This document shows positions 1-64,000 of a DNA stretch of 64,000 nt, piece after piece. Where the stretch lies: the NCBI GenBank assembly GCA_018650845.1, contig JABIFF010000008.1, forward strand, positions 124,001 to 188,000, written 5' to 3'. Positions within the stretch are counted from its first letter, which is position 1, and the number at the start of each line of letters is the position of its first letter. The notes beneath the pieces were generated by a model. The model was not told the DNA's origin, did not search any database, and was given only the letters and a program-made list of their open reading frames with translations. This DNA is from Chloroflexota bacterium. Its GTDB lineage: Bacteria; Chloroflexota; Dehalococcoidia; Lucifugimonadales; Lucifugimonadaceae. The translations under genes were made by a program, and so were the position numbers.

Positions 1-774
1 GGTGATCGGTACTGCTGATCCGACGGCCAGATCGGCAGTCTTTTCGATTGCATCGGCATCGATCTTCGTGCCTTCGAGGAACTCTTCGGCTGCGTATGCC
101 CGTACTGGAGTCGGAGCTACGGAAGCGAGAGCGATTCGGGCTTTGGTTACAACGTTGGTTGAAGGATCGACTTCGATGAGTGATCCAACTCCCGCAACTG
201 CGATATCCATTTCGTTTCGTGGGATGAATCGCAGGTAGGCAGATGCTGTGTTTGCTGATGGAGTAGGGAGGACGAGCTCTTTGAGAATTTCGCCCTTTTC
301 AAGAACCGTTTGTCCGGGTCCTGCAAAGAAGTCGATCAGCGGGATTTCACGTTCACCGGAAGCGCTTGCCGTGTGGGCAACGGCTTCGTGGATGAGGAGC
401 GACGGAATCGTGTCGGCTGAAGGAGCAGCGTTGCAGACGTTTCCGCCTACGCTCGCCCGATTTTGAATATGGACTGATCCAACAAGTTCCGATGCTTCGG
501 CCAGTGCAGCGAATCCGCCATTTCCAGCGGTGAAGTTGTGTACTTCGGTGCATGAAACGGCTGATCCGATGTGCAGGCCCGAACCGTTAGATTCGATGTT
601 AAGCAGTTCGGGAATTCGTTTTAGATCGACAACGAGATCGGCATTACGCCGGTTGCTCTTCAGTTGGTCGATGACATCCGTACCACCGGCAAGAGGTCGG
701 TTTTCGCCGGGTTGCCCCAGCAGTTCAAGCGCACTCGATAGAGACGTAGGCGCTTCGTAATCAAAATTCGGCAT
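1..774 (-). CDS. Molybdenum hydroxylase FAD-binding subunit (CoxM/XdhB-like), partial
   Basis: This reading frame is open from the ATG at 774 down to base 1 and runs off the window, giving 258 codons with no stop. It begins MPNFDYEAPTSLSSALELL. The segment PLAGGTDVIDQLK near residue 30 is the FAD-pyrophosphate motif of the FAD_binding_5 family. VHIQNRASVGGNVCNAAPSAD near residue 100 is the second family signature. The product is the medium subunit of xanthine dehydrogenase or CO-dehydrogenase-like enzymes, passing electrons between the molybdenum subunit, the [2Fe-2S] subunit and FAD. A GGAGAA site lies about 11 bases upstream of the ATG. The partner subunits would lie beyond the left edge. 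The substrate cannot be told from this subunit. Family assignment is confident. Confidence 0.88.
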   Translation of the reverse strand, partial: MPNFDYEAPTSLSSALELLGQPGENRPLAGGTDVIDQLKSNRRNADLVVDLKRIPELLNIESNGSGLHIGSAVSCTEVHNFTAGNGGFAALAEASELVGSVHIQNRASVGGNVCNAAPSADTIPSLLIHEAVAHTASASGEREIPLIDFFAGPGQTVLEKGEILKELVLPTPSANTASAYLRFIPRNEMDIAVAGVGSLIEVDPSTNVVTKARIALASVAPTPVRAYAAEEFLEGTKIDADAIEKTADLAVGSAVPIT

Positions 775-838
775 TCGTTCGTGCTTCTCCAGTAATTTCA
801 TGAGCTTTAAAAGCTCAGTCGGGCGAGATTGTACGCCT

Positions 839-1939
839 CTATCCCACTCGGTATTCGGCTAGCGTGTCCCATTTTGGGGTCAGACCGAGTCCGGGTAGGT
901 CGGGTGCGGAGACGTATCCGTCTTCGATGGTGAGTTCGTGCTCCCATACTTTTCCGTGCATCGGGTTCACCGATTCGCGGTAGTACTCAAGCACTAGGCC
1001 GTTTGGAATGGCGGCCATTAGGTGAATGTGAACTTCCTGTGCTCCGTGGGGAGAGATATCTAGATCGTTCGCCTGTGCGAGTGCTGCTACCTTCATAAAT
1101 TCAGTGATCCCACCCAGAATCAGGGCGTCGGGCTGCAAAATATCAACGGCGCGGGCGTTGATCATGTCCCTAAAGCCGTAGCGGGTGTATTCGTTCTCAC
1201 CGGCAGCGATTGGAACTGACGTGGCGCGAGTTATTTCTGCTTGTCCAATGTAGTCATCTGGCTCAACAGGCTCTTCGAACCAGAATAGGTCGTACTGTTC
1301 AGCTTTTCGAGCGAATTCGATCGCCTGGTAGTGACGGTAAGCATTGTTGGCATCGACCATCAGTCGAACGTCGGGGCCGATCGTTTCACGGCAAACTCGT
1401 ACTCGTTCGATATCTTCGTTAATAGATACTGCGCCGACCTTGATCTTGACCGCCCGTACGCCGAGATCGACGTTCTCTTGCATCTCTTGGGCCAGCTCTT
1501 TAAGGCCTTTGCCTTCCTCGTAGTAGCCGCCAGCGATGTAGGTGTCGACTTTGTCGGTGAACCCGCCGAGCATCTTGTAGACAGGCATGTTGGCGACCTT
1601 GCCTTTGATATCCCAAAGTGCGATATCGATACCAGCGATGATGCGGGTTGAAATGCCGCGCCGACCGACTAGCTTGGGTCGCCACATTGCGTGCCATAGG
1701 GCTTCGTTGTTCAAAGGATCTTGGCCGATGAGGCCCTTCTTGAAGTGTTCAACGAAGGCGAGACCAACTTCGGGAGTTTTTTCGATTCCGCCAGCGAGAC
1801 CAATTCCCTGAATGTCGGGATCGTCGGTATCTATCACAACGATGTTCAGGAGATTGTGGGTGTATGTGTACAGACCGTTCGTGATCGGGACGGCTCGTGG
1901 CCACTTGAACATTTCCAGTCGCACATCTGTGATCTTCAT
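839..1939 (-). CDS. Enolase-superfamily protein, mandelate racemase type
   Basis: This 366-residue protein has the full mandelate-racemase-type active site. It shows K165-x-K167 on the second barrel strand (VKIKVG), metal ligands D196 (MVDANN), E222/E223 (WFEEP) and E248 (AAGENE), and a D271/H298 dyad (LQPD, SPHGAQ). The KxK plus His-Asp arrangement is the racemase or sugar-acid dehydratase layout, so it probably abstracts a proton alpha to a carboxylate on a sugar acid. The exact substrate is not readable. AAAGGTAA upstream of the ATG at 1939 is a possible ribosome site. It stands apart from the block of five further paralogs at 23-32 kb and is the only one in the window with an intact KxK plus His-Asp set. 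Confidence 0.9.
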   Translation of the reverse strand: MKITDVRLEMFKWPRAVPITNGLYTYTHNLLNIVVIDTDDPDIQGIGLAGGIEKTPEVGLAFVEHFKKGLIGQDPLNNEALWHAMWRPKLVGRRGISTRIIAGIDIALWDIKGKVANMPVYKMLGGFTDKVDTYIAGGYYEEGKGLKELAQEMQENVDLGVRAVKIKVGAVSINEDIERVRVCRETIGPDVRLMVDANNAYRHYQAIEFARKAEQYDLFWFEEPVEPDDYIGQAEITRATSVPIAAGENEYTRYGFRDMINARAVDILQPDALILGGITEFMKVAALAQANDLDISPHGAQEVHIHLMAAIPNGLVLEYYRESVNPMHGKVWEHELTIEDGYVSAPDLPGLGLTPKWDTLAEYRVG

Positions 1940-2152
1940 CGAGTAATTACCTTTGGCGTGGGTCTGAGACCTGGCAGTTCAGCAACTTCGCTCTTATAAC
2001 GAGAGTCAAAGTTAGGATTCGGGCGGAGTGTAGCAGTGGGTAAGCCGAGTTGTGGAGATGTAGAGCAGGCGGTTGGAGATCAATCGAGGTTATTTTTGCG
2101 ATAGTCGATTCTCACCACTCATTTGGGAAAGGTAAGTGCTACCGTTGAATGT

Positions 2153-2881
2153 ATGCAAAGCATCCCCTCCACAGAATCGTCGTTCCGCCAGAGCTATGTT
2201 GATCGAGATCGAATCGAAGAAGATCGATTTGAAGAGGATCGACGACGCCGGTTTGGAATGGCGATTGCGATGGTGCCGTTCGGTATAGCGATGGCCCTTA
2301 TCGTTCAGTACATCAACGTCGTGGTGGCAATTGACGACGCTGACTGGCAGTACGTTCTACATCGTCCGAATTTCTCGCACATTGTGAAGCTTTCACTCGC
2401 ACCGATCATCGGTGGTGGAGTTTCAATGTTGCTCGCAGGGCTGATTGCTACTTCGGTTGCTGGCAGGGAAGGGCGTTATCTGCCTTTCGTAATGACTGCG
2501 ATTATCTTTTCGCTAACAATGCCACTGTTCGTAAGTTTGCTGCTTCCAGCGAATCTGTTCCTTCTCGAACTGACTGGTCTGACATTCTCGGATCGAACCG
2601 CTGGTGAGGCGTTTTCATCGTGGATTTGGAGCACACCGTTCTTCGTCCTGACCTACGCTATGACTGGCATGAAGCAGGCATTTTGGGGTGGTATCGGTTC
2701 GATGCTGATGACTGTCGGAGTGTTCCGATTTATGGGCCCCAATAATGCGAAGTTCAGCCTTCTCCGAACCACGCTGGTTACATCAGCTATTAGCGCATTC
2801 GTACTGCTTATCGTGATGTTTGGTCCGCTCAGTATTTTCGAAATGCTGTTCGATTCGTTCCGCATCACCAAAACTGGCTAA
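2153..2881 (+). CDS. Unknown multi-pass membrane protein, paralog A
   Basis: This protein of about 242 residues belongs to no family I recognise. An N-terminal charged stretch (VDRDRIEEDRFEEDRRRR) precedes about five hydrophobic segments: near residues 38-60, 78-100, 107-130, 155-190 and 205-225. The frame is open from a TTG at 2123, but I prefer the ATG at 2153. A GGGAAAGG stretch lies at about 2124, 20 bases before that ATG, so the start is uncertain. It is similar to the next gene: both have a charged N-terminus, a (M)PxGIAMA motif in the first membrane segment, LLxPxNLxxxxLxG in the middle, TGMxxAxW, and an F(D/L)xFR-like end. Function is unknown. Confidence 0.6.
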   Translation: MQSIPSTESSFRQSYVDRDRIEEDRFEEDRRRRFGMAIAMVPFGIAMALIVQYINVVVAIDDADWQYVLHRPNFSHIVKLSLAPIIGGGVSMLLAGLIATSVAGREGRYLPFVMTAIIFSLTMPLFVSLLLPANLFLLELTGLTFSDRTAGEAFSSWIWSTPFFVLTYAMTGMKQAFWGGIGSMLMTVGVFRFMGPNNAKFSLLRTTLVTSAISAFVLLIVMFGPLSIFEMLFDSFRITKTG

Positions 2882-2984
2882 TCGGATTTCCATAACGAGT
2901 CGCTGTTTCTGTATGCGACTTGATTCCTGATGCTGTAAGTTCATGTTCTAGTCGCGCCCAGCGATTTAGCCATTTCTGTTTCAG

Positions 2985-3821
2985 ATGGAGTCGATAGTGG
3001 AACGTCTTCTCGAAAAATCGCTTGATGACCAGTACGCTATCGAACGAGAGCGCAAAGCCGTAGAAGACGTTCTGAACAAACGATTGATCTGGGCGTTTAT
3101 GCCGCTTGGTATCGCGATGGCAGTGGCGGCTCTGTACCTCGACATTTCGACGAGAATCGCCATACCCGTGCTGGTCGAACTGCAAGAGACCGTGACAGTT
3201 CCCGGTCAACGTGCCGCCTATGACGTATTTAGCCTGAATGCAGGAGCGTTCGCTCGGATAGTTCCTGCAGCTTTGATTGCTGGCGCACTTTCTAGCTGGC
3301 TCGCAGTTTGGGCGGGTACGTACTACCGGCGTGACTTCATCGTGCCTATGTACGTGCTGATCGCAGTTGCGTACGGAGCCGTAGTTACGGCACTACTTGG
3401 ACTACTAATTCCGCTAAACATGCTTGTGATCGATCTGATGGGCGCGCCTATCACCGATGCTGAAATTCCTCGTAGTAGCGAGCTTTCACTATTCGGAAGA
3501 GACCTAACGGCGATTTCACCATTTTCATACGTGATCACCGGTATGGAGCGGGCGATGTGGGCGGCGGCTGGCTTCGTGGTTATCGCGCTAGCCGGAGTGC
3601 GGTTGTCTGGCGGCCTGGACTCGGCAAAAGGGATGATTCGGTCCGTGGTGATCAATACGGTATTTGCAGTGATAGTTTTCGGCCTGCTGCATTCGGGGTC
3701 GCTTGGAATTCACCAATACTTATTTGACCGTTTCGTGCAGCCGCCATCGAAATCGATACTTGGATACCAAGCTGAAGGTAACAGCGGCCTTCCCGGACGA
3801 ACGCCGCTAGACTCTGAATAG
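2985..3821 (+). CDS. Unknown multi-pass membrane protein, paralog B
   Basis: This 278-residue protein is a diverged tandem paralog of the preceding gene. A charged N-terminus of about 40 residues leads into MPLGIAMAVAALYLDIS. Further hydrophobic segments follow near residues 90-110, 120-145, 185-205 and 220-240. The shared landmarks are MPLGIAMA, a helix ending in LIPLNMLVIDLMG, and TGMERAMWAAAG. The C-terminus after the last helix (about residues 250-278) is polar. The ATG at 2985 has no clear ribosome site. The gap to the upstream gene is about 100 bases, so the two may be co-transcribed. No catalytic motif is visible and function is unknown. Confidence 0.6.
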   Translation: MESIVERLLEKSLDDQYAIERERKAVEDVLNKRLIWAFMPLGIAMAVAALYLDISTRIAIPVLVELQETVTVPGQRAAYDVFSLNAGAFARIVPAALIAGALSSWLAVWAGTYYRRDFIVPMYVLIAVAYGAVVTALLGLLIPLNMLVIDLMGAPITDAEIPRSSELSLFGRDLTAISPFSYVITGMERAMWAAAGFVVIALAGVRLSGGLDSAKGMIRSVVINTVFAVIVFGLLHSGSLGIHQYLFDRFVQPPSKSILGYQAEGNSGLPGRTPLDSE

Positions 3822-3851
3822 ATCAGAGACCTAACGGGCAGCCGGTGATTG

Positions 3852-4403
3852 TTATCCGTCTAGTGCGTCGGAGAGAGCCAGGCAGGCGTCGATCGACTGT
3901 TCGCAGAGCATGACAGTGTTACCAACCACTGCGAACGCCTTGAACTTGGTTACAGCTCTTGAACCGGCACCTCGGTTGCTGGATCCGAACTGGCCACCTT
4001 CACGGAAGCTTTGGTCGATATCTTCAGCAGCGTCGGTGAAACCGGCTGTTTTGGCAGAATCATGAGAAGCGTAAACGCGTAGCTCGATGTCTTTTGCGCT
4101 GAAGAATCCGAAGTAAACCTCGGTTGCTTCGGGAACCGTGCTGATGTCGTCGTACTGCTTCGACTGTTTCCACCCTGCAGCCAAGTAGTCATCGGCTGTG
4201 TAGGTTTTATCTGGGTTCAGTATTCGAGATACTTCGGCGAGATCGTCATCTGCTTCTTCAGCCGCGGGAGCCGCTGCGTCAGCGCTTGAGTCGTCATCGC
4301 CAGATCCACAAGCCATGGCCATCGCAAGTGCGCCGAACAGCAGTGCTAGGAACAGCCAGCGTGATTGCTTGAGCAGAGCGGCGGTTCTGATGATGTTCGA
4401 CAT
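3852..4403 (-). CDS. Predicted lipoprotein, family also found at 7324
   Basis: This 183-residue protein has a lipoprotein signal peptide: a basic start, a hydrophobic core (LFLALLFGALAMA) and a lipobox ending in MAMAC with the Cys at about residue 32. An acidic Ala/Asp-rich linker of about 30 residues follows. The mature domain contains YTADDYLAAGWKQSK, an EVYFGFFS strand and RVYASHDSA. The same landmarks recur in the lipoprotein at 7324-7890, so the two are paralogs. A GAGGT site lies 8 bases before the ATG. It probably sits on the outside of the cell envelope. The family is not recognised and function is unknown. Confidence 0.65.
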   Translation of the reverse strand: MSNIIRTAALLKQSRWLFLALLFGALAMAMACGSGDDDSSADAAAPAAEEADDDLAEVSRILNPDKTYTADDYLAAGWKQSKQYDDISTVPEATEVYFGFFSAKDIELRVYASHDSAKTAGFTDAAEDIDQSFREGGQFGSSNRGAGSRAVTKFKAFAVVGNTVMLCEQSIDACLALSDALDG

Positions 4404-4537
4404 GCGGTGTGACCTCGTGGATCGGATTGATTCTTAGTTGGAGTTCTGTTGGCGGAGAGGTTACCAATTGCCGGTGGTTCCCACAATGGTTTGCGAAAAT
4501 ACTAGAGCAGCGATTGGAATAGAGTGTTGCTCAGGTA

Positions 4538-4595
4538 GATTCTCGTGAGAGAATCAATATTGTTCCACCGCGCGCTTCCATAGCAGCGCGGAACA
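4538..4595 (+). other. Two hairpins immediately upstream of the tRNA
   Basis: GATTCTC (4538-4544) and GAGAATC (4549-4555) form a 7-bp stem with a GTGA loop. CCGCGC (4568-4573) and GCGCGG (4586-4591), extended by TGTT (4561-4564) with AACA (4592-4595), form a second strong stem ending three bases before the tRNA. They could be processing structures, a factor site or a terminator for upstream transcription. The inverted repeats are seen directly; their role is inference. Confidence 0.35.
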
Positions 4596-4598
4596 TGT

Positions 4599-4675
4599 GG
4601 GCCCGTAGCTCAGCTGGTTAGAGCAGTTGACTCATAATCAATTGGTCGGGGGTTCAAGTCCCTCCGGGCCCACCA
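4599..4675 (+). tRNA. tRNA with CAT anticodon, probably tRNA-Ile2
   Basis: The 77 bases fold as a complete cloverleaf. The acceptor stem is GGGCCCG (4599-4605) with CGGGCCC (4665-4671), the D arm is GCTC/GAGC, and the anticodon loop is CTCATAA with anticodon CAT. The T arm is GGGGG-TTCAAGT-CCCTC, the discriminator base is A, and the 3' CCA is encoded. CAT can read Met or, after lysidine modification, Ile AUA. The D-arm and variable-region pattern (GCAG...GACTCATAATC...TTGGTCG) and TTCAAGTCC resemble E. coli ileX more than elongator metT. Elongator tRNA-Met remains possible. A 24-base stretch of this gene recurs inverted at 7224-7247. Confidence 0.93.
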
Positions 4676-4779
4676 ACTAACCGTTTTCACGCCGGACTTT
4701 GCCGGTGACTTAGCAGGGATCGTTAAATGACGACGCCCCGGCGAACCAAGGCGAATCCAAAGCCAGACTACAAAACAGG

Positions 4780-5448
4780 CTAGTGTTTCTTGCCAGAGTT
4801 AACTGCGGCTTGTGATTGCTCGTTGAACGGCTTATCAAGTCCTGGTGCGTTTTTGACACCATGGTTCTCGATGCCACTTCCGGTAAGTACATCACGCTTG
4901 GCATTGGGGCCAGAACCATATGTTCTGAACGGGAAATCTAAATTCGGATCCACAGTTCCTGATATGACTGCGCTCCCTCCCGTATAGGTGGCTTTTGCAC
5001 CATATGCTGATTGCATCGAGGTCACCCATAGTTCAGGAAGAGAGACTTCCAACACGTAAGTGTTGCCTGGTGTAACCGGAACATCTGAAGCAAAGTCGAA
5101 ATGTACGAAGGAAGAGATGGCGGTCGAAGATACAAACACCGGTGCGCTACTTCCGAGGATGGCGCCATCTATTGTGTTTTCTCTCAGATTGATAACCACA
5201 TCTTGACCCGGGCCCATATGCTGGTTTACCCCTCCCAAGTACATGTCGACGCTTGTAACCGTCGATGACGTTGGTGTGAACTCTTGACCGACCGGTGTGA
5301 CAATACCGGCGGCAACGCCTCCGTTCAAATCGGTAGCATCAAAGAGCTGATCAAGAGCCCCGTGCGCTGACGCGATCACGGCAGGTATAGAGAGTACAAC
5401 TGCCACACCGATCAGTATTGAGAATATTTTTTTCAGCTCAACTCGCAT
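4780..5448 (-). CDS. Secreted protein with beta-sandwich anchor-type domain
   Basis: This protein of 222 residues starts at the ATG at 5448, which has GGGAG 6 bases upstream. The frame continues 7 codons further to 5469, but that site has no ribosome site. A signal peptide (VELKKIFSILIGVAVVLSIPAVIASA) leads to a domain with the pattern QEFTPTSSTVTSVDMYLGG, VINLRENTIDG, VHFDFASDVPVTPGNTYVLEV. This is typical of all-beta repeats in secreted bacterial proteins, of the sort seen with choice-of-anchor proteins. The C-terminal 40 residues are polar and unstructured. It probably sits on or outside the cell. It lies beside the tRNA and faces it. Its role is not known. Confidence 0.65.
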   Translation of the reverse strand: MRVELKKIFSILIGVAVVLSIPAVIASAHGALDQLFDATDLNGGVAAGIVTPVGQEFTPTSSTVTSVDMYLGGVNQHMGPGQDVVINLRENTIDGAILGSSAPVFVSSTAISSFVHFDFASDVPVTPGNTYVLEVSLPELWVTSMQSAYGAKATYTGGSAVISGTVDPNLDFPFRTYGSGPNAKRDVLTGSGIENHGVKNAPGLDKPFNEQSQAAVNSGKKH

Positions 5449-5686
5449 ATTAACTCCCAAAAAATCCATCTCTATAGGATGTGATTATAGGCATATTTTC
5501 ACCGTGCATAAGTCAGGGTAATTACCCATATTATTTGCCAGTAATAGTCGGTGTAATAAATCTTTTTACGGGATGGTTGATACGGTTTGAACCTCTCCGT
5601 ACTCTCGTTACTGGCCCCGATATATCGAAATCAGATGCGGGTGAATTGTTCTCATTTTTTAAGTGATGGATTGAAAGGATGTGACC

Positions 5687-5770
5687 ATGCCGAGGCGATG
5701 TACGGCTGCTGTGACCACAGAACTGGCTCAGGCTGCGCATGTTCGATATAGCCCGGCTGATGCGCTGTGA
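5687..5770 (+). CDS. Micro-ORF copy 1 (19-27 residues)
   Basis: The frame ends in ELAQAAHVRYSPADAL and a TGA stop. It can start at the ATG at 5687, with AAAGGA 7 bases upstream (27 residues), or at the GTG at 5711, which aligns with the starts of the other two copies (19 residues). Compared with copy 2 (6824-6883), the last 16 residues are identical although nine codons differ, including AGC against TCA for Ser. Such purely synonymous divergence indicates selection on the peptide. No family is recognised. It lies 69 bases before a tail-anchored mini-protein gene, and copy 2 has the same arrangement. Confidence 0.5.
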   Translation: MPRRCTAAVTTELAQAAHVRYSPADAL

Positions 5771-5781
5771 CAAGTAAGGCG

Positions 5782-5801
5782 TTGACTCACCCGAGTAGAC
5801 T
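5782..5801 (+). promoter_or_regulatory. Conserved TTGACT-N8-TAGACT element, copy 1
   Basis: TTGACT (5782-5787), eight bases, then TAGACT (5796-5801) lie between micro-ORF copy 1 and the mini-protein at 5840. The same layout (TTGACT-N8-TAGAAT) lies at 6895-6914 before the paralogous mini-protein. TAGACT could be a -10 box, but the 8-base spacing does not fit a normal -35/-10 pair, so TTGACT may be an activator or operator site. The promoter role is inferred. Confidence 0.35.
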
Positions 5802-5839
5802 GCCGATGGGACCAACAGACTATTCAAGGGGGCTGGGTA

Positions 5840-6025
5840 ATGGCCGGTGATGGAAAAGATAGATTTCAGAATCGCACTTCACAAGACAGGCTGCAGAGTG
5901 GTTCGGGTCTCAGTACACATCGGCAAAGCGGAGCCAATGTTGGCCCCGGCTGGGTGTCTGAGAACTACTTGAAGCTGATCGGCTTGGGAGTCGTGGTCGT
6001 TGTGGTGGTACTGGCGATCTGGTGA
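5840..6025 (+). CDS. Tail-anchored mini-protein, paralog 1
   Basis: This 61-residue protein has a polar N-terminal 40 residues and a single C-terminal membrane helix (LKLIGLGVVVVVVVLAIW) reaching the end. The ATG at 5840 has AAGGGGG 7 bases upstream. It is clearly paralogous to the gene at 6947: both contain GKD-F--R-S-DR-QS, GLSTHRQ-GA, GPGW-SEN and then the helix. The basic N-terminal part is probably cytoplasmic. I know no family for it. The duplication together with the upstream micro-ORF and TTGACT element suggests that a whole cassette was copied. Confidence 0.65.
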   Translation: MAGDGKDRFQNRTSQDRLQSGSGLSTHRQSGANVGPGWVSENYLKLIGLGVVVVVVVLAIW

Positions 6026-6048
6026 TGAAAAACGGATGTTGAAACGAA

Positions 6049-6813
6049 TTGCCTGACGGTAAAAATACAGAGCGTTTCGCCGGTAAATCCGATGTGTACC
6101 AGTCCGCTCGTCCCGGATACCCGGAGGAACTCTCTATAGAACTCCAGCAGCTGTGTTCGATTTCGAACGGCACCCGAATTGCTGATCTGGGTTCTGGCAC
6201 AGGAATCTTTTCGAAACTCCTACTCGATACAGGGGCTGAAGTAGTAGGTGTGGAACCAAACTCTGACATGCGTCAGGCTGCCGAACAAGATTTAGCGGAT
6301 TTTGAACGGTTCAGAAGTATCAGTGGTTCTGCGGAGAAAACAAATCTTCAACCTGAAACTGTGGATGTGGTTACCGCTGCACAGGCGTTCCACTGGTTTG
6401 ACACTGATATGACCGTCCGTGAAATCAAACGGATAACCAAAACAAAGCCTCTGGTTGCGCTGGTATGGAATCAGCGTGACACATCAGACACATTTCAATC
6501 TGCCTATGACGAAGCTTTGCGGTCTATCTTGCCTGAGTACGAGCACGTGGTTCATACCCGAGTGGAGGACAGTCAAATCGAATCCTTGTTCCTACCGGTG
6601 TCGTTTGATTACCGTGAATGGGGGCACTCACAGGTGTTTGACCTAGAACAGTTCCAGAATCGAATGGCGTCATCGTCGTATGTACCCACTGAAACTAACC
6701 CCATTCGGCAACGTTTGGACGGTGTGATGCAGGGACTGTTTAGAGAATTCCAAAATAACGGAACAGTTGACTTCCGGTACGTCACAAAACTCTATGTTGG
6801 TGTACTAGCCTGA
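6049..6813 (+). CDS. Class I SAM-dependent methyltransferase
   Basis: This 254-residue protein has the Methyltransf_11-type layout. It starts with ERFAGKSDVYQSARPGYP, followed by motif I IADLGSGTGIFSKLL (about residues 43-57), an acidic turn VGVEPNSDM, TVDVVTAAQAFHWF as motif IV, and an end FRYVTKLYVGVLA typical of this group. It transfers a methyl group from S-adenosylmethionine to an unknown small molecule. The TTG at 6049 is the first start after an in-frame stop, and no strong ribosome site is visible. It lies between the two mini-protein cassettes. Micro-ORF copy 2 begins 11 bases after its stop, so the two could be translationally coupled. Confidence 0.82.
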   Translation: MPDGKNTERFAGKSDVYQSARPGYPEELSIELQQLCSISNGTRIADLGSGTGIFSKLLLDTGAEVVGVEPNSDMRQAAEQDLADFERFRSISGSAEKTNLQPETVDVVTAAQAFHWFDTDMTVREIKRITKTKPLVALVWNQRDTSDTFQSAYDEALRSILPEYEHVVHTRVEDSQIESLFLPVSFDYREWGHSQVFDLEQFQNRMASSSYVPTETNPIRQRLDGVMQGLFREFQNNGTVDFRYVTKLYVGVLA

Positions 6814-6823
6814 CACCCACCTG

Positions 6824-6883
6824 ATGGCTACCGAACTGGCTCAGGCTGCTCATGTGCGTTACTCACCCGCTGACGCACTATGA
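6824..6883 (+). CDS. Micro-ORF copy 2 (19 residues)
   Basis: The ATG at 6824 opens a 19-residue frame, MATELAQAAHVRYSPADAL, ending at TGA. The length from the aligned start is the same as in copies 1 and 3. An in-frame TAG lies just upstream, so it is not the tail of a longer intact gene in this frame. There is no clear ribosome site. It begins 11 bases after the methyltransferase stop, and reinitiation could supply translation. The peptide is identical to copy 1 over 16 residues, with only synonymous changes. Confidence 0.5.
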   Translation: MATELAQAAHVRYSPADAL

Positions 6884-6894
6884 ACTGATCGCTA

Positions 6895-6914
6895 TTGACT
6901 TGCCGTCGTAGAAT
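6895..6914 (+). promoter_or_regulatory. Conserved TTGACT-N8-TAGAAT element, copy 2
   Basis: TTGACT (6895-6900) and TAGAAT (6909-6914) are separated by eight bases, as in the element at 5782-5801. They lie at the matching place between micro-ORF and mini-protein gene. Further downstream both spacers share an AAC...ATTC...GGGGC pattern. A promoter or operator role is inferred from this conservation. Confidence 0.35.
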
Positions 6915-6946
6915 GCAGGAACAATATCAACGAAATTCTTCGGGGC

Positions 6947-7150
6947 ATGAACATGTCAAGTAGTGGAAAAGACGGGTTCAGGAAACGAAATTCAACCGAC
7001 AGAGTACAAAGTGCCGGGTTGAGCACACATCGTCAAGGCGGTGCCGATCTAGGACCGGGATGGATATCTGAGAACTCCGGAAAACTGATGTTGGTAGCTG
7101 GCATTGTGTTAGCGATCGTGCTGGCGGTAACGCTCCGAAACGGTATCTAA
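6947..7150 (+). CDS. Tail-anchored mini-protein, paralog 2
   Basis: This 67-residue protein (65 if started at the ATG at 6953) has a basic polar part and one C-terminal membrane helix, KLMLVAGIVLAIVLAVTLR. GLSTHRQGGADLGPGWISEN is shared almost residue for residue with the mini-protein at 5840. A GGGG stretch precedes the two ATGs. Micro-ORF copy 3 starts three bases after its stop codon. Such a close spacing suggests coupling. No family is recognised. A single-pass protein with a cytoplasmic head is the likely topology. Confidence 0.65.
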   Translation: MNMSSSGKDGFRKRNSTDRVQSAGLSTHRQGGADLGPGWISENSGKLMLVAGIVLAIVLAVTLRNGI

Positions 7151-7152
7151 TA

Positions 7153-7212
7153 TTGGCTCCGCATCAGGCTCAAGCTACGCATGTGAGGTACAGTCCCGCT
7201 GACGTGCTGTAA
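7153..7212 (+). CDS. Micro-ORF copy 3 (19 residues)
   Basis: The TTG at 7153 opens a 19-residue frame, MAPHQAQATHVRYSPADVL, ending at TAA. It matches copies 1 and 2 from about residue 6. Two conservative changes (A to T, A to V) accompany many synonymous ones, such as CGA/CGT/AGG for Arg. It follows the mini-protein stop by two bases. No other gene of the cassette lies downstream; instead there is the inverted tRNA fragment. Confidence 0.42.
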   Translation: MAPHQAQATHVRYSPADVL

Positions 7213-7223
7213 TGGTTTGCTCG

Positions 7224-7247
7224 AATTGATTATGAGTCAACTGCTCT
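7224..7247 (-). repeat. Inverted 24-base copy of the tRNA anticodon arm
   Basis: Read on the minus strand, these 24 bases are identical to 4620-4643 of the tRNA, from the end of the D arm through the anticodon stem-loop. The match stops sharply on both sides. Integrases often recombine in tRNA anticodon arms and leave a partial copy at the far end, but those copies are normally direct repeats. Here the copy is inverted. It marks the end of a 2.6-kb accessory stretch. Confidence 0.6.
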
Positions 7248-7323
7248 CAAACCGGTCATAGTTGCATCACTCCCCATTCAGATACAGCAGCTTTGTCCTC
7301 ATATCTCTGACTACTAGCCTGCT

Positions 7324-7890
7324 CTAGTCGCCCAGTAATGACTGTGTGGTTAGGCGAGCGATTAGATCGGCACATTGTTGTAGGGCGGTCGGGGAATCTG
7401 CGCCTTGGCAAGCCATAATCATGTTGCCGTGGATCACATAATCTCCGTATTTAGAAATTGTGCAGTTAGCGCCTGAACCAGAGTCATTTCCGGCACACAC
7501 TCGGGCCTCTTTGATTCCTTCTTCCCACATGCCTCGACCTGAGACGAGAATGGCGTTTTCGCCGGTTCGTTCTTCAATGAATTCAGTACCGAGTTGTACT
7601 GCATCGTCATGGCTTGGGTAGAACCTGACTTCGTAGTCCTTACGATCGTAGGGATCAACACCCCAGAAACCAAAGTATGCCGCTGTGGCACCTGTGAGCC
7701 CTTCAACATCGAACGTCTTACTCTTTTTGAACTCCACAGCTAAGAGATCGTCCAGTGAATATATCGTGTCGACTGGTGTGATTTTTGAGATGGCCTCTGG
7801 CTCGGCTTCGCCTCCGCACCCGGAAAATATGAGCAGGACCGTCATTAGGGATAATCCGATCAGAGCAATCTTGCTGTTACTCGATTTCAA
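7324..7890 (-). CDS. Predicted lipoprotein, paralog of the one at 3852
   Basis: This 188-residue protein starts at the TTG at 7890, which has AGAAGGAA 8 bases upstream. The signal peptide ends in a lipobox (LIFSGC, Cys at about residue 25). The mature part contains YSLDDLLAVEFKKSK, AAYFGFWG and RFYPSHDDA, matching the landmarks of the lipoprotein at 3852. The C-terminal half has four further Cys residues (VCAG, NCT, ACQG, QCAD) that the paralog only partly shares, so disulfides are possible outside the cell. Function is unknown. Confidence 0.62.
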   Translation of the reverse strand: MKSSNSKIALIGLSLMTVLLIFSGCGGEAEPEAISKITPVDTIYSLDDLLAVEFKKSKTFDVEGLTGATAAYFGFWGVDPYDRKDYEVRFYPSHDDAVQLGTEFIEERTGENAILVSGRGMWEEGIKEARVCAGNDSGSGANCTISKYGDYVIHGNMIMACQGADSPTALQQCADLIARLTTQSLLGD

Positions 7891-8166
7891 TTAACGTTCC
7901 TTCTCAATTGTGCGATCTAGTTAGGCTGGCGTTCGATGCAGGTTGCGACACTAACAAATTTGTGGGCTGTGCAACTCCCTCTGAACCCGCCTTTTTATTC
8001 GGGTGTACTTCAGCGACACTGCAGTGATATTCGCACTGCGGCATTTCGAAAATCACAGTATCGAGTGATGGTTCGCCAACTCAGGTTCTCTACTCTCGTC
8101 GGTATGGCACGCGATTCTTTTGTGTGGCTTCACATTCTGAATACGACGAAAGTCTGAGGTCCTGAG

Positions 8167-8685
8167 ATGAGAACGATTGCTTTAAAAATGGCTGAACGAA
8201 CGCTGCTAGTTGTGGCAATTGCAGGTATCGCCATTTTGGCAATGGCATGCGGTGCCGAGCAGTCGACTTCAATCGTGGACACCGTCGAACCGGAAGAAGC
8301 GGCGTCAGTTTGGGATGGTCCTCTAGTGATCACAACGTCGGAAATCGCTGCTGGTTCGAGCCAAGAAGCAATCGTGATTCGTCAGAAGGCTTTTGTTCAA
8401 GCGATCAGAACTCAGGATGCTGAGGCATACGTCGCTTTGTGTAATCCGACGACGCCGTCGTTCGACGTTAGTGAGGCCGACTTCTTTTTCAACACGGTCT
8501 ACTCTCAAATCACTGACTTATCGGGTTTTGGGCACCGAAATGTCGAGATCCGCATGTACGGCGAGGACAGTGCGAGATCAGATTCCGACATCTTTACTTT
8601 CGACGAGCCAGACGGTGTGAGCATCTCCTACTTCTGGAGCAGGGTCGATGGCGAGTGGTATTCAGATAGCAAGTGCACGTTCTAG
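8167..8685 (+). CDS. Predicted lipoprotein with NTF2-like domain
   Basis: This 172-residue protein has a lipobox (AILAMAC, Cys at about residue 28) after a hydrophobic core. A linker of about 40 residues leads to a domain beginning VIRQKAFVQAIRTQDAEAYVALC and ending in a strand YFWSRVDGEWYSDSKC. A helix followed by a curved sheet ending in WSRVDGEWY is common in the NTF2/SnoaL-like fold, so this is a tentative call. A GAGG site precedes the ATG. It probably binds a small ligand on the outer face, which is inference. Confidence 0.58.
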   Translation: MRTIALKMAERTLLVVAIAGIAILAMACGAEQSTSIVDTVEPEEAASVWDGPLVITTSEIAAGSSQEAIVIRQKAFVQAIRTQDAEAYVALCNPTTPSFDVSEADFFFNTVYSQITDLSGFGHRNVEIRMYGEDSARSDSDIFTFDEPDGVSISYFWSRVDGEWYSDSKCTF

Positions 8686-8739
8686 AAATCACCCCACTTC
8701 CAAGGTGAAATAATTCCAAACGAACCGTGTGATGCTCGC

Positions 8740-9687
8740 CTAATCGAAGGGCGGTAGGTTTACGCCGAGCATTACTCGCAGGTAGTTGACGTTGTGGGCC
8801 AGGTAATCGTCGACTGCTAGATCGAGGTTTCCACCGATAGCGTCGAAGCCGTCATCGCCTTCTCGTGGGCCGTCCATGTCGAACACGACCCAGCCTTTGT
8901 AGTGTCGATCTCGGAGCATTTTCATCACGGCAGGGAAGTCGACGCCTCCGCCGCCCATGTTGTGGTAGACGCTGCCTTCGTTCAGATGCTGTTCTTTTGA
9001 AGGAGTTTCGGTGTTGCCACGGTACTTGGCGTAGGTGTCTTTGAGGTGAACTTCGGCGATGCGAGGTAGGTAGTCGCTCATTAGCTCGACCGCATCGGCA
9101 CCGCCGAGGGTGAGGTGACCGGTATCGGGAGTCATCCACACGTAGTTCGGATCGGTTAGATCGAGCATGGTGCGCACTTCGTGTTCGCGTTCTATCGGAC
9201 CCCATATGTGAGGGTGTGGTGCGAGTCGAACGCCCATCTCGATTGTTTGACGACCGATCTCGTTGAGCGTGTCGGCGACTCTCTTCAGCTCATCTTCTGA
9301 CGTGCCGTTTTCAGGCCGTACGCCCATGTTGCATTTGAACATGTCGCAGCCGAACGGTTGTAAGAAGTCACGAGCAAAGGCAACGTGTTCGGCGATGGTT
9401 TTTGGGATTTCGTTGGGGTCGATGAAGTTGGTCGATTGACCTTTTGCACCGTTCGACACATCGATCAGTGTCACACCGGCTTCATCGAACTTTTCTTTGA
9501 GTGCCAGCGGGTTGGCTCGGTGATCCTCGATCTGCTTAGCGTAGGGCTCGATGCCTTGTAGCCCTAGTGCAGCAATTCGCTTGATTCCCCACTCGATCGG
9601 ATGTCGGGCGTCCCAGAGCGAACTGGTAGAGCCGTACAGAATGTCGGGGTTTTCGGGATCGAGTGGACGATGAGTAACCGCTGGCAT
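8740..9687 (-). CDS. IolE/IolI-like sugar isomerase or dehydratase (AP endonuclease 2 family)
   Basis: This 315-residue TIM-barrel protein starts at the ATG at 9687, which has GGAGAAAG 6 bases upstream. A longer open frame reaches 9837, but it would overlap the next gene. RLAPHPHIW (about residues 154-162), TPDTGHLTLGGAD (186-198), RIAEVHLKD (209-217) and a late GVDFPAVMKML...GWVVFDMD match inosose dehydratase IolE and relatives. The metal ligands are probably D188, H191 and H214. The usual last Glu appears as Asp in VVFDMD. It probably dehydrates or isomerises a keto-inositol or keto-sugar. The substrate is uncertain. Confidence 0.8.
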   Translation of the reverse strand: MPAVTHRPLDPENPDILYGSTSSLWDARHPIEWGIKRIAALGLQGIEPYAKQIEDHRANPLALKEKFDEAGVTLIDVSNGAKGQSTNFIDPNEIPKTIAEHVAFARDFLQPFGCDMFKCNMGVRPENGTSEDELKRVADTLNEIGRQTIEMGVRLAPHPHIWGPIEREHEVRTMLDLTDPNYVWMTPDTGHLTLGGADAVELMSDYLPRIAEVHLKDTYAKYRGNTETPSKEQHLNEGSVYHNMGGGGVDFPAVMKMLRDRHYKGWVVFDMDGPREGDDGFDAIGGNLDLAVDDYLAHNVNYLRVMLGVNLPPFD

Positions 9688-9743
9688 GAGTGCTTTCTCC
9701 GGGTAGTGCTGCTGCGGTGTCGGAGTATAGCTATTGGAGCTGG

Positions 9744-10004
9744 CTAGTGTGCGCTTGAGATTCGTGCTTTGACGCTTCGAATCAGTCCGATGCCCGAAAC
9801 TACAGCCCATACGGCTTCCATCAACAGGAATCCCCACTGGCTATCGATGAGCGCCAATGCTGCGAGGGTTATCGATCCGACAAGGTTGGCTAGTAGGAAC
9901 CATGGCGAGTGTTGCGACAGGATTTTGAACTGAGCGAGGATGTAGGCGATCAGTATTAGGATCGCACCCAGGATTTGAATTATTTGCAGGGATACGTCGT
10001 TCAT
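9744..10004 (-). CDS. Small membrane protein, CBU_0592 family
   Basis: This 86-residue protein has three hydrophobic segments: IIQILGAILILIAYILAQF, FLLANLVGSITLAALALI and FLLMEAVWAVVSGIGLI. Motifs are S-WF-LANLVGS and LMEAVW, as in the small bacterial membrane family named after Coxiella CBU_0592. Function of that family is unknown to me. It is complete and lies between the IolE-like gene and the SGNH hydrolase on the same strand. Confidence 0.72.
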   Translation of the reverse strand: MNDVSLQIIQILGAILILIAYILAQFKILSQHSPWFLLANLVGSITLAALALIDSQWGFLLMEAVWAVVSGIGLIRSVKARISSAH

Positions 10005-10060
10005 GAAGGGTTAGAGGCGAGATGGTTTGCGAAGAGTTTCTCGGGGTGCAAAGGCAGCGA

Positions 10061-10642
10061 TTACTTCGAGTTGAGGTACTCGATGATTTGGTTGCAGATG
10101 AACAGGTGCCCACGACTGTTGAAGTGGAGTCCGTCTTCAAAGATGAATTCTTTGAACCGCTCACTAGTGATCATTCCGAAAATGTCGATCACATCTATGC
10201 CGGCGTCTCGAGCCGTTTCTTCGCCCAGCTTCACGTAGCTTTGAGTTAGCTGTGGATCGAGGCTTCGCATTTCGTAGTCGACTGGATATTGGGTGAGATA
10301 CACAACATCACCAACTGATTTCGTTTCGCTGAGGATCGTTTTTAGCGACTCGGCATGCCGTTCTAGCGGAACACGGATTTCGGGTTTATCGTCGACGATA
10401 CGCGGTACATCGTTTATTCCAAGAGTGACCAATGAAAGCGGATTCGTGCGAGCTTTCATGTCGTCTATCACACCTGAAAGTCGAGCGATCATCACGTCGG
10501 TAGTATCGCCGCCTATGCCGTGATTTATGGCTGATCCGGAGCCGGTGTCTTGCAAGAATCGGTCTAGCCTAGCTACGAACCCGCCTTCGTCGTCTTTTGC
10601 GCCTGCTGCTGTGCTCGCACCGAAACTGTATGCCGTGATCAT
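10061..10642 (-). CDS. SGNH/GDSL-family hydrolase
   Basis: This 193-residue protein has the four SGNH blocks. FGAST near residue 8 carries the Ser nucleophile (S10), HGIGGDT near 42 the block II Gly, and LGIND the block III Asn. DGLHFNSRGH at about 170-179 carries the catalytic Asp and His. It is an esterase, lipase or acetylhydrolase acting on an unknown substrate. No signal peptide is visible, so it is probably cytoplasmic. It is about 55 bases from the next gene on the same strand, so the two may share a transcript. Confidence 0.85.
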   Translation of the reverse strand: MITAYSFGASTAAGAKDDEGGFVARLDRFLQDTGSGSAINHGIGGDTTDVMIARLSGVIDDMKARTNPLSLVTLGINDVPRIVDDKPEIRVPLERHAESLKTILSETKSVGDVVYLTQYPVDYEMRSLDPQLTQSYVKLGEETARDAGIDVIDIFGMITSERFKEFIFEDGLHFNSRGHLFICNQIIEYLNSK

Positions 10643-10767
10643 TGTTCGTTCGATTCCTTAGTTTGCCGATTGATTTCGTAAGGTGAATTGCTCGTTCTCA
10701 GATTGTGGATTTGAGTGATTTCGAATCAGGACGAGATTTTGGCATTGGCATGTTACCTAAGTGAAGA

Positions 10768-11058
10768 TTGGCTGTGGCGATCGGTGATTCGTTGCGCCAA
10801 ACTATCGGAATGAAAATTTCCGACATGAAAGGGCTTGGACCGAAATCATCCGAACGGCTCGCTGCTGTTGGAATCGAAACGTCTGAGCAGCTTGAAGAAC
10901 TTGGAGCGGTTGGTACCTATCGTCTTTTGCAAGACGCTTTTCCCGATTGGGTGAGTCTCAACATGCTGTGGGGAATGCAGGCGGCGTTGATGGAAATCGA
11001 CTGGCGACAACTGCCAGAAGAGTTGAAGGACCAGCTACTAACCGATCTTGAATCTTAG
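10768..11058 (+). CDS. TfoX C-terminal domain protein
   Basis: This small protein has 96 residues from the TTG at 10768, or 82 from the ATG at 10810. The domain covers almost all of it: ISDMKGLGPKSSERLAAVGI, EQLEELGAVGTYRLLQ, VSLNMLWGMQAAL, DWRQLPEELKDQLL. These are the landmarks of the TfoX C-terminal domain, a helix-hairpin-helix-like fold. In Gammaproteobacteria TfoX is a competence regulator. Stand-alone C-terminal domains are common and their role is not known. The start is uncertain because neither site has a strong ribosome site. Confidence 0.78.
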   Translation: MAVAIGDSLRQTIGMKISDMKGLGPKSSERLAAVGIETSEQLEELGAVGTYRLLQDAFPDWVSLNMLWGMQAALMEIDWRQLPEELKDQLLTDLES

Positions 11059-11173
11059 GCAATGGATAGCAGTGTTTAGGTTCGTGGGGTGATATTGTGC
11101 GTCCGCAGATCAAGTGATCGCCGCATATGAACTCGAACGTTACGTTCCCAATTTACGAAAGATCGTTTAAAAG

Positions 11174-11788
11174 ATGATTCACGAGTTTCGAACTTACGAT
11201 CTCAAACCCGGTTCTCTAGGTAAGTACTACGAGAACACCGCTCCGATGATGGAGAAAAGGTTGGAGTATTCACCTCTGGTCGGATATTTTCACACTGAGG
11301 TCGGGCCACTGAACCGAGTGCTTCACATCTGGGAGTACGACGATCTGAACCAGCGTGCCGACGTCCGATCAAAAGTGATTTCTGATGGCATTTGGCCGCC
11401 TCCAAACAAGGGGATCGTAGAGAACCAGCAGGTCGATATTTTCATGCCCGCGCCGTTCATGCCTTCGTTTGATCGAGAGCGAACGATAGGTCCGTTGTTC
11501 GAACTTAGGATGTACCGATACCCGGTTGGAGCGATTCCAAAAGTTTACGAAGCGTGGGCGCCAAAGATCGAAGCCCGAATGGAGCTCGCTCAGCCTGTTG
11601 GTATTTGGTCGTCCGATATTGGTGGTGCGAATCAATTGGCGCACATGTGGGCTTACGAAAGCTTTGAGCATCGAACCGAGGCTAGAGCTAAATTCGCCTC
11701 GATTGGCTGGCCACCGAACGCTGGAGTTGCTCCGCTCACAATGCAAAACATGCTGATGCTTGCGGCTGATTTCTCGCCGATTCAATAA
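11174..11788 (+). CDS. NIPSNAP-family protein with two domains
   Basis: This 204-residue protein is a tandem of two ferredoxin-like NIPSNAP domains. The first begins IHEFRTYDLKPGSLGKYYE with HIWEYDDLNQRADVR. The second, from about residue 106, reads LFELRMYRYPVGAIPKVYEAW with AHMWAYESFEHRTEAR. Both domains carry the (I/L)xExRxY start and the (I/M)WxY...RxxxR end of the family. NIPSNAP proteins are often near catabolic oxidoreductases, as here beside an SDR 21 bases downstream. Its biochemical role is unknown. Confidence 0.82.
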   Translation: MIHEFRTYDLKPGSLGKYYENTAPMMEKRLEYSPLVGYFHTEVGPLNRVLHIWEYDDLNQRADVRSKVISDGIWPPPNKGIVENQQVDIFMPAPFMPSFDRERTIGPLFELRMYRYPVGAIPKVYEAWAPKIEARMELAQPVGIWSSDIGGANQLAHMWAYESFEHRTEARAKFASIGWPPNAGVAPLTMQNMLMLAADFSPIQ

Positions 11789-11809
11789 TCGTTATTTAGG
11801 AGTTCTGGT

Positions 11810-12622
11810 TTGTCTCACCCATTATTCGATCTGAGTGGTCGCGTTGCGATGGTTTCCGGTGGTGCTAGCGGAATGGGACGCCAGATGGCGCTCGGTTTCG
11901 CTGAGGCGGGTGCCGATATCGTACTTGCTGATATTAATTTGGCTGGTGCGAAAGTGACGGCAGGGGAGATCGAATCGCTCGGCAGGCGAGCGGTAGCGGT
12001 CGAATGCAACGTTTCGGATATCGAGCAGATTAGGGCGTTGTACGCAACGATCGATTCTGAGTTTGGTCGGATCGATGTCGTTGGCAACGTGGCGGGTGAG
12101 GGGCACATGGGCCGACCCGAGGAGATGCCTGTGGAGAAGTTGCAGGAGGTTCTTCAAAATCTGGTCGTTGGACGTTTTGCGTCTTGCCAAGAAGCCGGTC
12201 GGCGAATGTTGAAGCAGGGCAAAGGTTCGATTATCAACTTTGGATCGATTGGTGGCTGGAATTCGCTTGGGCGAGGTCATACGCCGTACGGAATGGCGAT
12301 GGGGGCTGGCATTCAGATGACTCGGGAGCTATCGACCGAATGGGCGTCGCGCGGCGTCAGAGTGAACGCAATTTTGCCGGCGCAGGTTTGGAACGAAGGG
12401 CTGCGGAAGAGAGTTGCTGAGGTTCCTGAATTGGAAGATACGTTCTTGGGTGGTATTCCAATGGGGCGACTCGGTAATCCGGAAGAGATCAAAGGTCCAG
12501 CGATTTTCTTGGCATCAGACGCTTCAAGCTTCGTAACTGGGGCTATTCTGCCTATGGACGGTGGGAATATAGCGCTGAACGCCGGTGGGACTTACCCGGG
12601 AAGTCCGAGAGCGTACGCGTAA
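11810..12622 (+). CDS. SDR-family protein lacking the catalytic Lys
   Basis: This 270-residue protein starts at a TTG with AGGAG 7 bases upstream. The Rossmann start is GGASGMGRQMAL (TGxxxGxG type) with D-rich VLADIN. It reads GNVAGEG where classical SDRs have NNAG. Ser is present in NFGSIGG and Tyr in TPYGMAMGAG. At the YxxxK position the sequence is Y-G-M-A-M, so Lys is replaced by Met. The C-terminal SFVTGAILPMDGG is normal. The loss of Lys should weaken or change the usual hydride-transfer chemistry. It may be a divergent enzyme or a non-catalytic paralog. It probably shares a transcript with the NIPSNAP gene. Confidence 0.85.
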   Translation: MSHPLFDLSGRVAMVSGGASGMGRQMALGFAEAGADIVLADINLAGAKVTAGEIESLGRRAVAVECNVSDIEQIRALYATIDSEFGRIDVVGNVAGEGHMGRPEEMPVEKLQEVLQNLVVGRFASCQEAGRRMLKQGKGSIINFGSIGGWNSLGRGHTPYGMAMGAGIQMTRELSTEWASRGVRVNAILPAQVWNEGLRKRVAEVPELEDTFLGGIPMGRLGNPEEIKGPAIFLASDASSFVTGAILPMDGGNIALNAGGTYPGSPRAYA

Positions 12623-12652
12623 GCACTGGATTCGCTTCGAAACGACTAACTG

Positions 12653-14914
12653 TTATTCAGCCGGTTCTAGCTCGCGTTCCATATGCAGGCGAACCATTCG
12701 AATTTCCTCGTAGGAAAAGTCGTCACCGAGCTTTTCTTTTACTGGTGAGAGATATCCGCTGTCATCGGCTTTTAAGGCGTTCTGGATGATTTCAATTTTG
12801 TCGGGAGCTGGTAGCAGCTGTTCGAGATTGAAATCCGGTTCTGCGTGAGCGATCTTCTCAAGATGAGAAACGATTGTTTTGGATGCGTAGCCACGTTCAG
12901 TGGCTATTTCATCGACACTGAATCCTTCAGTAAATAAACGCTTGGTCTCATTGAGACTTCGACTGAGCGTAGGACGACCATTTGCCGTTGCTTTGCGAGA
13001 AGACTTTCGGCGTTTCCGGCGAGGTGCTCCGATTTTTTCACGTGGTGAAAGATCGTGCTGTTTACAGTAGTCGACGATAGTCTCAATGAATCGTTCTCCG
13101 AATTTATTGAGCTTGTTTGTTCCAACACCGGATATCGCACTGAAGCTATCGAGAGAATTAGGCATGTAGTACGCCATCTCACGTAACGGCACGTCGCCAA
13201 AAATGACGTACGCCGGAACATTTCGTTCATCGGCTATTTGTTTCCTGAGCAACCTAAGTTCAGCGAAAAGATTTGGATCGAAATCGAGATTATTGCTATC
13301 TGAACTGTCACCCAAGGAAAGGTTAGTCGGCTGTTCGATTGCCATCGGCATACGAGAAAGAGTCAAGGTGTCCCTGTTGTTCAGGAACGTACGCCCGAGC
13401 GAACTAACGGCGAGCGTTCGATATTCACCCGGAGTGATTGTGATGAAGCCTTCATCCTGAAGCAGACCGACTGTCTCCTTGAGTTCATCGTCTGTTAGGT
13501 CGGCTGCTATTCCATGTACCGAGAGCTGATCGTGTTCGAGTTCTCGTATTCGTTTCGCTCGGGAACCACGAAGCACGTCGACGACGTGCTTGGCGCCGAA
13601 TCGTTCACCGGTTCGGATGATAGTTGAAAGGATCTTTTGGCTGATCTCAGTGGCGTCGAATTCTTCTTTGACGGAGACACAAACGTCGCAGCCACCACAA
13701 CCTGCCGATTCTTCGTTGGCATCATTCGATCTCGCAACGGCGGCATTCACTGGGCTCTCATCGCCAAAATAACTCAGCATGTATCGCCGTCGGCAGGTAC
13801 GAAGCTCGCTGTATTCGACCATCGCCGAAAGCTTGTCGGAAGCGTGTTCGCGCTCAGTTGGGTCTTCGATCTGATTTATAAAGAAATCCTGCTTGACCCG
13901 ATCGCCATACGTATAGAACAACACACACTCGCTAGGTAGTCCGTCACGACCAGCTCGACCAGTTTCCTGGTAGTAGCCTTCGAGTGATTTTGAGAGGTTG
14001 TAGTGAACAACGAGTCGAACGTCAGGTTTGTCGATACCCATCCCGAAAGCGATTGTCGCAACGATGATTTCGACTTCGTCTTTGATGAATCGTTCTTGGG
14101 TTTCTCGACGAAGCGATGTTTCGAGACCAGCGTGATAGGGAGCCGCCGAGAATCCTTGTTGGGCAAGATCGTAGGCAAGATTTTCGGTCTCTTTACGAGA
14201 GAAGCAGTAGATGATTGCCGATTCGTTTTTGTGTTTGTTCAGCAAGCCAACTAGTGAATCAAACGCACGTTGTTTGGGGCGAACGGAATACGCTAGATTC
14301 GGCCGATTGAAGCTGGATACAAACCACTTGCTATCGACAAGTTGCAGCTGCTCGGCGATGTCACGCCGCACTTCTTCAGTGGCTGTGGCTGTTAGCGCTA
14401 TTAGTGAGATGTCTGGAAGATTTTGGCGTAGATTCTTGAGATTGCGGTAGTCAGGTCGAAAATCGTGACCCCACTCAGAAATACAGTGAGCTTCATCGAT
14501 TGCGATAAGGCTCGGTGGTTGTGCTTTCAGGAAATTACGGAATCTGCCGGTGGCGATTCGTTCTGGAGCAACGTACAGAATTTTGATCTCACCGTTGGCG
14601 GTACTCGTTAGTATCTGCTCGTTTTCTTCAGGTGAGAGAGTGCTGTTCACGAAGGCTGCTGCAATGCCGTTGGCTCGCAGGGCGTCGACTTGGTCTTTCA
14701 TCAGCGCTATTAGCGGGGAAACGACCATCGTGTAGCCGTCTCGGCAGAGTGCTGGCAGTTGGTAACAGAGCGACTTTCCTGCACCAGTGGGCATGAGGAC
14801 GAGTGAATCGTTACCAGACATCACGTTCGAGACAATGTCTTCCTGAAGAGGAAGGAATTGATCGAAACCAAAGCGAGTTTTCAGTATGGATAGGATGTCG
14901 GTTTCAGTCGTCAT
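12653..14914 (-). CDS. recQ: ATP-dependent DNA helicase RecQ
   Basis: This 753-residue protein is a full RecQ. It has Walker A TGAGKS (about 43-48), the DEAH box ID-EAHCISEWGHDFRPDY (139-156) and motif V/VI TIAFGMGIDKPDVR with QETGRAGRDG. The RecQ zinc cluster is CRRRYMLSYFGDES plus CGGCDVC (about 375-415), and an HRDC-like segment IADERNVPAYVIF lies near 575. A C-terminal helix-turn-helix extension (LSRSLNETKRLFTEGFSVDEIATERGYA) completes it. It unwinds DNA 3'-5' in recombination and repair. Family length is normal for RecQ with HRDC plus an added C-terminal domain. The gene stands alone. Confidence 0.95.
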   Translation of the reverse strand: MTTETDILSILKTRFGFDQFLPLQEDIVSNVMSGNDSLVLMPTGAGKSLCYQLPALCRDGYTMVVSPLIALMKDQVDALRANGIAAAFVNSTLSPEENEQILTSTANGEIKILYVAPERIATGRFRNFLKAQPPSLIAIDEAHCISEWGHDFRPDYRNLKNLRQNLPDISLIALTATATEEVRRDIAEQLQLVDSKWFVSSFNRPNLAYSVRPKQRAFDSLVGLLNKHKNESAIIYCFSRKETENLAYDLAQQGFSAAPYHAGLETSLRRETQERFIKDEVEIIVATIAFGMGIDKPDVRLVVHYNLSKSLEGYYQETGRAGRDGLPSECVLFYTYGDRVKQDFFINQIEDPTEREHASDKLSAMVEYSELRTCRRRYMLSYFGDESPVNAAVARSNDANEESAGCGGCDVCVSVKEEFDATEISQKILSTIIRTGERFGAKHVVDVLRGSRAKRIRELEHDQLSVHGIAADLTDDELKETVGLLQDEGFITITPGEYRTLAVSSLGRTFLNNRDTLTLSRMPMAIEQPTNLSLGDSSDSNNLDFDPNLFAELRLLRKQIADERNVPAYVIFGDVPLREMAYYMPNSLDSFSAISGVGTNKLNKFGERFIETIVDYCKQHDLSPREKIGAPRRKRRKSSRKATANGRPTLSRSLNETKRLFTEGFSVDEIATERGYASKTIVSHLEKIAHAEPDFNLEQLLPAPDKIEIIQNALKADDSGYLSPVKEKLGDDFSYEEIRMVRLHMERELEPAE

Positions 14915-15187
14915 GCGTGAGGCGTGCTTCTTTAGGCCAATTTTATTGAGTGAAGGGCGAGATGTCTGAGTATTGAACGTTCAATTGTGAACTATTCCCG
15001 CGGGAACTCCCAATATGCGTTGGCACAATCGTTGGCATCTGGCATCTGAGATCGCCTATCGAGATATTCGAACTGTCTTCAACAGCCGGAGCCAGCCAAT
15101 ATTCGAAGAGACAGGCATACAATTCGCCCTCTGAATTCACTGGGAAGCAATTGCAGTGAACAAAAATAATCGTAACGGAGACATTCA

Positions 15188-16672
15188 TTGCCACGAATAT
15201 TGATCGCAGGGATCGCACAGGAAATTTCGTCGTTCAACCCGGTTCCGACTGAGTACGACTTGTTCTCGATCCAGCGTGGTGACGAAGTACTCGATGTTAA
15301 CCGCGGGACTTCGACTGCTATCTCTGGTGCCCTCGATCTGTTCGATACTCGCTTCGATCTTGAAATCATCACCACGTTTGCTGCGAAGGCCGTAAGTGCC
15401 GGGCCGATGTCAGCAGGGTGTTGGGATCAATTGTCGGCTGAATTTATCGATTCATTGCGCCCGCATATTGGCAGCGTGGACGCTATTTATTTGGCTCTTC
15501 ATGGGTCGATGGGGGGCGAGAGTGAACTTGATCCCGAGGGTTGGGTGTTGGAGCAGGCACGTTTGTTGTTTGGTGCCGATGTTCCGATCGTATTCTCGCT
15601 TGATCTGCATGGAATTCTGACCGAGAAAATGCTGAAGTTTGGCAATGGGGTGACTTCGTACCACACGTATCCACACGTCGATTTGTACGACACGGGCGAA
15701 CGAGCGGCCAATTTGCTGCTGAGCATCATGGCAGGTGCAAAACCGGTTGTGGCGAGAGTTCGAGTGCCTGCAATCGTGCGTGGTGACGAACTAAAGACTG
15801 ATTCAGGCTGCTTCGGCGATCAGATCAAGCAGATTAAATCTCTGGAATCTGAGGGCACGATATTGGCTGGCGGATTCCTGATCGGCAATCCGTTTACTGA
15901 TGTTCCAGAGTTGTGCTGTCAGGCGTTCATCGTCACTGATGGTGATCAGGCGACCGCCGAACGAATTGCACTCGAACTCACTGCTGAGTTCTGGGGCAAT
16001 CGGGAGAAGATGCAATCTCAGTTGGTTCCTCTGGAAACGGCCGTGTCTAAGGCTACAACTATGGACGGACCGATAATTTTTACTGATGCAGCCGATGCTC
16101 CGTCATCTGGATCACCGGGTGATTCGAACTCGATCATTGCAGAGATGGTTCGTACCGGATATTCGAATACCGTTCTGGCGCCTGTAACCGATGCGGCTGC
16201 TGTTGAGTTGGCAATTTCAGCGGGAATCGGTGGGAAGTTCAGTGCGAAAGTTGGCGGTTCTTTGGATCCTCGGTTCACAGCGACTGAATTCGAGTTCGAA
16301 GTGAAACTACTTTCCGACGGGAACTACATATTGGAATCGTGGGGCGTGCCGCAGTACTCCGGCCCTACAGCGGTTTTGAAGAGCGGAAACTACACGCTGG
16401 TGGTTACATCACGACCGGTGAGCTTGTTTGATCGCTCTCTGTTTCTAGGTCACGGGTTGGATCCACAGAATTTTCACTCGATCGTAGTGAAATCGCCTCA
16501 CTGCCAGCCTAAATTCTTTGACGACTGGGCAGAGCACAACTTCAACGTGGATGCACCGGGATCGACAAGTGCGAATCTTCCGTCGCTAGGGCACACGATT
16601 TGTGATCGACCGATCTTTCCTTTGGATGATGTTGTTGAGTTCAATCCTAAGGTCGAGCTATTCGGCATTTAG
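15188..16672 (+). CDS. M81-family metallopeptidase (MlrC-like)
   Basis: This 494-residue protein starts at the TTG at 15188, which has GGAG 7 bases upstream. The M81 N-terminal domain reads ILIAGIAQEISSFNP, IYLALHGSMGGE, VFSLDLHGILTEKM and SYHTYPHVDLYDTGERA. The His residues and Asp in these blocks are the likely zinc ligands. The C-terminal MlrC domain follows from about residue 295 (IIFTDAADAPSSGSPGDS). MlrC opens the cyclic peptide microcystin; most family members have unknown substrates. The first block has QEISSF where many members have HExNxF. It is convergent with the next gene across a strong hairpin. Confidence 0.85.
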   Translation: MPRILIAGIAQEISSFNPVPTEYDLFSIQRGDEVLDVNRGTSTAISGALDLFDTRFDLEIITTFAAKAVSAGPMSAGCWDQLSAEFIDSLRPHIGSVDAIYLALHGSMGGESELDPEGWVLEQARLLFGADVPIVFSLDLHGILTEKMLKFGNGVTSYHTYPHVDLYDTGERAANLLLSIMAGAKPVVARVRVPAIVRGDELKTDSGCFGDQIKQIKSLESEGTILAGGFLIGNPFTDVPELCCQAFIVTDGDQATAERIALELTAEFWGNREKMQSQLVPLETAVSKATTMDGPIIFTDAADAPSSGSPGDSNSIIAEMVRTGYSNTVLAPVTDAAAVELAISAGIGGKFSAKVGGSLDPRFTATEFEFEVKLLSDGNYILESWGVPQYSGPTAVLKSGNYTLVVTSRPVSLFDRSLFLGHGLDPQNFHSIVVKSPHCQPKFFDDWAEHNFNVDAPGSTSANLPSLGHTICDRPIFPLDDVVEFNPKVELFGI

Positions 16673-16741
16673 CGGCAGCAGATAGTTGTAGATGCGGTTC
16701 GTAGTCGTTGCTTGCGATTTACTGAGCCTTAAAAGTAAATA

Positions 16742-16786
16742 GCACCTGGGCCGAGTCATTCCCGAAGGAACAACTCGGCTCGGTGC
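16742..16786. terminator. Extended hairpin between convergent genes
   Basis: GCACC (16742-16746) pairs with GGTGC (16782-16786), GCCGAG (16750-16755) with CTCGGC (16774-16779), and TTCC (16759-16762) with GGAA (16767-16770) around a CGAA loop. It sits between two convergent genes, so a bidirectional terminator is the natural reading. No T run follows. The TTCC-CGAA-GGAA core also occurs in two hairpins among the enolase genes. Confidence 0.5.
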
Positions 16787-16810
16787 CGATAGATACCCGG
16801 CTAGAATCGA

Positions 16811-17524
16811 CTAGTAGGCGCCGACGGGGTGCGCTTCGTCGCCGTACTTAACTTGGATCGATTCTCTTACGATGCTGTCGGCAATATCAGAATCTGATTT
16901 TGCGTGATCAACATCAAGAACTATGTCGTACAGGTTCCTGTCCTCAGGCTCTGTACCAGCCAGTTTCGAGAACCATGCTCGACGGTCGTTATCGAATCGT
17001 CGTACAAGCCTGGCAGCCTCACCAGCGCCAACCTGCAATCGATTCGCTAATCGGCGTTCCCGTTGTTCGCGTGGTGCGAATATGCCGACATGAACGACTC
17101 CGGGGGAATCATTCAAGCTTAGGCATCCGGCACGTTTGACTACGACTGAGTCACCCATGCTCCTGAGGTCTTCCGACGTGGCGTAAAAGGCGTCTCGGTA
17201 CTCGTCAGTGCTTATCTGATCTGGTAGATACCGCTTGGTCGAATCAGAATCCGACCAGAAACCGAAATCTACTGCCAGATGCGGATCCCAGCCGTACATC
17301 GCCGAACGATATAAGCCGTACTCCAATGCATTGGCGAACCGTACGCGTTTACTTCCAAACGCCAGTTCTTTGCGGACGATGGCATCTACGCTGGCATCTA
17401 GCCTGCGTGCGAGTTTCCGAATTGCGAGAGTCCGTACAAGGGGAAGTCCGAGTTTCCTCGAAACTTCTGCACCGATCTCGTGTCCTCCGGCTCCGGCCTG
17501 TCCGCCGATGGTGATAGTCAACAT
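16811..17524 (-). CDS. Cytidylate-kinase-like P-loop protein
   Basis: This 237-residue protein starts at the ATG at 17524, which has AGGAGG 8 bases upstream. A GTG 9 bases earlier lies inside that ribosome site. MLTITIGGQAGAGGHEIGAEVSRKLGLPLV is the P-loop region of the Cytidylate_kin2 family. ADPRE-like FAPREQRERRLANR and RLVRRFDNDRRAWF correspond to the LID region. The family phosphorylates small substrates with ATP, often unknown ones. A perfect 12-base palindrome lies 66 bases upstream. No neighbour on its strand shares an operon with it. Confidence 0.78.
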   Translation of the reverse strand: MLTITIGGQAGAGGHEIGAEVSRKLGLPLVRTLAIRKLARRLDASVDAIVRKELAFGSKRVRFANALEYGLYRSAMYGWDPHLAVDFGFWSDSDSTKRYLPDQISTDEYRDAFYATSEDLRSMGDSVVVKRAGCLSLNDSPGVVHVGIFAPREQRERRLANRLQVGAGEAARLVRRFDNDRRAWFSKLAGTEPEDRNLYDIVLDVDHAKSDSDIADSIVRESIQVKYGDEAHPVGAY

Positions 17525-17589
17525 GGGCTCCACCTCCTGCTATTTGCGCTTAAAAGCGCTGTTTAGTGAGGGAAGCTTATCATAAGTTA

Positions 17590-17601
17590 GTAAACGTTTA
17601 C
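17590..17601. promoter_or_regulatory. Perfect palindrome GTAAACGTTTAC, LacI-type operator candidate
   Basis: The 12 bases form an exact palindrome around a central CG step, which is the symmetry of LacI/GalR-family operators. It lies 66 bases upstream of the cytidylate-kinase-like start in an AT-rich 230-base spacer. No LacI-family gene is in the window. Its function as an operator is inferred. Confidence 0.4.
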
Positions 17602-17760
17602 AAACATGTGAAAAATATAACTAATTATGAGCCTGAATTACTATATTCGTTGAGTTATGGAGTTGTGCGGCCGAAAACGTAACTGCCGCATTATGAAATA
17701 GTCATATGCGGTAGTCGGTGTTGTTTGGGGTGCGACCTATGTTGGCCGTCGGCTGTTTGC

Positions 17761-18795
17761 CTACGAAGCTTTTTTAGCTTTTGCGGCAGTTCTTGCTGCC
17801 AACTTGGCTTCTTTTGCTTCGTCTATGGCAGCAGCTTTAGCAGCCTTCTTGGCTTCGATTGCGGCAGCTTTTTCTTCTTGTGCCTTGAGTGCAATCATTC
17901 GGGCTTTGCGTCGGCGATTTTTCAGTACGGTTAGTACGTGATTCATCGAACCTTCGAGCGAACCGTCATCCCAGGGTTCACCTGCGAATGCCATGGCTCC
18001 GCCGAATTCAGCAAGGCGCTGCTTTTCAGGTGAGCGAGATTTATATGTAATGAACTGCGCAATCGCTTTACCGTTCTTGCCTTCTCGAATGGTCTTCATT
18101 GCCTGTTTAGTTGGCGGGTCAGCGAGTTCCCAGTCGAGAGTGACGATGATTGTGCGGTTTTCTTCGCATGCCTGAATAGCCTCTTTGGTGGTAGAGACTT
18201 CGATTACGTGGACCGACGTATTGAGTCGTTCGATAATTTCTCTTTGGAACGCTCGTTTTTCTTCATCGGCATTGGCGACTACTACCACGAACGGTCGTTT
18301 TCCGTCTTGCACTGGGGCACGTAGCGATTTCATCACCGGCTTCTTGGCTGGGCCATCATCAGCGGGCTTCATGCTGTCGTCGTCGTCATCTTCCTCTGAT
18401 TCAGATGATGATGATGGTTCAGCGGTTGCTTCGGCTCCAGGCGCTTCAACGTCTTTCATAATCCTTGCCAGGATTTTTACTGGTCCAGATTCTTTCACTA
18501 CATAATCAGAAGCACCGGCTGTAACGCATGCGGTAATCACACCTGCGTCTTCGCTGTTTCCGCAGACGACGATGCGTCCGGGAACCATAGGTTTCAGTTC
18601 TTGGATGTAATCAGTCGTTGCTACTCCGGGGAGTTCACCACTGAGAAGTACCAGATCGGCTTCGAATGCTTTGGCTCGAACAATTCCGTACTTGGCATCA
18701 CCAACAATGCGAGTCTCGTGACCATCTTTCAGTAGCGCTCTACCTACCAGTGAAGCGAAATCTGAATCGGCGTCGATTACGAGAACTTTGACCAT
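17761..18795 (-). CDS. Double receiver-like protein with acidic linker and Lys/Ala tail
   Basis: This 344-residue protein starts with a receiver-like domain: VLVIDADSDFASLVGRAL, DLVLLSGELPG and SDYVVKES. The phosphorylated Asp is replaced by Ser (about S52), so it cannot be activated in the usual way. A Ser/Glu/Asp linker follows (about 125-145). A second flavodoxin-like domain (PFVVVVANADEEKRAF, IIVTLDWELADPP) covers about 168-300. The C-terminal 45 residues are almost only Ala, Lys and Glu, a likely charged helix or coiled coil. It resembles the protein at 22304 in having a receiver with an unusual tail. Its partner is unknown. Confidence 0.7.
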   Translation of the reverse strand: MVKVLVIDADSDFASLVGRALLKDGHETRIVGDAKYGIVRAKAFEADLVLLSGELPGVATTDYIQELKPMVPGRIVVCGNSEDAGVITACVTAGASDYVVKESGPVKILARIMKDVEAPGAEATAEPSSSSESEEDDDDDSMKPADDGPAKKPVMKSLRAPVQDGKRPFVVVVANADEEKRAFQREIIERLNTSVHVIEVSTTKEAIQACEENRTIIVTLDWELADPPTKQAMKTIREGKNGKAIAQFITYKSRSPEKQRLAEFGGAMAFAGEPWDDGSLEGSMNHVLTVLKNRRRKARMIALKAQEEKAAAIEAKKAAKAAAIDEAKEAKLAARTAAKAKKAS

Positions 18796-18980
18796 TGTTT
18801 CTTTTTTCTCCCTGAATCAGGCTGGCGAACCAGACCTACGCGGCAACACTTATGCGAAACGTTAAGTAAAGACTATGAGTTAGCCGGGTTTGGCGAATAC
18901 GTGAAAACACGGACATGAGTACATGAAAACCGCAGTCTCGTTCGCGTGGAGGAATGTGGATGCTGGCGCGTAAGCGTCGA

Positions 18981-19730
18981 TTAGGGCCCGAAGCGTTCAG
19001 TGCGAATATCGTGGTAGGCCAAGCCGATGTCGAGAAGATGATTACCGATAGATTCGACAAAATCTGTGCCACCGCAAACATAGGCACGAGCTGGTTGTTC
19101 AGCGAGCTTTGTGATTGCTGAGTCGATCATGGAGCGATCGATACGGCGTGTTTCTCGTTGTTTGCTATCGGGTGTTTCGGATTCTGAACGGGTGAGAGCG
19201 ATTATGATGTGCAGGTTTGGGTTTTCCTGCGCCATATCCTCTAGTTCTTGAGCGAATAGGGCATCGGCTTCAGTTCGGACGCTGAACATAAGGACAGTGG
19301 GAGCAATCCTTGTGGAGGAGCGCCGGTGACGCAGCATCGAAATTATCGGTGCAATGCCAGAACCACCCGCCACGAGTAAAACTGGCTTGGTGAAGTTAGG
19401 GCTTAGGGTGAAATGCCCACCGATAGGCCCTCGAAGTTCGATTTGGTCATCGGGTTTAACGATTTCATGGAAGTAAGCCGAAACTTCTCCATCGGCGATT
19501 AGTTCGATTGCCAGTTCGATGGAATTCGAGTCTTCAGGCGAAGATGTGACTGAATAGCTTCGCTGTGCCTGGTAGCCATCGGGGGCGGTAAGACGAATGT
19601 CGAAGTACTGGCCCGCCCTGAATTTAGTTTCGTTGGCGAGATCGAGTTTGAACAGTTTTACTCGCGGTGATTCGTCGTTTACCGAAGTGACTGTAGCGAT
19701 CTGCCATTCTCGAACGGGGTCAATGTTCAC
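18981..19730 (-). CDS. FAD-dependent ferredoxin-reductase-type oxidoreductase
   Basis: This 249-residue protein has the FNR fold. The FAD-binding motif is QRSYSVTSSP (RxYS type, about residue 56). LLVAGGSGIAPIISMLRH (about 118-135) binds the nicotinamide nucleotide, and AYVCGGTDFVESIGNHL with C-terminal ERFG completes the domain. There is no ferredoxin domain. The gene starts two bases after the stop of the sulfite-oxidase-like gene, so they are one operon. It probably passes electrons between NAD(P)H and the molybdenum protein, in either direction. The electron-transfer link is inferred from the operon. Confidence 0.87.
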   Translation of the reverse strand: MNIDPVREWQIATVTSVNDESPRVKLFKLDLANETKFRAGQYFDIRLTAPDGYQAQRSYSVTSSPEDSNSIELAIELIADGEVSAYFHEIVKPDDQIELRGPIGGHFTLSPNFTKPVLLVAGGSGIAPIISMLRHRRSSTRIAPTVLMFSVRTEADALFAQELEDMAQENPNLHIIIALTRSESETPDSKQRETRRIDRSMIDSAITKLAEQPARAYVCGGTDFVESIGNHLLDIGLAYHDIRTERFGP

Positions 19731-19732
19731 GA

Positions 19733-20335
19733 TTAGTCGTTCGAGTAGCGCTGTTCACGCCATGGATCGCCGTACATGTGGTAGCCGTAGCGTTCCCAGA
19801 AACCGGGAACATCCTGATCCATAAACGTCAGGCTGCGAATCCACTTTGCCGATTTCCATAGATATAAGTGCGGGATGAATAGTCGGACTGGACCACCATG
19901 CTCGGGAGCAAGTGGCTCGTTGTCGTAGGTGTGAGCGAGTAGCGCTTTTCCATCGAGCACGTCGGCTGCAGGGACGTTTGTCGTGTATCCGCCGTCACAA
20001 CCCGCCATCACAAACCCTGTAGGCGGCTCTACGCCTGCGTCTTCTAGTAGAGCGTCGATTGTCACACCGCGCCAATCAGTGTCTTGCTTCGACCATTTGG
20101 TGACGCAGTGAATATCTGTGTGAATATCGGTTTGGGGTAAAGCGTTTAGCTGATCCCACGACCAAGTGCCGATCTCAGCGCCGCCGATCTCTATGGAGAA
20201 ATCCCAAGTAGCGGTATCGACCTTTGGCGTCGGACCCGCAGAAAGAACCGGGAACCCGTCTTCGAGATACTGCCCGGGTGGTACAGGTCGGGTGGGTTCA
20301 GGGCGTTTTCGTCCGAAGAAGTTATTGGTTATCAA
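19733..20335 (-). CDS. Sulfite-oxidase-like molybdopterin oxidoreductase
   Basis: This 200-residue protein is an Oxidored_molyb domain without a signal peptide. TDIHCVTKWSKQDTDWRGV (Cys near residue 77) carries the Cys ligand to molybdenum. AGCDGGYTTNVP and HGGPVRLFIPHLYLWKSAKWI are the other family landmarks. It ends FWERYGYHMYGDPWREQRY, typical of the small cytosolic members. The substrate is unknown; small YedY-like members reduce or oxidise S- or N-oxides. The only start is the TTG at 20335. The FNR-type gene follows directly and is its likely electron partner. Confidence 0.88.
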   Translation of the reverse strand: MITNNFFGRKRPEPTRPVPPGQYLEDGFPVLSAGPTPKVDTATWDFSIEIGGAEIGTWSWDQLNALPQTDIHTDIHCVTKWSKQDTDWRGVTIDALLEDAGVEPPTGFVMAGCDGGYTTNVPAADVLDGKALLAHTYDNEPLAPEHGGPVRLFIPHLYLWKSAKWIRSLTFMDQDVPGFWERYGYHMYGDPWREQRYSND

Positions 20336-20482
20336 GTTTCAGCCCGCTAAATCGCCAAATCGAATAATAGAAAAGTGGTTTCACACAAAGTTTACCTATC
20401 AACTAGCCATGGTTATCACAGTATATTGACGGCATTACGGTGCGACGAACGATTTAGATTGCTGTGAGATGGAGATTTAATT

Positions 20483-21259
20483 ATGGGCTTGGCAAAATCA
20501 CTCGATGGGAAAAATGCGATTGTTACCGGTAGTGGTAACGGAATAGGCCGTGCGATCGCCATGCGATTCGCGGCAGAGGGCGCACGCGTTACGGTTGCCG
20601 ATATTGAAGAAGATGCGGGGCGAGAAACTGTCGACCGGATTGCCAAGGCTGGCGGGACGGCAATTTTTGTAAGGACTGACACGACCGATTCAGATGCGAT
20701 CAAAGCAGCGGTGGCTGCAACTATTGCAGCGCACGACGAGATCGACGTATTGGTCAACAATGCTGCTGCGTTTGTGTTTGGCAAGGTTGAAGATGTCACC
20801 CCGGATGATTGGGCCAAAGTGTTCGGCGTAAACGTAATTGGTTACGCAAATTGCGTGCGAGAAGTACTTCCTTCCATGCGGAGGCAAAACGGTGGGGCGA
20901 TAGTGAACATCGCTTCTGTTTCGTCATTTATCGCGCAGCCTGAATTCATTCCATACAACGCATCTAAAGGTGCCGTTTCGCAGCTGACTAAATGCTTAGC
21001 GATGGATCTTTCAGTCGACAATATCCGAGTGAACGCTGTTTGCCCCGGATCGATACGAACACGGGCAACCGATAGGCATATAGCGGAGCTCGGTCTTGAT
21101 CCTGAAGATTCATACGAAGAGTTCGGCCAAGACTCGCTGATGAAACGTATGGGCAAGCCTTCAGAAATCGCATCGGGTGCACTGTTTCTGGCTTCAGATG
21201 AAGCTTCATTTATGACAGGTGCGCAGATTGTTATCGATGGTGGAGCGACTATCGATTAA
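20483..21259 (+). CDS. SDR-family oxidoreductase (classical)
   Basis: This 258-residue protein has a canonical classical SDR set. These are TGSGNGIG (about residue 15), the NAD-selecting acid in VTVADIEED, VNNAAAF (NNAG region) and catalytic S in NIASVSS. Y and K lie in YNASKGA, and the FMTGAQIVIDGG end is normal. It reduces or oxidises an alcohol or ketone with NAD(H). GGAG lies upstream of the ATG. A stem-loop follows the stop. The substrate is unknown; nearby genes suggest a role in carbohydrate or aromatic catabolism, which is inference. Confidence 0.9.
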   Translation: MGLAKSLDGKNAIVTGSGNGIGRAIAMRFAAEGARVTVADIEEDAGRETVDRIAKAGGTAIFVRTDTTDSDAIKAAVAATIAAHDEIDVLVNNAAAFVFGKVEDVTPDDWAKVFGVNVIGYANCVREVLPSMRRQNGGAIVNIASVSSFIAQPEFIPYNASKGAVSQLTKCLAMDLSVDNIRVNAVCPGSIRTRATDRHIAELGLDPEDSYEEFGQDSLMKRMGKPSEIASGALFLASDEASFMTGAQIVIDGGATID

Positions 21260-21269
21260 TGCCTGATTA

Positions 21270-21309
21270 GCACTCACAAGTGGGTGAGAAATGCAGCATT
21301 TGTGAGTGC
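21270..21309 (+). terminator. Ten-base-pair inverted repeat after the SDR gene
   Basis: GCACTCACAA (21270-21279) and TTGTGAGTGC (21300-21309) are exact inverted repeats with a 20-base loop. It lies 11 bases after the SDR stop codon, and no T run follows. It may end transcription or be an operator for the next gene. Seen directly; role inferred. Confidence 0.4.
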
Positions 21310-21417
21310 GTGAAGTTGCGGTTTGGTGTGTAGGAAACGTGTATGTAGGAACAACACACAGACCAACTTGTGCGCAGTTCGACATAGAGGCCATTGGTGG
21401 GGTTCTACTCTAGGTAG

Positions 21418-22140
21418 ATGCACTTAAGGTTTTACTCAAATCGACCGGACCGCCAACAAGGCTCGGTAGCGATTGAAGTTGCGATTATCGCAATTGCTGG
21501 ATTTATCGTTGCGATCCTCGGATCTGTTGCCATGTTGAGCACTTCGTTCATCGTCACTGGCAGTGGTGAAAAGACTATCGAAGGCGGTATCACCGGCTCA
21601 GCAGCTCAGCTTGTGCTTCGAACAAGCATTATTGCCGAGAGCGGCGAAGTTGATGTCGATGGCAACGATGTGATTCTGCTGAGCGGCGACGATGAGCTCG
21701 CTGTGGCGAAGATAAAAATGGTTGTTGAAGTATCGACAGATGTTTCTGTCGATCTCACTCCGCCGAAAACGGTAGATGACACTTTGGTCGATCCCGATTC
21801 CAGTGGGCTTTCTCCCCGAACCTTCATCACGCTCAGTTGGAATGAGTTCACTACCAACAGCGCTGAGTGGACGGTGTTGTTCTTGGGCGATTCAGATGGT
21901 GACTATCATCTCGAAAAAGGAGAACGGGCCGAAATCACTATATGGCTCCACTCGTATGACGGTACCAACGTGCTTTACGATCTTGGTACCGACACGTCGG
22001 ATGGGTTCGTAGATTCTGCAATCGAGCTGCTGCAACAACGGGATGATTTTTCGATTGATATCAATGTCGGTGGATCGACTCCACTGGCAATTCAGCGCAC
22101 ACTACCGTTAGAGCTGGGGACATCTGATCTATTGGATTGA
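21418..22140 (+). CDS. Prepilin- or archaellin-like secreted protein
   Basis: This 240-residue protein begins with 14 polar residues, then QQG followed by SVAIEVAIIAIAGFIVAILGSVAML. A Gly before a hydrophobic helix with Glu at +5 is the class III signal of type IV pilins. The start of the mature part (SFIVTGSGEKTIEGGITGSAAQLVLR) also resembles archaellins, which have a similar TG-E pattern after the helix. The rest is beta-rich, with an Asp-rich stretch LGDSDGDYHLEKGE that could bind calcium. It is probably an exported surface filament subunit. No pilus or archaellum motor gene is in the window. Confidence 0.55.
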   Translation: MHLRFYSNRPDRQQGSVAIEVAIIAIAGFIVAILGSVAMLSTSFIVTGSGEKTIEGGITGSAAQLVLRTSIIAESGEVDVDGNDVILLSGDDELAVAKIKMVVEVSTDVSVDLTPPKTVDDTLVDPDSSGLSPRTFITLSWNEFTTNSAEWTVLFLGDSDGDYHLEKGERAEITIWLHSYDGTNVLYDLGTDTSDGFVDSAIELLQQRDDFSIDINVGGSTPLAIQRTLPLELGTSDLLD

Positions 22141-22181
22141 TTCAGATATTTGTGTGACTCCAACGGCTGCTAGTTAGTCGG

Positions 22182-22260
22182 TTGGATGCACATCCAATTT
22201 GGCAGGTAGCCGGTTGGTCAACTCCGCATATCAAGCGGAGAATGGTCCTACAGGCTGTAG
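22182..22260 (+). promoter_or_regulatory. Three successive hairpins upstream of the receiver gene
   Basis: TTGGAT (22182-22187) pairs with ATCCAA (22192-22197), CTCCGC (22222-22227) with GCGGAG (22235-22240), and CTACA (22248-22252) with TGTAG (22256-22260). They fill the spacer before the gene at 22304. The first could end the pilin-like gene, and the others could be a structured leader. I could not match it to a known riboswitch. Confidence 0.35.
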
Positions 22261-22303
22261 AACTAAGCATTCATTTATTTCGTAATCAGGTAGAGACAGA
22301 TAC

Positions 22304-23122
22304 ATGGCACGAAGAATAATTCGACGACGACGACCCGCAGGTGGACGTGTTGTTCGACGTGTGGTGCGTGGCACTGCAAGTGCACCCGCCGAGAAGCCGG
22401 CCGCAGCGCCTGTTGTGCCCGAAGGCTCGCCAGTACTGATGGCGACTTCCAATCTTGTTCGTAATCTGATCCTTCCGAAACTTGCCACTGTAGATAGCAT
22501 CAGGCTTTCTGGTTTGGCCGATAGCCCTGAGACAGCTCTCAAGATGCTTGTGCAGGATCACCCTGAAGTCGTTATTTTTGACATGGACTTTGGTGGCGAA
22601 TTAATGGGGCTGGATACAGCTCGGATGATGCAGAAAACTCGAACACGAGCTGCAATCGTAATGCTTGTACCTGAACTTGATGTTGATGCGCTCCGCATCG
22701 AATCACGTCGATTCGGTTCTTCATGGAGCTATGTGAAAAAGACAACTGCGGCGCGAGTCGATGTGCTTGAGACTGTTCTTAAATCTGCCATGAGAGGCGT
22801 TCAGTGGATCGAGCCTGATCTTAGCCGACCACTATCTGCTCTCTGGAAAATCGCCGATGAAGCACGTGATACTGAAGCTGCGAGAGCTGCAGCAGAACCT
22901 GCGGCTGTAACATCGCCAGCTAAGCTCAAGGTTGCCAAGAAGGCAGTTACTCAAGAGCCTGAAATCGAAGAAGTTAAAGAGTACGACGAAGACGATTACG
23001 CACCAGGAATCAAGACTAAGTCGACGAGCGAAGCTGCTACCGATGGTCTGGAAATCACTTCAGTCTCGGTTGGCCACGGTGGAATCGGATCAAACGTCGG
23101 CAAAGTACGCCGCACCGGATAG
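22304..23122 (+). CDS. Receiver-like protein with Arg-rich N-terminus and acidic tail
   Basis: This 272-residue protein starts with MARRIIRRRRPAGGRVVRRVVR, a strongly basic stretch that could contact nucleic acid or membrane lipid. From about residue 42 to 170 it has a receiver-like fold: PVLMATSNLVRNLIL, VVIFDMDFGGELMG (D93/D95), AAIVMLVPELD and WSYVKKTTA. The first acidic pair of true receivers is missing, so phosphorylation is doubtful. The C-terminal 80 residues are low in complexity and charged. It follows the pilin-like gene by 163 bases. It resembles the gene at 17761 in layout. Function is unknown. Confidence 0.65.
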   Translation: MARRIIRRRRPAGGRVVRRVVRGTASAPAEKPAAAPVVPEGSPVLMATSNLVRNLILPKLATVDSIRLSGLADSPETALKMLVQDHPEVVIFDMDFGGELMGLDTARMMQKTRTRAAIVMLVPELDVDALRIESRRFGSSWSYVKKTTAARVDVLETVLKSAMRGVQWIEPDLSRPLSALWKIADEARDTEAARAAAEPAAVTSPAKLKVAKKAVTQEPEIEEVKEYDEDDYAPGIKTKSTSEAATDGLEITSVSVGHGGIGSNVGKVRRTG

Positions 23123-23151
23123 TACGGCGTACTGAATTACTTCGGCGTCGG

Positions 23152-23403
23152 TTACGAACTGATGTCGGGCAAGTGCTGTATCAAGAACAACACCACGCCT
23201 ATGGCCAGCAACGCGGTTGCGACCAAGTTCAGCATTCGGAACACGATTAGTTTTGGAATGTGCTTGAGTAGATACGCTACTCCGAGCAATCCCCATGCTG
23301 CGGTGTCCATCCACTCTTCAGCGTTGAACGAGATTAGTGCGAGGATCAGGAAGATCAGCGCACCTGCGAACCCGTATAGCGATGGTGTGTAGATGAAAGG
23401 CAT
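23152..23403 (-). CDS. Small hydrophobic membrane protein
   Basis: This 83-residue protein is almost wholly hydrophobic, with three likely membrane helices: YGFAGALIFLILALISF, AAWGLLGVAYLLKHI and MLNLVATALLAIGVVLFLI. It ends ten residues after the last helix. No motif or family is recognised. It lies on the minus strand downstream of the enolase gene at 23455 with a 50-base gap. It could be the last gene of that transcript. Confidence 0.5.
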   Translation of the reverse strand: MPFIYTPSLYGFAGALIFLILALISFNAEEWMDTAAWGLLGVAYLLKHIPKLIVFRMLNLVATALLAIGVVLFLIQHLPDISS

Positions 23404-23454
23404 AGGCTTCTCCGGCTTGTGACTTTGGTTGATGCTAGGCGTTGCTAAGAACGA

Positions 23455-24618
23455 CTACCAGTTGGTGATCGATCCGTCGTTTCGGCGTAGGCGAGGCGGC
23501 CAGCCGTGTGGCTCGACAGCGTTGCGTTCCGCAGCGTCGATATCGAATTCGACACCGAGACCTGGCTTATCAGGACACCATGAGTATCCGTCTGCCCATT
23601 CGATCTGCTCAGGGAACAGCTCTGTGGCGTACGAACCGGGGCGTCGAGGCATCTCTTGTACTCCAACGTTGGTCGATGCCATACAAAGTGCTACACAGGC
23701 AGCAGCCGATACTGGACCGAGCGGGTTGTGGGGAACGATATCGATGTAGTGGGTTTCAGCCCAGTGCGTGATTTTCAACGCTTCGGTTAACCCACCAACG
23801 ATGCAGAGGTCGATTCTGGCGTAGTCGATCAAATCTTCTTCGATCACTTCTCGGAATGGCCATTTTGAAGCCCACTGCTCACCCGCGGCGATTGGTAAAT
23901 TCACCTGTCGTCGTAAATTGCGGTAGCTGCCTTGGTTTTCCGAACGAAGTGGATCTTCGATGAAGAACGGCTTGAACTGTTCCATCTCTTTACACATTTG
24001 AACGACATGAGCTGTATCTAGTCGAGTGTGCACATCGAAGGTCATCTGAATATCTGGGCCAACGGCTTCACGAACCCGGCTCATCTGTTCAACTGCGATT
24101 TTCATAGATTCGACCGGCTCTAGGGTCGAAATGCCGGGAGTTTCGAACGATCCGCCGGTTTCAGGCTGACCCCAACGAACGAATTTCCAGCCGTCATCGA
24201 CAGCTTTTACCGAATTCTCGACTAACTCGTCGATTGTCTTGCCTTGAGTGTGCGGGTAACTCACTACCTTGTTGCGAACCGGGCCGCCCATGAGCTTGTA
24301 AGTGGGCATATTTACCGATTTGCCCTTGATGTCCCAAAGGGCGATATCGATGGCCGAGATGGCACATGTGTAGACCTTGTCGGCAGGGAAGAAACCTGAT
24401 CGGAACATTTCTTGCCAGAGGCGTTCGGTTTCCCACGGATCGGCTCCGACGACCAACTCAGCGAGATGGTCGATTGCTGCGCCGATGGCTCGACCCCAGT
24501 TTCGAATACCGACTTCACCTAAGCCGTGATGGCCGGCGTCGGTGTCGACTCTGACGATCATGTAGGCGCGTCCGCCTTCGTCTTGAACCGAGAAACTACG
24601 TATTTGTGTGACTTTCAT
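23455..24618 (-). CDS. Enolase-superfamily sugar-acid dehydratase, tandem copy 1
   Basis: This 387-residue protein starts at the ATG at 24618 (MKVTQIRSFSVQ), which aligns with its two neighbours; the frame extends eight codons further. It shows D195-x-H197 (FDVHTR), E221 (FFIED), E247 (AAGEQW) and D270 with H297 (VPHNPLGPVSAA). The Asp-x-His at the third barrel strand and the PHxPLGP block are typical of galactonate/mannonate dehydratase-type (DgoD-like) members. The usual second-strand KxK of mandelate racemase is absent (WKFVRWG). It probably dehydrates a sugar acid to a 2-keto-3-deoxy acid. Confidence 0.88.
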   Translation of the reverse strand: MKVTQIRSFSVQDEGGRAYMIVRVDTDAGHHGLGEVGIRNWGRAIGAAIDHLAELVVGADPWETERLWQEMFRSGFFPADKVYTCAISAIDIALWDIKGKSVNMPTYKLMGGPVRNKVVSYPHTQGKTIDELVENSVKAVDDGWKFVRWGQPETGGSFETPGISTLEPVESMKIAVEQMSRVREAVGPDIQMTFDVHTRLDTAHVVQMCKEMEQFKPFFIEDPLRSENQGSYRNLRRQVNLPIAAGEQWASKWPFREVIEEDLIDYARIDLCIVGGLTEALKITHWAETHYIDIVPHNPLGPVSAAACVALCMASTNVGVQEMPRRPGSYATELFPEQIEWADGYSWCPDKPGLGVEFDIDAAERNAVEPHGWPPRLRRNDGSITNW

Positions 24619-24664
24619 GGTGTTATAGGCTCCGGGCGTCACTAACGTGACTTGGTCGCCCGGG

Positions 24665-24702
24665 CATCTACCCTTCCCTTAGCCCCTTCCCGAAGGAAGG
24701 GG
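24665..24702. repeat. Spacer hairpin repeat, unit 1
   Basis: This 38-base unit ends in CCCCTTCC-CGAA-GGAAGGGG (24683-24702), an 8-bp stem with a tetraloop. A second 38-base unit at 25921-25958 is aligned without gaps, and its stem has a compensating change. It lies between two enolase genes read on the minus strand. It may stabilise or punctuate the mRNA. No T run follows on the minus strand. Confidence 0.55.
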
Positions 24703-24713
24703 ATTGATTTTGT

Positions 24714-25874
24714 TTACCAGTTAGTTTTCGCACCGTCGGGACGGCGAAGTTGCAGGCCCATGCCTGCTGGATTTACATAAGCACCTTCGGCTTCGTCGAT
24801 GTTGAAGTCGACTCCGAGTCCGGGCACATCGGCACACCATGAATACCCGTCTTCCCATTCGATTTGGCGAGGGAAGAGTTTGTTATCGGATGAACCGGGG
24901 CGGCGTGGCATTTCCTGCGCACCGACGTTTGTCGAAGCCATACAGAGCGATACACATGCTGCCGCCGATACAGGGCCGAGTGGGTTGTGCGGCACGATAT
25001 CGATGTAGTGGGTTTCAGCCCAGTGAGTGATTTTGAGTGCTTCAGTGATTCCACCCACGATGCATAGATCGATTCGGGCGTAGTCGATTAGGTCTTCCTC
25101 AATCACCTGTCGGAATGGCCACTTTGATCCCCACTGTTCACCAGCGGCGATCGGTAGATTCATCTTCTGTCGAAGATTTCTGTAAGCCCCGGGATTCTCA
25201 GAACGAATCGGATCTTCGATGAAGAATGGCTTGTACTCTTCGAGGTCGTAACTCATCTGAATCGATAGGGCAGGGTTCAGCCGGGTGTGTATATCGAGAC
25301 AGAGCTGCATGTCCCAACCGACGGCGTTTCGGACTGCTGCGAACGATTCGACGGTCTTGCTCATGGATTCGAGCGGGTCGAATACGCCGAGGCTATTTTG
25401 ATCGAACGGTGAAGTTTCGAGCTGGTGCCAGCGTAGGAACTTCCAACCATCGTCTTGCAGTTGCTTCGCACTGGTTGCAACGTCGTCGACTTCCTGCCCT
25501 TGAACGTGTGCGTACGAAACGACTTTTTCTCTGACAGGTCCGCCAAGCAATTTGTAGACGGGCTTATCAACCGACTTGCCTTTGATGTCCCACAGCGCAA
25601 TGTCGATTGCCGAGATTGCACAAGAGTAGACGGTGTCTGCCGGGAAGAATCCTGAGCGGAACATCTCTTGCCAGAGTCGTTCGGTCTCCCATGGGTCGGC
25701 ACCGATGATGAGTTCAGATAGGTGTTCGATGGCATGGCCGATCGCTACTCCCCAGCCGCGCATACCGATCTCGCCGAGACCGTAATGACCTGCGTCAGTA
25801 TCGACTCGGACGATGAAATATCCTCTGCCGGATTCGCCTTGTACCGAGTAGCTTTTTATTCCTGTTACTTTCAT
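24714..25874 (-). CDS. Enolase-superfamily sugar-acid dehydratase, tandem copy 2
   Basis: This 386-residue protein is closely similar over its full length to the genes on both sides. The active-site set is the same: D194-x-H196 (LDIHTR), FFIEDP, AAGEQWGSKWPFR, and VPHNPLGPVSAA. Long blocks are identical to the third copy (SGFFPADTVYSCAISAIDIA; VIEEDLIDYARIDLCIVGG). The stretch between residues 120 and 190 (YAHVQGQEVDD...) is the main difference and lies near the active-site mouth, so substrates may differ. The metal-dependent dehydration of an acid sugar is the likely reaction. Confidence 0.88.
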   Translation of the reverse strand: MKVTGIKSYSVQGESGRGYFIVRVDTDAGHYGLGEIGMRGWGVAIGHAIEHLSELIIGADPWETERLWQEMFRSGFFPADTVYSCAISAIDIALWDIKGKSVDKPVYKLLGGPVREKVVSYAHVQGQEVDDVATSAKQLQDDGWKFLRWHQLETSPFDQNSLGVFDPLESMSKTVESFAAVRNAVGWDMQLCLDIHTRLNPALSIQMSYDLEEYKPFFIEDPIRSENPGAYRNLRQKMNLPIAAGEQWGSKWPFRQVIEEDLIDYARIDLCIVGGITEALKITHWAETHYIDIVPHNPLGPVSAAACVSLCMASTNVGAQEMPRRPGSSDNKLFPRQIEWEDGYSWCADVPGLGVDFNIDEAEGAYVNPAGMGLQLRRPDGAKTNW

Positions 25875-25920
25875 ATCGTTATTTGCTCCGGGCGTCGTCG
25901 AACGACTTGGGAGTCGCTGC

Positions 25921-25958
25921 CATCTACCCTTCTCCTAACCTCTTCCCGAAGGAAGAGG
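25921..25958. repeat. Spacer hairpin repeat, unit 2
   Basis: This unit aligns with 24665-24702. Its stem is CCTCTTCC (25939-25946), loop CGAA, GGAAGAGG (25951-25958). A base-pair change at one stem position (C-G to T-A) keeps the pairing. It lies in the spacer between enolase copies 3 and 2. Covariation suggests that the hairpin itself is selected. Confidence 0.55.
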
Positions 25959-25980
25959 AACAGAGCAGTAGCGCGGCGCA

Positions 25981-26020
25981 CTTTACCTTTCCTCTAACTC
26001 CTTTCCATCAAGGAAAGGAG
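25981..26020. repeat. Spacer hairpin repeat, unit 3
   Basis: A related, more diverged unit whose stem is CTCCTTTCC (25998-26006), loop ATCAA, GGAAAGGAG (26012-26020). The pyrimidine-rich left flank (ACCTTTCCTCTAA) resembles that of units 1 and 2. It follows unit 2 by 22 bases. Seen directly; its role as an mRNA 3' or stabilising hairpin is inferred. Confidence 0.5.
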
Positions 26021-26043
26021 GACTGTTTATTTCCTGTTTTTGT

Positions 26044-27204
26044 TTACCAGTTTGTGAACGCACCATCGGGTCGTTGGAATGTGACGCCGACGTGCGATGG
26101 TTTTACATAGGCTGTTTCGGCGACGTCGATATCGAAGTCGACTCCGAGTCCGGGTACATCGGCGCACCATGAGTATCCGTCTTCCCACTCGATTTGGCGT
26201 GGGAAGAGTTTGTTGTCGAGAGAGCCCGGTCGCTTGGGCATTTCTTGAACCCCGACGTTCGTCGAAGCCATGCACAATGAGACACCAGCCGCTGCCGATA
26301 CTGGGCCGAGCGGGTTGTGGGGCACTATATCGATGTAGTGGGTTTCAGCCCAGTGAGTGATTTTGAGCGCTTCAGTTAGTCCACCGACGATGCATAGATC
26401 GATTCTGGCGTAGTCGATTAAGTCTTCCTCAATCACCTGTCGGAACGGCCACTTTGATCCCCACTGTTCGCCAGCAGCGATTGGCAGATTGATTTTCTGC
26501 CGGAGATTTCGATAAGTACCGGGATTTTCTGAACGGGCAGGATCTTCAATGAAGAATGGCTTAAATTCTTCGATATCACGACACATTTGGATCGTCATTG
26601 CTGGATCGAGTCGTGTGTGAACATCGAAGCAAAGGCCGACATCCCAGCCGACGGCATCACGCACGGCTGCGAACGATTCGATCGACAGCTTCACCGACTC
26701 TAGTGGATCAAATACTATCGGCTGTTTCGAGCCGTACTCCGACGTTTCCATCTGGTGCCAGCGAAGGAATTTCCATCCCTCGTCTATATGGCGCTGGGCG
26801 CTCTCTACGAAATCTGGAACGTTTTTGCCCTGTGCATGCGGGTATGAGAGCACTTTGTCTCGAACTGGGCCGCCGAGAAGCTTGTATACGGGTTTATCTA
26901 CCGATTTGCCTTTGATGTCCCAAAGAGCGATATCGATTGCTGAGATTGCACAGGAGTAAACCGTGTCGGCAGGGAAGAATCCTGATCTGAACATCTCTTG
27001 CCAGAGTCGTTCAGTCTCCCAAGGATCGGCACCAACTACCAATTCAGATAGGTGCTCAATAGCATGGCCGATCGCCACACCCCAACCACCAATGCCAATT
27101 TCACCCAGCCCGTAGTGACCCGCGTCGGTATCGACTCGAATGATGAAGTAACTTCGTCCCGATTCACCCTGAACGGAGTAGCTCTTTATTTGGGTAACTT
27201 TCAT
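26044..27204 (-). CDS. Enolase-superfamily sugar-acid dehydratase, tandem copy 3
   Basis: This 386-residue protein is the upstream member of the tandem triplet. It starts MKVTQIKSYSVQGESGRSYF and has the same Asp-x-His (FDVHTR), FFIEDP, AAGEQWGSKWPFR and VPHNPLGPVSAA sites as its neighbours. The residue 120-180 stretch (YPHAQGKNVPDF, WHQMETSEYGSKQ) differs from copies 1 and 2. As the first gene on the minus strand it probably carries the promoter, within 27205-27367. It probably dehydrates a sugar acid. The high identity among copies indicates fairly recent duplication. Confidence 0.88.
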   Translation of the reverse strand: MKVTQIKSYSVQGESGRSYFIIRVDTDAGHYGLGEIGIGGWGVAIGHAIEHLSELVVGADPWETERLWQEMFRSGFFPADTVYSCAISAIDIALWDIKGKSVDKPVYKLLGGPVRDKVLSYPHAQGKNVPDFVESAQRHIDEGWKFLRWHQMETSEYGSKQPIVFDPLESVKLSIESFAAVRDAVGWDVGLCFDVHTRLDPAMTIQMCRDIEEFKPFFIEDPARSENPGTYRNLRQKINLPIAAGEQWGSKWPFRQVIEEDLIDYARIDLCIVGGLTEALKITHWAETHYIDIVPHNPLGPVSAAAGVSLCMASTNVGVQEMPKRPGSLDNKLFPRQIEWEDGYSWCADVPGLGVDFDIDVAETAYVKPSHVGVTFQRPDGAFTNW

Positions 27205-27367
27205 TTATGCGCCTACGGTTACTAAAGTTGGTTCAGATATGTAGATTCGGCGGCAGTGTAACTCGCTTTTCGCATATGAAATGCATCTGTTGGATACAAA
27301 ATGAATCTCATTCGCAATTGGGAAGACTGCAAATGGGCATTATCACGAGCAAACGCTCAGGAGAACG

Positions 27368-27775
27368 ATGGAGATATCAGTAGGTCAGTCGGCTAGTCGG
27401 TCGATGATTGTTACGCCTGAGATAGTCGAACGCTATGCAGAGCTAACGGGAGATCATAACCCGCTGCATTTCGATGAAGAGTTCGCTTCGAAGACCCGAT
27501 TCAAACGATTGATCTCTCAAGGCGGAATCGCAGTCGGGCTACTGCACGCTTTGGTTGCAATGGATCTGCCGGGGGCAGGGACAGTGTTTACGGAGCAGCA
27601 CTGGAACTTTCCAGCTCCGGTTTACATTGGCGACACGATAACTGCCACAGGGACGATTACCGAATGGACTGTAGAACGTCATCGAGGGGCTATGGATTTC
27701 GTAATCGTGAACCAGGATGATGTCGAAGTTCTGACTGGCACGACAGGTGTGTATCAGGCAGTTCCTAAAGGCTAA
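27368..27775 (+). CDS. MaoC-like (R)-specific hydratase
   Basis: This 135-residue protein is a single hot-dog domain. The hydratase motif reads YAELTGDHNPLHFDEEFASKTRFKRLISQGG, in which the Asp of GDHNP and the His of LHFD are the catalytic pair in PhaJ and MaoC. AGG-AGAACG before the ATG is a good ribosome site. It hydrates an enoyl-CoA or a related unsaturated acyl thioester. It is divergent from the enolase gene at 26044. It may support fatty acid or side-chain catabolism; the substrate is not readable. Confidence 0.87.
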   Translation: MEISVGQSASRSMIVTPEIVERYAELTGDHNPLHFDEEFASKTRFKRLISQGGIAVGLLHALVAMDLPGAGTVFTEQHWNFPAPVYIGDTITATGTITEWTVERHRGAMDFVIVNQDDVEVLTGTTGVYQAVPKG

Positions 27776-27906
27776 CTGGTATTTCCCAAATACGAATCGT
27801 GCGTTGAATTCTGGGAAAACTTAACCTCCCGAAAAGACCGGAAACCGCAAACTACTCATAGGCGAATGAATGTAATTCGTCGCACGGGTCGGTCTGGGAG
27901 GCTGAT

Positions 27907-28635
27907 ATGACTACAGCAGGGACGCCAACAGGAAAGTTGGACGCCGTCGCAAAATGGTCACTGATTATTGGACCGCTTCTGGTCATAATTTTCAATTTCC
28001 TTATGCCGACGAACGGAATCGAACCGATTAATCCGGAGGATTCCGACAGCTATATCAAGGCGTTAGGAGATGACGCAGGAATCGCTCAAATTTACGCGGT
28101 AGCAATTCTGCTCGGAATAATCCTCTACACGAGAGCGATTATTGGTCTCTGGAGAATTGCTCCGGAAGGTACATCTCGCTATCGTCTTTTGATCGGTGGA
28201 TTAGGTTCCATATCGGCTTTGGCTCTTTGGGCTATCGTGCTTGGGCTGACTCTGGCTGAAACCAGCGTCGCCGAGAAGCTTGGTACGGCAGTATCCGGAG
28301 CGCAAGCAGGAGTCGCAGGAGCTGCTGAACAAGCTGCCGCAGCGACAATAATTGCTAAGGCTCTGCATGCCGCCTTATTCGGGGTTTACCAGACAGCAAC
28401 ATACGTTGCTTATCTCTCACTGATTCCACTTGGTGGTGGACTCGCGTTGAGCGGGATCATTCGGAAAGAGTGGGGCTGGGCTATCGCGTTGATTGGTTTG
28501 ACGACGGTAGTTCTAACTTCGATATTCCCGGTCAAGACCGAGGAAGGTGTGATGATCTTCGGAATTATGGCTCTTATATGGGGAATCGTATTCGCCGCTA
28601 TGGGTCTGATGATTGCGAAAGAGGACATGGACTAA
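27907..28635 (+). CDS. Unknown six- to seven-helix membrane protein
   Basis: This 242-residue protein has hydrophobic segments near residues 17-36, 58-75, 95-115, 155-185, 195-212 and 215-235. A central Ala-rich stretch (SGAQAGVAGAAEQAAAA) separates the halves. GGAGG lies 6 bases before the ATG, and a strong terminator follows the stop. The overall pattern resembles bacterial DUF4386-like proteins, but I cannot be sure. No catalytic motif is visible. It stands between the MaoC gene and a convergent SDR. Confidence 0.6.
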   Translation: MTTAGTPTGKLDAVAKWSLIIGPLLVIIFNFLMPTNGIEPINPEDSDSYIKALGDDAGIAQIYAVAILLGIILYTRAIIGLWRIAPEGTSRYRLLIGGLGSISALALWAIVLGLTLAETSVAEKLGTAVSGAQAGVAGAAEQAAAATIIAKALHAALFGVYQTATYVAYLSLIPLGGGLALSGIIRKEWGWAIALIGLTTVVLTSIFPVKTEEGVMIFGIMALIWGIVFAAMGLMIAKEDMD

Positions 28636-28665
28636 CCAACAAACTAACGTTGGGAATTACGAAAA

Positions 28666-28692
28666 GGGCGCACCAAACGGTGCGCCCTTTTT
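28666..28692. terminator. Bidirectional rho-independent terminator
   Basis: GGGCGCACC (28666-28674) and GGTGCGCCC (28679-28687) form a perfect 9-bp stem with an AAAC loop. TTTTT follows on the plus strand and an A run precedes it, giving T bases for the minus strand. It serves the convergent membrane protein and SDR genes. Confidence 0.92.
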
Positions 28693-28713
28693 GTTTGATT
28701 CGCTAACCGAAAA

Positions 28714-29475
28714 CTAGTCGGTGAAGTAGCTACCACCGTTAGGCGATATGGTCTGACCTGTCATGTAGTTCTGCTCGTCGCTGGCAAGCATTACTGCGAT
28801 AGACGAAACATCTTCGACCTGCCCGGGACGTTTGAGCAGCGTTAACGCAACTACGCCCGCGCCACCGCCTGAGCGTAGTTCTTCGCGTGTGAGATCGGTT
28901 TCGATGATTCCTGGTGAGATTGAGTTCACCAGAATTCCGTGTTCCGCCCCCCATCGAGAAAGAACCTGCGTGAGCGAGATTAATCCTGCTTTTGAAGCAG
29001 CGTAGTGAGCTGTAGTTGGCCCACCGTAGAGTCCGCTAACTGAAGCGATGTTAATGATTCGACCAGCGCGCTCTTTAACCATGAACGGCAGTACTTCCTG
29101 CGAAACGAGGAACGGGCCTTTCAGGTTCACCGCCATGATGTCGTCCCAGTCTTCTTCAGTGACTGTGTCGATAGGGCCCTGGCGATTGATTCCTGCGTTG
29201 TTCACCAGCACATCGATCTTGCCTTCGGCGTCGGCAATATGGCCGACCCAGGCTTTGATCGATTCACGATTGGTTACCTCGACAGGTGTCATGTACGCAG
29301 TGGCGCCTAGCTCTGCAATTTCCTTGCAAGTCTCTTCAGCGTAGTGCTCGTTAGAAACGTAAGAAATCGCAACGGCCTTCGCACCTTCTTTAGCGAAAGC
29401 GAGCGCCATAGCTTTACCTAACCCACGGCCACCGCCGGTGATTAGGCACACTTTTCCTTTGAGTCGGTCAGTCAC
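28714..29475 (-). CDS. SDR-family oxidoreductase, FabG-like
   Basis: This 253-residue protein starts at a GTG with AGGT upstream. It has a full classical SDR set: TGGGRGLG, VNNAGIN, NIASVSG (Ser) and HYAASKAGL (Tyr, Lys). NYMTGQTISPNGG is the usual end. It reduces a carbonyl or oxidises an alcohol with NAD(P)H. It lies 60 bases downstream of an enolase-superfamily gene on the same strand, so it may act on that pathway's sugar acid or keto acid. The pathway link is inferred. Confidence 0.9.
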   Translation of the reverse strand: MTDRLKGKVCLITGGGRGLGKAMALAFAKEGAKAVAISYVSNEHYAEETCKEIAELGATAYMTPVEVTNRESIKAWVGHIADAEGKIDVLVNNAGINRQGPIDTVTEEDWDDIMAVNLKGPFLVSQEVLPFMVKERAGRIINIASVSGLYGGPTTAHYAASKAGLISLTQVLSRWGAEHGILVNSISPGIIETDLTREELRSGGGAGVVALTLLKRPGQVEDVSSIAVMLASDEQNYMTGQTISPNGGSYFTD

Positions 29476-29531
29476 AGTTACCTACTTATTCATTTTGCGA
29501 ATTACGGGTTCGAGAAAGCGTTGCGAACTGG

Positions 29532-30698
29532 TTACTTCCAGCTCACTTCGCCTGGCTCGATGTCTTTGATCCATAGTGCGGCACCTTCACGTCGTGGGAA
29601 CGGGAATCCGGGTTTACGACCGAAATCGACTGCCTGCATTGCCTTGATCTTGTCTTCGTTCACTTCGATGCCAAGACCCGGCTTGTTGCCCATTACGATC
29701 CAGCCATCTTCGATGTGGTTGTCCCAGCTATCGAAAGCACCTTCTCTGCCGGGGTCTACAACTTCCATCATGTTGTGATTTGGAAGTGCAGCGGCGAGTG
29801 GAGCCATGAAGTTTGCAGGGCAATTCATCATGGTCACGGGAATCTCGTAGGCGTAGCACATGTTTGAAACCTGTCGTGCACCCGTGATTCCTGAATGGCC
29901 CACACCAACGTTTGCGATGTCGATAGCCTGCTGAGAAATCAGCGGGTACATCTGCCCAATGTCGTTGAGATTTTCACCTGAAGCGACAGCAGCCGAAACG
30001 TTTCGTGAAACCTGCCGTAGACCATCGAAGTCCCAACGTCGTGCTGGCTCTTCAGCCCAGAAGATTTCGTAGTGCTTTTCGATTTCGTTGATGTATCGAA
30101 TCGACTGTTTTGCCGACCAGTATTCGTTGCTGTCGATCATCAAGTAAGGACGGTCTTTCACCTTGCGGAAAGCGTCTCGCATGATGCCGATTCGGCGAAG
30201 GTCGTCCTTCATGTTTAAGCCGACTTTGATCTTGCCACCGTCGACTCCGACATCTGCCATTCGTGAGTAGAAGGCGTGAAGCTCTTCGTCGGAGAGGTTG
30301 TAGCCAATGTCAGATGCGTAAGCCTTGGCTCGACCTTCTCGTGCGCCAAGTGTTCGCCACAGTGGCTCGTCAGCGATTTTGGCTTTGAGATCCCAGAGTG
30401 CAACGTCGATAGCAGCGATTGCGCCGTTTACAGCGCCTTCGTTGTTTCCTTTGTGCACCCAATCGACCATGTCTTTCCAAAGACCGACCACGCCTCGTGG
30501 GTCTTTGCCTTCGATGACGTGGAAGAGGCTTGCGACAGCATCGTTGCCGGCAGGAGCCATTCCGCTGATGCCTTCGTCGGTGTCGATCCACAGGACCGCC
30601 ATTTCCATGAGGTCATCGCCAGCGGGGTAGTTTGAGTCGCCAATAGCTCGATCGAGCTGCTGTACGAATTTTTCTAATCGATATCCAGTGATTTTCAT
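29532..30698 (-). CDS. Enolase-superfamily protein without the His-Asp dyad, paralog 1
   Basis: This 388-residue protein starts at the ATG at 30698 (MKITGYRLEKF); the frame extends 31 codons into the next gene, which I do not accept. The first barrel catalysts are present: K156-x-K158 (GKIKVG), D189 (MIDSN), E216/E217 (WAEEP) and E242 (ASGEN). Where mandelate racemase relatives have QPD and PHG, it has NVGVGHSG and MMNCPAN. The Asp of the dyad is Gly, and the His is Asn. A lysine-only mechanism, an altered substrate or a non-racemase reaction is possible. It is paired with a similar gene just upstream. Confidence 0.88.
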   Translation of the reverse strand: MKITGYRLEKFVQQLDRAIGDSNYPAGDDLMEMAVLWIDTDEGISGMAPAGNDAVASLFHVIEGKDPRGVVGLWKDMVDWVHKGNNEGAVNGAIAAIDVALWDLKAKIADEPLWRTLGAREGRAKAYASDIGYNLSDEELHAFYSRMADVGVDGGKIKVGLNMKDDLRRIGIMRDAFRKVKDRPYLMIDSNEYWSAKQSIRYINEIEKHYEIFWAEEPARRWDFDGLRQVSRNVSAAVASGENLNDIGQMYPLISQQAIDIANVGVGHSGITGARQVSNMCYAYEIPVTMMNCPANFMAPLAAALPNHNMMEVVDPGREGAFDSWDNHIEDGWIVMGNKPGLGIEVNEDKIKAMQAVDFGRKPGFPFPRREGAALWIKDIEPGEVSWK

Positions 30699-30759
30699 TT
30701 TTTTTACTTGCTTCTTGGATTCTTGCTGAATCGGGAGGTGTTTCGGAGTTGGCTGGTGG

Positions 30760-31998
30760 CTATTGGGTTTTTGAACCGTGGGCGGGAACATAGTGTTCGC
30801 CGTTCACGCCCGACGCAGCAGCGGCCAATTCTTCCTTGGTAGCCGGGTTATCCCAAAGACCAGCACCGGGACGTCGACCGAACGGTGACGGTCCAGCGGA
30901 GGCTGAAACCTTTTCGACCTTATTTTTGGCAAGGGCTTCAGGATCGAAGCTGACACCGGTTCCGGGCTGGTCACCACAGATTGCCCAGCCATCAACGATC
31001 TTGATGTCGGATGTCATCACGTCGTCATCTGGCACGGAGTTTTGTACTTCGAGAGTTTGGAAATTAGGGATACATGGAGCGAGTTGTGCGTTCATGTTTC
31101 CGGGTGATCCACCGAGGGTGATCGGCAGTTCGAATCCGTAAGCTGCATCGGCGAGTTGCATGGCACATGTGATACCGGTCATGCCGTGGCTAACCTGTAC
31201 GACGTCTGCCGAGCGATTGTGGAAGTAGGGGAGAAAATCTCCGAGCGAGTCGAGGTTTTCGCCTGCACATACTGGAGATTTGATTTGATCTGAAATTCGA
31301 CGTAGACCCAAGAAGTCCCATCGACGTGCTGGTTCTTCAACCCATGCAATATCGAACTGTTCTTCCATCTCTCGTACTTTTCGAATCGCCATTTTTGGGT
31401 TCCACACCTCGTTGGCGTCGATGTAGAGAATCGGTGTGTCGGTAGCCCGTTCGAGACCCTTCTTCATGCGACCGATGCGTCGAAGGTCGGCGTCTTGATC
31501 GAGCCCGACCTTGAGCTTGCCACCCTTGAATCCCCAGTCGGACGCCATCATGCCGTACCAATCTTCGATTTCATCGTCGGAAAGCGGTGAGTCGAGACCT
31601 GATGCGTATGCGTGAACCTTCGGGTTTGATCCGCCGAGGGTTTTCCAAAGCGGTTCGTCGTTGGCTTTTGCCTTGAGATCCCATAGAGCCACATCGAGAA
31701 CGGCGATAGCGTCGTTGATAACTCCATCGTGTCCGGCCTTGAAAGCACGGTCGACCATGCGCTTCCAGAGACCAGTTACGTGTCGAGGGTCTTCGCCCAT
31801 CAACATACCCTCGACCAAAGATTTGATCTGAGGTCCAGCTCCACCGCCGCCGAATGCGACACCAGTTAGGCCTTCGTCAGTGAATAGCTCAAGAACGTTG
31901 GAAGCCCCTCGGATTCGACCCGAAGGGGAGTTGGCATCGCCCATTCGTCGATTCAGGGCGTGTTCATAGAGAGTTATCGAGTATCCGGTGATCTTCAT
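30760..31998 (-). CDS. Enolase-superfamily protein without the His-Asp dyad, paralog 2
   Basis: This 412-residue protein is similar to its downstream neighbour. It keeps K161-x-K163 (GKLKVG), D194 (YIDAN), E221 (WVEEP) and E247 (CAGEN). The dyad region reads VVQVSHGMTG and ITLGGSPGNMNA, so the conserved QPD and PHG are both missing. The C-terminal 60 residues are an extra polar extension (AGPSPFGRRPGAGLWDNP...) also seen in part in paralog 1 (GFPFPRREGAALW). It is the first gene of the pair, with about 300 bases of upstream sequence shared with a divergent gene. The reaction is unknown. Confidence 0.87.
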   Translation of the reverse strand: MKITGYSITLYEHALNRRMGDANSPSGRIRGASNVLELFTDEGLTGVAFGGGGAGPQIKSLVEGMLMGEDPRHVTGLWKRMVDRAFKAGHDGVINDAIAVLDVALWDLKAKANDEPLWKTLGGSNPKVHAYASGLDSPLSDDEIEDWYGMMASDWGFKGGKLKVGLDQDADLRRIGRMKKGLERATDTPILYIDANEVWNPKMAIRKVREMEEQFDIAWVEEPARRWDFLGLRRISDQIKSPVCAGENLDSLGDFLPYFHNRSADVVQVSHGMTGITCAMQLADAAYGFELPITLGGSPGNMNAQLAPCIPNFQTLEVQNSVPDDDVMTSDIKIVDGWAICGDQPGTGVSFDPEALAKNKVEKVSASAGPSPFGRRPGAGLWDNPATKEELAAAASGVNGEHYVPAHGSKTQ

Positions 31999-32302
31999 CG
32001 TATTTCCGAGTTTCTAGGTGCTGGGAATATCTGTTCTGTTAGGGAGCAGGTGGCCTATTTGGTCGCGCCAGCCGACCGAGTTTAGGTATCGCGGACGAAG
32101 CGGTCAACGGTTCGTGGCATGAGAAGTTGAGATGAGCAAGGCTATTGGCACCTTCAAATCACTCGAAACCCGCACGAAGTCCAATCAGACGTTAACTGAG
32201 ACATAACAGTAACGTTGGTCTACTTAATGAAGACGTTCGGGTCGGAAGTGGTTAACTTGATCACAGAAATCCTGACGTCGCAGCAATTTTCCGGAGTTCG
32301 AA
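31999..32302. other. Divergent intergenic region with an imperfect inverted repeat
   Basis: This 304-base spacer separates the enolase paralog and the vWA-like gene, which diverge. The only structure I see is CGTTAACTG (32190-32198) with CAGTAACG (32207-32214), an inverted repeat with one bulged base. It could be an operator. No further gene is visible on either strand. Confidence 0.35.
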
Positions 32303-34390
32303 ATGCGTCGCCCGTCTCTGATCGCTCTCATAGCCGTCACCGTATTGTTCGTAGGAGCAGCACTGCCTGCTCGAGCCGCTGACCCGATTGGCGAGAATGG
32401 GGTCATGGTGATCCTTCTCGACGAGGGTGCATCGCCGATTCAGCGCGATCTCGATTCGGCAGAAACTGTCGCTTTGACGATGGCGAGGGGTACAACAGCT
32501 GGCACTATTGGTGTCGCATCGTACGGAGTGAAAGCCAACGAGATCGTAACTGCAGAATCGGGCCCTGCAGGAATTCGATTAGTTGACGACGAGCTAACTA
32601 CACTTCGATCGCTAGACATCGGACCTGCACGTTCTGATCAGTTTGCTGCACTGACAGATTCATTTTCATTCTTGTCTAGAATCGACGCCGCACCGGGATC
32701 ACGGGTGGCGTTCGTAACATCAGGGCGAATTCTGGGTGAATCGGAAAACACCCGAGAACGACTCGTTAGCGTTGCGGATTTGTTCGCCAACGAAGGTTGG
32801 GTGATCGATGTTGTGACTCTGCCATCGACCGAACCAATTCTTCGAGACTTGATGAGCGGTCTTTCGACTGGTTCAGACGGCGTGTTCTACGACACCGGTA
32901 CTGCAGCCGGAGTTGCCGCACTATTTGAAAACTATTCACAGCTTTCACTTGAGAACGCTATGAATGTTGAGATGCACGAAAACTCGGCTGCCGTTGTGAC
33001 TCTCGATATCGCACCGCACACCGATGAATTCACCACGGTGTTTGTTCGTCAACAAACTGAGGTGGACGTCGCTGTATTCTCACCAAACGGAACTCGAGCG
33101 GCCGCAATAATGGAGAACGTCGAGATACGTGAGACTCCTTCTGCTGTGATCGTGCGAATCATCTCGCCGGTCCCGGGTAAATGGACTCTGCAGGGAGTTG
33201 GCCCAGCTTCAAAGCTTGTTGCTAGCGTTGATATTGCAAACCCACTTGAGTTACGACTTATCGAACAGCCCCCACTGCCAGTTGGTGAAGCCGCCGTAAT
33301 CGAAGCTGCTGCGTTCAACGGCGAATCAGCACAGCTTCTATCCGGTGCTGAAATAATCGCAACTATCAGCAAGGCCAGTGGCACAACAGAGGTCGTATCT
33401 CTGAACGATGCCGGTGAGACTGGTGACAGATTTGCCAACGACGGAATTTACTCAGTTCAGTTGAGTGCGCCTAAATCACAGGGCATCAACAGCGTTTCAC
33501 TTCAGCTCACATGGGCCGATTACGCTGCTACTTTGCGTAGCGATACTGCGTTCCGAAGTGAGGCATTCCCGATTCTGAGCCTTATCGAAGTGAATGACGT
33601 AGACACGATTGTTGGCAAGTACGCCACTGTGGCTCGTGTTCAGGTTCGTGTTGGCGACTATCCGTATCTGACGAGCCCTGCCGACATCGATGCCATTTTG
33701 ACTGGCCCCGGTGGCAAGATTTCGGCGATTGTTCTAACAGTCGAAGAGCCTGAACCTGGTATGGCTTGGGAATTCGATATCGCAGCAATTATTCCTGAAA
33801 CGGGTGCTTACGAAGTCGAAGTCACGCTCGATAGTGTCTTCGAAGGACGTCGATACAACCGTGTGGCGCCGCTAGCGACAACGTCGGCAATCGTATCTGA
33901 TGAGCCATCGCTGATTCTTGGAGTGCCTGTGTGGGTATTCGCGGCAATCGGCGCAGTACTCGTGGCCATCGCTGGGTTCACCCTGTGGGTTAGTCGAAAG
34001 ACTGCTCCGTTCGGATACATCGTTGACGATGCGGACCGAGTTGTGGTCGACTTCTCACGATTGAACCGAAGTATGTTCCGACGATTGTTGTCGAAGAACA
34101 CGATCGATGCAGCAGAAATTGCTGACCTGCCGTTTGCTGGTGGAGAATTCAACTTCAGTGGCGATCACGTGAAGCTGGTTCATAAGCGAGCTATTGGCGA
34201 CCCGTCGATGCGGGTGAACAGCCGACCTGTTGGCCGTGAGACTGATCTTGGCGAGAACGTATGGCTGGGTGTCGGTGGACGCTTGCTTACGTTTCAGATC
34301 GGATCTCGACGAGCCGTTACCGACGATGCCACCGACTCAGCCAATGCAATAGTTGGTGACGCTGCAGCTGCACCATCAGCGGGTGACTAG
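32303..34390 (+). CDS. Secreted vWA-like protein with TM helix and cytoplasmic tail
   Basis: This 695-residue protein has a signal peptide (LIALIAVTVLFVGAALPARA). A vWA-like domain follows (VMVILLDEGAS, VAFVTSGRILGES, VIDVVTLPS, about 30-215), whose metal site lacks the normal DxSxS. All-beta repeats occupy about 215-525. A membrane helix (VWVFAAIGAVLVAIAGFTLWV) lies at about 538-558, and the cytoplasmic tail of about 130 residues (VVVDFSRLNRS...LTFQIGS) has an FHA-like strand pattern. GGAG lies 6 bases before the ATG. It may sense or hold surface partners and signal inward. This role is inferred. Confidence 0.68.
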   Translation: MRRPSLIALIAVTVLFVGAALPARAADPIGENGVMVILLDEGASPIQRDLDSAETVALTMARGTTAGTIGVASYGVKANEIVTAESGPAGIRLVDDELTTLRSLDIGPARSDQFAALTDSFSFLSRIDAAPGSRVAFVTSGRILGESENTRERLVSVADLFANEGWVIDVVTLPSTEPILRDLMSGLSTGSDGVFYDTGTAAGVAALFENYSQLSLENAMNVEMHENSAAVVTLDIAPHTDEFTTVFVRQQTEVDVAVFSPNGTRAAAIMENVEIRETPSAVIVRIISPVPGKWTLQGVGPASKLVASVDIANPLELRLIEQPPLPVGEAAVIEAAAFNGESAQLLSGAEIIATISKASGTTEVVSLNDAGETGDRFANDGIYSVQLSAPKSQGINSVSLQLTWADYAATLRSDTAFRSEAFPILSLIEVNDVDTIVGKYATVARVQVRVGDYPYLTSPADIDAILTGPGGKISAIVLTVEEPEPGMAWEFDIAAIIPETGAYEVEVTLDSVFEGRRYNRVAPLATTSAIVSDEPSLILGVPVWVFAAIGAVLVAIAGFTLWVSRKTAPFGYIVDDADRVVVDFSRLNRSMFRRLLSKNTIDAAEIADLPFAGGEFNFSGDHVKLVHKRAIGDPSMRVNSRPVGRETDLGENVWLGVGGRLLTFQIGSRRAVTDDATDSANAIVGDAAAAPSAGD

Positions 34391-34424
34391 AGAAATCTAG
34401 CAGCTACTAAAGCAAACAAAAAAA

Positions 34425-34452
34425 GGGGCACTCATTACGAGTGCCCCTTTTT
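34425..34452. terminator. Bidirectional rho-independent terminator
   Basis: GGGGCACTC (34425-34433) and GAGTGCCCC (34439-34447) form a 9-bp stem with an ATTAC loop, followed by TTTTTATTT on the plus strand and preceded by a run of A. It ends the vWA-like gene and the convergent cyclophilin gene. Confidence 0.92.
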
Positions 34453-34471
34453 ATTTGATCGATACTTCGAG

Positions 34472-34975
34472 TTACTTCTCGTTGATCAATACTGTCTCGA
34501 TGAAGTCACCGGGTTCTGGGTCACTCATTGGGTCACGTTCCCGAATGGCCTTCACAACGTCCATGCCACTGATGATCTTGCCGAATACGGTATGTCGACC
34601 ATCGAGGTGAGGAGTTGCTCCCAGCGTGATGAAGAACTGGCTGCCGTTCGTGCCGGGGCCTGCGTTCGCCATCGAGAGAATTCCCTCGGAATCATGACGT
34701 AATTTGGGAGAGAACTCGTCGCCAAAGCGGTAGCCGGGACCGCCTGTGCCGGTTCCGGTTGGGTCGCCACCTTGAACCATGAATCCTGGGATTACACGGT
34801 GGAAAGTTGTTCCGTTGTAGAACTCGGCTTGTGCGAGGTTGATGAAGTTCTCAACCGTTAGCGGTGCGTCGCTGGCGTACAACATGATTTCGAATTCACC
34901 ACGTTCAGTCTTGAATGTGGCGCTGTACGACTTTGAATTGTCGAGTGCACCTGATGGTGGGGCTAGGTCTGCCAT
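34472..34975 (-). CDS. Peptidyl-prolyl isomerase, cyclophilin type
   Basis: This 167-residue cyclophilin has the active-site blocks [15 protein letters not shown] (catalytic Arg), [19 protein letters not shown] and LDGRHTVFG (His). It catalyses cis-trans isomerisation of proline peptide bonds. There is no signal peptide, so it is probably cytoplasmic. It begins PPSGALDNSKSYSATF, a short N-terminal motif also present in the lipoprotein cyclophilin at 35033 and in the fusion at 43807. It lies 57 bases after the lipoprotein copy on the same strand. The two are probably one transcript. Confidence 0.94.
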   Translation of the reverse strand: MADLAPPSGALDNSKSYSATFKTERGEFEIMLYASDAPLTVENFINLAQAEFYNGTTFHRVIPGFMVQGGDPTGTGTGGPGYRFGDEFSPKLRHDSEGILSMANAGPGTNGSQFFITLGATPHLDGRHTVFGKIISGMDVVKAIRERDPMSDPEPGDFIETVLINEK

Positions 34976-35032
34976 GATTTCTCCTGCCGTAAGTACGTTG
35001 TTCGGAATAGACCGAAGCGTATTTAGGTTGAT

Positions 35033-35701
35033 TTAGCTTTCAGTAATTGTGATTGATTCGATTAGATCGCCAGTGAACGCAGCGGTTCCGGGATCTCGGA
35101 CTGTGATTTTGAATACGTTATCCATGCCTTCGACAACTTCTCCAAACACGCTGTGCTTGTCGTCTAGGTGAGGAGTTGCATCGTAAGTGATGAAGAACTG
35201 GCTACCGTTAGTGTTCGGGCCGGAATTCGCCATTGAGAGAATTCCCTTTTTGTCGTGGCGTTTGGTTGCGTCGAACTCGTCACGGAAACGGTATCCGGGG
35301 CCGCCAGCACCTGTTCCCTTAGGGTCGCCGCCTTGAGCCATGAATCCCGGTATTACGCGGTGGAACTGTGTTCCTTCGTAGAAGCCGATAGTTGCGAGGT
35401 TGACGAAGTTCTCAACGGTGAGAGGTGCTTCATCATCGAAGAGCAAGATTTTGAACTCGCCAGCTCCGGTTTTGAACGTAGCGTGATACGTCTTTGAGGT
35501 ATCGAGTGCGCCTGCTGGGGGACGGGCTACGTCGCCAGGTGAAAGCATCGATGCGTTTGGATCGATCTGACCGCCAGCGCCAGTAGAAGCCGCTGGGGCT
35601 GAAGCTGGTGTTGCGGTCGGGTCGGGCGCATCTTCGCCACAGGCGACGAAGACGAGCGATGAGATGGTAAGCAGTGCGATAAGTGCTATCAGCCGTTTCA
35701 T
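35033..35701 (-). CDS. Cyclophilin-type isomerase, lipoprotein
   Basis: This 222-residue protein starts at the ATG at 35701, which has GGAG 7 bases upstream; the frame extends four codons further. A lipobox (LVFVAC, Cys near residue 20) is followed by a Pro/Ala/Thr-rich linker. The cyclophilin domain starts near residue 65 ([13 protein letters not shown]). It has [34 protein letters not shown] and LDDKHSVFG. It probably assists folding of exported proteins on the outer side of the membrane. It is followed by the cytosolic cyclophilin. Confidence 0.92.
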
Positions 35702-35916
35702 TCTGTTCTCCACGAATAGTTATGTGCAATCGAATGTTGCACCGTGCACAAAATTCACAAGCCAAAAATTATATCCAACAAGTTTGTGAATCAGGGCGAA
35801 TGAGTTTTTCTTCGTTTCACAAACTCGATCAATCGACTACGTTTGGTCTGAGTTTGGGCAGTGTTTGGCCCAACTGGGTCTATCTCTACGTGTGATCGCT
35901 CATATAATGACCCACC

Positions 35917-36957
35917 ATGTCAGCAACTGCGAATAGGTCTTCAAATACCCCCAATCAGAACTCAGGCGAACAGCTATCCGGCGAACGCCTCGTAGATCTT
36001 TATAAAACGATGGTGCTAAGTCGATATCTAGACGAACGAGTCTGGCTATTGAACAGGCAAGGAAAAGCGGCGATCGCTGCTTCGGCTCAAGGTCATGAAG
36101 CGGCTCAAGTTGCTTGTATAGAGGCGACCGACCCTTCGAAAGATCACTATCTGATTTACTACCGACAGTTCACCGCGATGATTGCGTTGGGAACCGAACC
36201 GGAAGAAATGCTCCGGGGCTTTTTGGCCAAAGAAGCCGACCCTATGAGTGCTGCAAGGCAATTCCCGCTTCATGGTGCCCACCCGCGAGTCGATTTATTC
36301 AATTTCTCGAACGTTATCGCTACTCAACTGCCACAGGCGGCTGGTGTTGCACTCGCTGACAAGTTGAAAGGCTCCGACGCCGTAACTGTGGTTTATTTCG
36401 GGGACGGTGCATCGTCACAGGGCGATACACACGAAGCAATGAACTTTGCGGGGGTGCACAAGCTGCCGGTTATCTTCTTCTGTGAAAACAATCGCTATGC
36501 GATATCAGTTCCGCAATCGAAACAAATGGGTATCGAAAGCGTTGCCAGTAGGGCAGTGGGCTACGGATTCCCAGGTGTGCAAGTAGACGGCACAGACGTT
36601 GTTGCTGTTCACGAAGCTACACAGGCGGCTGTTGAGCGTGCACGGGCTGGCGAAGGGCCAACGTTAATCGAAGCATCGGTCGAACGGCTGCTTCCGCACA
36701 CTACTGACGATGATCACACTCGATATCGTTCTGCTGAAGATATTGCTCAGATGGACGAGCGTGATCCGATCAAAGTTCTTTCGGCACTGTTGAAGCGTCG
36801 AGATTTGTTGACTGAATCTGAAGACGAAGAGATTCACTCCGCTGCTAAGAAACGAGTGAACGTCGCCACCGACACTGTCGATGCAGAACCGTATCCGGGC
36901 GTTGAGACGATGTTCGATCACATAACCGATGGCTCGGGTAACGGAGGAGCACTCTAA
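35917..36957 (+). CDS. bkdA: 2-oxoacid dehydrogenase E1 alpha, branched-chain type
   Basis: This 346-residue protein has the thiamine diphosphate motif GDGASSQGDTHEAMNFAG...FFCENNRYA (about 167-200). ASAQGHEAAQVAC and the phosphorylation-loop-like ERLLPHTTDDDHTRYR (about 256-271) are present. The HTTDDDHTRYR pattern fits branched-chain 2-oxoacid dehydrogenase better than pyruvate dehydrogenase. Its stop codon TAA overlaps the ATG of the E1 beta gene by one base (TAATG). With E1 beta and E2 it oxidatively decarboxylates a 2-oxoacid to acyl-CoA. Substrate choice is inferred. Confidence 0.88.
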   Translation: MSATANRSSNTPNQNSGEQLSGERLVDLYKTMVLSRYLDERVWLLNRQGKAAIAASAQGHEAAQVACIEATDPSKDHYLIYYRQFTAMIALGTEPEEMLRGFLAKEADPMSAARQFPLHGAHPRVDLFNFSNVIATQLPQAAGVALADKLKGSDAVTVVYFGDGASSQGDTHEAMNFAGVHKLPVIFFCENNRYAISVPQSKQMGIESVASRAVGYGFPGVQVDGTDVVAVHEATQAAVERARAGEGPTLIEASVERLLPHTTDDDHTRYRSAEDIAQMDERDPIKVLSALLKRRDLLTESEDEEIHSAAKKRVNVATDTVDAEPYPGVETMFDHITDGSGNGGAL

Positions 36958-37940
36958 TGCCTGAACAGACAGTTATCGAAGCGGTTCGAGCAACCATGCA
37001 GGCCGAGATGCGGCGAGATGATTCGATCATCTTGCTAGGTGAAGATGTGGGAAGTCGCGGCGGAGTATTTTTAGCTTCTGACGGCTTGATTGATGAGTTT
37101 GGCGAAGACCGAGTGATCGATACGCCTCTGGCTGAATCTTCCATTTGCGGTGTGGCGATTGGTGCAGCGGTAAACGGGCTGCGTCCTATCGCTGAAATTC
37201 AGTTTGCCGATTTCATGTGGCCAGCTATCAACCAGTTGGTTGGTGAGGCTTCTAAGGTTCGATACGGTACGAACGGCGTGAAGACCGCTCCTATGACGGT
37301 TCGCGTGCCTTATGGCGGCGGCGTCAGAGGTGGCTTGTACCACTCACAGAGCATCGAAGTACTGTTTGCCCACACTCCGGGCCTCTCCGTCGTTGCTCCG
37401 GCAACGCCATACGATGCGAAGGGACTATTGGCGTCAGCAATCCGTAGCGAAGATCCCGTAATTGTTCTTGAGCACAAGCGGACGTACAGGCTTGTGAAGG
37501 GTGATGTTCCTGATGAGGATTACACAATCCCTATCGGCAAAGCCGAAATTAAGCGACCGGGAACTGATCTGACGATATTCACATACGGACTGATGCTGCA
37601 CTACGCACTTCAGGCCGCAGAGATGGCTTCGGCGAACGGCATCGATGTTGAAGTACTTGATCTACGTACTCTGCGCCCATTGGATGAAGACGCTATCGCT
37701 GAATCGGCTTCCCGCACAGGAAAAGCATTGATCGTTCAGGAAGACACGCCGGCGGTGAGCATTTCGTCGGAAGTTGCAGCGATTATTGGCGAGCGGTGTT
37801 TCTTCGATCTTGATGGTCCGATTACTCGACTGGGTCCACCTGAAATCCCGCCAATGCCGTTTTCGCCAATTCAGGAGGCTGCGTTCATGCCGTCACCAGA
37901 GAAAATCTTGGCAGCGATCACGAAACTGGCGGAGCTTTAG
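36957..37940 (+). CDS. bkdB: 2-oxoacid dehydrogenase E1 beta
   Basis: This 327-residue protein has the E1 beta landmarks: ILLGEDVGSRGGVFLASDGL, DTPLAESSICGVAIGAAVNGLRPIAEIQF, RVPYGGGVRGGLYHSQSIEVLF, and PVIVLEHKRTYR. The C-terminal transketolase domain (VEVLDLRTLRPLDEDAI) is complete. It forms an alpha2beta2 tetramer with the preceding subunit. Two bases separate its stop from the E2 start. The operon order E1alpha-E1beta-E2-lipB is tight and without gaps. The lipoamide dehydrogenase E3 is not in this window. Confidence 0.92.
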   Translation: MPEQTVIEAVRATMQAEMRRDDSIILLGEDVGSRGGVFLASDGLIDEFGEDRVIDTPLAESSICGVAIGAAVNGLRPIAEIQFADFMWPAINQLVGEASKVRYGTNGVKTAPMTVRVPYGGGVRGGLYHSQSIEVLFAHTPGLSVVAPATPYDAKGLLASAIRSEDPVIVLEHKRTYRLVKGDVPDEDYTIPIGKAEIKRPGTDLTIFTYGLMLHYALQAAEMASANGIDVEVLDLRTLRPLDEDAIAESASRTGKALIVQEDTPAVSISSEVAAIIGERCFFDLDGPITRLGPPEIPPMPFSPIQEAAFMPSPEKILAAITKLAEL

Positions 37941-37942
37941 AC

Positions 37943-39262
37943 ATGTCGTTCCAAGTTGAACTGCCGCATGTTGGCGAATCGGTTACTGAGGCGGTAATTG
38001 GTAAATGGTTGATATCGCCCGGCGATAAGATCGAAAAATACGATCCTCTGGTTGAAGTCATCACCGACAAGGTGAATATGGACGTCCCTTCGCCAGCAAC
38101 CGGAACTCTTACTAAAATTCTCGCTGAGGAGGGCGAAACTGTTCCTATGGGAGCAGTAATCGCTGAGATGGATACGGGGGAAGAGAGCGCTCCCGTTGCG
38201 GCTCCTGATTCAGGCACCGTACAGGCTGCTTCGAGTTCACCATCGGCTAGTCGAATCGGAACTCTGGTTCAGGGCGCAAACGTAGGTCCTACTGGCGGGG
38301 AATTCCTCGACACAAGCCTGTCGACGAGTGAGCCTGAAGCTGCTCCGCAAACTGCGGCTAGTTCGTCGACCTCGTCTCCACGGCAAAAAGGCTTTTCGCC
38401 AGTTGTGACTCGACTCGCTGCGCAACATGACATTGATTTGAACTCGCTGGTTGGAACTGGACTCGGTGGGCGCGTCACTAAGAAAGACGTGATGACCGCT
38501 GTCGAGGCTGGTGGTTCGGCCGTAAGTTCAGCCCCAGACGCCAACGATTCACGTGAAGACGAAATCATCGACCCGACGCCTATTCGTCGAATGATCGCCG
38601 ATCACATGGTTAAGTCGATGTCGGAAATACCACACGCTTGGTCAGCCATCGAAGTCGATGTAACCGGGATGGTCGAATGGCGCTCCGCCAACAAGGAATC
38701 GTTCCAGCAACAGCACGGTGTGCGTATTACGTATCTGCCGATCGCTCTTGAAGTTGTTGCAAATGCTCTACGAAAACATCCACGGCTCAATTCTCGTTGG
38801 TCTGATGGCAAGATCGTGCTAAAGAAGGCAGTCAACGTTGGTGTGGCGGTCGCCGCTAGTGAAGGGCTTGTTGTCCCTGTTGTTCACGGCGCCGCTGATG
38901 CGACGCTCGTTGAGCTGGCAGGCATGCTCGATGGCGTGGTGAATCGTGCACGTTCAGGCTCAATGACGATTGAAGATGTGCAAGGCGGTACGTTCACCCT
39001 GAACAATACTGGTTCACTAGGATCAGTCTGGGGTGGGGCGATTATTAATCATCCGCAAGCCGCTATTCTCACTACCGAGGCGATTGTGAAACGACCGGTT
39101 GTTATCACTGAGAACGGCTCTGATTCCGTAGTTGTGAGATCGATGATGAATATTTGCCTTTCGTTCGATCATCGCATAATCGACGGCGCTGAAGCATCTG
39201 AGTTTTTACAGTCAGTGAAATCTGGACTCGAAGCGATATCTCTCGATTCTGATCTCAAATGA
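37943..39262 (+). CDS. Dihydrolipoamide acyltransferase E2
   Basis: This 439-residue protein has one lipoyl domain with K43 (ITDKVNMDVPSP). A flexible Ala/Ser linker follows, then a peripheral subunit-binding domain (FSPVVTRLAAQHDIDLNSLVGTG, about 152-190). The catalytic domain carries SFDHRIIDG (H410, D414). It moves the acyl group to CoA. A branched-chain role fits the neighbouring E1 alpha. Its stop overlaps the lipB start by four bases. Lipoylation of K43 is expected from the adjacent lipB. Confidence 0.93.
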   Translation: MSFQVELPHVGESVTEAVIGKWLISPGDKIEKYDPLVEVITDKVNMDVPSPATGTLTKILAEEGETVPMGAVIAEMDTGEESAPVAAPDSGTVQAASSSPSASRIGTLVQGANVGPTGGEFLDTSLSTSEPEAAPQTAASSSTSSPRQKGFSPVVTRLAAQHDIDLNSLVGTGLGGRVTKKDVMTAVEAGGSAVSSAPDANDSREDEIIDPTPIRRMIADHMVKSMSEIPHAWSAIEVDVTGMVEWRSANKESFQQQHGVRITYLPIALEVVANALRKHPRLNSRWSDGKIVLKKAVNVGVAVAASEGLVVPVVHGAADATLVELAGMLDGVVNRARSGSMTIEDVQGGTFTLNNTGSLGSVWGGAIINHPQAAILTTEAIVKRPVVITENGSDSVVVRSMMNICLSFDHRIIDGAEASEFLQSVKSGLEAISLDSDLK

Positions 39263-39990
39263 GCGCTGAACCTGCGCCTTCTAACGACGAATTACGTGCC
39301 AGTTGGCTTGGCACGGTCGGCTACGGCGCTGCGCTAGAGCTTCAACGGTCTGTGCTTGCTCGGCGTAAATCTGATGAAATTTCAGATTCCTTGTTGTTGT
39401 TGGAGCACCCGCACGTTGTAACTCTAGGGCGGCGCGCCGACGATTCGCACCTCGTTACAGATAGAGACAAGTTAATCGCCGCCGACGTGGAGATATTCGA
39501 AACTGACAGAGGTGGAGAAGCGACTTATCACGGTCCGGGGCAGTTGGTTGGTTATCCGATCATCGACGTTCGAGTCGCTAAATTGGGGCCGGTTACCTAC
39601 GTTCGAATGCTCGAAAAATCGATCATAGAGACGCTGGGCGAGTATGGAATCGATGCCCATTTGATTGATGGCGAAACTGGAGTGTGGGTCGACGGGGTAC
39701 CGGATGAAAAACGCGACCCGCAACGAAATCCTCAAGGCAAAAAAATAGCTGCCATCGGTGTACGGATTTCTGGCGGAGTGACCATGCACGGCTTCGCTCT
39801 AAATGTATCGACAGATCTCAGTTACTTCCTGCACATTATTCCGTGCGGAATGCCCGATTTGCCGTTCACATCGATCGAACTGGAATCGGGCACGTCGGTG
39901 AGTGTGAGTGACTGTGCGACGCTAATCGCTGGCAAATTGGCGACTAATCTTGAGCGAGAGTTGATCTGGACTGAAGCAGCTGAGTTGTAA
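39259..39990 (+). CDS. lipB: Octanoyltransferase LipB
   Basis: This 243-residue protein has the LipB blocks: LLLLEHPHVVTLGRR, DRGGEATYHGPGQLVGYPI, KIAAIGVRISGGVTMHGFALN and IIPCGMPDLPFTSI (Cys, with the Lys of KIAAIG). It transfers octanoyl from acyl-carrier protein to the lipoyl domain. The ATG overlaps the E2 stop (ATGA), so it is translated with the complex it modifies. The final sulfur-insertion enzyme LipA is not in the window. Position in the operon strongly supports its role. Confidence 0.95.
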   Translation: MSAEPAPSNDELRASWLGTVGYGAALELQRSVLARRKSDEISDSLLLLEHPHVVTLGRRADDSHLVTDRDKLIAADVEIFETDRGGEATYHGPGQLVGYPIIDVRVAKLGPVTYVRMLEKSIIETLGEYGIDAHLIDGETGVWVDGVPDEKRDPQRNPQGKKIAAIGVRISGGVTMHGFALNVSTDLSYFLHIIPCGMPDLPFTSIELESGTSVSVSDCATLIAGKLATNLERELIWTEAAEL

Positions 39991-40098
39991 GACTCGCTAG
40001 TTCGGCTTGAACTGGATTTATACGTAAATTCAGAGTCAGTTCACACACCGGCTGGGTGTCGGCTCCAACGCAATTCACACCTTCATCTTTGATGATGC

Positions 40099-42336
40099 TT
40101 GTATCGAGAAATTTATCTCGACCAATTGTGCTCGTGTAGCGCTGCATTATTCGCAGTGAACGGACATCGTCAAACTTTGGCAAACCCAGCAATACCTCGT
40201 CTGCACAAACAGAGTGAACATTCTGACGTAGGGCGAGAGTCCACTCCAGGCCATCTGTTGCAACGATTGCCGTCGTTTGCGGCGGCGGCGACTCTGGCGA
40301 TGTTGCTGGCGATGACATTGGCCACTGCCATTTCAATTCGTTCGATCAACGTTTCTCAGAGTGATCTTCGATTTGAAGAGCTGGTTGATTCTGTTTCGCT
40401 TGAAGTGGACGCTGAATTCAACAAGAGTTTGAGTGAGCTTGCTGCGATTCGAGGATTTCTAGAGGCTACTGACGATGTAACTCCGGCACAGTTTCGAACG
40501 TTCTCATCGGCACTAGAACGAGAAAATTGGTCAGTGAACGCTCTTGGCTATATCAAGAAGGTTGGCGCAGGCGATACTGCTGCTTTCAATGCGATGATGT
40601 CGGAGCAGTTACGTGATGAATTTGAGTTGGAATCAGGCGGATATCGTTCTTACTACATGCCTGTGGCGTTCACTTACCCCGAAACGCTCGGAATACTGAA
40701 TCCGGGTGAAGACCTCGTATTCCATCCTCGATATACGCCTTTAATGAGCAGAGCCGAACTTGAACGGAAGATTGTCGCTTCACCTCCAGTTCCATCCGCT
40801 TCAAATCCTCATGACCAGGCCGTGGTTCTGGTGTTTACTCCAATCTTCCGACAGAGCGCTGATCAGTTCGGCAGCTCTGAACTAAGAGGATTTGGAACAG
40901 GTGTTTATCGAGTAGCCGATTTCCTCGCTGGACCCGTGGAACGTGCTGAATTGGGTGACATCGATTTTCGAGTAGTCGATATTAGCGATGGCGGTGACGG
41001 GCAAGAGGTGTTCCCGGTTCCGAATGGAACCACACAATTGGAATGGGCTACAGGTACTAGCCACGTAGTGGAATTGGATCTCGCTGGTCGTGCCTGGCAG
41101 TTGCAGTTTAGCCAGCCCGATGGTTTTGGTATTACCCGGCTTGAATCGCAGCTATGGCTGGTTGTCCTAGGCGCAGGTCTAGTGATCACTGGTTTGGCTA
41201 CGGTTTCTATGTACTCGCTCATCGCAGGGCGTCAGTCGATTCAGTCTGACCTCACGCTGATGACCACTCGAATGAATATTTTGCTTGATTCGGCACTCGA
41301 ATCAATTTTGCTGGTGGGGGATGACGACCGAATTGTTTGGGCGAACCAATCGTATGCAAACGTGTTTGGGTTCGATGATCCGGATTCGATTATCGGCACC
41401 GACTGGGAATCGGCACGTGCCGGTTCTGGTGTGAAATACGCGAATCGCCGGAAATTTATGAATCGAATTACGGAAATTAATCGCAATCAGGAATTGGCTG
41501 TAACTTCTGAAGATATTCAGATAACAGCGCCTGAAGAACGTATTCTCTCGATGACATCGGCTCCAGCCACCAGTGGCGAATCGGAATATCTCGGTCGCCT
41601 TTGGGTGTTCCGTGACGTTACGCAAGAACGCACTGTTGATCGATCAAAATCCGAGTTTGTATCAATGGTTTCGCACGAGCTGCGTACACCACTTACATCA
41701 TTGACTGGGTTCCTCGAATTGGTTTTGGATGGCGCTGGCGGTGAAGTGAATCCGGGTATGGAACGATTGCTCAACAAGGCACATTCAAATGGATTGCGAT
41801 TGAGTCGATTGGTTGCCGACCTGCTAGATATCTCAAGACTAGAGGCTGGAAATCTTGGACTCGAATTCAGTGAGGTTTCGCTGCAGAGTTTGGTTGCAGA
41901 ACTTACTGAAGCAATGGCTCCGCAGTTCAACGAGAAGAAACTCGATATCAAAGTGAAAATTCCGGCGAAGATGCGAGCGGTTTGGGCCGATCGAGAGCGT
42001 TGTGCTCAGGTTTTCTCTAACTTGCTTACAAACGCAATTCGCTATACCCCTGATGGCGGGCAGGTTATCGTTTCTGGAAAACTACTTCGAGATCATGCTG
42101 AGATCACTGTGCGTGACACTGGGGAGGGTATTCGACCTGAAAACCAGGCGCGTATTTTCGATAAATTCGTACGAATCGCCAATAACGGAAAACGCCCTCC
42201 TGGCAGTACCGGATTGGGATTAGCGATTACGAAGACGCTTGTGGAAACTCAGGGCGGATCGATTCGACTCGAGAGCGAGTTCGGCAAGGGCTCAGCATTC
42301 ACTGTTGCGTTGCCAACTGCGGAACGCCCCGACTAA
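40099..42336 (+). CDS. Hybrid-free sensor histidine kinase with CHASE and PAS domains
   Basis: This 745-residue frame starts at a TTG. The first 50 residues are poor and the true start may lie further in. A membrane helix (about 58-80, ATLAMLLAMTLATAISI) leads to an extracellular CHASE domain (EFNKSLSELAAIRGFLEA..., about 95-330). A second helix (VVLGAGLVITGLATVSMYSL) precedes a PAS domain (about 395-510). HisKA has VSHELRTPLTSLTGF with His near 526. The ATPase domain has NLLTNAIRYTPDGG, VRDTGEGI and GSTGLGLAITKTL. It senses an outside signal and probably phosphorylates the convergent OmpR-type regulator. Confidence 0.88.
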   Translation: MYREIYLDQLCSCSAALFAVNGHRQTLANPAIPRLHKQSEHSDVGRESTPGHLLQRLPSFAAAATLAMLLAMTLATAISIRSINVSQSDLRFEELVDSVSLEVDAEFNKSLSELAAIRGFLEATDDVTPAQFRTFSSALERENWSVNALGYIKKVGAGDTAAFNAMMSEQLRDEFELESGGYRSYYMPVAFTYPETLGILNPGEDLVFHPRYTPLMSRAELERKIVASPPVPSASNPHDQAVVLVFTPIFRQSADQFGSSELRGFGTGVYRVADFLAGPVERAELGDIDFRVVDISDGGDGQEVFPVPNGTTQLEWATGTSHVVELDLAGRAWQLQFSQPDGFGITRLESQLWLVVLGAGLVITGLATVSMYSLIAGRQSIQSDLTLMTTRMNILLDSALESILLVGDDDRIVWANQSYANVFGFDDPDSIIGTDWESARAGSGVKYANRRKFMNRITEINRNQELAVTSEDIQITAPEERILSMTSAPATSGESEYLGRLWVFRDVTQERTVDRSKSEFVSMVSHELRTPLTSLTGFLELVLDGAGGEVNPGMERLLNKAHSNGLRLSRLVADLLDISRLEAGNLGLEFSEVSLQSLVAELTEAMAPQFNEKKLDIKVKIPAKMRAVWADRERCAQVFSNLLTNAIRYTPDGGQVIVSGKLLRDHAEITVRDTGEGIRPENQARIFDKFVRIANNGKRPPGSTGLGLAITKTLVETQGGSIRLESEFGKGSAFTVALPTAERPD

Positions 42337-42529
42337 CTCATCGATGGGCGTGAATAGGGCGTCAGTTTCAACGTTCCAGTCGTAGCTAGATTGGGCCATG
42401 CTGCGTCATTCATTTACCTGACCGCGTGCCGGTGTGTCTGCGAGATGCAGTGCTGTGAGTGCCCTCCTAGCGAGCCTCAGCGATCAAATAGCGTCTGTGT
42501 TCAGATGAACAGGTCTACGCATCCCTAAT

Positions 42530-42730
42530 TCAACCCGAGCAGATGGTCTTGCTCGCGATGCCGTCGTTGTTCAGCAGAGAATGCTGGTCTCTTGCGAGCA
42601 GTCTTTTGTACGTCTGGGCGATGGGGACCTTTTGTAATTCAAGGCGTTCGATAGAAGCAAGTACTTCTTCATTGACGAGGTTGATGCGGTTACAGATTTG
42701 AGAGAGGGAGCTCTCTGACCAAGTCACCAC
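42530..42730 (-). CDS. Possible small protein (66 residues), doubtful
   Basis: A 66-residue frame reads MVTWSESSLSQICNRINL, then mostly helical, Leu/Glu/Lys-containing sequence. The composition is acceptable for a real protein, but there is no ribosome site, no family and no neighbour evidence. It could equally be a chance frame in a long spacer. It lies upstream of the terminator on the same strand as none of the neighbouring genes' products need. Confidence 0.2.
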   Translation of the reverse strand: MVTWSESSLSQICNRINLVNEEVLASIERLELQKVPIAQTYKRLLARDQHSLLNNDGIASKTICSG

Positions 42731-42753
42731 TGTTCACAGCCCGCTTAACGCGA

Positions 42754-42789
42754 AAATCGCCCTCCCGGACGAATCCTAGAGGGCGATTT
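42754..42789. terminator. Bidirectional rho-independent terminator
   Basis: AAATCGCCCTC (42754-42764) and GAGGGCGATTT (42779-42789) form an 11-bp stem with a 14-base loop. T-rich sequence follows on the plus strand and A-rich sequence precedes it. It lies just after the stop codon of the response regulator on the minus strand. Confidence 0.88.
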
Positions 42790-42811
42790 ATTATTTCTAA
42801 AGAAGCTGCGA

Positions 42812-43531
42812 CTATGCGGCGGCTCGCTCGGAGTTTCCGAGAGGTCGAACGTATCGGTAGCCAAATTCTCGTACTGTTTCGATTAGTCGAGGTCGTTTCG
42901 GATCTTCTTCGATCTTGCCTCGTATGTAAGAAATGTAGAGTCTGACGCTATCTGTCGACGTTTCGTTCGAACTTGGACCCCAAGCAAGGTCTAAGAGCTG
43001 GTTGTGGCTCAATACCTGTCCCGGGTGCTTCAAAAGCGCAGTTAGCAATCGGTACTCGAGAGGCGAAAGTGAAATCTCGCTACCCCGTACCGTTACCAAG
43101 TGGGCCTGATGATCGATCGTAAGAACTGGGTCTGCATAGACCTGTTCGTCACGTTGAATCGAAGGCATTGAAGCACGTCGGAGGTTGGCTTCGACTCGTG
43201 CAACAAGTTCGTTCTTCGAAAATGGCTTGACTACGTAGTCGTCAGCGCCGACTTGAAGTCCCTTAACCCGATGCTGCTCGGAGCCAAAGGCTGTTAGGAA
43301 AATAATCGGTACATCGGACATCTGGCGAATTCGTTCACACAGCTCGAAGCCGTCCATCCCAGGCATTTCTAGATCGAGTAATGCCAGATCGGGGCGAGCG
43401 CTGAAGAAGGATTTAAGTGCCTCTTCGCCGCTCTCTGCAACGATAGTTTCGTAACCGGCTAATTCGAGTCGCGTTTGCACGAGTTCGAGAATGTCTGGCT
43501 CATCGTCAACAATAAGAATTTTTGGAGGCAT
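42812..43531 (-). CDS. OmpR/PhoB-family response regulator
   Basis: This 239-residue protein has a full receiver (ILIVDDEPDILELV; D53 in LLDLEMPGMDG; Lys in VVKPFS). The winged-helix DNA-binding domain reads ISLSPLEYRLLTALLKHPGQVLSHNQLLDLAWG...VRLYISYIRGKIE...GYRYV. It is a normal-length transcription factor activated by phosphorylation. It faces the CHASE kinase, and the two are probably a two-component pair, but this is inferred from position only. Its upstream region is shared with the divergent fusion protein gene. Confidence 0.93.
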   Translation of the reverse strand: MPPKILIVDDEPDILELVQTRLELAGYETIVAESGEEALKSFFSARPDLALLDLEMPGMDGFELCERIRQMSDVPIIFLTAFGSEQHRVKGLQVGADDYVVKPFSKNELVARVEANLRRASMPSIQRDEQVYADPVLTIDHQAHLVTVRGSEISLSPLEYRLLTALLKHPGQVLSHNQLLDLAWGPSSNETSTDSVRLYISYIRGKIEEDPKRPRLIETVREFGYRYVRPLGNSERAAA

Positions 43532-43806
43532 AAATACTGACCGAAATCCGCTTGTCTAAACTCTTCCCCTAGGAAGGTTAATTTTTCGTATGAATAAAGA
43601 TTAGTTTTGTGTGGAGTTTCTGACCTTCGTGTGAACCCCATGTTCGCCTACGTGTTGACGTATGGAAGAGTGTTCGCTTTCCGACACTATTGGAGTTGCT
43701 GGGAAATCCATAGGCAAACCTAAATTGCCACCATGACGTACTGTATTTTGGTATCTCTAGACCCGGGTCACGCATAGACTTTGCGTTCCTAGTAGCGTTC
43801 TTACTA

Positions 43807-46743
43807 ATGGGAGAGAATGTTCTGAACGGTATCGAGCCAATCAAATCATCGAGCCAATCGCACCAAACGCACAGGCGTTTGACTCAGCGCCAATTCGTGT
43901 TGGTGGTGTTGAGCTTCGTCGCGATTGTTCTCACGGCCTGTTCTTCACCAGCAGTCGCAAAATTCAGTGCTACTGGTAGTGCCGGCAATGCACCTTACGA
44001 GGTGTCTTTCTTGCTTGGAGAACTTGCCGATGCTGACTCATATAGTTGGGATTTCGGTGATGGCTCGGGAAGTACCGAATCTGAACCCGTTCACACATTT
44101 GAATTTGCAGGCGATTTTGTAGTCACTTTGACGGCTTATCGGGGTGACAGTGTCGATACTTCTCAAACCTCGATATCTGTTGAACCTGGCGAGGCCGGTT
44201 GGGTGGTGCTCGAAGGTGGCGAAACGCCGGTTTCATCGTTTGAATCGACTCAATTCACCGCAAGTGCCTTCGATGTACTTGGGAACCCGATCGAAGATGC
44301 TTCATTTATCTGGAGCGTTGATGAATCGTTAGGCGATATCGATAGCTCAGGGCGTTTTGTGGCAGCGACTGATCTCGGGTCATTCGACGACGCCATATCG
44401 GTCGAATTTGAGCGACTTGGAGTTGAGGTCAGCGCCAGTGCCGATATCGAGATCACCGCGGGCTCGCTTCATAAATTTTCTATATCACCTACTGTTCTAG
44501 ATCTTCGGGTGGGTGGCGCAGAGACGATTGAAGTGCAAGCGGTCGATGAAGCCGGACATGTACTTGACTCAGCTCTTGTGTTGTTTACGCCGCTGCGAGA
44601 TGGCGATCTAATCGACTCGACCGGGTTATTCACGGCTGGCTTGGGCGCATCTGGCGAAGATATCGAACTCGTGACAATCGAAGTGGAGCTAGATGGCAAG
44701 GCGATCGAAGCGACTATTTCAGGAACGATCCGACCCGGCATCCTCGAACAGGTTCATGTCTCGGCATTGCCTACGGTGATGGAGGTCGGTGATTCAATTC
44801 AGCTTTCATCGTTCGCCACCGATAGATTCGGCAACGAGTTGGAGCTGGATGAACTGGTTTGGAGCGTATCGAACCCTGATATCGGCTCGATAACCGAATC
44901 GGGATTGTTTACGGCCGGAACAACCGCTGGTGAACACACAGACACTGGAATCACAGCCCGCGGCACTCTCAACAAGATTGAATCTGTCACTGTCGCTCCA
45001 CTGACGATCATCGCTGGCGGTGTTGAGTTTATTCACATCGTGCCAGACGGTGATTCAGTTCCAATCGGCGCAGGCTCGCCATTTGTAGTTTTGGCTACCG
45101 ACGTCAATGGGAACATCATCGATGTGCCCGAAGAGGAATTCGAATATGAGTACTCAATCGGTGGTCGTGGTCAGGAAGTAGCGGTATTTATCGCTGGTTA
45201 CGAGATCGGTGATTTTGAGAACGCTATTACCGTGACTTTGCCCGCAGGGGCGGCTGGAAATGACGAAGCTCTAGTTGTTCAGTCAGACATCACTGTGCGA
45301 CAGCGATCTTCAAACATCATCGCTGTGGAAGTTGTCGATCAAGACGGTGGCGGAATCTTCCTGATCGATCTGGAAACAGCGCAGCTCGGGTCGGCTGACA
45401 CTAGCTTCAGCGAGAACGGCATGGTCGAGCTATCGCCATCGTGGTGGCCTGATGGTTCCAGGCTCGTTTATGTGTCTGATCCAACTGGACAACTCCAGGT
45501 GTACACGTTGGAGTTGGCGAGTCGAGAGATACTGCAGATCACTGACGTTGCCGGCGGTGTTTCGATGCCTAATATTTCGTCCGACGGAAGTTCAATCGTG
45601 TTTGTGAGCTTGGCGAGCGATCAGTGGCAGCTATATGTGGCTGATATTCCTGAGGACGTTGCCACGAACCCGGTCACACTGGAATCATCCGTGCGTATCA
45701 GCCCCGATGACACCGCACAGCACATTCTTCCGTATTGGTCGCCCGACGGCATGACAATTCTGGCATCGCAGAACACTTCTGAAGGACTCGTTCGAGTCAT
45801 GCTGTTCGATCCTGCAGTAGAACTCGAACCTGAAGTTATAGGTCCGTTTGGAAGTGTTGGTTTTGGATGGGATCCAGATGGCAAAAGTATTCGAGTTGGA
45901 CTTGCGACCGCAGATGGGGCACTTGATCTTGGAACACTGGAGTTGGGCACGACGACCCCAGTATTTATTGAGCCCGGGTTGGAATTCTTGGTAGCCGCAT
46001 GGGCTCCAGACGGTTCTGAGGTAGTGGCAATCGATTCACTGCTGGGAGCAGGGTGGTTGCTGGATTCAGATGGGACAGGTCTGCGAAGGGTTGTGGATGC
46101 TGCACAGGTTCCAACTCGAATGTCATGGCGCCCACGTGAATACGGCGATCCAGTGCCGATTCCGGCGTTCGAGGGTGAGCCAGCCATGCTTGAACCGGGT
46201 GATGAGCTACGTGGGCCTGTTGGCGCACTAGATACGTCACTGAGCTACTCGGCCGTAATTTCGACCGATGCTGGCGATATTGAACTTGAGCTATTCGACA
46301 ATGTCGCCCCGATGACCGTCGAGAATTTCGTGAACCTTTCCCGAACTGGTTTCTACGATGGGCTTGAGTTCCAGCGGGTTATCGAAAAGTTCGTTTCGCA
46401 AGCTGGTGATCCGCCGGGTGGCGAAGATGGGGCTGGCTATATCTTCAACGACGAATTTAGTCGAGGGTTATCGCACGATTCCGCTGGTGTCCTATCGATG
46501 GCAAACGCTGGGTCGAACACAAACGGTAGCCAGTTCTTCATTACTCACGCTGCAGCCAATTGGCTCGATCCTTACGAGAACGATGTTGCCAAGAATTGCG
46601 CCGACGACAATGTGTCATGTCACACAATATTCGGGCGTGTAACCAACGGATTAGAGATTGTCACAGGCATGACTGAGCGCGATCCTGAGACCGCTACGGA
46701 ACCGGCTGTGAAAATACTAGGTATCTTGATTGTTGAGAGCTAG
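43807..46743 (+). CDS. Lipoprotein fusion: PKD, Ig-like, TolB-like propeller, cyclophilin
   Basis: This 978-residue protein has a lipobox (VLTAC, C45). A PKD domain (SYSWDFGDGSGSTESEPVHTF) lies at about 50-125. Three or four Ig-like repeats follow (LGDIDSSGRFVA, GDLIDSTGLFTAG, IGSITESGLFTAG). A TolB-like propeller (SPSWWPDGSRLVYVSD, PYWSPDGMTILAS) covers about 540-780. A cyclophilin domain from about 811 ends the protein, with [34 protein letters not shown] and HTIFG. The isomerase keeps its Arg; the usual FHRV has Gln in place of His. It is probably an outer-face folding or binding protein. I know of no described protein with this set. Confidence 0.85.
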   Translation: MGENVLNGIEPIKSSSQSHQTHRRLTQRQFVLVVLSFVAIVLTACSSPAVAKFSATGSAGNAPYEVSFLLGELADADSYSWDFGDGSGSTESEPVHTFEFAGDFVVTLTAYRGDSVDTSQTSISVEPGEAGWVVLEGGETPVSSFESTQFTASAFDVLGNPIEDASFIWSVDESLGDIDSSGRFVAATDLGSFDDAISVEFERLGVEVSASADIEITAGSLHKFSISPTVLDLRVGGAETIEVQAVDEAGHVLDSALVLFTPLRDGDLIDSTGLFTAGLGASGEDIELVTIEVELDGKAIEATISGTIRPGILEQVHVSALPTVMEVGDSIQLSSFATDRFGNELELDELVWSVSNPDIGSITESGLFTAGTTAGEHTDTGITARGTLNKIESVTVAPLTIIAGGVEFIHIVPDGDSVPIGAGSPFVVLATDVNGNIIDVPEEEFEYEYSIGGRGQEVAVFIAGYEIGDFENAITVTLPAGAAGNDEALVVQSDITVRQRSSNIIAVEVVDQDGGGIFLIDLETAQLGSADTSFSENGMVELSPSWWPDGSRLVYVSDPTGQLQVYTLELASREILQITDVAGGVSMPNISSDGSSIVFVSLASDQWQLYVADIPEDVATNPVTLESSVRISPDDTAQHILPYWSPDGMTILASQNTSEGLVRVMLFDPAVELEPEVIGPFGSVGFGWDPDGKSIRVGLATADGALDLGTLELGTTTPVFIEPGLEFLVAAWAPDGSEVVAIDSLLGAGWLLDSDGTGLRRVVDAAQVPTRMSWRPREYGDPVPIPAFEGEPAMLEPGDELRGPVGALDTSLSYSAVISTDAGDIELELFDNVAPMTVENFVNLSRTGFYDGLEFQRVIEKFVSQAGDPPGGEDGAGYIFNDEFSRGLSHDSAGVLSMANAGSNTNGSQFFITHAAANWLDPYENDVAKNCADDNVSCHTIFGRVTNGLEIVTGMTERDPETATEPAVKILGILIVES

Positions 46744-46814
46744 GTAATTTTCGTGTTCGGTTTCGGAACTGGCCAAAAGCTCATTTAGATAGTGGATTAT
46801 GCACGGAGAATCGC

Positions 46815-48017
46815 TTGTCACAACGAACTGAAATTCGCAGCCACATAACGCACTTAGAGTGTTCGTTATCGGGTGAAGCATGTGGGCACGAGCTTCCGCA
46901 TCGGCTAAACCCCAAGAACGGCAAGCCTTATCTCGCACGCTACGACCTTGCCGCCGCCGCTGAAACCATGACCAAAGAGTCGATGGCTGGCCGTGAACCG
47001 AACATGTGGCGGTATCGAGAAGTGATGCCTGTGATCGATCCCGCGAACATCGTTACGCTGGGTGAAGGATTTACTCCACTACGCGAGGCAAATCGCTTAG
47101 GGAAGCATCTGGGCATGAGCTCGCTACTCATCAAGGATGAGGGCGTAAACCCAACCGGTTCATTCAAGGCGCGTGGTCTTTCGGCGGCTGTTTCTAAGGC
47201 TCTCGAACTGAAGCAGATGAAACTCACCATGCCTTCAGCCGGGAACGCCGCTGGCGCAATGTCGGCGTATGCAGCCGCAGCGGGCATGGAAGCTCACGTG
47301 TACATGCCAAAGGACGCTCCGATCGCCAATCAGATCGAGTGTGTCGCCTATGGTGCAGAACTTAATTTGGTCGATGGCTTTATCACCGATGCAGGGCGAA
47401 TTTCGGGTGAAGCTGCAGAAGAGCACGGCCTGTTCGATGTTTCGACCCTCAAAGAGCCGTACCGCGCTGAAGGCAAGAAGACGATGGGCTACGAGATAGT
47501 CGAGCAGCTCGGATTTGAAGTTCCCGACGTCGTGATTTACCCAACGGGGGGCGGAACCGGTATCGTCGGTATTTGGAAAGCTCTCGATGAGATGGAGCAA
47601 CTTGGTTGGATCGGATCAGAACGCCCACGAATGATCTGTGTTCAAGCAGAAGGCTGTTCTCCGCTAGTGAATGCCTACAACAAGGGTGAAGAGTTCGCTG
47701 AGCCGTTCCCGAATCCTTCGACTCTGGCGGCTGGAATGCGAGTACCGGCAGCAGTTGGCGATTTCTTGGTGATTAGGGCAGTGCGGGAGAGCGGTGGAAC
47801 GGCGTTGACTGTTACCGACGACCAGATGGTCGATTCAGTACGAGATATGTCGACGTTCGAGGGAATCTTCCCTGCACCAGAAGGCGGAGCAACGCTATCG
47901 GCGCTGCAGAAGCTGCTGGATTCTGGAGAAATCGCCAAAGACGAGCGCGTAGTGCTTCTGAATACCGGTTCGGCAGTGAAGTACCTGGACGTTCTCGGGC
48001 CAGCACTAGGACTCTAA
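46815..48017 (+). CDS. thrC: Threonine synthase
   Basis: This 400-residue protein starts at the TTG at 46815. A short N-terminal region with Cys (LECSLSGEAC) precedes the catalytic domain. The PLP Lys is K118 (NPTGSFKARG). PTGGGTGIVGIWKA and SAGNAAGAMSAYAAAAG form the PLP phosphate and substrate pockets. It converts O-phosphohomoserine to threonine. The domain layout matches archaeal and chloroflexal threonine synthases. It is next to the fusion gene but has no clear operon partner. Confidence 0.88.
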   Translation: MSQRTEIRSHITHLECSLSGEACGHELPHRLNPKNGKPYLARYDLAAAAETMTKESMAGREPNMWRYREVMPVIDPANIVTLGEGFTPLREANRLGKHLGMSSLLIKDEGVNPTGSFKARGLSAAVSKALELKQMKLTMPSAGNAAGAMSAYAAAAGMEAHVYMPKDAPIANQIECVAYGAELNLVDGFITDAGRISGEAAEEHGLFDVSTLKEPYRAEGKKTMGYEIVEQLGFEVPDVVIYPTGGGTGIVGIWKALDEMEQLGWIGSERPRMICVQAEGCSPLVNAYNKGEEFAEPFPNPSTLAAGMRVPAAVGDFLVIRAVRESGGTALTVTDDQMVDSVRDMSTFEGIFPAPEGGATLSALQKLLDSGEIAKDERVVLLNTGSAVKYLDVLGPALGL

Positions 48018-48020
48018 GGA

Positions 48021-48635
48021 CTAAACCTTCGGAGCATCCCACGTCGTGACGTGGCTTAGAGTGCCATCGGGGAACGCCGATGTGTACTCGTTCGCCAGCA
48101 TTCCGAGAATTACCGAATTGTGCCTTGCGCCATCATGCGGCCGGCTTTGTCTCAGTGTTCCTTCGTGCTGGAAGCCAATGTGTTCGAACATCGCACGTGC
48201 AGCCGTGTTGTATTCAGGAACGTCGACCCATGCTCGGTGAAGACCTAGATGCTCGAAAATGTGTTCAAGCATGGCGATAACACCTGAAGTGCCGTAGCCA
48301 TGGTGCCACAGGGCTTTTTGGCCGATTAGCACTGAAATTTGGGCATCGCCTAAGGCTTCATCGATCGAAAGTTGACCTTCGCCGATATGTTCGCCTGAGA
48401 GCGTGTAAACAGAGAAGATGTCACGATGGGGTTCGTGATGAGGGTCGTGGAACACTTCGTCCCAAGCCTCTTCGGAAGCACCGATCATGTCTTTGGGTTC
48501 GTAACCCAAGTGGGCGGCATCACCATAGGTGTATCTGCCGAACCAAGCATCTGAAACTTGGGGATCGTCTAACCAATCGGCAAGGCGTTGAACGTCATCA
48601 CGGGTAACCGGGCGCAACTCAACTAATGAGGGCAC
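48021..48635 (-). CDS. GNAT-family acetyltransferase
   Basis: This 204-residue protein starts at the GTG at 48635, with AGGAGG 5 bases upstream. It has the RimJ/RimL-like GNAT pattern: LRPVTRDDVQRLADWLDD, GEGQLSIDEALGDAQISVLIGQKALWHHGYGTSGVIAML (acetyl-CoA loop), and YNTAARAMFEHIGFQHEGTLRQ. It transfers an acetyl group to a protein N-terminus or a small amine. The substrate is not readable. It is convergent with thrC, with stops only a few bases apart. Confidence 0.85.
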   Translation of the reverse strand: MPSLVELRPVTRDDVQRLADWLDDPQVSDAWFGRYTYGDAAHLGYEPKDMIGASEEAWDEVFHDPHHEPHRDIFSVYTLSGEHIGEGQLSIDEALGDAQISVLIGQKALWHHGYGTSGVIAMLEHIFEHLGLHRAWVDVPEYNTAARAMFEHIGFQHEGTLRQSRPHDGARHNSVILGMLANEYTSAFPDGTLSHVTTWDAPKV

Positions 48636-48898
48636 ATCGTCCTCCTTAAATCTGTTGTGTCAGGGCCACGTAATGTGCGATCAAAACGGCGTACCGCTGA
48701 GAGCGACATCTGGGCCAGAGCCGCAGTATACCGGAACTCAGTTTGAAGACTTCGCCGTGCGAGATGCACCGAGTGTTTTCTTACAGGGAAGGTGGAATTT
48801 GCATTAGCTGATACGATGCTCCCATTCAGTTGGTACACCGTTCAATAGTGGATGGGGCTGGCCAGCTATTTGAATATTAGATTGAATTCGAGGTAGAT

Positions 48899-49183
48899 AT
48901 GTCTGATCACTGGAAGATGGAAGCCGAGATTGAATACTGTGTGCCATGTGGCTACGCAAACCTTGCAGCGAACATGGTTAGCGAGTTATTTCAGGCAGCA
49001 GGACCAGCGCTTGCAATCTCACTCAAGCCGGGCCACAGCGGTGCTTTCAAAGTAACTGTTGATGGTCGAGTTCTCTGGGACAAGAAGGACCAGGGGCGAT
49101 CGCCACACATCATGGAAGTAAAAGAGCTGAAGGCTACAGTTGCCAACATGCTCGAATCTGGCGCTGTTATTCAGTCCAACTAA
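48899..49183 (+). CDS. Rdx/SelW-like protein, Cys form
   Basis: This 94-residue protein begins with AEIEYCVPCGYANLA: a thioredoxin-like strand with a CxxC (C14, C17). The rest of the SelW/SelT/SelH-type domain (FKVTVDGRVLWDKKDQGRSP, VKELKATVANML) is complete. GAGG lies upstream of the ATG. Proteins of this family are small redox proteins; their partner is unknown. The next gene is a paralog with TGA in place of the second Cys. The two are 59 bases apart, so they may be co-transcribed. A short hairpin lies at 49200-49222. Confidence 0.85.
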   Translation: MSDHWKMEAEIEYCVPCGYANLAANMVSELFQAAGPALAISLKPGHSGAFKVTVDGRVLWDKKDQGRSPHIMEVKELKATVANMLESGAVIQSN

Positions 49184-49242
49184 GTTCGGTTGAATTCGTC
49201 TATCGGTGGGAATCACCAATAGGCAGAGTCTTGGAGATAGAT

Positions 49243-49518
49243 ATGGCCGATGTACCGGCGAAAGTTCACGCTGAGATCGAATACTGCGTTCCCTGAAGCT
49301 ACCACTCTGTGGCTTTCTGGATGGGAAGCGAACTTGCTGCGGCCGGTGGATCGCAGATTGCGGTGACGTTAACTCCCGGTCAGGCCGGTGTGTTTAGGTT
49401 CACTTTGAACGGTGAAGTAGCCTTCGACAAGGGTGAAGTTGGGCGTTACCCGACATTGCCTGATGCGAAAGAAGTGAAGGCTAAGGTCATCAACATGATC
49501 GAAGCCGTAACTGCGTAA
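49243..49518 (+). CDS. Rdx/SelW-like selenoprotein candidate with in-frame TGA
   Basis: The ATG at 49243 has GGAG 7 bases upstream. Read with TGA at 49294-49296 as selenocysteine, the protein has 91 residues: MADVPAKVHAEIEYCVPU, then SYHSVAFWMGSEL. U18 aligns exactly with C17 of the Cys form upstream, giving CxxU for CxxC. The homology continues past the TGA to the end, so the codon is read through or is a very recent mutation. A 6-bp hairpin (GCTTTC/GGAAGC with a TGGATG loop, 49312-49329) starts 15 bases after the TGA. It has a G in the second loop position, as in bacterial SECIS elements. No selA, selB or selC is in the window. Confidence 0.82.
49312..49329 (+). promoter_or_regulatory. Candidate bacterial SECIS hairpin
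   Basis: GCTTTC (49312-49317) pairs with GGAAGC (49324-49329), with one T-G wobble, around a 6-base loop TGGATG. The loop begins 21 bases after the in-frame TGA and has G at its second position. Both features match the general description of SelB-recruiting hairpins. The fold is read by eye only. Confidence 0.5.
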
Positions 49519-49561
49519 CGAACCGACGTTTTTGAGACATCGAGCGTATTAAGAACATGAG

Positions 49562-49594
49562 AACGCCCCTGCAGGCATTGCAGGGGCGTTTTTT
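49562..49594. terminator. Rho-independent terminator after the selenoprotein gene
   Basis: AACGCCCCTGCA (49562-49573) and TGCAGGGGCGTT (49579-49590) form a 12-bp stem with a GGCAT loop, followed by a run of T. It ends the Rdx pair. It is among the strongest terminators in the window. Confidence 0.94.
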
Positions 49595-49695
49595 ATTGTT
49601 CGAAAAAGCTATTCGATGAAGTACCATGATCTAGCTCGAATCCATAGGATTTGGGCTTTAGCCACCTCGTCCGAACGTTCTTCTGGAGTTAGCAC

Positions 49696-50790
49696 GTGAA
49701 AGCCGCAGTCCTTCTTGAATCTAAAAAGCCCATGCCAATCATGGAGCTTGACCAGTCGGAGCCTAAAACCGGCGAAGTGCGAGTGAAGATGTCGGCTGCG
49801 GGCATTTGTGCCTCAGACCACCACGTAATGACGGGCGACAACCCGACACCGATGCCGATTGTTCTCGGTCACGAGGGCGCAGGTGTTATCGACGCTGTAG
49901 GACCCGGTGTTTCGAGCGTAAAAGTGGGCGACCGCTGCGTGCTTTCGTTTGTAGCGAACTGTGGTCACTGTCGATCATGCCGAGAAGGCCTATCGAATAT
50001 TTGTGACACAAATCGTGAGACGGGCACACGTCAGTACGACGGAACGTTCCGGCTTCACACTGACGATGGCACTGAAGTGCACCAGTTTGCAAAGCTGGGC
50101 GTATTTGCTGAATCGATCATTGTTCCTCAGCAGGCTTGCTACCCGATGCCAGATGACGTTCCGATGGATGTCGCTGCGCTGATCGGTTGCTCAGTTACGA
50201 CAGGTGTTGGTGGCGTTATCAACCAGCCTGGCATGCGAGCTGGAATGACTATCGCTGTTATCGGAGCTGGTGGAGTTGGACTGAACGCTCTACAGGGCGC
50301 TCGACTGATGAACGCAGCGAAGGTGATCGCTGTAGATATTTCCGACCACAAGCTCGAATTTGCGTACAAGTTTGGTGCGACAGACGTTATCAACTCTAAA
50401 AACCAGGATCCAATTGCTGCTATTCAGGAATTGACCGATGGCGGAGTTGATTTTGCGTTCGACACGTTCGGTCACAAAATCACCACCGAGCAGGCTTATC
50501 ACTCAACCCGCAAGGGCGGCACGACTGTGGTTGTTGGGCTTGCTCCCGACGGCATGGGGGCCGATATTCCGCTGGTCGAGTTGGTCAGGAATCAGAAGAC
50601 TCTTGTTGGTAGCTATTACGGATCGGCAAGCCCTCACGAAACGTTTGGCAAGCTGCTGGAGTTCTATCGTCAGGGGAAGATCGACGTGGGCGGAATGGTC
50701 ACACGTAAGTACAAACTCGACGAAATTAACGAGGCTTATGCAGCTCTAGAACGTGGCGAAGATGGTCGAGGTGTGATCGTTTTCGATTAG
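49696..50790 (+). CDS. Zinc-dependent alcohol dehydrogenase family protein
   Basis: This 364-residue protein starts at a GTG with GGAG upstream. It has the catalytic zinc ligand C38 and the GHE block (H59, E60). Structural zinc Cys are C89, C92, C95 and C103 (NCGHCRSCREGLSNIC). The cofactor motif is VIGAGGVGLNALQGA. LIGCSVTTGVGGV gives a further catalytic Cys. It resembles class III-type or S-(hydroxymethyl)-type dehydrogenases of the MDR superfamily, but the substrate is uncertain. It oxidises an alcohol with NAD(P). It stands alone between two terminators or promoters. Confidence 0.9.
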   Translation: MKAAVLLESKKPMPIMELDQSEPKTGEVRVKMSAAGICASDHHVMTGDNPTPMPIVLGHEGAGVIDAVGPGVSSVKVGDRCVLSFVANCGHCRSCREGLSNICDTNRETGTRQYDGTFRLHTDDGTEVHQFAKLGVFAESIIVPQQACYPMPDDVPMDVAALIGCSVTTGVGGVINQPGMRAGMTIAVIGAGGVGLNALQGARLMNAAKVIAVDISDHKLEFAYKFGATDVINSKNQDPIAAIQELTDGGVDFAFDTFGHKITTEQAYHSTRKGGTTVVVGLAPDGMGADIPLVELVRNQKTLVGSYYGSASPHETFGKLLEFYRQGKIDVGGMVTRKYKLDEINEAYAALERGEDGRGVIVFD

Positions 50791-50884
50791 TTAGTCGTCT
50801 TTTCGGTTAGGGCGGCGGGTGAATATTGGTGAAACCCGTATGTTCGATCCATATGCGATCCATATGGTTTGTTCATTTTTTCAC

Positions 50885-50913
50885 TTGCTGCTAAATCGGG
50901 CGACTGCTATGCT
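50885..50913 (+). promoter_or_regulatory. Sigma-70-like promoter of the nuo operon
   Basis: TTGCTG (50885-50890) and TATGCT (50908-50913) are separated by 17 bases, upstream of nuoA by about 60 bases. This is a plausible -35/-10 pair. It sits in a spacer that otherwise holds no gene. A transcription start has not been observed. Confidence 0.45.
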
Positions 50914-50973
50914 CCAAATCGGCTTTTTCGAAGGCCATTTAACCCTTAATTGGTAACCAGTAATCGGTAGTTG

Positions 50974-51387
50974 ATGTTCGAGGATTATTTCAGGCAGTAC
51001 GCGCTGCTCATTATTTTCGCTGCTGCGGCAGTGACCGTTCCTATTGGAATGCTGACAATGAGCTATCTGGCACAGTTCATTAAAGTCAGGCCGTCACGCC
51101 CTACAGCAGTTAAAGAAAGCGCTTACGAAGGCGGTATGCCTCCGTTCAGTGGTCGACCTGCCAGATTCAACTTCCGCTACTACCGTTACGCTCTGCTTTT
51201 CGTAGTGTTCGATGTTGAAACGGTGTTCCTGTTTCCATGGGCAGTTAAGTACGGAGTGATGACTCGCCAGTTCGGGTTGGCTGCACTTGCTGCAGTGTTT
51301 ATTTTCTTGATCGTCGTGACATTTGCCTACGCTTACGCTTGGCGCAAACAGGATCTTGAGTGGGTGACAAACGATGACCGGTCCTAA
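50974..51387 (+). CDS. nuoA: NADH-quinone oxidoreductase subunit A
   Basis: This protein of about 137 residues is NuoA: three membrane helices with the family block [44 protein letters not shown] start at the ATG at 50974 rather than the in-frame TTG three bases earlier. It is part of the membrane arm near the quinone site. It overlaps nuoB by 14 bases, and no other gene precedes it in the operon. A sigma-70-like promoter lies upstream. Confidence 0.93.
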
Positions 51388-52024
51388 ATTGATCGATCCA
51401 TACGGTGCACCTGCTGGGGCTGATCCTCGTGGGGCATTGCAGTCGATCACTCTCGACTTAGACCGCACTGAGGGTGATTCAGTCAACAGGATGAAGTCGA
51501 CTCACCTTGAGCCGTTTCCCGATCCTGTTCTCGAAGTTCCCGATGAGCTAAAGCGCAGCGTTATCGTCAGTTCTGTCGACTATTTGTTGAACTGGGCCCG
51601 GAAATCTTCGGTATTCCCACTGCAGTCAGGACTTGCTTGCTGTTCGTTCGAGATGATTAGCGCAGCCATGGCTCGCTTTGACCTTGCACGTTTCGGTATG
51701 GAAGCGATGCGAGCTTCTCCTCGACAGGCCGACTTGTTGATCGTTGCTGGAACATTGACCTGGAAAATGGCAGTTCCGCTTCGACGTCTTTACGACCAGA
51801 TGGCAGAGCCTCGCTGGGTTATTTCCATGGGCGTGTGTGCCACATCTGGCGGGCCGTACTACCAGAGCTACTCGGTTGTGCCTGGTGTGAATCACATCAT
51901 GCCGGTCGACGTTTACGTTCCGGGATGTCCGCCACGTCCGGATGCTCTTCTATACGGCATCATGCAGCTTCACGACAAGATTCGTCGATACAGCCTTAAC
52001 GGGCAGGCGGCAGGCCAGGAATGA
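51374..52024 (+). CDS. nuoB: NADH-quinone oxidoreductase subunit B
   Basis: This 216-residue protein is NuoB. It has [44 protein letters not shown] and [17 protein letters not shown]. The four Cys (CC, C in GVCA, C in PGCP) bind the N2 [4Fe-4S] cluster at the quinone site. About 45 extra N-terminal residues ([14 protein letters not shown]...) are polar and of unknown role. It overlaps nuoA and is followed by nuoC with a four-base overlap. Confidence 0.95.
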
Positions 52025-52518
52025 CCACTGTTTGGAGTGGGACCGCACTAGCTGAAGCTATCGAAGCCTTCGCACCCGGCTCTGTTGAGTCGAGCGCTGG
52101 CACCGATGTTTGGTTGAAGCCGGAATCTATTTCTACCGTTTGCGAAGGACTCAAGACACGTTCTGAGTTCAAATTTGATCTGCTCAGCAGTCTTACCGCA
52201 GTCGATTACATTAACCACTTCGAGGTTGTTTATCACCTCACTTCACTGCCAATGAATTCATCGGCAGTTTTGAAGTCACGAGTGGGTCTTGGTCGATCAG
52301 ATGCCTCCATTGCCAGCGTTGTGCCGATTTGGCGTGGTGCTGACTATCAGGAGCGAGAAGTTTGGGACCTCATGGGTATCCGCTTCGAGGGTCATCCTAA
52401 CCACAAGCGAATCATGCTGTGGGAAGGCTACCCAGGTCACCCGCTTCGCAAGGACTATGTGACTTACGACCAGTCGATTGCATCGTCAGCCCCAGATGAT
52501 CGCGATGGTGGCGAGTAA
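52021..52518 (+). CDS. nuoC: NADH-quinone oxidoreductase subunit C
   Basis: This 165-residue protein is NuoC, with [24 protein letters not shown] and the family signature [38 protein letters not shown]. It belongs to the peripheral arm next to NuoD. It is a separate gene rather than a NuoCD fusion. Its stop overlaps the nuoD start by one base. The end (about 15 residues) is acidic and variable. Confidence 0.94.
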
Positions 52519-53630
52519 TGGCAATCAAGACTCAGCCAGTAACCGTAAACCTCGGGCCTCAGCACCCATCTACGCACGGAGTGTTCCGTATGCGTGTGAT
52601 GTTCGATGGTGAGGAAATTGTCGATGTAGAGCCAATTTTCGGCTACTTGCACCGTGGTTCCGAAAAACTTGCGGAAGAGCGCACATATACCCAGATTATT
52701 ACGTTGACCGACCGTATGGATTACGTGTCGTCGATGCTCAATAACCAGGGATACATTCTTGCAGTTGAAAAACTGGCTGGAATTGAGCCTTCACCTCGTG
52801 GCGTGTGGCTGCGAATGATCGCTTCAGAGCTACAGCGAATAGCTTCGCACCTTGTTGCAACAGGATTCCTTTTGCAGGACCTTGGAGCGCTAGGTACTCC
52901 GCTCATCTACGCAATGCGTGAGCGTGAAAATATTCTTGATCTGTTCGAAATGCTTTGCGGCGCTCGAATCACAAACTCTTACCTGCGTCCCGGTGGAGTG
53001 TTCATGGACGCTCCTGATGAGTTCTGGCCAGCGCTTGATCGTGGGCTCGACGATATCGTCAATACCATCGACGAGCTCGAGACATACCTCAGCGGCAACG
53101 AAATCGTGTTCTCTCGTACTAAGGGCACGGCTGTTCTGCCGCCTGAACTGCTAATCAACGCTTCGATCACAGGCCCTATGCTGCGAGCAAGTGGTGTTGA
53201 CTGGGATCTGCGTCACCGTGCGCCATATGACTACTACGACAAGATTTCGTTCGAGCGAATATTGCACACTGCTTCTGATAACTACGCCCGGTACTGGGTG
53301 AGGGTTCAGGAAGCGCGTGAGAGTGTGAAGATCATCAAGCAGTGCATCGAGCAAATCGAACCCGGTGAAGTACGACCTTCATTCGACGAAGTTCCTCGCC
53401 TGATCCGTCCGCCTGCTGGCGATGCATACGCAGCTATCGAAGGCTCGAAGGGTGAACTTGGTTTCTACCTAGTGAGTGATGGCAGCATTGCGCCGTACCG
53501 AATGCACGTTCGTGCTTCTTCGTTGATCAACCTGACACTGCTGAGAGAGATGCTCATTGGTGGTCAGTTTGGTGACTTATTTGTAACTTTCGGTAGTGTC
53601 GATTTGAACATGGGTGAGGTGGACCGGTAA
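52518..53630 (+). CDS. nuoD: NADH-quinone oxidoreductase subunit D
   Basis: This 370-residue protein is NuoD, homologous to the large subunit of NiFe hydrogenases. NLGPQHPSTHGVFRMRV, YLHRGSEKLAEERTYTQIITLTDRMDYVSSM and LRPGGVFMD are the landmarks, and the C-terminal GEVDR end is typical. It forms the quinone pocket with NuoB. It lacks the four Cys of the nickel site, as expected for complex I. It overlaps nuoH by one base. Confidence 0.95.
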   Translation: MAIKTQPVTVNLGPQHPSTHGVFRMRVMFDGEEIVDVEPIFGYLHRGSEKLAEERTYTQIITLTDRMDYVSSMLNNQGYILAVEKLAGIEPSPRGVWLRMIASELQRIASHLVATGFLLQDLGALGTPLIYAMRERENILDLFEMLCGARITNSYLRPGGVFMDAPDEFWPALDRGLDDIVNTIDELETYLSGNEIVFSRTKGTAVLPPELLINASITGPMLRASGVDWDLRHRAPYDYYDKISFERILHTASDNYARYWVRVQEARESVKIIKQCIEQIEPGEVRPSFDEVPRLIRPPAGDAYAAIEGSKGELGFYLVSDGSIAPYRMHVRASSLINLTLLREMLIGGQFGDLFVTFGSVDLNMGEVDR

Positions 53631-54904
53631 TGAACCAGGCCATGCTCGATAACTCGCTCTGGCGAAACATCTACTGTGTGCTCGCTGGCGACAGCGCCCA
53701 GTGTGCTTCTCGTGACTACTCTGCCGGATTACTTCCTGGTGGCTTGGAGTGGCTCGCATTCTTGCTAGCTGCTGCTGCGATCATCGGATTGGTGATCAAC
53801 GGAATACTCGGTGGAGTGATTGTTCTAATCTGGGGTGAACGACGATTATTCGGTCGATTCCAGTCACGAACTGGTCCAAACCGATGGGGTCCGTGGGGAA
53901 CACTGACTTCGGTCGCTGACGCAGTCAAAACTATGTTTAAAGAGGACTTGGTTCCTGCTGATGCAGACCGAATCCTGTTCAACCTTGCTCCGATATTAAT
54001 TGCGGCACCGGCGTTGCTGGTGTTCTCGGTAATCCCGTTCGGTGTTGGTACTTATGTCGCCGATCTGAACATTGGATTGCTGTTCATCATGGCAGTTACG
54101 TCGCTGACCACTCTCGCCGTACTTACGGCTGCATGGTCTTCGGGGAACCGTATTGCGATTCTTTCTGCTTTGCGTTCGGTTGCTTTGCTTATCAGCTACG
54201 AAATTCCGATGGCATTGGCGGTTGTCGGTGTGATCATGCTTGCTGGTTCAATGTCGCTTGGGGACATCATTGCGGCTCAAGGCGTGCCATTTATATTGGT
54301 TCAACCGCTTGGGTTCTTCGTGTTCTTCATTGCTGCGATGGCAGAGATGGCACGAGCTCCGTTCGACCTTACTGAAGCTGAATCGGAACTTGCTGCCGGT
54401 TATTTGAACGACTATGCCAGCATGAAGTTCGGTTTGTTCTTCCTTGCTGAATTCATGGCAGAACTTTCGACTTCAGCCATTGTTACTACGCTGTTCCTGA
54501 GCGGTTGGAGAGGGTTCGACCCGATTCCTTCGCAGTTCTGGTTCATCGCAAAGTTGATAGCGGTTCTGTTCGTGATCATCTGGTTCCGAATGACTCTGCC
54601 TCGACTGCGTGTTGACCAGGTGCTGAAATTCGCTTGGAAGGGTCTGTTCGAGTTGACGATGATCAACATCATCGTGACTGCGATATTGATCGCCATCTGG
54701 CCACAGCCGACTACTGGTCAGCTTTGGATGATGGCTGCGATCAACTGGCCTGTAGCGATTATCTCTATCTGGGGCGTTAGCAAGTTGCTTGGCACACCGG
54801 CTTACGACAAGCCACAGCCAACTGCTGAAGCTCCAACTTACCCGGTTGCTAGCGAGTCGATTCCGGCTGGCTCGGTTCTGGGCGCAGAAAAAGGAGGCGA
54901 CTAA
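53630..54904 (+). CDS. nuoH: NADH-quinone oxidoreductase subunit H
   Basis: This 424-residue protein is NuoH, with about eight membrane helices. Landmarks are WGERRLFGRFQSRTGPNRWGPWG, SVADAVKTMFKEDLVP, EMARAPFDLTEAESELAAGY and WFRMTLPRLRVDQVL. It forms the entry to the quinone chamber. About 30 extra N-terminal residues before the first helix include two Cys (YCVLAG, QCASR). The C-terminal 40 residues are polar. Its stop overlaps nuoI by one base. Confidence 0.95.
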   Translation: MNQAMLDNSLWRNIYCVLAGDSAQCASRDYSAGLLPGGLEWLAFLLAAAAIIGLVINGILGGVIVLIWGERRLFGRFQSRTGPNRWGPWGTLTSVADAVKTMFKEDLVPADADRILFNLAPILIAAPALLVFSVIPFGVGTYVADLNIGLLFIMAVTSLTTLAVLTAAWSSGNRIAILSALRSVALLISYEIPMALAVVGVIMLAGSMSLGDIIAAQGVPFILVQPLGFFVFFIAAMAEMARAPFDLTEAESELAAGYLNDYASMKFGLFFLAEFMAELSTSAIVTTLFLSGWRGFDPIPSQFWFIAKLIAVLFVIIWFRMTLPRLRVDQVLKFAWKGLFELTMINIIVTAILIAIWPQPTTGQLWMMAAINWPVAIISIWGVSKLLGTPAYDKPQPTAEAPTYPVASESIPAGSVLGAEKGGD

Positions 54905-55569
54905 TGATCGGTCTTGGTTTGCCTCGTGGCTTTGTGGTCACTCTCAAGAACTTCATTCGACCTCCGGTTACTGAACAGTACCCGGACCGACACGTTGGTC
55001 TGTTAGGCGCTGCTAAAGAAGCTGGGATGAACCCGTTCCAGTTCTTGGTGAAAAAGCCTGCTGATTCGCTGAAGGCAATTGCCGGTCTCGCGACTGTTCC
55101 GGTTGCTGTGAAGCAGTCGCCTCGATTCCGCGGAAACGAGTTCACATATTTCGAAGATCGATGTACTGCTTGCGCAAGCTGTGCGAAGTACTGCCCATTG
55201 GGAATTATTGAGATCGTCAGTGTTCCTGGCAAGATCGATGCACAAGAAGGTGAGAGCTACAAGCTCGAAGTCTTCGACATCGATATCGGACGCTGCATGT
55301 TCTGTGGTCTGTGTGTAGAAGCATGTCCTTACGACGCTCTTCACATGGGCACCAACTTCGAGCGTTCTAAGTACGTTCGAGACGAACTAGTTATTACGAA
55401 GGAAGAACTGTTCGACGCTCCGAAGCGTCCGAGCGCGTTCTACCGTCCGCAGTTCGAGGAAAAAGGATTCGATCCGTTCAAAGAAACGATCGAAGATTTC
55501 CACGATGCTGGTCGTCACGAGCAGAAGACCTACGACGAACTTAAGAAGAAGTGGGTCGACGAACGATGA
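54904..55569 (+). CDS. nuoI: NADH-quinone oxidoreductase subunit I
   Basis: This 221-residue protein is NuoI with two [4Fe-4S] motifs: CTACASCAKYCPLGI (about 80-94) and CMFCGLCVEACPYDALHMG (about 130-148). It carries clusters N6a and N6b. The C-terminal 60 residues (PKRPSAFYRPQFEEKG...) are a polar extension. It overlaps nuoJ by four bases (ATGA). It sits in the peripheral arm on NuoH. Confidence 0.95.
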   Translation: MIGLGLPRGFVVTLKNFIRPPVTEQYPDRHVGLLGAAKEAGMNPFQFLVKKPADSLKAIAGLATVPVAVKQSPRFRGNEFTYFEDRCTACASCAKYCPLGIIEIVSVPGKIDAQEGESYKLEVFDIDIGRCMFCGLCVEACPYDALHMGTNFERSKYVRDELVITKEELFDAPKRPSAFYRPQFEEKGFDPFKETIEDFHDAGRHEQKTYDELKKKWVDER

Positions 55570-56219
55570 TGGAAGTTTCCACATTGACCACTATCGCCTT
55601 CTGGGCCGCTTCGGCGATGACGCTTGGCTTTGCAGCCATCGTTGTGACTCAGCGCGACGTGTTCAGGGCGGCTATCGCTCTGGCAGGTTCGTTCTTGGGC
55701 GTTGGTATTTTGTATTTCGTGCTCAGCGCTGAATTCGTCGGTGTTGTGCAAATTTTGGTTTACGTCGGAGCGATTTCAGTTCTGATGGCGTTTGCTGTGA
55801 TGTTCATTCAGGACATCGCTTCAGGTAGTCGACCTGCACAGGGTCGATTGGTTGGAGTAGCGGCTGCGTTACTGATATTCGCAGCACTGGCATTTGCTGT
55901 CTACAACACGACCTGGACGTCGATGGACGAGCTTGGCACCGATCAGGTAGCTGCCCTAACTGAGGGCTTCTACGAGGTAGGTGAGGGCGATGACATTCAG
56001 ATCAGCCTTACCGAGCCAACGGATGACGACGCAGTGGTTGTTGAGAATGGCGGAGTGTTAGTCGATAGCACTGGCTCTGTTGGTGTGCTTCTCGTTCGTG
56101 AGTACATGCTTGCGTTCGAGATTATCGGTTTACTACTTGTAGCTTCACTCATCGGTGGACTGCTTCTGATGCGTGATCGAAAAGAATCTGAGCCTGAGAA
56201 AGGAAGTGCCTCGGTATGA
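55566..56219 (+). CDS. nuoJ: NADH-quinone oxidoreductase subunit J
   Basis: This protein of about 217 residues starts at the ATG at 55566, which overlaps the nuoI stop; the frame extends five codons upstream. It has five membrane helices. AAIALAGSFLGVGILYFVLSAEFVGVVQILVYVGAISVLMAFAVMF is the family core. A soluble Asp/Glu-rich loop (about 120-170) separates the last helix (YMLAFEIIGLLLVASLIGGLLLMRDR). It is part of the membrane arm. Its stop overlaps nuoK by four bases. Confidence 0.93.
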   Translation: MMEVSTLTTIAFWAASAMTLGFAAIVVTQRDVFRAAIALAGSFLGVGILYFVLSAEFVGVVQILVYVGAISVLMAFAVMFIQDIASGSRPAQGRLVGVAAALLIFAALAFAVYNTTWTSMDELGTDQVAALTEGFYEVGEGDDIQISLTEPTDDDAVVVENGGVLVDSTGSVGVLLVREYMLAFEIIGLLLVASLIGGLLLMRDRKESEPEKGSASV

Positions 56220-56566
56220 CAATCGAGAACGTCCTTCTAGTTTCAGCCGCATTATTTGCAATTGGCGCTTACGGCGTGGTTTCACGACGAAGCCTGATCA
56301 CTGTGATCATGTCGCTTGAGCTCATGTTCAACGGTGTGGTTATCGCTGCTGTAGCGTTCAGCCGATTCACCCCTTCGGCTGCATTGCTGAGTGGAGATCC
56401 GCTAACTGCTGAAGCGATTCGATCCGCATTGACGGGTCACGCTTTCGCAATATTTGTTACTGCAGTCGCCGCTGGTGAAGCGGCTCTTGCGTTCGCTCTT
56501 GTGTTCGCTATGTATCGAGCAACGGAATCGGTAGAAATTACCGATGCCTCCGAGATGAAGAACTAG
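56216..56566 (+). CDS. nuoK: NADH-quinone oxidoreductase subunit K
   Basis: This 116-residue protein is NuoK with three membrane helices. It has LFAIGAYGVVSRRSLITVIMSLELMFNGVVIAAVAFS, including the conserved Glu of SLELMFN used in proton transfer. The second Glu lies in VAAGEAALAFAL. It couples proton movement in the membrane arm. It is followed two bases later by a small extra gene. Confidence 0.93.
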   Translation: MTIENVLLVSAALFAIGAYGVVSRRSLITVIMSLELMFNGVVIAAVAFSRFTPSAALLSGDPLTAEAIRSALTGHAFAIFVTAVAAGEAALAFALVFAMYRATESVEITDASEMKN

Positions 56567-56568
56567 CT

Positions 56569-56763
56569 ATGTGGGTTGACTACAAAAAGACGCCAAACCT
56601 CATATCTGCGCAGATGTGGAAAGACCTACTCGAAGGAGAAGGTCTGCCGACTAAGCTCATTCCCGAGGGCGATATCCTCGACTGGGCTGAAGATGCGACT
56701 TTCAGGGTGATGGTTCCTAAAGGTCGAGAACACGTGGCAGACGAAATTTTGAGAAAGCTGTAA
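56569..56763 (+). CDS. Small DUF2007-like protein inside the nuo operon
   Basis: This 64-residue protein reads MWVDYKKTPNLISAQMWKDL, then EGLPTKLIPEGDILDWAE and FRVMVPKGREHVADEILRKL. The pattern of a strand, helix AxxxxxLLExEGIPxxL and a VxV-P strand followed by a helix fits the DUF2007 (putative signal-transducing) fold. It lies between nuoK and nuoL with two and twelve bases of spacing, so it is translated with complex I. A role in assembly or regulation of the complex is inferred. Confidence 0.65.
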   Translation: MWVDYKKTPNLISAQMWKDLLEGEGLPTKLIPEGDILDWAEDATFRVMVPKGREHVADEILRKL

Positions 56764-56775
56764 CAGGGAATATCT

Positions 56776-58785
56776 GTGATCACTGAAGGCCTAGCCTGGC
56801 TCATAATCGCCCTCCCCATCGCCGCAATGCTGGTGAATGGAGTACTGGTGCGCGCCTTCGTTGGTTCCAATTCGAAGTACGCCGGTTACATCACGGTGGC
56901 TGCCATTGGTGGATCGTTCGTACTGTCGCTGATGACACTGGCAACGGTGATGTCAGATGGCCCACTTCATGTTGATACTCACGATTGGATCGCTATTGGC
57001 GGTTTGAATCTCACGTTTGGTCTGATGGTCGACCAGCTGACATCGATCATGCTGGTAGTCGTCACGGGAGTTAGCTTGCTTGTCCAGATTTATGGACAGG
57101 CTTACATGCATGGCGATAAGAGCTACACACGCTACTTCACGTACATGGCGTTGTTTACGGCTTCGATGCTGGGACTCGTTCTTTCTGGGAACCTGATTCA
57201 GATATTTGTCTTCTGGGAACTTGTTGGTGTTTCGTCGTACTTGTTGATCGGATTCTGGATGGATCGTCCTACGGCTGCCGCGGCTGCCAAGAAGGCGTTC
57301 TTGATGACGAGGTTCGGTGACTTCGGATTCTTGCTCGGAATTCTGTATCTCTACTCGCAGAGTTCGTCGTACATGGATATTTCTACTCTGTACCACGAAA
57401 TCGAAGCTGGTCACATCGCCGTTGGAGTAGCCACTTGGGTATCTCTAGGTCTCTTGGCCGGTGCGATTGGTAAGTCGGCGCAGTTCCCACTGCACAACTG
57501 GCTTCCAGATGCCATGGAAGGTCCGACATCTGTATCTGCACTGATTCACTCGGCAACAATGGTTACTGCCGGTGTGTTCCTGGTTGCACGATTCTTCCCG
57601 CTGTTCGAGCACTCGGACGCAATGACACTTGTTGCTCTAATCGGTGGATTCACAGCTGTATTCGCAGCAACTATGGGTCTGGTTGCCAACGATATAAAAC
57701 GTGTATTGGCGTATTCGACTGTCTCTCAGCTGGGTTACATGATGCTGGCATTGGGAGTCGGCGCGTACGCTCCTGCGATATTCCATTTGTTTACACATGC
57801 ATTCTTCAAGGCAGCATTGTTCTTGGGTGCAGGTTCGGTTCACCACGCTTCAGGTACGTTCAACATGAACTACATGGGCGGACTCAAGAAGCACATGCCT
57901 CGAACCTACTGGGGCATGGTGATTGCAAGCTTGAGTCTTGCTGGACTCTTCCCGTTCTCAGGTTTCTGGTCTAAGGACGAAATTCTGGGTCACGCTGCTG
58001 AAGTCGGCACGACTACGGGCAACATTGTTCTCGCACTTGGTCTAGTAGCTGCTCTGATGACGGCGTTCTACATGTTCCGAGCGATCTTCCTTACTTTCCA
58101 TGGTGAATGGAAGGGCGGAGGCGAGAAGGAAATTTCAGACGCTGAAGAAGCTGGCGAACCACTTCCAGTTGGTAGTGCGCATTCCCACTTTGGCGAATCG
58201 CCATGGTTGATGGTCGGACCGATCATGCTGTTGGCTGTTCTCGCAATTGGTATCGGATTCTTCTCTAACCCATTGGTGGAAGTTGGCGAAATCGACAAGC
58301 ACGCATTCGCTCACTACATAACGTCTAACCACGAAGTGTTCCCGATCGATGCCGATGGTGGTCATACCGCGGCCAAGCACGCTGGGTCGTCACCTGAGTT
58401 CAACGTACCGGTCGCTGTTATTTCGACAGTTCTGGCTGTAGCTGGAATTGGTCTTGCTTATCTGATGTACATCAAAGGCTCGATATCGCCTCAGGCGATG
58501 GGAGCCAGATTCCAACCGCTCTACAACCTCATGTTCCGTAAGTACTACTTCGATGAGTTGTACGAGAACGTTGTTGTTCGCAAAGGCTTCTACAAGTACG
58601 TAGCCGATGCGCTTCGATGGTTCGATGAGCACTGGATCGATAACGCAAACGTCTACATTTCCAATTGGGTAAGCCGGATTGGAAAGAGCGGGGCACTAGT
58701 TCAAAACGGTCAAACACAGACCTACGCAGTCGGCATGGTCGTCGGCGTGGTCGCAGTAGTCGCAGCATTCTTGCTATGGGGCTAA
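56776..58785 (+). CDS. nuoL: NADH-quinone oxidoreductase subunit L
   Basis: This 669-residue protein starts at a GTG with AGGGAA upstream. It has the antiporter-like family core: FWELVGVSSYLLIGFW (key Glu), AIGKSAQFPLHNWLPDAMEGPTSVSALIHSATMVTAGVFL (Lys) and KRVLAYSTVSQLGYMMLALGVGAY. It ends in a long lateral helix region. It forms a distal proton channel. A His-rich loop is seen at GGHTAAKHAG. It is longer than the typical 600-620 residues because of two soluble loops. It is followed by nuoM after 84 bases. Confidence 0.95.
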   Translation: MITEGLAWLIIALPIAAMLVNGVLVRAFVGSNSKYAGYITVAAIGGSFVLSLMTLATVMSDGPLHVDTHDWIAIGGLNLTFGLMVDQLTSIMLVVVTGVSLLVQIYGQAYMHGDKSYTRYFTYMALFTASMLGLVLSGNLIQIFVFWELVGVSSYLLIGFWMDRPTAAAAAKKAFLMTRFGDFGFLLGILYLYSQSSSYMDISTLYHEIEAGHIAVGVATWVSLGLLAGAIGKSAQFPLHNWLPDAMEGPTSVSALIHSATMVTAGVFLVARFFPLFEHSDAMTLVALIGGFTAVFAATMGLVANDIKRVLAYSTVSQLGYMMLALGVGAYAPAIFHLFTHAFFKAALFLGAGSVHHASGTFNMNYMGGLKKHMPRTYWGMVIASLSLAGLFPFSGFWSKDEILGHAAEVGTTTGNIVLALGLVAALMTAFYMFRAIFLTFHGEWKGGGEKEISDAEEAGEPLPVGSAHSHFGESPWLMVGPIMLLAVLAIGIGFFSNPLVEVGEIDKHAFAHYITSNHEVFPIDADGGHTAAKHAGSSPEFNVPVAVISTVLAVAGIGLAYLMYIKGSISPQAMGARFQPLYNLMFRKYYFDELYENVVVRKGFYKYVADALRWFDEHWIDNANVYISNWVSRIGKSGALVQNGQTQTYAVGMVVGVVAVVAAFLLWG

Positions 58786-58869
58786 TAACGCACGTGGAAT
58801 TTAGCGCAAGCAAAACCGAATATTTTATAAACGTAATTGTTGGCGATGTAGTCGAACGGGGAGTTTGCC

Positions 58870-60423
58870 TTGTTTGATGGATTGCTGACGATAACGGTCT
58901 TCTTGCCTGCAGCGGTTGCGCTGCTGGTGACGCTGTTCGCACGTGGCGAAAACGCCGATCAGCAGATCCGATGGATCTCGATTGGTGCGACCGTTGTTAC
59001 GTTCGCTTTGAGCGTATTGGTGTTCGTTGGATACGATCAGAGTGCCGGCGGCATTCAGATGATCGACCACTTTGAACGCTGGATTCCAATCGACGCACTT
59101 CGATCTTCATACCTACTTGGTGTCGACGGTCTAAGCGCACCTCTAGTGTTGCTGACCGGAATACTGGGTATGGCGGCGGCTCTTGGTTCATGGAGAATCA
59201 AGAAGCGCGTTCGAGAATACTTCCTGTGGTTGCTGCTACTAGAAACGGCAGTATTCGGCGTATTCGTATCGCTCGACCTGCTGTTGTTCTTCATCTTCTT
59301 TGAATTTGAACTCATTCCAATGTTCATGCTCATCGCTATATGGGGTAGCGGTCGACCACGTTACTCGGCGATGAAGTTCGTGTTGTTCACCCTTGCTGGT
59401 GGCGCGTTCATGCTGGTTGCCATATTGGCGATTTACGTTTCGCCTGACGTGAATACGCTGGCGATGGTTTCTATACCTGAACTCGGAATAACCGGAATTC
59501 CTGAGCTAATGGCGGGTGCTGATCTTGCTGCACCGGCTGCTCTTATATTTGGATTCTTCTTTATTGCGTTCGCAGTGAAGCTTCCTCTGTGGCCTGTTCA
59601 CAGCTGGCTCCCTGACGCTCACACAGACGCTCCAACGGCTGTTTCTGTGATGTTGGCGGGTGTGCTGCTGAAGATGGCTGGTTATGGCTTGCTGCGAATC
59701 AACTTGGGCTTCTTCCAGGAGACCAAAGGGTTCACGATTCACGATGTTGCTGGAGCGATGTCGATCGTGGCTGCAATTTCGGTTATCTACGGTGGAATCA
59801 TCACGATTCGCCAGACAGATATGAAACGGCTGATCGCGTATAGCTCGATTAGTCACATGGGATTTGTGATGCTCGGTGTTGCTGCTGTGGGAACATCCGC
59901 TGCGCAGACATCGGCTGCTGGTTTGAACGGTGCTGCATTGCAGATGTTCACTCACGGTACGATCACTGGCCTCGCCTTCCTCATGGTTGGTCTTTCATAC
60001 GACCGAACTCACACACGACATATTCCTCACCTCGGTGGATTGTGGAAGAAGATGCCGCTTATTGCGATCTTCTTCTTGATCGCCGGATTCGGTTCGCTCG
60101 GTCTCCCTGCACTTTCTGGCTTCGTTGCAGAAATCATGGTGTTCTTGGGTACGTTCTCAGTTTGGCCGTGGGCAACTGGTGTGGCAGCGTTTGGTGTTGT
60201 TCTGGCAGCTGGTTACACGCTCTGGATGGTTCAGAGAGTGTTCTTCGGCGAGCGACCGGCTACACCGGGTCTTTCAGACGAGGTGTACGACAACCTGACC
60301 GACGCCAACTGGGTCGACATGATCCCAGTTATTGCGTTGGCAGCTCCTATTTTCATCGTGGGCATCTGGCCTTCAGTGGTTACAGATATGTTCGATATTG
60401 GTATTCAGGCGGTGCTTAGGTAA
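58870..60423 (+). CDS. nuoM: NADH-quinone oxidoreductase subunit M
   Basis: This 517-residue protein starts at a TTG with GGGGAG upstream. It has LLLFFIFFEFELIPMFMLIAIWG (key Glu), FFFIAFAVKLPLWPVHSWLPDAHTDAPTAVSVMLAGVLLKMAGYG and KRLIAYSSISHMGFVMLGV. It forms a proton channel of the membrane arm. The 84-base space before it has no gene. Its stop overlaps nuoN by one base. Confidence 0.95.
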   Translation: MFDGLLTITVFLPAAVALLVTLFARGENADQQIRWISIGATVVTFALSVLVFVGYDQSAGGIQMIDHFERWIPIDALRSSYLLGVDGLSAPLVLLTGILGMAAALGSWRIKKRVREYFLWLLLLETAVFGVFVSLDLLLFFIFFEFELIPMFMLIAIWGSGRPRYSAMKFVLFTLAGGAFMLVAILAIYVSPDVNTLAMVSIPELGITGIPELMAGADLAAPAALIFGFFFIAFAVKLPLWPVHSWLPDAHTDAPTAVSVMLAGVLLKMAGYGLLRINLGFFQETKGFTIHDVAGAMSIVAAISVIYGGIITIRQTDMKRLIAYSSISHMGFVMLGVAAVGTSAAQTSAAGLNGAALQMFTHGTITGLAFLMVGLSYDRTHTRHIPHLGGLWKKMPLIAIFFLIAGFGSLGLPALSGFVAEIMVFLGTFSVWPWATGVAAFGVVLAAGYTLWMVQRVFFGERPATPGLSDEVYDNLTDANWVDMIPVIALAAPIFIVGIWPSVVTDMFDIGIQAVLR

Positions 60424-61970
60424 TGACTGCACATGATTACTGGGTACTGTCCCCGGCGATAGCGATGGCGCTGTTGGCTCTTGTGACGATTTCTGTCGAT
60501 CTCGTTACGCGCAACATGGCCAAGGTCTCGACCGTGGCTTTCCTGGGGCTTTCTGCACCGATCATTCTCACTCTGAACCTTTGGTTTGGTTGGTTTGGCG
60601 ATCCTGCAACTGCGCGTGAGGCTACTGGAGTAGCTGAGCTTGGCTCCGCTCTATTTGGGAGTGTTGAGACAGATCGTTTCGCACTATTCTTCGACTTCCT
60701 GTTGCTCACTGTTACGGCAGGAACAATTCTCGCGTCGGCGAAGTACATCGCCAGCGATCGCATGAAGGACTACGGCGGCGAGTTTGTTTCGCTGGTGCTG
60801 TTGTCAGTCACGGGAATGATGATTCTCGTATCAGCTACAGAGCTGATCACGATTTACGTTGCGCTTGAACTCACAGCTCTACCGGTGGTCGCACTTGCTG
60901 CGATTCACCGCACGAAGCAGGGTGTTGAAGCTGGCACGAAGTTCTTTGTGCTCTCAGCCATTTCAAGTGCGATCCTGCTCTACGGATTTGCTTACATCTA
61001 CGGCTACACGGGAAGCACGCATCTCGATGTGATCATGAATCGATTGGCCGTACTACCAACCGAAGCTGGTGTGCCGTTCGGTTCATACGCAGTTTTGCTC
61101 TCGGTGATCATGATCGTTGCTGGATTCGGCTTCAAGATGGCTGTGGTTCCTTGGCAAATGTGGGTTCCTGATGTTTATCAGGGTGCTCCAACACCCGTAG
61201 CTGCATTCTTGTCGGTGGCATCGAAGGCCGCTGCGTTCGCTGTGATCATGCGAATTATGTACGTAGCATTCGGCGATCCTGTGTTGATGCAGGATTGGTC
61301 GGGACTATTTGCGATCCTTGCCGCGGTGACGATGACAGTCGGTAACACGCTGGCGCTTTCGCAATCGAATATCAAACGACTTCTTGGTTACTCGACCATT
61401 GCTCAGGCCGGTTACATCTTGGTTGGTGTGGCTTCGGTGCCTGCGAACCAGGTCGGAGCAAGCTTCGCTGGGGCAGGTCCTCAGGGCGTGCTTTATTACC
61501 TCGCCGGATATGCATTTACGAACTTGGCAGTGTTCTTCGCTGTGATTGCGATTACATCACGAACTAACGACGATTCGATCGAAGGTCTAAACGGCCTACT
61601 GAAACGATCGCCATTGTTGGCTGGGTTACTGGTGTTTGGTTTGCTCTCGCTACTTGGCATGCCGCCAACCGTTGGTTTCATGGCGAAGGTTGTGGTGTTT
61701 GGATCGGCGATCAACGCTAATCTCACTTGGCTGGCTGTAATCGGCGTGGTCAACACAGTGATCGCTGCTTACTACTACTTGCGAGTGATTCGGGCGATTG
61801 TGTTCGAAGATGCAGCTGATGAATCGACGTTCAGTGCCGACAAGCCTCTGCTGGCAGCTGCTGGTGTAGCCGCTGTCGGAGCTGGTGTGTTTGGTCTTGC
61901 GCCGTTCTTGCTACTTGAATTTGCCGAACAGGCGCTCTCGATCATTCCAGCGATCATTCCGGGCATCTAA
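60423..61970 (+). CDS. nuoN: NADH-quinone oxidoreductase subunit N
   Basis: This 515-residue protein is NuoN, a third antiporter-like subunit. Landmarks are LITIYVALELTALPVVALAAIHRT (key Glu), GFKMAVVPWQMWVPDVYQGAPTPVAAFLSVASKAAAFAV and IKRLLGYSTIAQAGYILVG. It lies at the inner part of the proton-pumping arm. It is the last nuo gene. nuoE, nuoF and nuoG are absent, so the NADH module must be encoded elsewhere or is missing. Confidence 0.95.
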   Translation: MTAHDYWVLSPAIAMALLALVTISVDLVTRNMAKVSTVAFLGLSAPIILTLNLWFGWFGDPATAREATGVAELGSALFGSVETDRFALFFDFLLLTVTAGTILASAKYIASDRMKDYGGEFVSLVLLSVTGMMILVSATELITIYVALELTALPVVALAAIHRTKQGVEAGTKFFVLSAISSAILLYGFAYIYGYTGSTHLDVIMNRLAVLPTEAGVPFGSYAVLLSVIMIVAGFGFKMAVVPWQMWVPDVYQGAPTPVAAFLSVASKAAAFAVIMRIMYVAFGDPVLMQDWSGLFAILAAVTMTVGNTLALSQSNIKRLLGYSTIAQAGYILVGVASVPANQVGASFAGAGPQGVLYYLAGYAFTNLAVFFAVIAITSRTNDDSIEGLNGLLKRSPLLAGLLVFGLLSLLGMPPTVGFMAKVVVFGSAINANLTWLAVIGVVNTVIAAYYYLRVIRAIVFEDAADESTFSADKPLLAAAGVAAVGAGVFGLAPFLLLEFAEQALSIIPAIIPGI

Positions 61971-62053
61971 TCGCGGTTACTGGCGACTCGCTCTAATACT
62001 GGGCGACAGTAAACTGTTTTTACTTTCGGATTTACGAACTGAAATTAGCGATC

Positions 62054-62923
62054 ATGCCCAGCTATCACAATATCGGAATAGTTCACAACGGCGAGTTAGC
62101 CGAAGCGGGAGAGCTTGCCCGAAAACTCACCACGACCTACAGCGATGGTCGAGAGTGGTGGTTGGCGACACAATCTGATCTGCACGAACAGGCCGATAAG
62201 CTTGCCGAATCTGACCTAATTATTACCATCGGTGGTGACGGCACGATCCTTCGAGGCGCACATGCCGCCGCATCTCAGGATATCCCGATTCTAGGAATCA
62301 ACATGGGGCGAGTAGGCTTCATGAGCGACATCGAAAATGTCGACGCTCTTGATGGAGTTGGCTGGTATCTGGAAGGCAACGCCCGTATCGAGCAGCGGTT
62401 TATGCTTAAAGCTGTGGTCGCCAACGGTACTGATGAACCGGTATCTGTATTGGCCTTGAACGATGTTACTGTCGCTCGTGGCACGCATTTGAGGGTTATC
62501 GAAGTGAGCACCGTGGTAGATGGCGTTCATCTCGCTACATATCGTGGCGACGGGGTTGTAGTTTCAACTGCGACTGGCTCTACCGGTTACAGCCTCGCAC
62601 TTGGTGGTCCTGTGATGGATCCGACCTCGCGTGATTTCTTAGTGAAGCCAATTGCATCTCATATGAGCCTATTCGGTGGGGCGATTTTGCAATCGTCATC
62701 TACCGTTGAACTTACGGTTGAAGCTTATGAAGACGCCACGTTGAACGCTGACGGTTTTATCGATCAAGAGCTTAGTGCCGGCGATTTAGTGACCATTACG
62801 CAATCGGGTGTTTATGCATCGTTCCTTAGGCGTAAAGCCGCTGCTGATTTCTGGGGTGATCTTGCTGGACGACTGGAACTGAGAAAAGGTTCAGTCAAAA
62901 GTTCACCTCGCCGACGCATTTAG
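62054..62923 (+). CDS. nadK: NAD kinase
   Basis: This 289-residue protein has the family motif IITIGGDGTILRGAH (GGDGT at about 60-64). NMGRVGFMSDI, LNDVTVARG and the C-terminal TATGSTGYSLALGGPVMDP block match NAD kinases (PpnK). It phosphorylates NAD to NADP. It follows nuoN by 84 bases and may be a separate transcription unit. The residue LNDV pocket replaces the LNEV common in other bacteria. Confidence 0.93.
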   Translation: MPSYHNIGIVHNGELAEAGELARKLTTTYSDGREWWLATQSDLHEQADKLAESDLIITIGGDGTILRGAHAAASQDIPILGINMGRVGFMSDIENVDALDGVGWYLEGNARIEQRFMLKAVVANGTDEPVSVLALNDVTVARGTHLRVIEVSTVVDGVHLATYRGDGVVVSTATGSTGYSLALGGPVMDPTSRDFLVKPIASHMSLFGGAILQSSSTVELTVEAYEDATLNADGFIDQELSAGDLVTITQSGVYASFLRRKAAADFWGDLAGRLELRKGSVKSSPRRRI

Positions 62924-62953
62924 AACCTAATAATTCGGTAAACTAACTACGTT

Positions 62954-63505
62954 TTGCGACCCAAACGCCCGACCACTGTTGCTGTTAACCGTAAATACGA
63001 GGGAAATCGAATCTCCCTACGCGTTGACACTGCTCGATTCGAAAATGGCCCCGAGTTTGATCGTGAGATAGTCGAGCATCCTGGTTCGGTAGTGCTTATT
63101 CCCATCACAGACGATGGCAAAGTGCTTCTGATCAGGCAGTATCGACAAGCGGCTGAGCGCTTTCTATTGGAGGCATCGGCTGGAACGAGAGAAGCAGGCG
63201 AGAGCCCGGAAGTTACCGCTCACCGGGAATTGCAAGAAGAGGTTGGATACAGGGCTGGCAAGTTAATTCCGATTGGTGGTTCGTGGGTCGCACCGGGGTA
63301 TTCGAGCGAATATTCCCACATTTATATTGCGACTGAACTCGAACTGGCACCATTGCCTTCCGATGACGGAGAGGACATTGTTGTCGAGGAGATCGATTTC
63401 GAAGATCTCCACCGATTGATTACTTCTGGCGAACTTGAAGACCAAATGTCGATAGCAGCATTGCTATCGGCGAAGCATGTGTACACAGAACACATCAAGG
63501 GCTGA
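62954..63505 (+). CDS. Nudix hydrolase, ADP-ribose pyrophosphatase type
   Basis: This 183-residue protein starts at a TTG. The Nudix box is complete: G77, E83 and R91-E92-L-Q-E95-E96-V-G98 in GTREAGESPEVTAHRELQEEVGY. A preceding strand VLLIRQYRQAAERFLLEASAG and a following PIGGSWVAPGYSSEYSHIYIATEL fit ADP-ribose pyrophosphatases. It cleaves ADP-ribose or a related nucleoside diphosphate. It follows nadK by 30 bases, which suggests a role in nicotinamide nucleotide turnover. Confidence 0.9.
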   Translation: MRPKRPTTVAVNRKYEGNRISLRVDTARFENGPEFDREIVEHPGSVVLIPITDDGKVLLIRQYRQAAERFLLEASAGTREAGESPEVTAHRELQEEVGYRAGKLIPIGGSWVAPGYSSEYSHIYIATELELAPLPSDDGEDIVVEEIDFEDLHRLITSGELEDQMSIAALLSAKHVYTEHIKG

Positions 63506-63548
63506 GAAATGAATACGACTAACAACTACCGCAGCACGAGGCGAGCCT

Positions 63549-64000
63549 ATGTATGAGCATGATGTCCTGATTATCGGCGGAGGACTCGCCGGCCTCAGGG
63601 CAGCCGTTGAAGTTACGCGCGCAGGCGCCGACGTTGCGGTTATTTCCAAGGTTCACCCCGTTCGCAGTCACTCAAACGCTGCTCAGGGTGGAATTAATGC
63701 CCCTCTCACCGACCGTGGTGATGAATGGGAAGGCCACGCCTACGACACGATCAAGGGAAGCGACTTCCTCGCTGACCAGGACGCTGTCGAAGTGATGTCG
63801 AGTGAGGCCGGTGAAGCCGTTCTTGAACTCGAACGCATGGGTGTCATTTTTAGTCGAGGTGAAGACGGTAAGCTCGGAACTCGAGCGTTTGGTGGCCAGA
63901 AGGTTGCCCGAACGTTCTTCGTTGGAGCAATTACCGGTTCAGCCATTCTTCACGTCCTGTTCGAGCAGTCGCTCAAGCTTGGACTCAATGTTTACGAAGA
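63549..64000 (+). CDS. sdhA: Succinate dehydrogenase/fumarate reductase flavoprotein, partial
   Basis: The ATG at 63549 has AGGCGAG upstream. The frame is open for 150 codons to the window end. It starts MYEHDVLIIGGGLAGLRAA, the FAD dinucleotide fold. VHPVRSHSNAAQGGINA carries the His that binds FAD covalently in this family (RSHxxAAQGG). TFFVGAITGSAILHVLFEQ matches the SdhA family. It oxidises succinate or reduces fumarate. The rest of the gene and its partner subunits lie past the right edge. Confidence 0.92.
   Translation, partial: MYEHDVLIIGGGLAGLRAAVEVTRAGADVAVISKVHPVRSHSNAAQGGINAPLTDRGDEWEGHAYDTIKGSDFLADQDAVEVMSSEAGEAVLELERMGVIFSRGEDGKLGTRAFGGQKVARTFFVGAITGSAILHVLFEQSLKLGLNVYE

Follow-up and report, generated by a model that had tools for sequence, protein, structure and literature searches.

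The question raised by this locus, which lies in the 64,000-nucleotide stretch of DNA analysed here (the window), is whether a TGA inside the second of two adjoining Rdx genes is read as selenocysteine (Sec), and what it means that the gene just upstream carries cysteine at the same position. Published descriptions of SelW-like selenoproteins go back to at least 2005 (PMC1088965), and the excerpts available of the Sargasso Sea and GOS reports give 48 and 427 SelW-like selenoprotein genes, respectively (PMC1088965; PMC2398784). The family is therefore already known, being among the commonest of marine bacterial selenoproteins, and the Sec gene described here adds one member. The features of the pair are:

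48899-49183, + strand: Cys paralog (Rdx, CVPC) of 94 residues, an intact open reading frame with a profile match
49233-49236, + strand: GGAG preceding the ATG, the likely ribosome-binding site of the Sec gene
49243-49518, + strand: predicted SelW-like (Rdx) selenoprotein gene of 91 residues, with Sec at 18 (CVPU) and stop codon TAA
49294-49296, + strand: in-frame TGA at codon 18, putatively read as Sec
49559-49593, + strand: terminator-like hairpin followed by a T run, 3′ of the Sec gene

The two genes lie in tandem, 59 bases apart, in a host genome of 2.48 Mb (24 contigs, 87% complete), of which the window is G000:C4:124001-188000. The first-pass annotation had placed the TGA at codon 18 of the second gene, on the second Cys of the upstream CxxC and with homology on either side, and each of these points was borne out, with the TGA at 49294-49296 inside a 91-residue frame, CVPU facing the CVPC of the gene at 48899-49183, and the read-through product matching Pfam Rdx (PF10262) on both sides of the TGA at 52.0 bits (cut-off 22.6). 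Against TIGR02174 (CXXU_selWTH) the Sec gene scores 35.9 bits (cut-off 34.2), the Cys gene scoring 66.8 and 47.4 bits against the same two profiles. It had also been expected that an ORF caller would split or miss the Sec gene, and the sole entry of the plain ORF list in its frame is indeed a 69-amino-acid ORF from GTG 49309. Of the local signals that had been named, the GGAG ahead of the ATG and the terminator past the stop were both located, and of the genus's 16 tandem loci 14 have GGAG ahead of the Sec gene's start codon, the remaining two showing AGG or GGAA. No promoter-like site was found in 48600-49760 and no terminator-like hairpin is listed between the Cys and Sec genes; their co-transcription is putative. 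The intergenic stretch (49184-49242) holds an inverted repeat, while the other 15 folded congeners differ here and no shared intergenic sequence was seen by eye.

A search for selA, selB, selC and selD had been proposed as a check on a Sec reading, and the whole set is present in the host genome. Profile searches found SelA (516.5 bits, cut-off 267.9), SelB (329.8 bits, cut-off 242.25) and SelD (368.3 bits, cut-off 125), and tRNA-Sec with anticodon TCA was found at two contig ends with equal scores, so that it is perhaps one gene at an assembly break. SelD (L053, G000:C21) has one in-frame TGA, in the motif CAGU, and is likely a selenoprotein itself. Across the 76 family genomes SelB scores above cut-off in 55, and by hand count the TGA form of Rdx occurs in 36 of these 55 genomes vs one of the 21 others (Fisher p = 1e-6, not corrected for relatedness). 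The sole genome with TGA-Rdx and SelB below cut-off, G038, is 56% complete and has a SelB-matching piece of 154 bits.

Homologs with Sec or Cys at this site, which the first-pass annotation had suggested looking for, are common in the family. Rdx is present in 59 of the 76 genomes searched and the TGA form in 37, each match spanning the TGA, each matched stretch holding one TGA and no other stop, and the TGA always taking the second position of the CxxU motif. By hand count 28 genomes have both TGA and stop-free forms, nine the TGA form only and 21 the stop-free form only, with one (G074) cut at a contig edge and 17 lacking Rdx, many of the genomes behind these counts being incomplete. Apart from the distant L063, the Sec motifs of 37 genes are CVPU (33), CVTU (three) and CVGU (one), and CVPC is the motif wherever it can be read in a Cys gene. 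A TGC or TGT at 49294-49296 in sequence reads had been named as evidence against Sec; the TGA is shared by many species and is thus not a sequencing error. As far as sequence can tell, none of the three refuting findings named there (no Sec machinery, a Cys codon in the reads, no further Sec homolog) holds. L063 (G046:C4) is a second, distant Rdx selenoprotein (CAQU) in one congener, and groups in the gene tree with CAQU/CREU-type forms from other families of the class. A further scan of named genomes, whose pattern had Cys at the site and was able to find Cys forms only, gave 13 matched stretches, of which three (L116, L117 and L118) passed tblastn, L117 and L118 on tblastn only and L116, the MAG Chloroflexi bacterium casp150-mb.221 with Cys at the site, also with the Rdx profile (55.4 bits).

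Both parts of the Sec gene are under purifying constraint, with mean dN 0.069 and dS 1.11 before the TGA and 0.143 and 1.60 after it (16 congeners, saturated pairs left out). Where a congener has both genes (16 cases), the Sec copies average 0.799 in amino-acid identity and the Cys copies 0.948, and in three of 19 congeners the Sec copy is a remnant or was not found. In two of the three (L059 and L071, in G043 and G055) the remnant lies beside an intact Cys copy and SelB is retained, while the third, G047 of the same genus (84% complete), yielded no Rdx. Evolving faster and being a remnant or not found in these three, the Sec copy may be the less important of the two. It is barely credible that the Sec gene is a decaying copy of the Cys gene, with the TGA simply ending translation, or that the TGA is a sequencing error. 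The remnants, the congener where no Rdx was found and the faster evolution of the Sec copy would suit such a reading, but the TGA recurs at this codon in 37 of 76 genomes with no other stop in the matched stretch, dN/dS is low on either side of it and the Sec machinery is present, such that for the intact copies conservation across genera refutes it.

The signal that would direct Sec insertion was sought downstream of the TGA:

49312-49329, + strand: predicted bacterial SECIS hairpin with loop GGAU at 49319-49322, on comparative evidence

The first-pass annotation had described a hairpin starting 15 bases past the TGA with a G at the second loop position; its location and the loop GGAU stand (15 bases to the stem, 22 to the loop), but the single-sequence minimum-free-energy fold prefers a rival hairpin right after the TGA, and a 55-nt fold of the gene's own sequence is not unusually stable (z -0.74). 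The comparative evidence begins with codons +5 to +12 of the Sec gene (49309-49332; GTG GCT TTC TGG ATG GGA AGC GAA, of which TGG and ATG have no synonyms), where synonymous differences occur in 0 to 0.12 of pairs among the 16 congeners, vs 0.46 to 0.78 for six of the eight counterparts in 18 Cys genes, an Asn/Ser codon giving 0.03 and ATG 0. Coding need alone is insufficient for this freeze. In a fixed-place test over a stretch picked after the folds had been seen (columns 17-37, folded against 400 synonymous shuffles, L063 left out), mean z for the Sec genes was -3.05 in genus g1 (16 genes), -2.24 in g3 (1), -1.56 in g6 (1), -2.55 in g7 (7), -3.78 in g8 (6), -2.11 in g11 (4) and -3.74 in g12 (2), and for the Cys genes -0.14 in g1 (18), -0.75 in g2 (3), 0.78 in g5 (1), -0.71 in g6 (2), -1.00 in g8 (7), -1.24 in g10 (2), 0.21 in g11 (3) and -2.33 in g12 (2). 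In L116, a Cys form, the RNA folds weakly at the SECIS position (-1.8 kcal/mol).

The stem also shows compensating changes between genera. In an alignment of 21 sequences drawn from the 37 Sec sequences it occurs in two registers one base apart, with 80.3% and 72.8% of cells paired and both-sides changes in 14 and 15 cells vs shuffled means of 4.4 and 5.1, respectively, and in the loop there is no variation at columns 25-27, which hold the Trp codon TGG, or at column 29. A free-place test of hairpin energy against synonymous shuffles left Sec and Cys genes unseparated (mean z -1.08 vs -0.91; 16 genes each) and is consequently not counted as support for a SECIS. RNAalifold gave no consensus structure for the 21 Sec sequences, the stems being in two registers, and Rfam had nothing at the hairpin, whether across the window at the gathering threshold or in 48800-49700 at a relaxed one. 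By comparison among the genes, the traits of a bacterial SECIS, a hairpin downstream of the UGA with a small apical loop and an early G, are found here, and the synonymous freeze, the fixed-place stability and the paired changes between genera identify 49312-49329 as the predicted bacterial SECIS. The hairpin right after the TGA was rejected as the SECIS itself, having 92.9% of cells paired in the 21 Sec genes but no both-sides change, though it may still form a lower part of that element. Among the Cys genes, L075 and L094 of g12, each adjacent to a Sec gene, have a strong hairpin at the SECIS place, possibly a remnant SECIS; with only these two standing out, they are too few to claim remnant SECIS elements in Cys genes generally. 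On the sequence evidence, 49243-49518 is very probably a selenoprotein gene with a bacterial SECIS.

It is very unlikely that the UGA is instead decoded by other means (by a near-cognate tRNA, or as Cys or Trp), or that it is a regulatory stop between a short leader peptide and an ORF starting at GTG 49309. The 69-amino-acid GTG-started ORF does exist and the hairpin directly after the TGA can be formed in most of the 21 Sec genes. However, UGA is also the apparent stop codon of 11 of 36 of the same genes (the count covering all 37 Sec genes except L083), so that it is not a general sense codon but one codon with two context-set meanings within one gene. The frame ahead of the TGA is moreover conserved and homologous, the TGA-proximal hairpin lacks covariation, and a separate ORF would be missing both the CxxC and the first strand of the fold.

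The age of the pair was approached with a gene tree of 84 rows with the Sec/Cys site masked, comprising 40 family rows of 81 matches and 44 others; the 40 class-level stretches had been hand-picked among the matches listed and are mostly TGA rows, and L083, L109 and L115 were left out. A Cys clade (96/89) unites 21 rows, 20 from the family and one from a second family in the same order, and a Sec clade (84/92) takes in the family's 19 Sec rows; the two clades are sisters (82/77) and together with L116 make up one group (100/96). That L116, a Chloroflexi MAG, joins the family's proteins suggests the same phylum for the uncultured host, for which SAR202 is a tentative guess. In an earlier family-only tree, which labels L115 as Cys though a contig edge truncates it and its motif is missing, 34 Cys rows form one clade (95/96), the placement of five others (g11 and g12) outside it being unsettled, and L063 is a long branch. 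Because the copies cluster by form across genera, the Sec gene did not arise by recent tandem duplication of its Cys neighbour, and the duplication most likely predates the family. Outside the 100/96 group 32 of 43 rows, chosen among the matches listed, are Sec forms, so that the tree leans to Sec as the older state, although the choice of rows is biased towards Sec and the rooting is uncertain; an ancestral Sec form is also suggested for SelW-like proteins in the excerpt of PMC1794560. In another family of the class (f48 g114; L120 and L121 in G338 and G179) the Cys copy precedes the Sec copy and is placed within an otherwise Sec group (96/94; nine Sec, two Cys), and this tandem is probably an independent case. 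Elsewhere a Sec Rdx gene (L122, G438:C10) adjoins a paralog with YSLSD and no CxxC, perhaps a non-redox Rdx protein.

The pair occupies a defined chromosomal slot, in which Rdx is flanked upstream by a GNAT-like gene on the opposite strand and downstream by an alcohol dehydrogenase-like gene:

48021-48635, - strand: GNAT-type acetyltransferase-like gene with weak family matches only, the conserved upstream flank of the Rdx slot
49696-50790, + strand: zinc alcohol dehydrogenase-like gene, the conserved downstream flank in most genera

This slot was surveyed at 60 loci in 49 genomes; the other ten of the 59 that have Rdx are Cys-only. Where at least one flank was seen, the slot holds Cys-Sec in 16 loci (g1), Cys with a Sec remnant in two (g1), Sec-Cys in two (g12), Sec alone in 11 (one in g3, seven in g7, three in g11) and Cys alone in 15 (three in g2, one in g5, two in g6, seven in g8, two in g10), with one further g10 Cys copy containing unread bases. 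The downstream flank is nuoA instead in g10 and one g6 genome, and in longer stretches from six g8 genomes the Cys gene is enclosed by both flanks. For nine Sec genes (including the distant Rdx selenoprotein of G046), three Cys genes and one cut gene the fetched stretch showed neither flank. With the same flanks around Cys, Sec or both, either form can fill the slot, and the value of the locus for following Cys/Sec exchange, to which the first-pass annotation had pointed, is greater than it had supposed. Gain, coexistence and loss of Sec at one active site can be traced at a fixed place in the genome, since the syntenic slot carries Cys, Sec, both or Sec remnants. This mosaic is the interesting part, the Sec gene itself joining a well-known family and having been missed by ORF calling.

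The predicted structure agrees with the family assignment. A model of the Sec gene product with Cys replacing Sec (pLDDT 86.7) has a strand at 8-15 and a helix at 21-38 with CVPU at 15-18, placing the CxxU between the first strand and first helix of a thioredoxin-like fold as in the Rdx family, and the top structure matches are SelW-related bacterial proteins followed by mouse SelW (TM 0.75). Taking the lines of evidence together, we have high confidence that UGA 18 is read as Sec through the hairpin and SelA, SelB, SelD and tRNA-Sec, and that the Cys twin stems from an old duplication and would have an overlapping redox role. SelB carrying Sec-tRNA would bind the hairpin loop and put Sec into the CxxU, UGA codons without such a hairpin terminating translation. 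The upstream gene would supply the Cys version (CxxC) on the same fold, both genes deriving from one duplication predating the family, and in each protein the Cys-Sec or Cys-Cys pair would, from knowledge of the family, exchange with a target. The SelB binding, the Sec insertion, the redox activity and the functional overlap are all putative. Sec reacts faster yet needs selenium, while Cys always works. The two would be largely interchangeable redox proteins, one of them selenium-dependent, and their overlapping thiol/selenol work would let lineages keep one, the other or both; the coexistence and mutual replacement of the two forms fit such an overlap.

It is possible, but unlikely, that the Cys and Sec proteins instead form a specialised couple with distinct functions, such as one reducing the other, and are not interchangeable. 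The tandem is kept in 16 of 19 congeners with the Cys copy under very strong constraint, and within one genome the two copies share an identity of only 0.50 over the part compared, as would suit such a division of labour. Against this, the nine Sec-only and 21 Cys-only genomes, though partly incomplete, suggest that neither form needs the other, and either form occupies the same slot. Extending the reading of overlapping function, we offer tentatively, as somewhat doubtful in its entirety, a scheme in which a Cys/Sec pair, seated in one ancestral slot from before the family diverged, buffers against changes in selenium availability, the Cys copy guaranteeing the function and the Sec copy boosting it, with each lineage settling on one of the two forms or retaining both, and at least one further family of the class having made such a tandem independently.

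The Sec gene resembles the bacterial SelW-like selenoproteins described in the excerpts of earlier surveys in family, in its CxxU with Sec at the second Cys and in a bacterial SECIS with G in the apical loop, but differs in the adjoining Cys paralog, none being reported in those excerpts (PMC1088965; PMC2398784). The GOS excerpt does describe reads with two neighbouring selenoprotein genes, ten being Prx/SelW (PMC2398784). According to the excerpt of PMC1794560, Cys homologs of SelW-like proteins are absent or very rare in organisms that contain Sec, unlike here, where 28 of 76 family genomes have both Rdx forms. Literature searches for a SelW-like selenoprotein in tandem, for SAR202 with selenoprotein and for Methanococcus Sec/Cys isogenes found no paper, though a printed report of the pair is still possible. 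Vertebrate SelW2/Rdx12 belongs to the same family as the bacterial pair, and the excerpt of PMC3316567 proposes that SelW2 was duplicated, one copy becoming the Cys form Rdx12 (MIEN1) and the Sec form later being lost, with zebrafish having a SelW2 tandem pair in which both are Sec (PMC3316567). Unlike SelW2/Rdx12, the bacterial Cys and Sec forms remain side by side, each being absent in some lineages. The vertebrate SECIS is of the eukaryotic type and located in the 3′ UTR. Methanococcus hydrogenases, with genes for selenium-dependent and selenium-free isoenzymes, likewise provide Sec and Cys versions of one protein in one cell, as does the Rdx pair, but unlike the Rdx pair they are encoded in operons of large metal enzymes under known selenium control.
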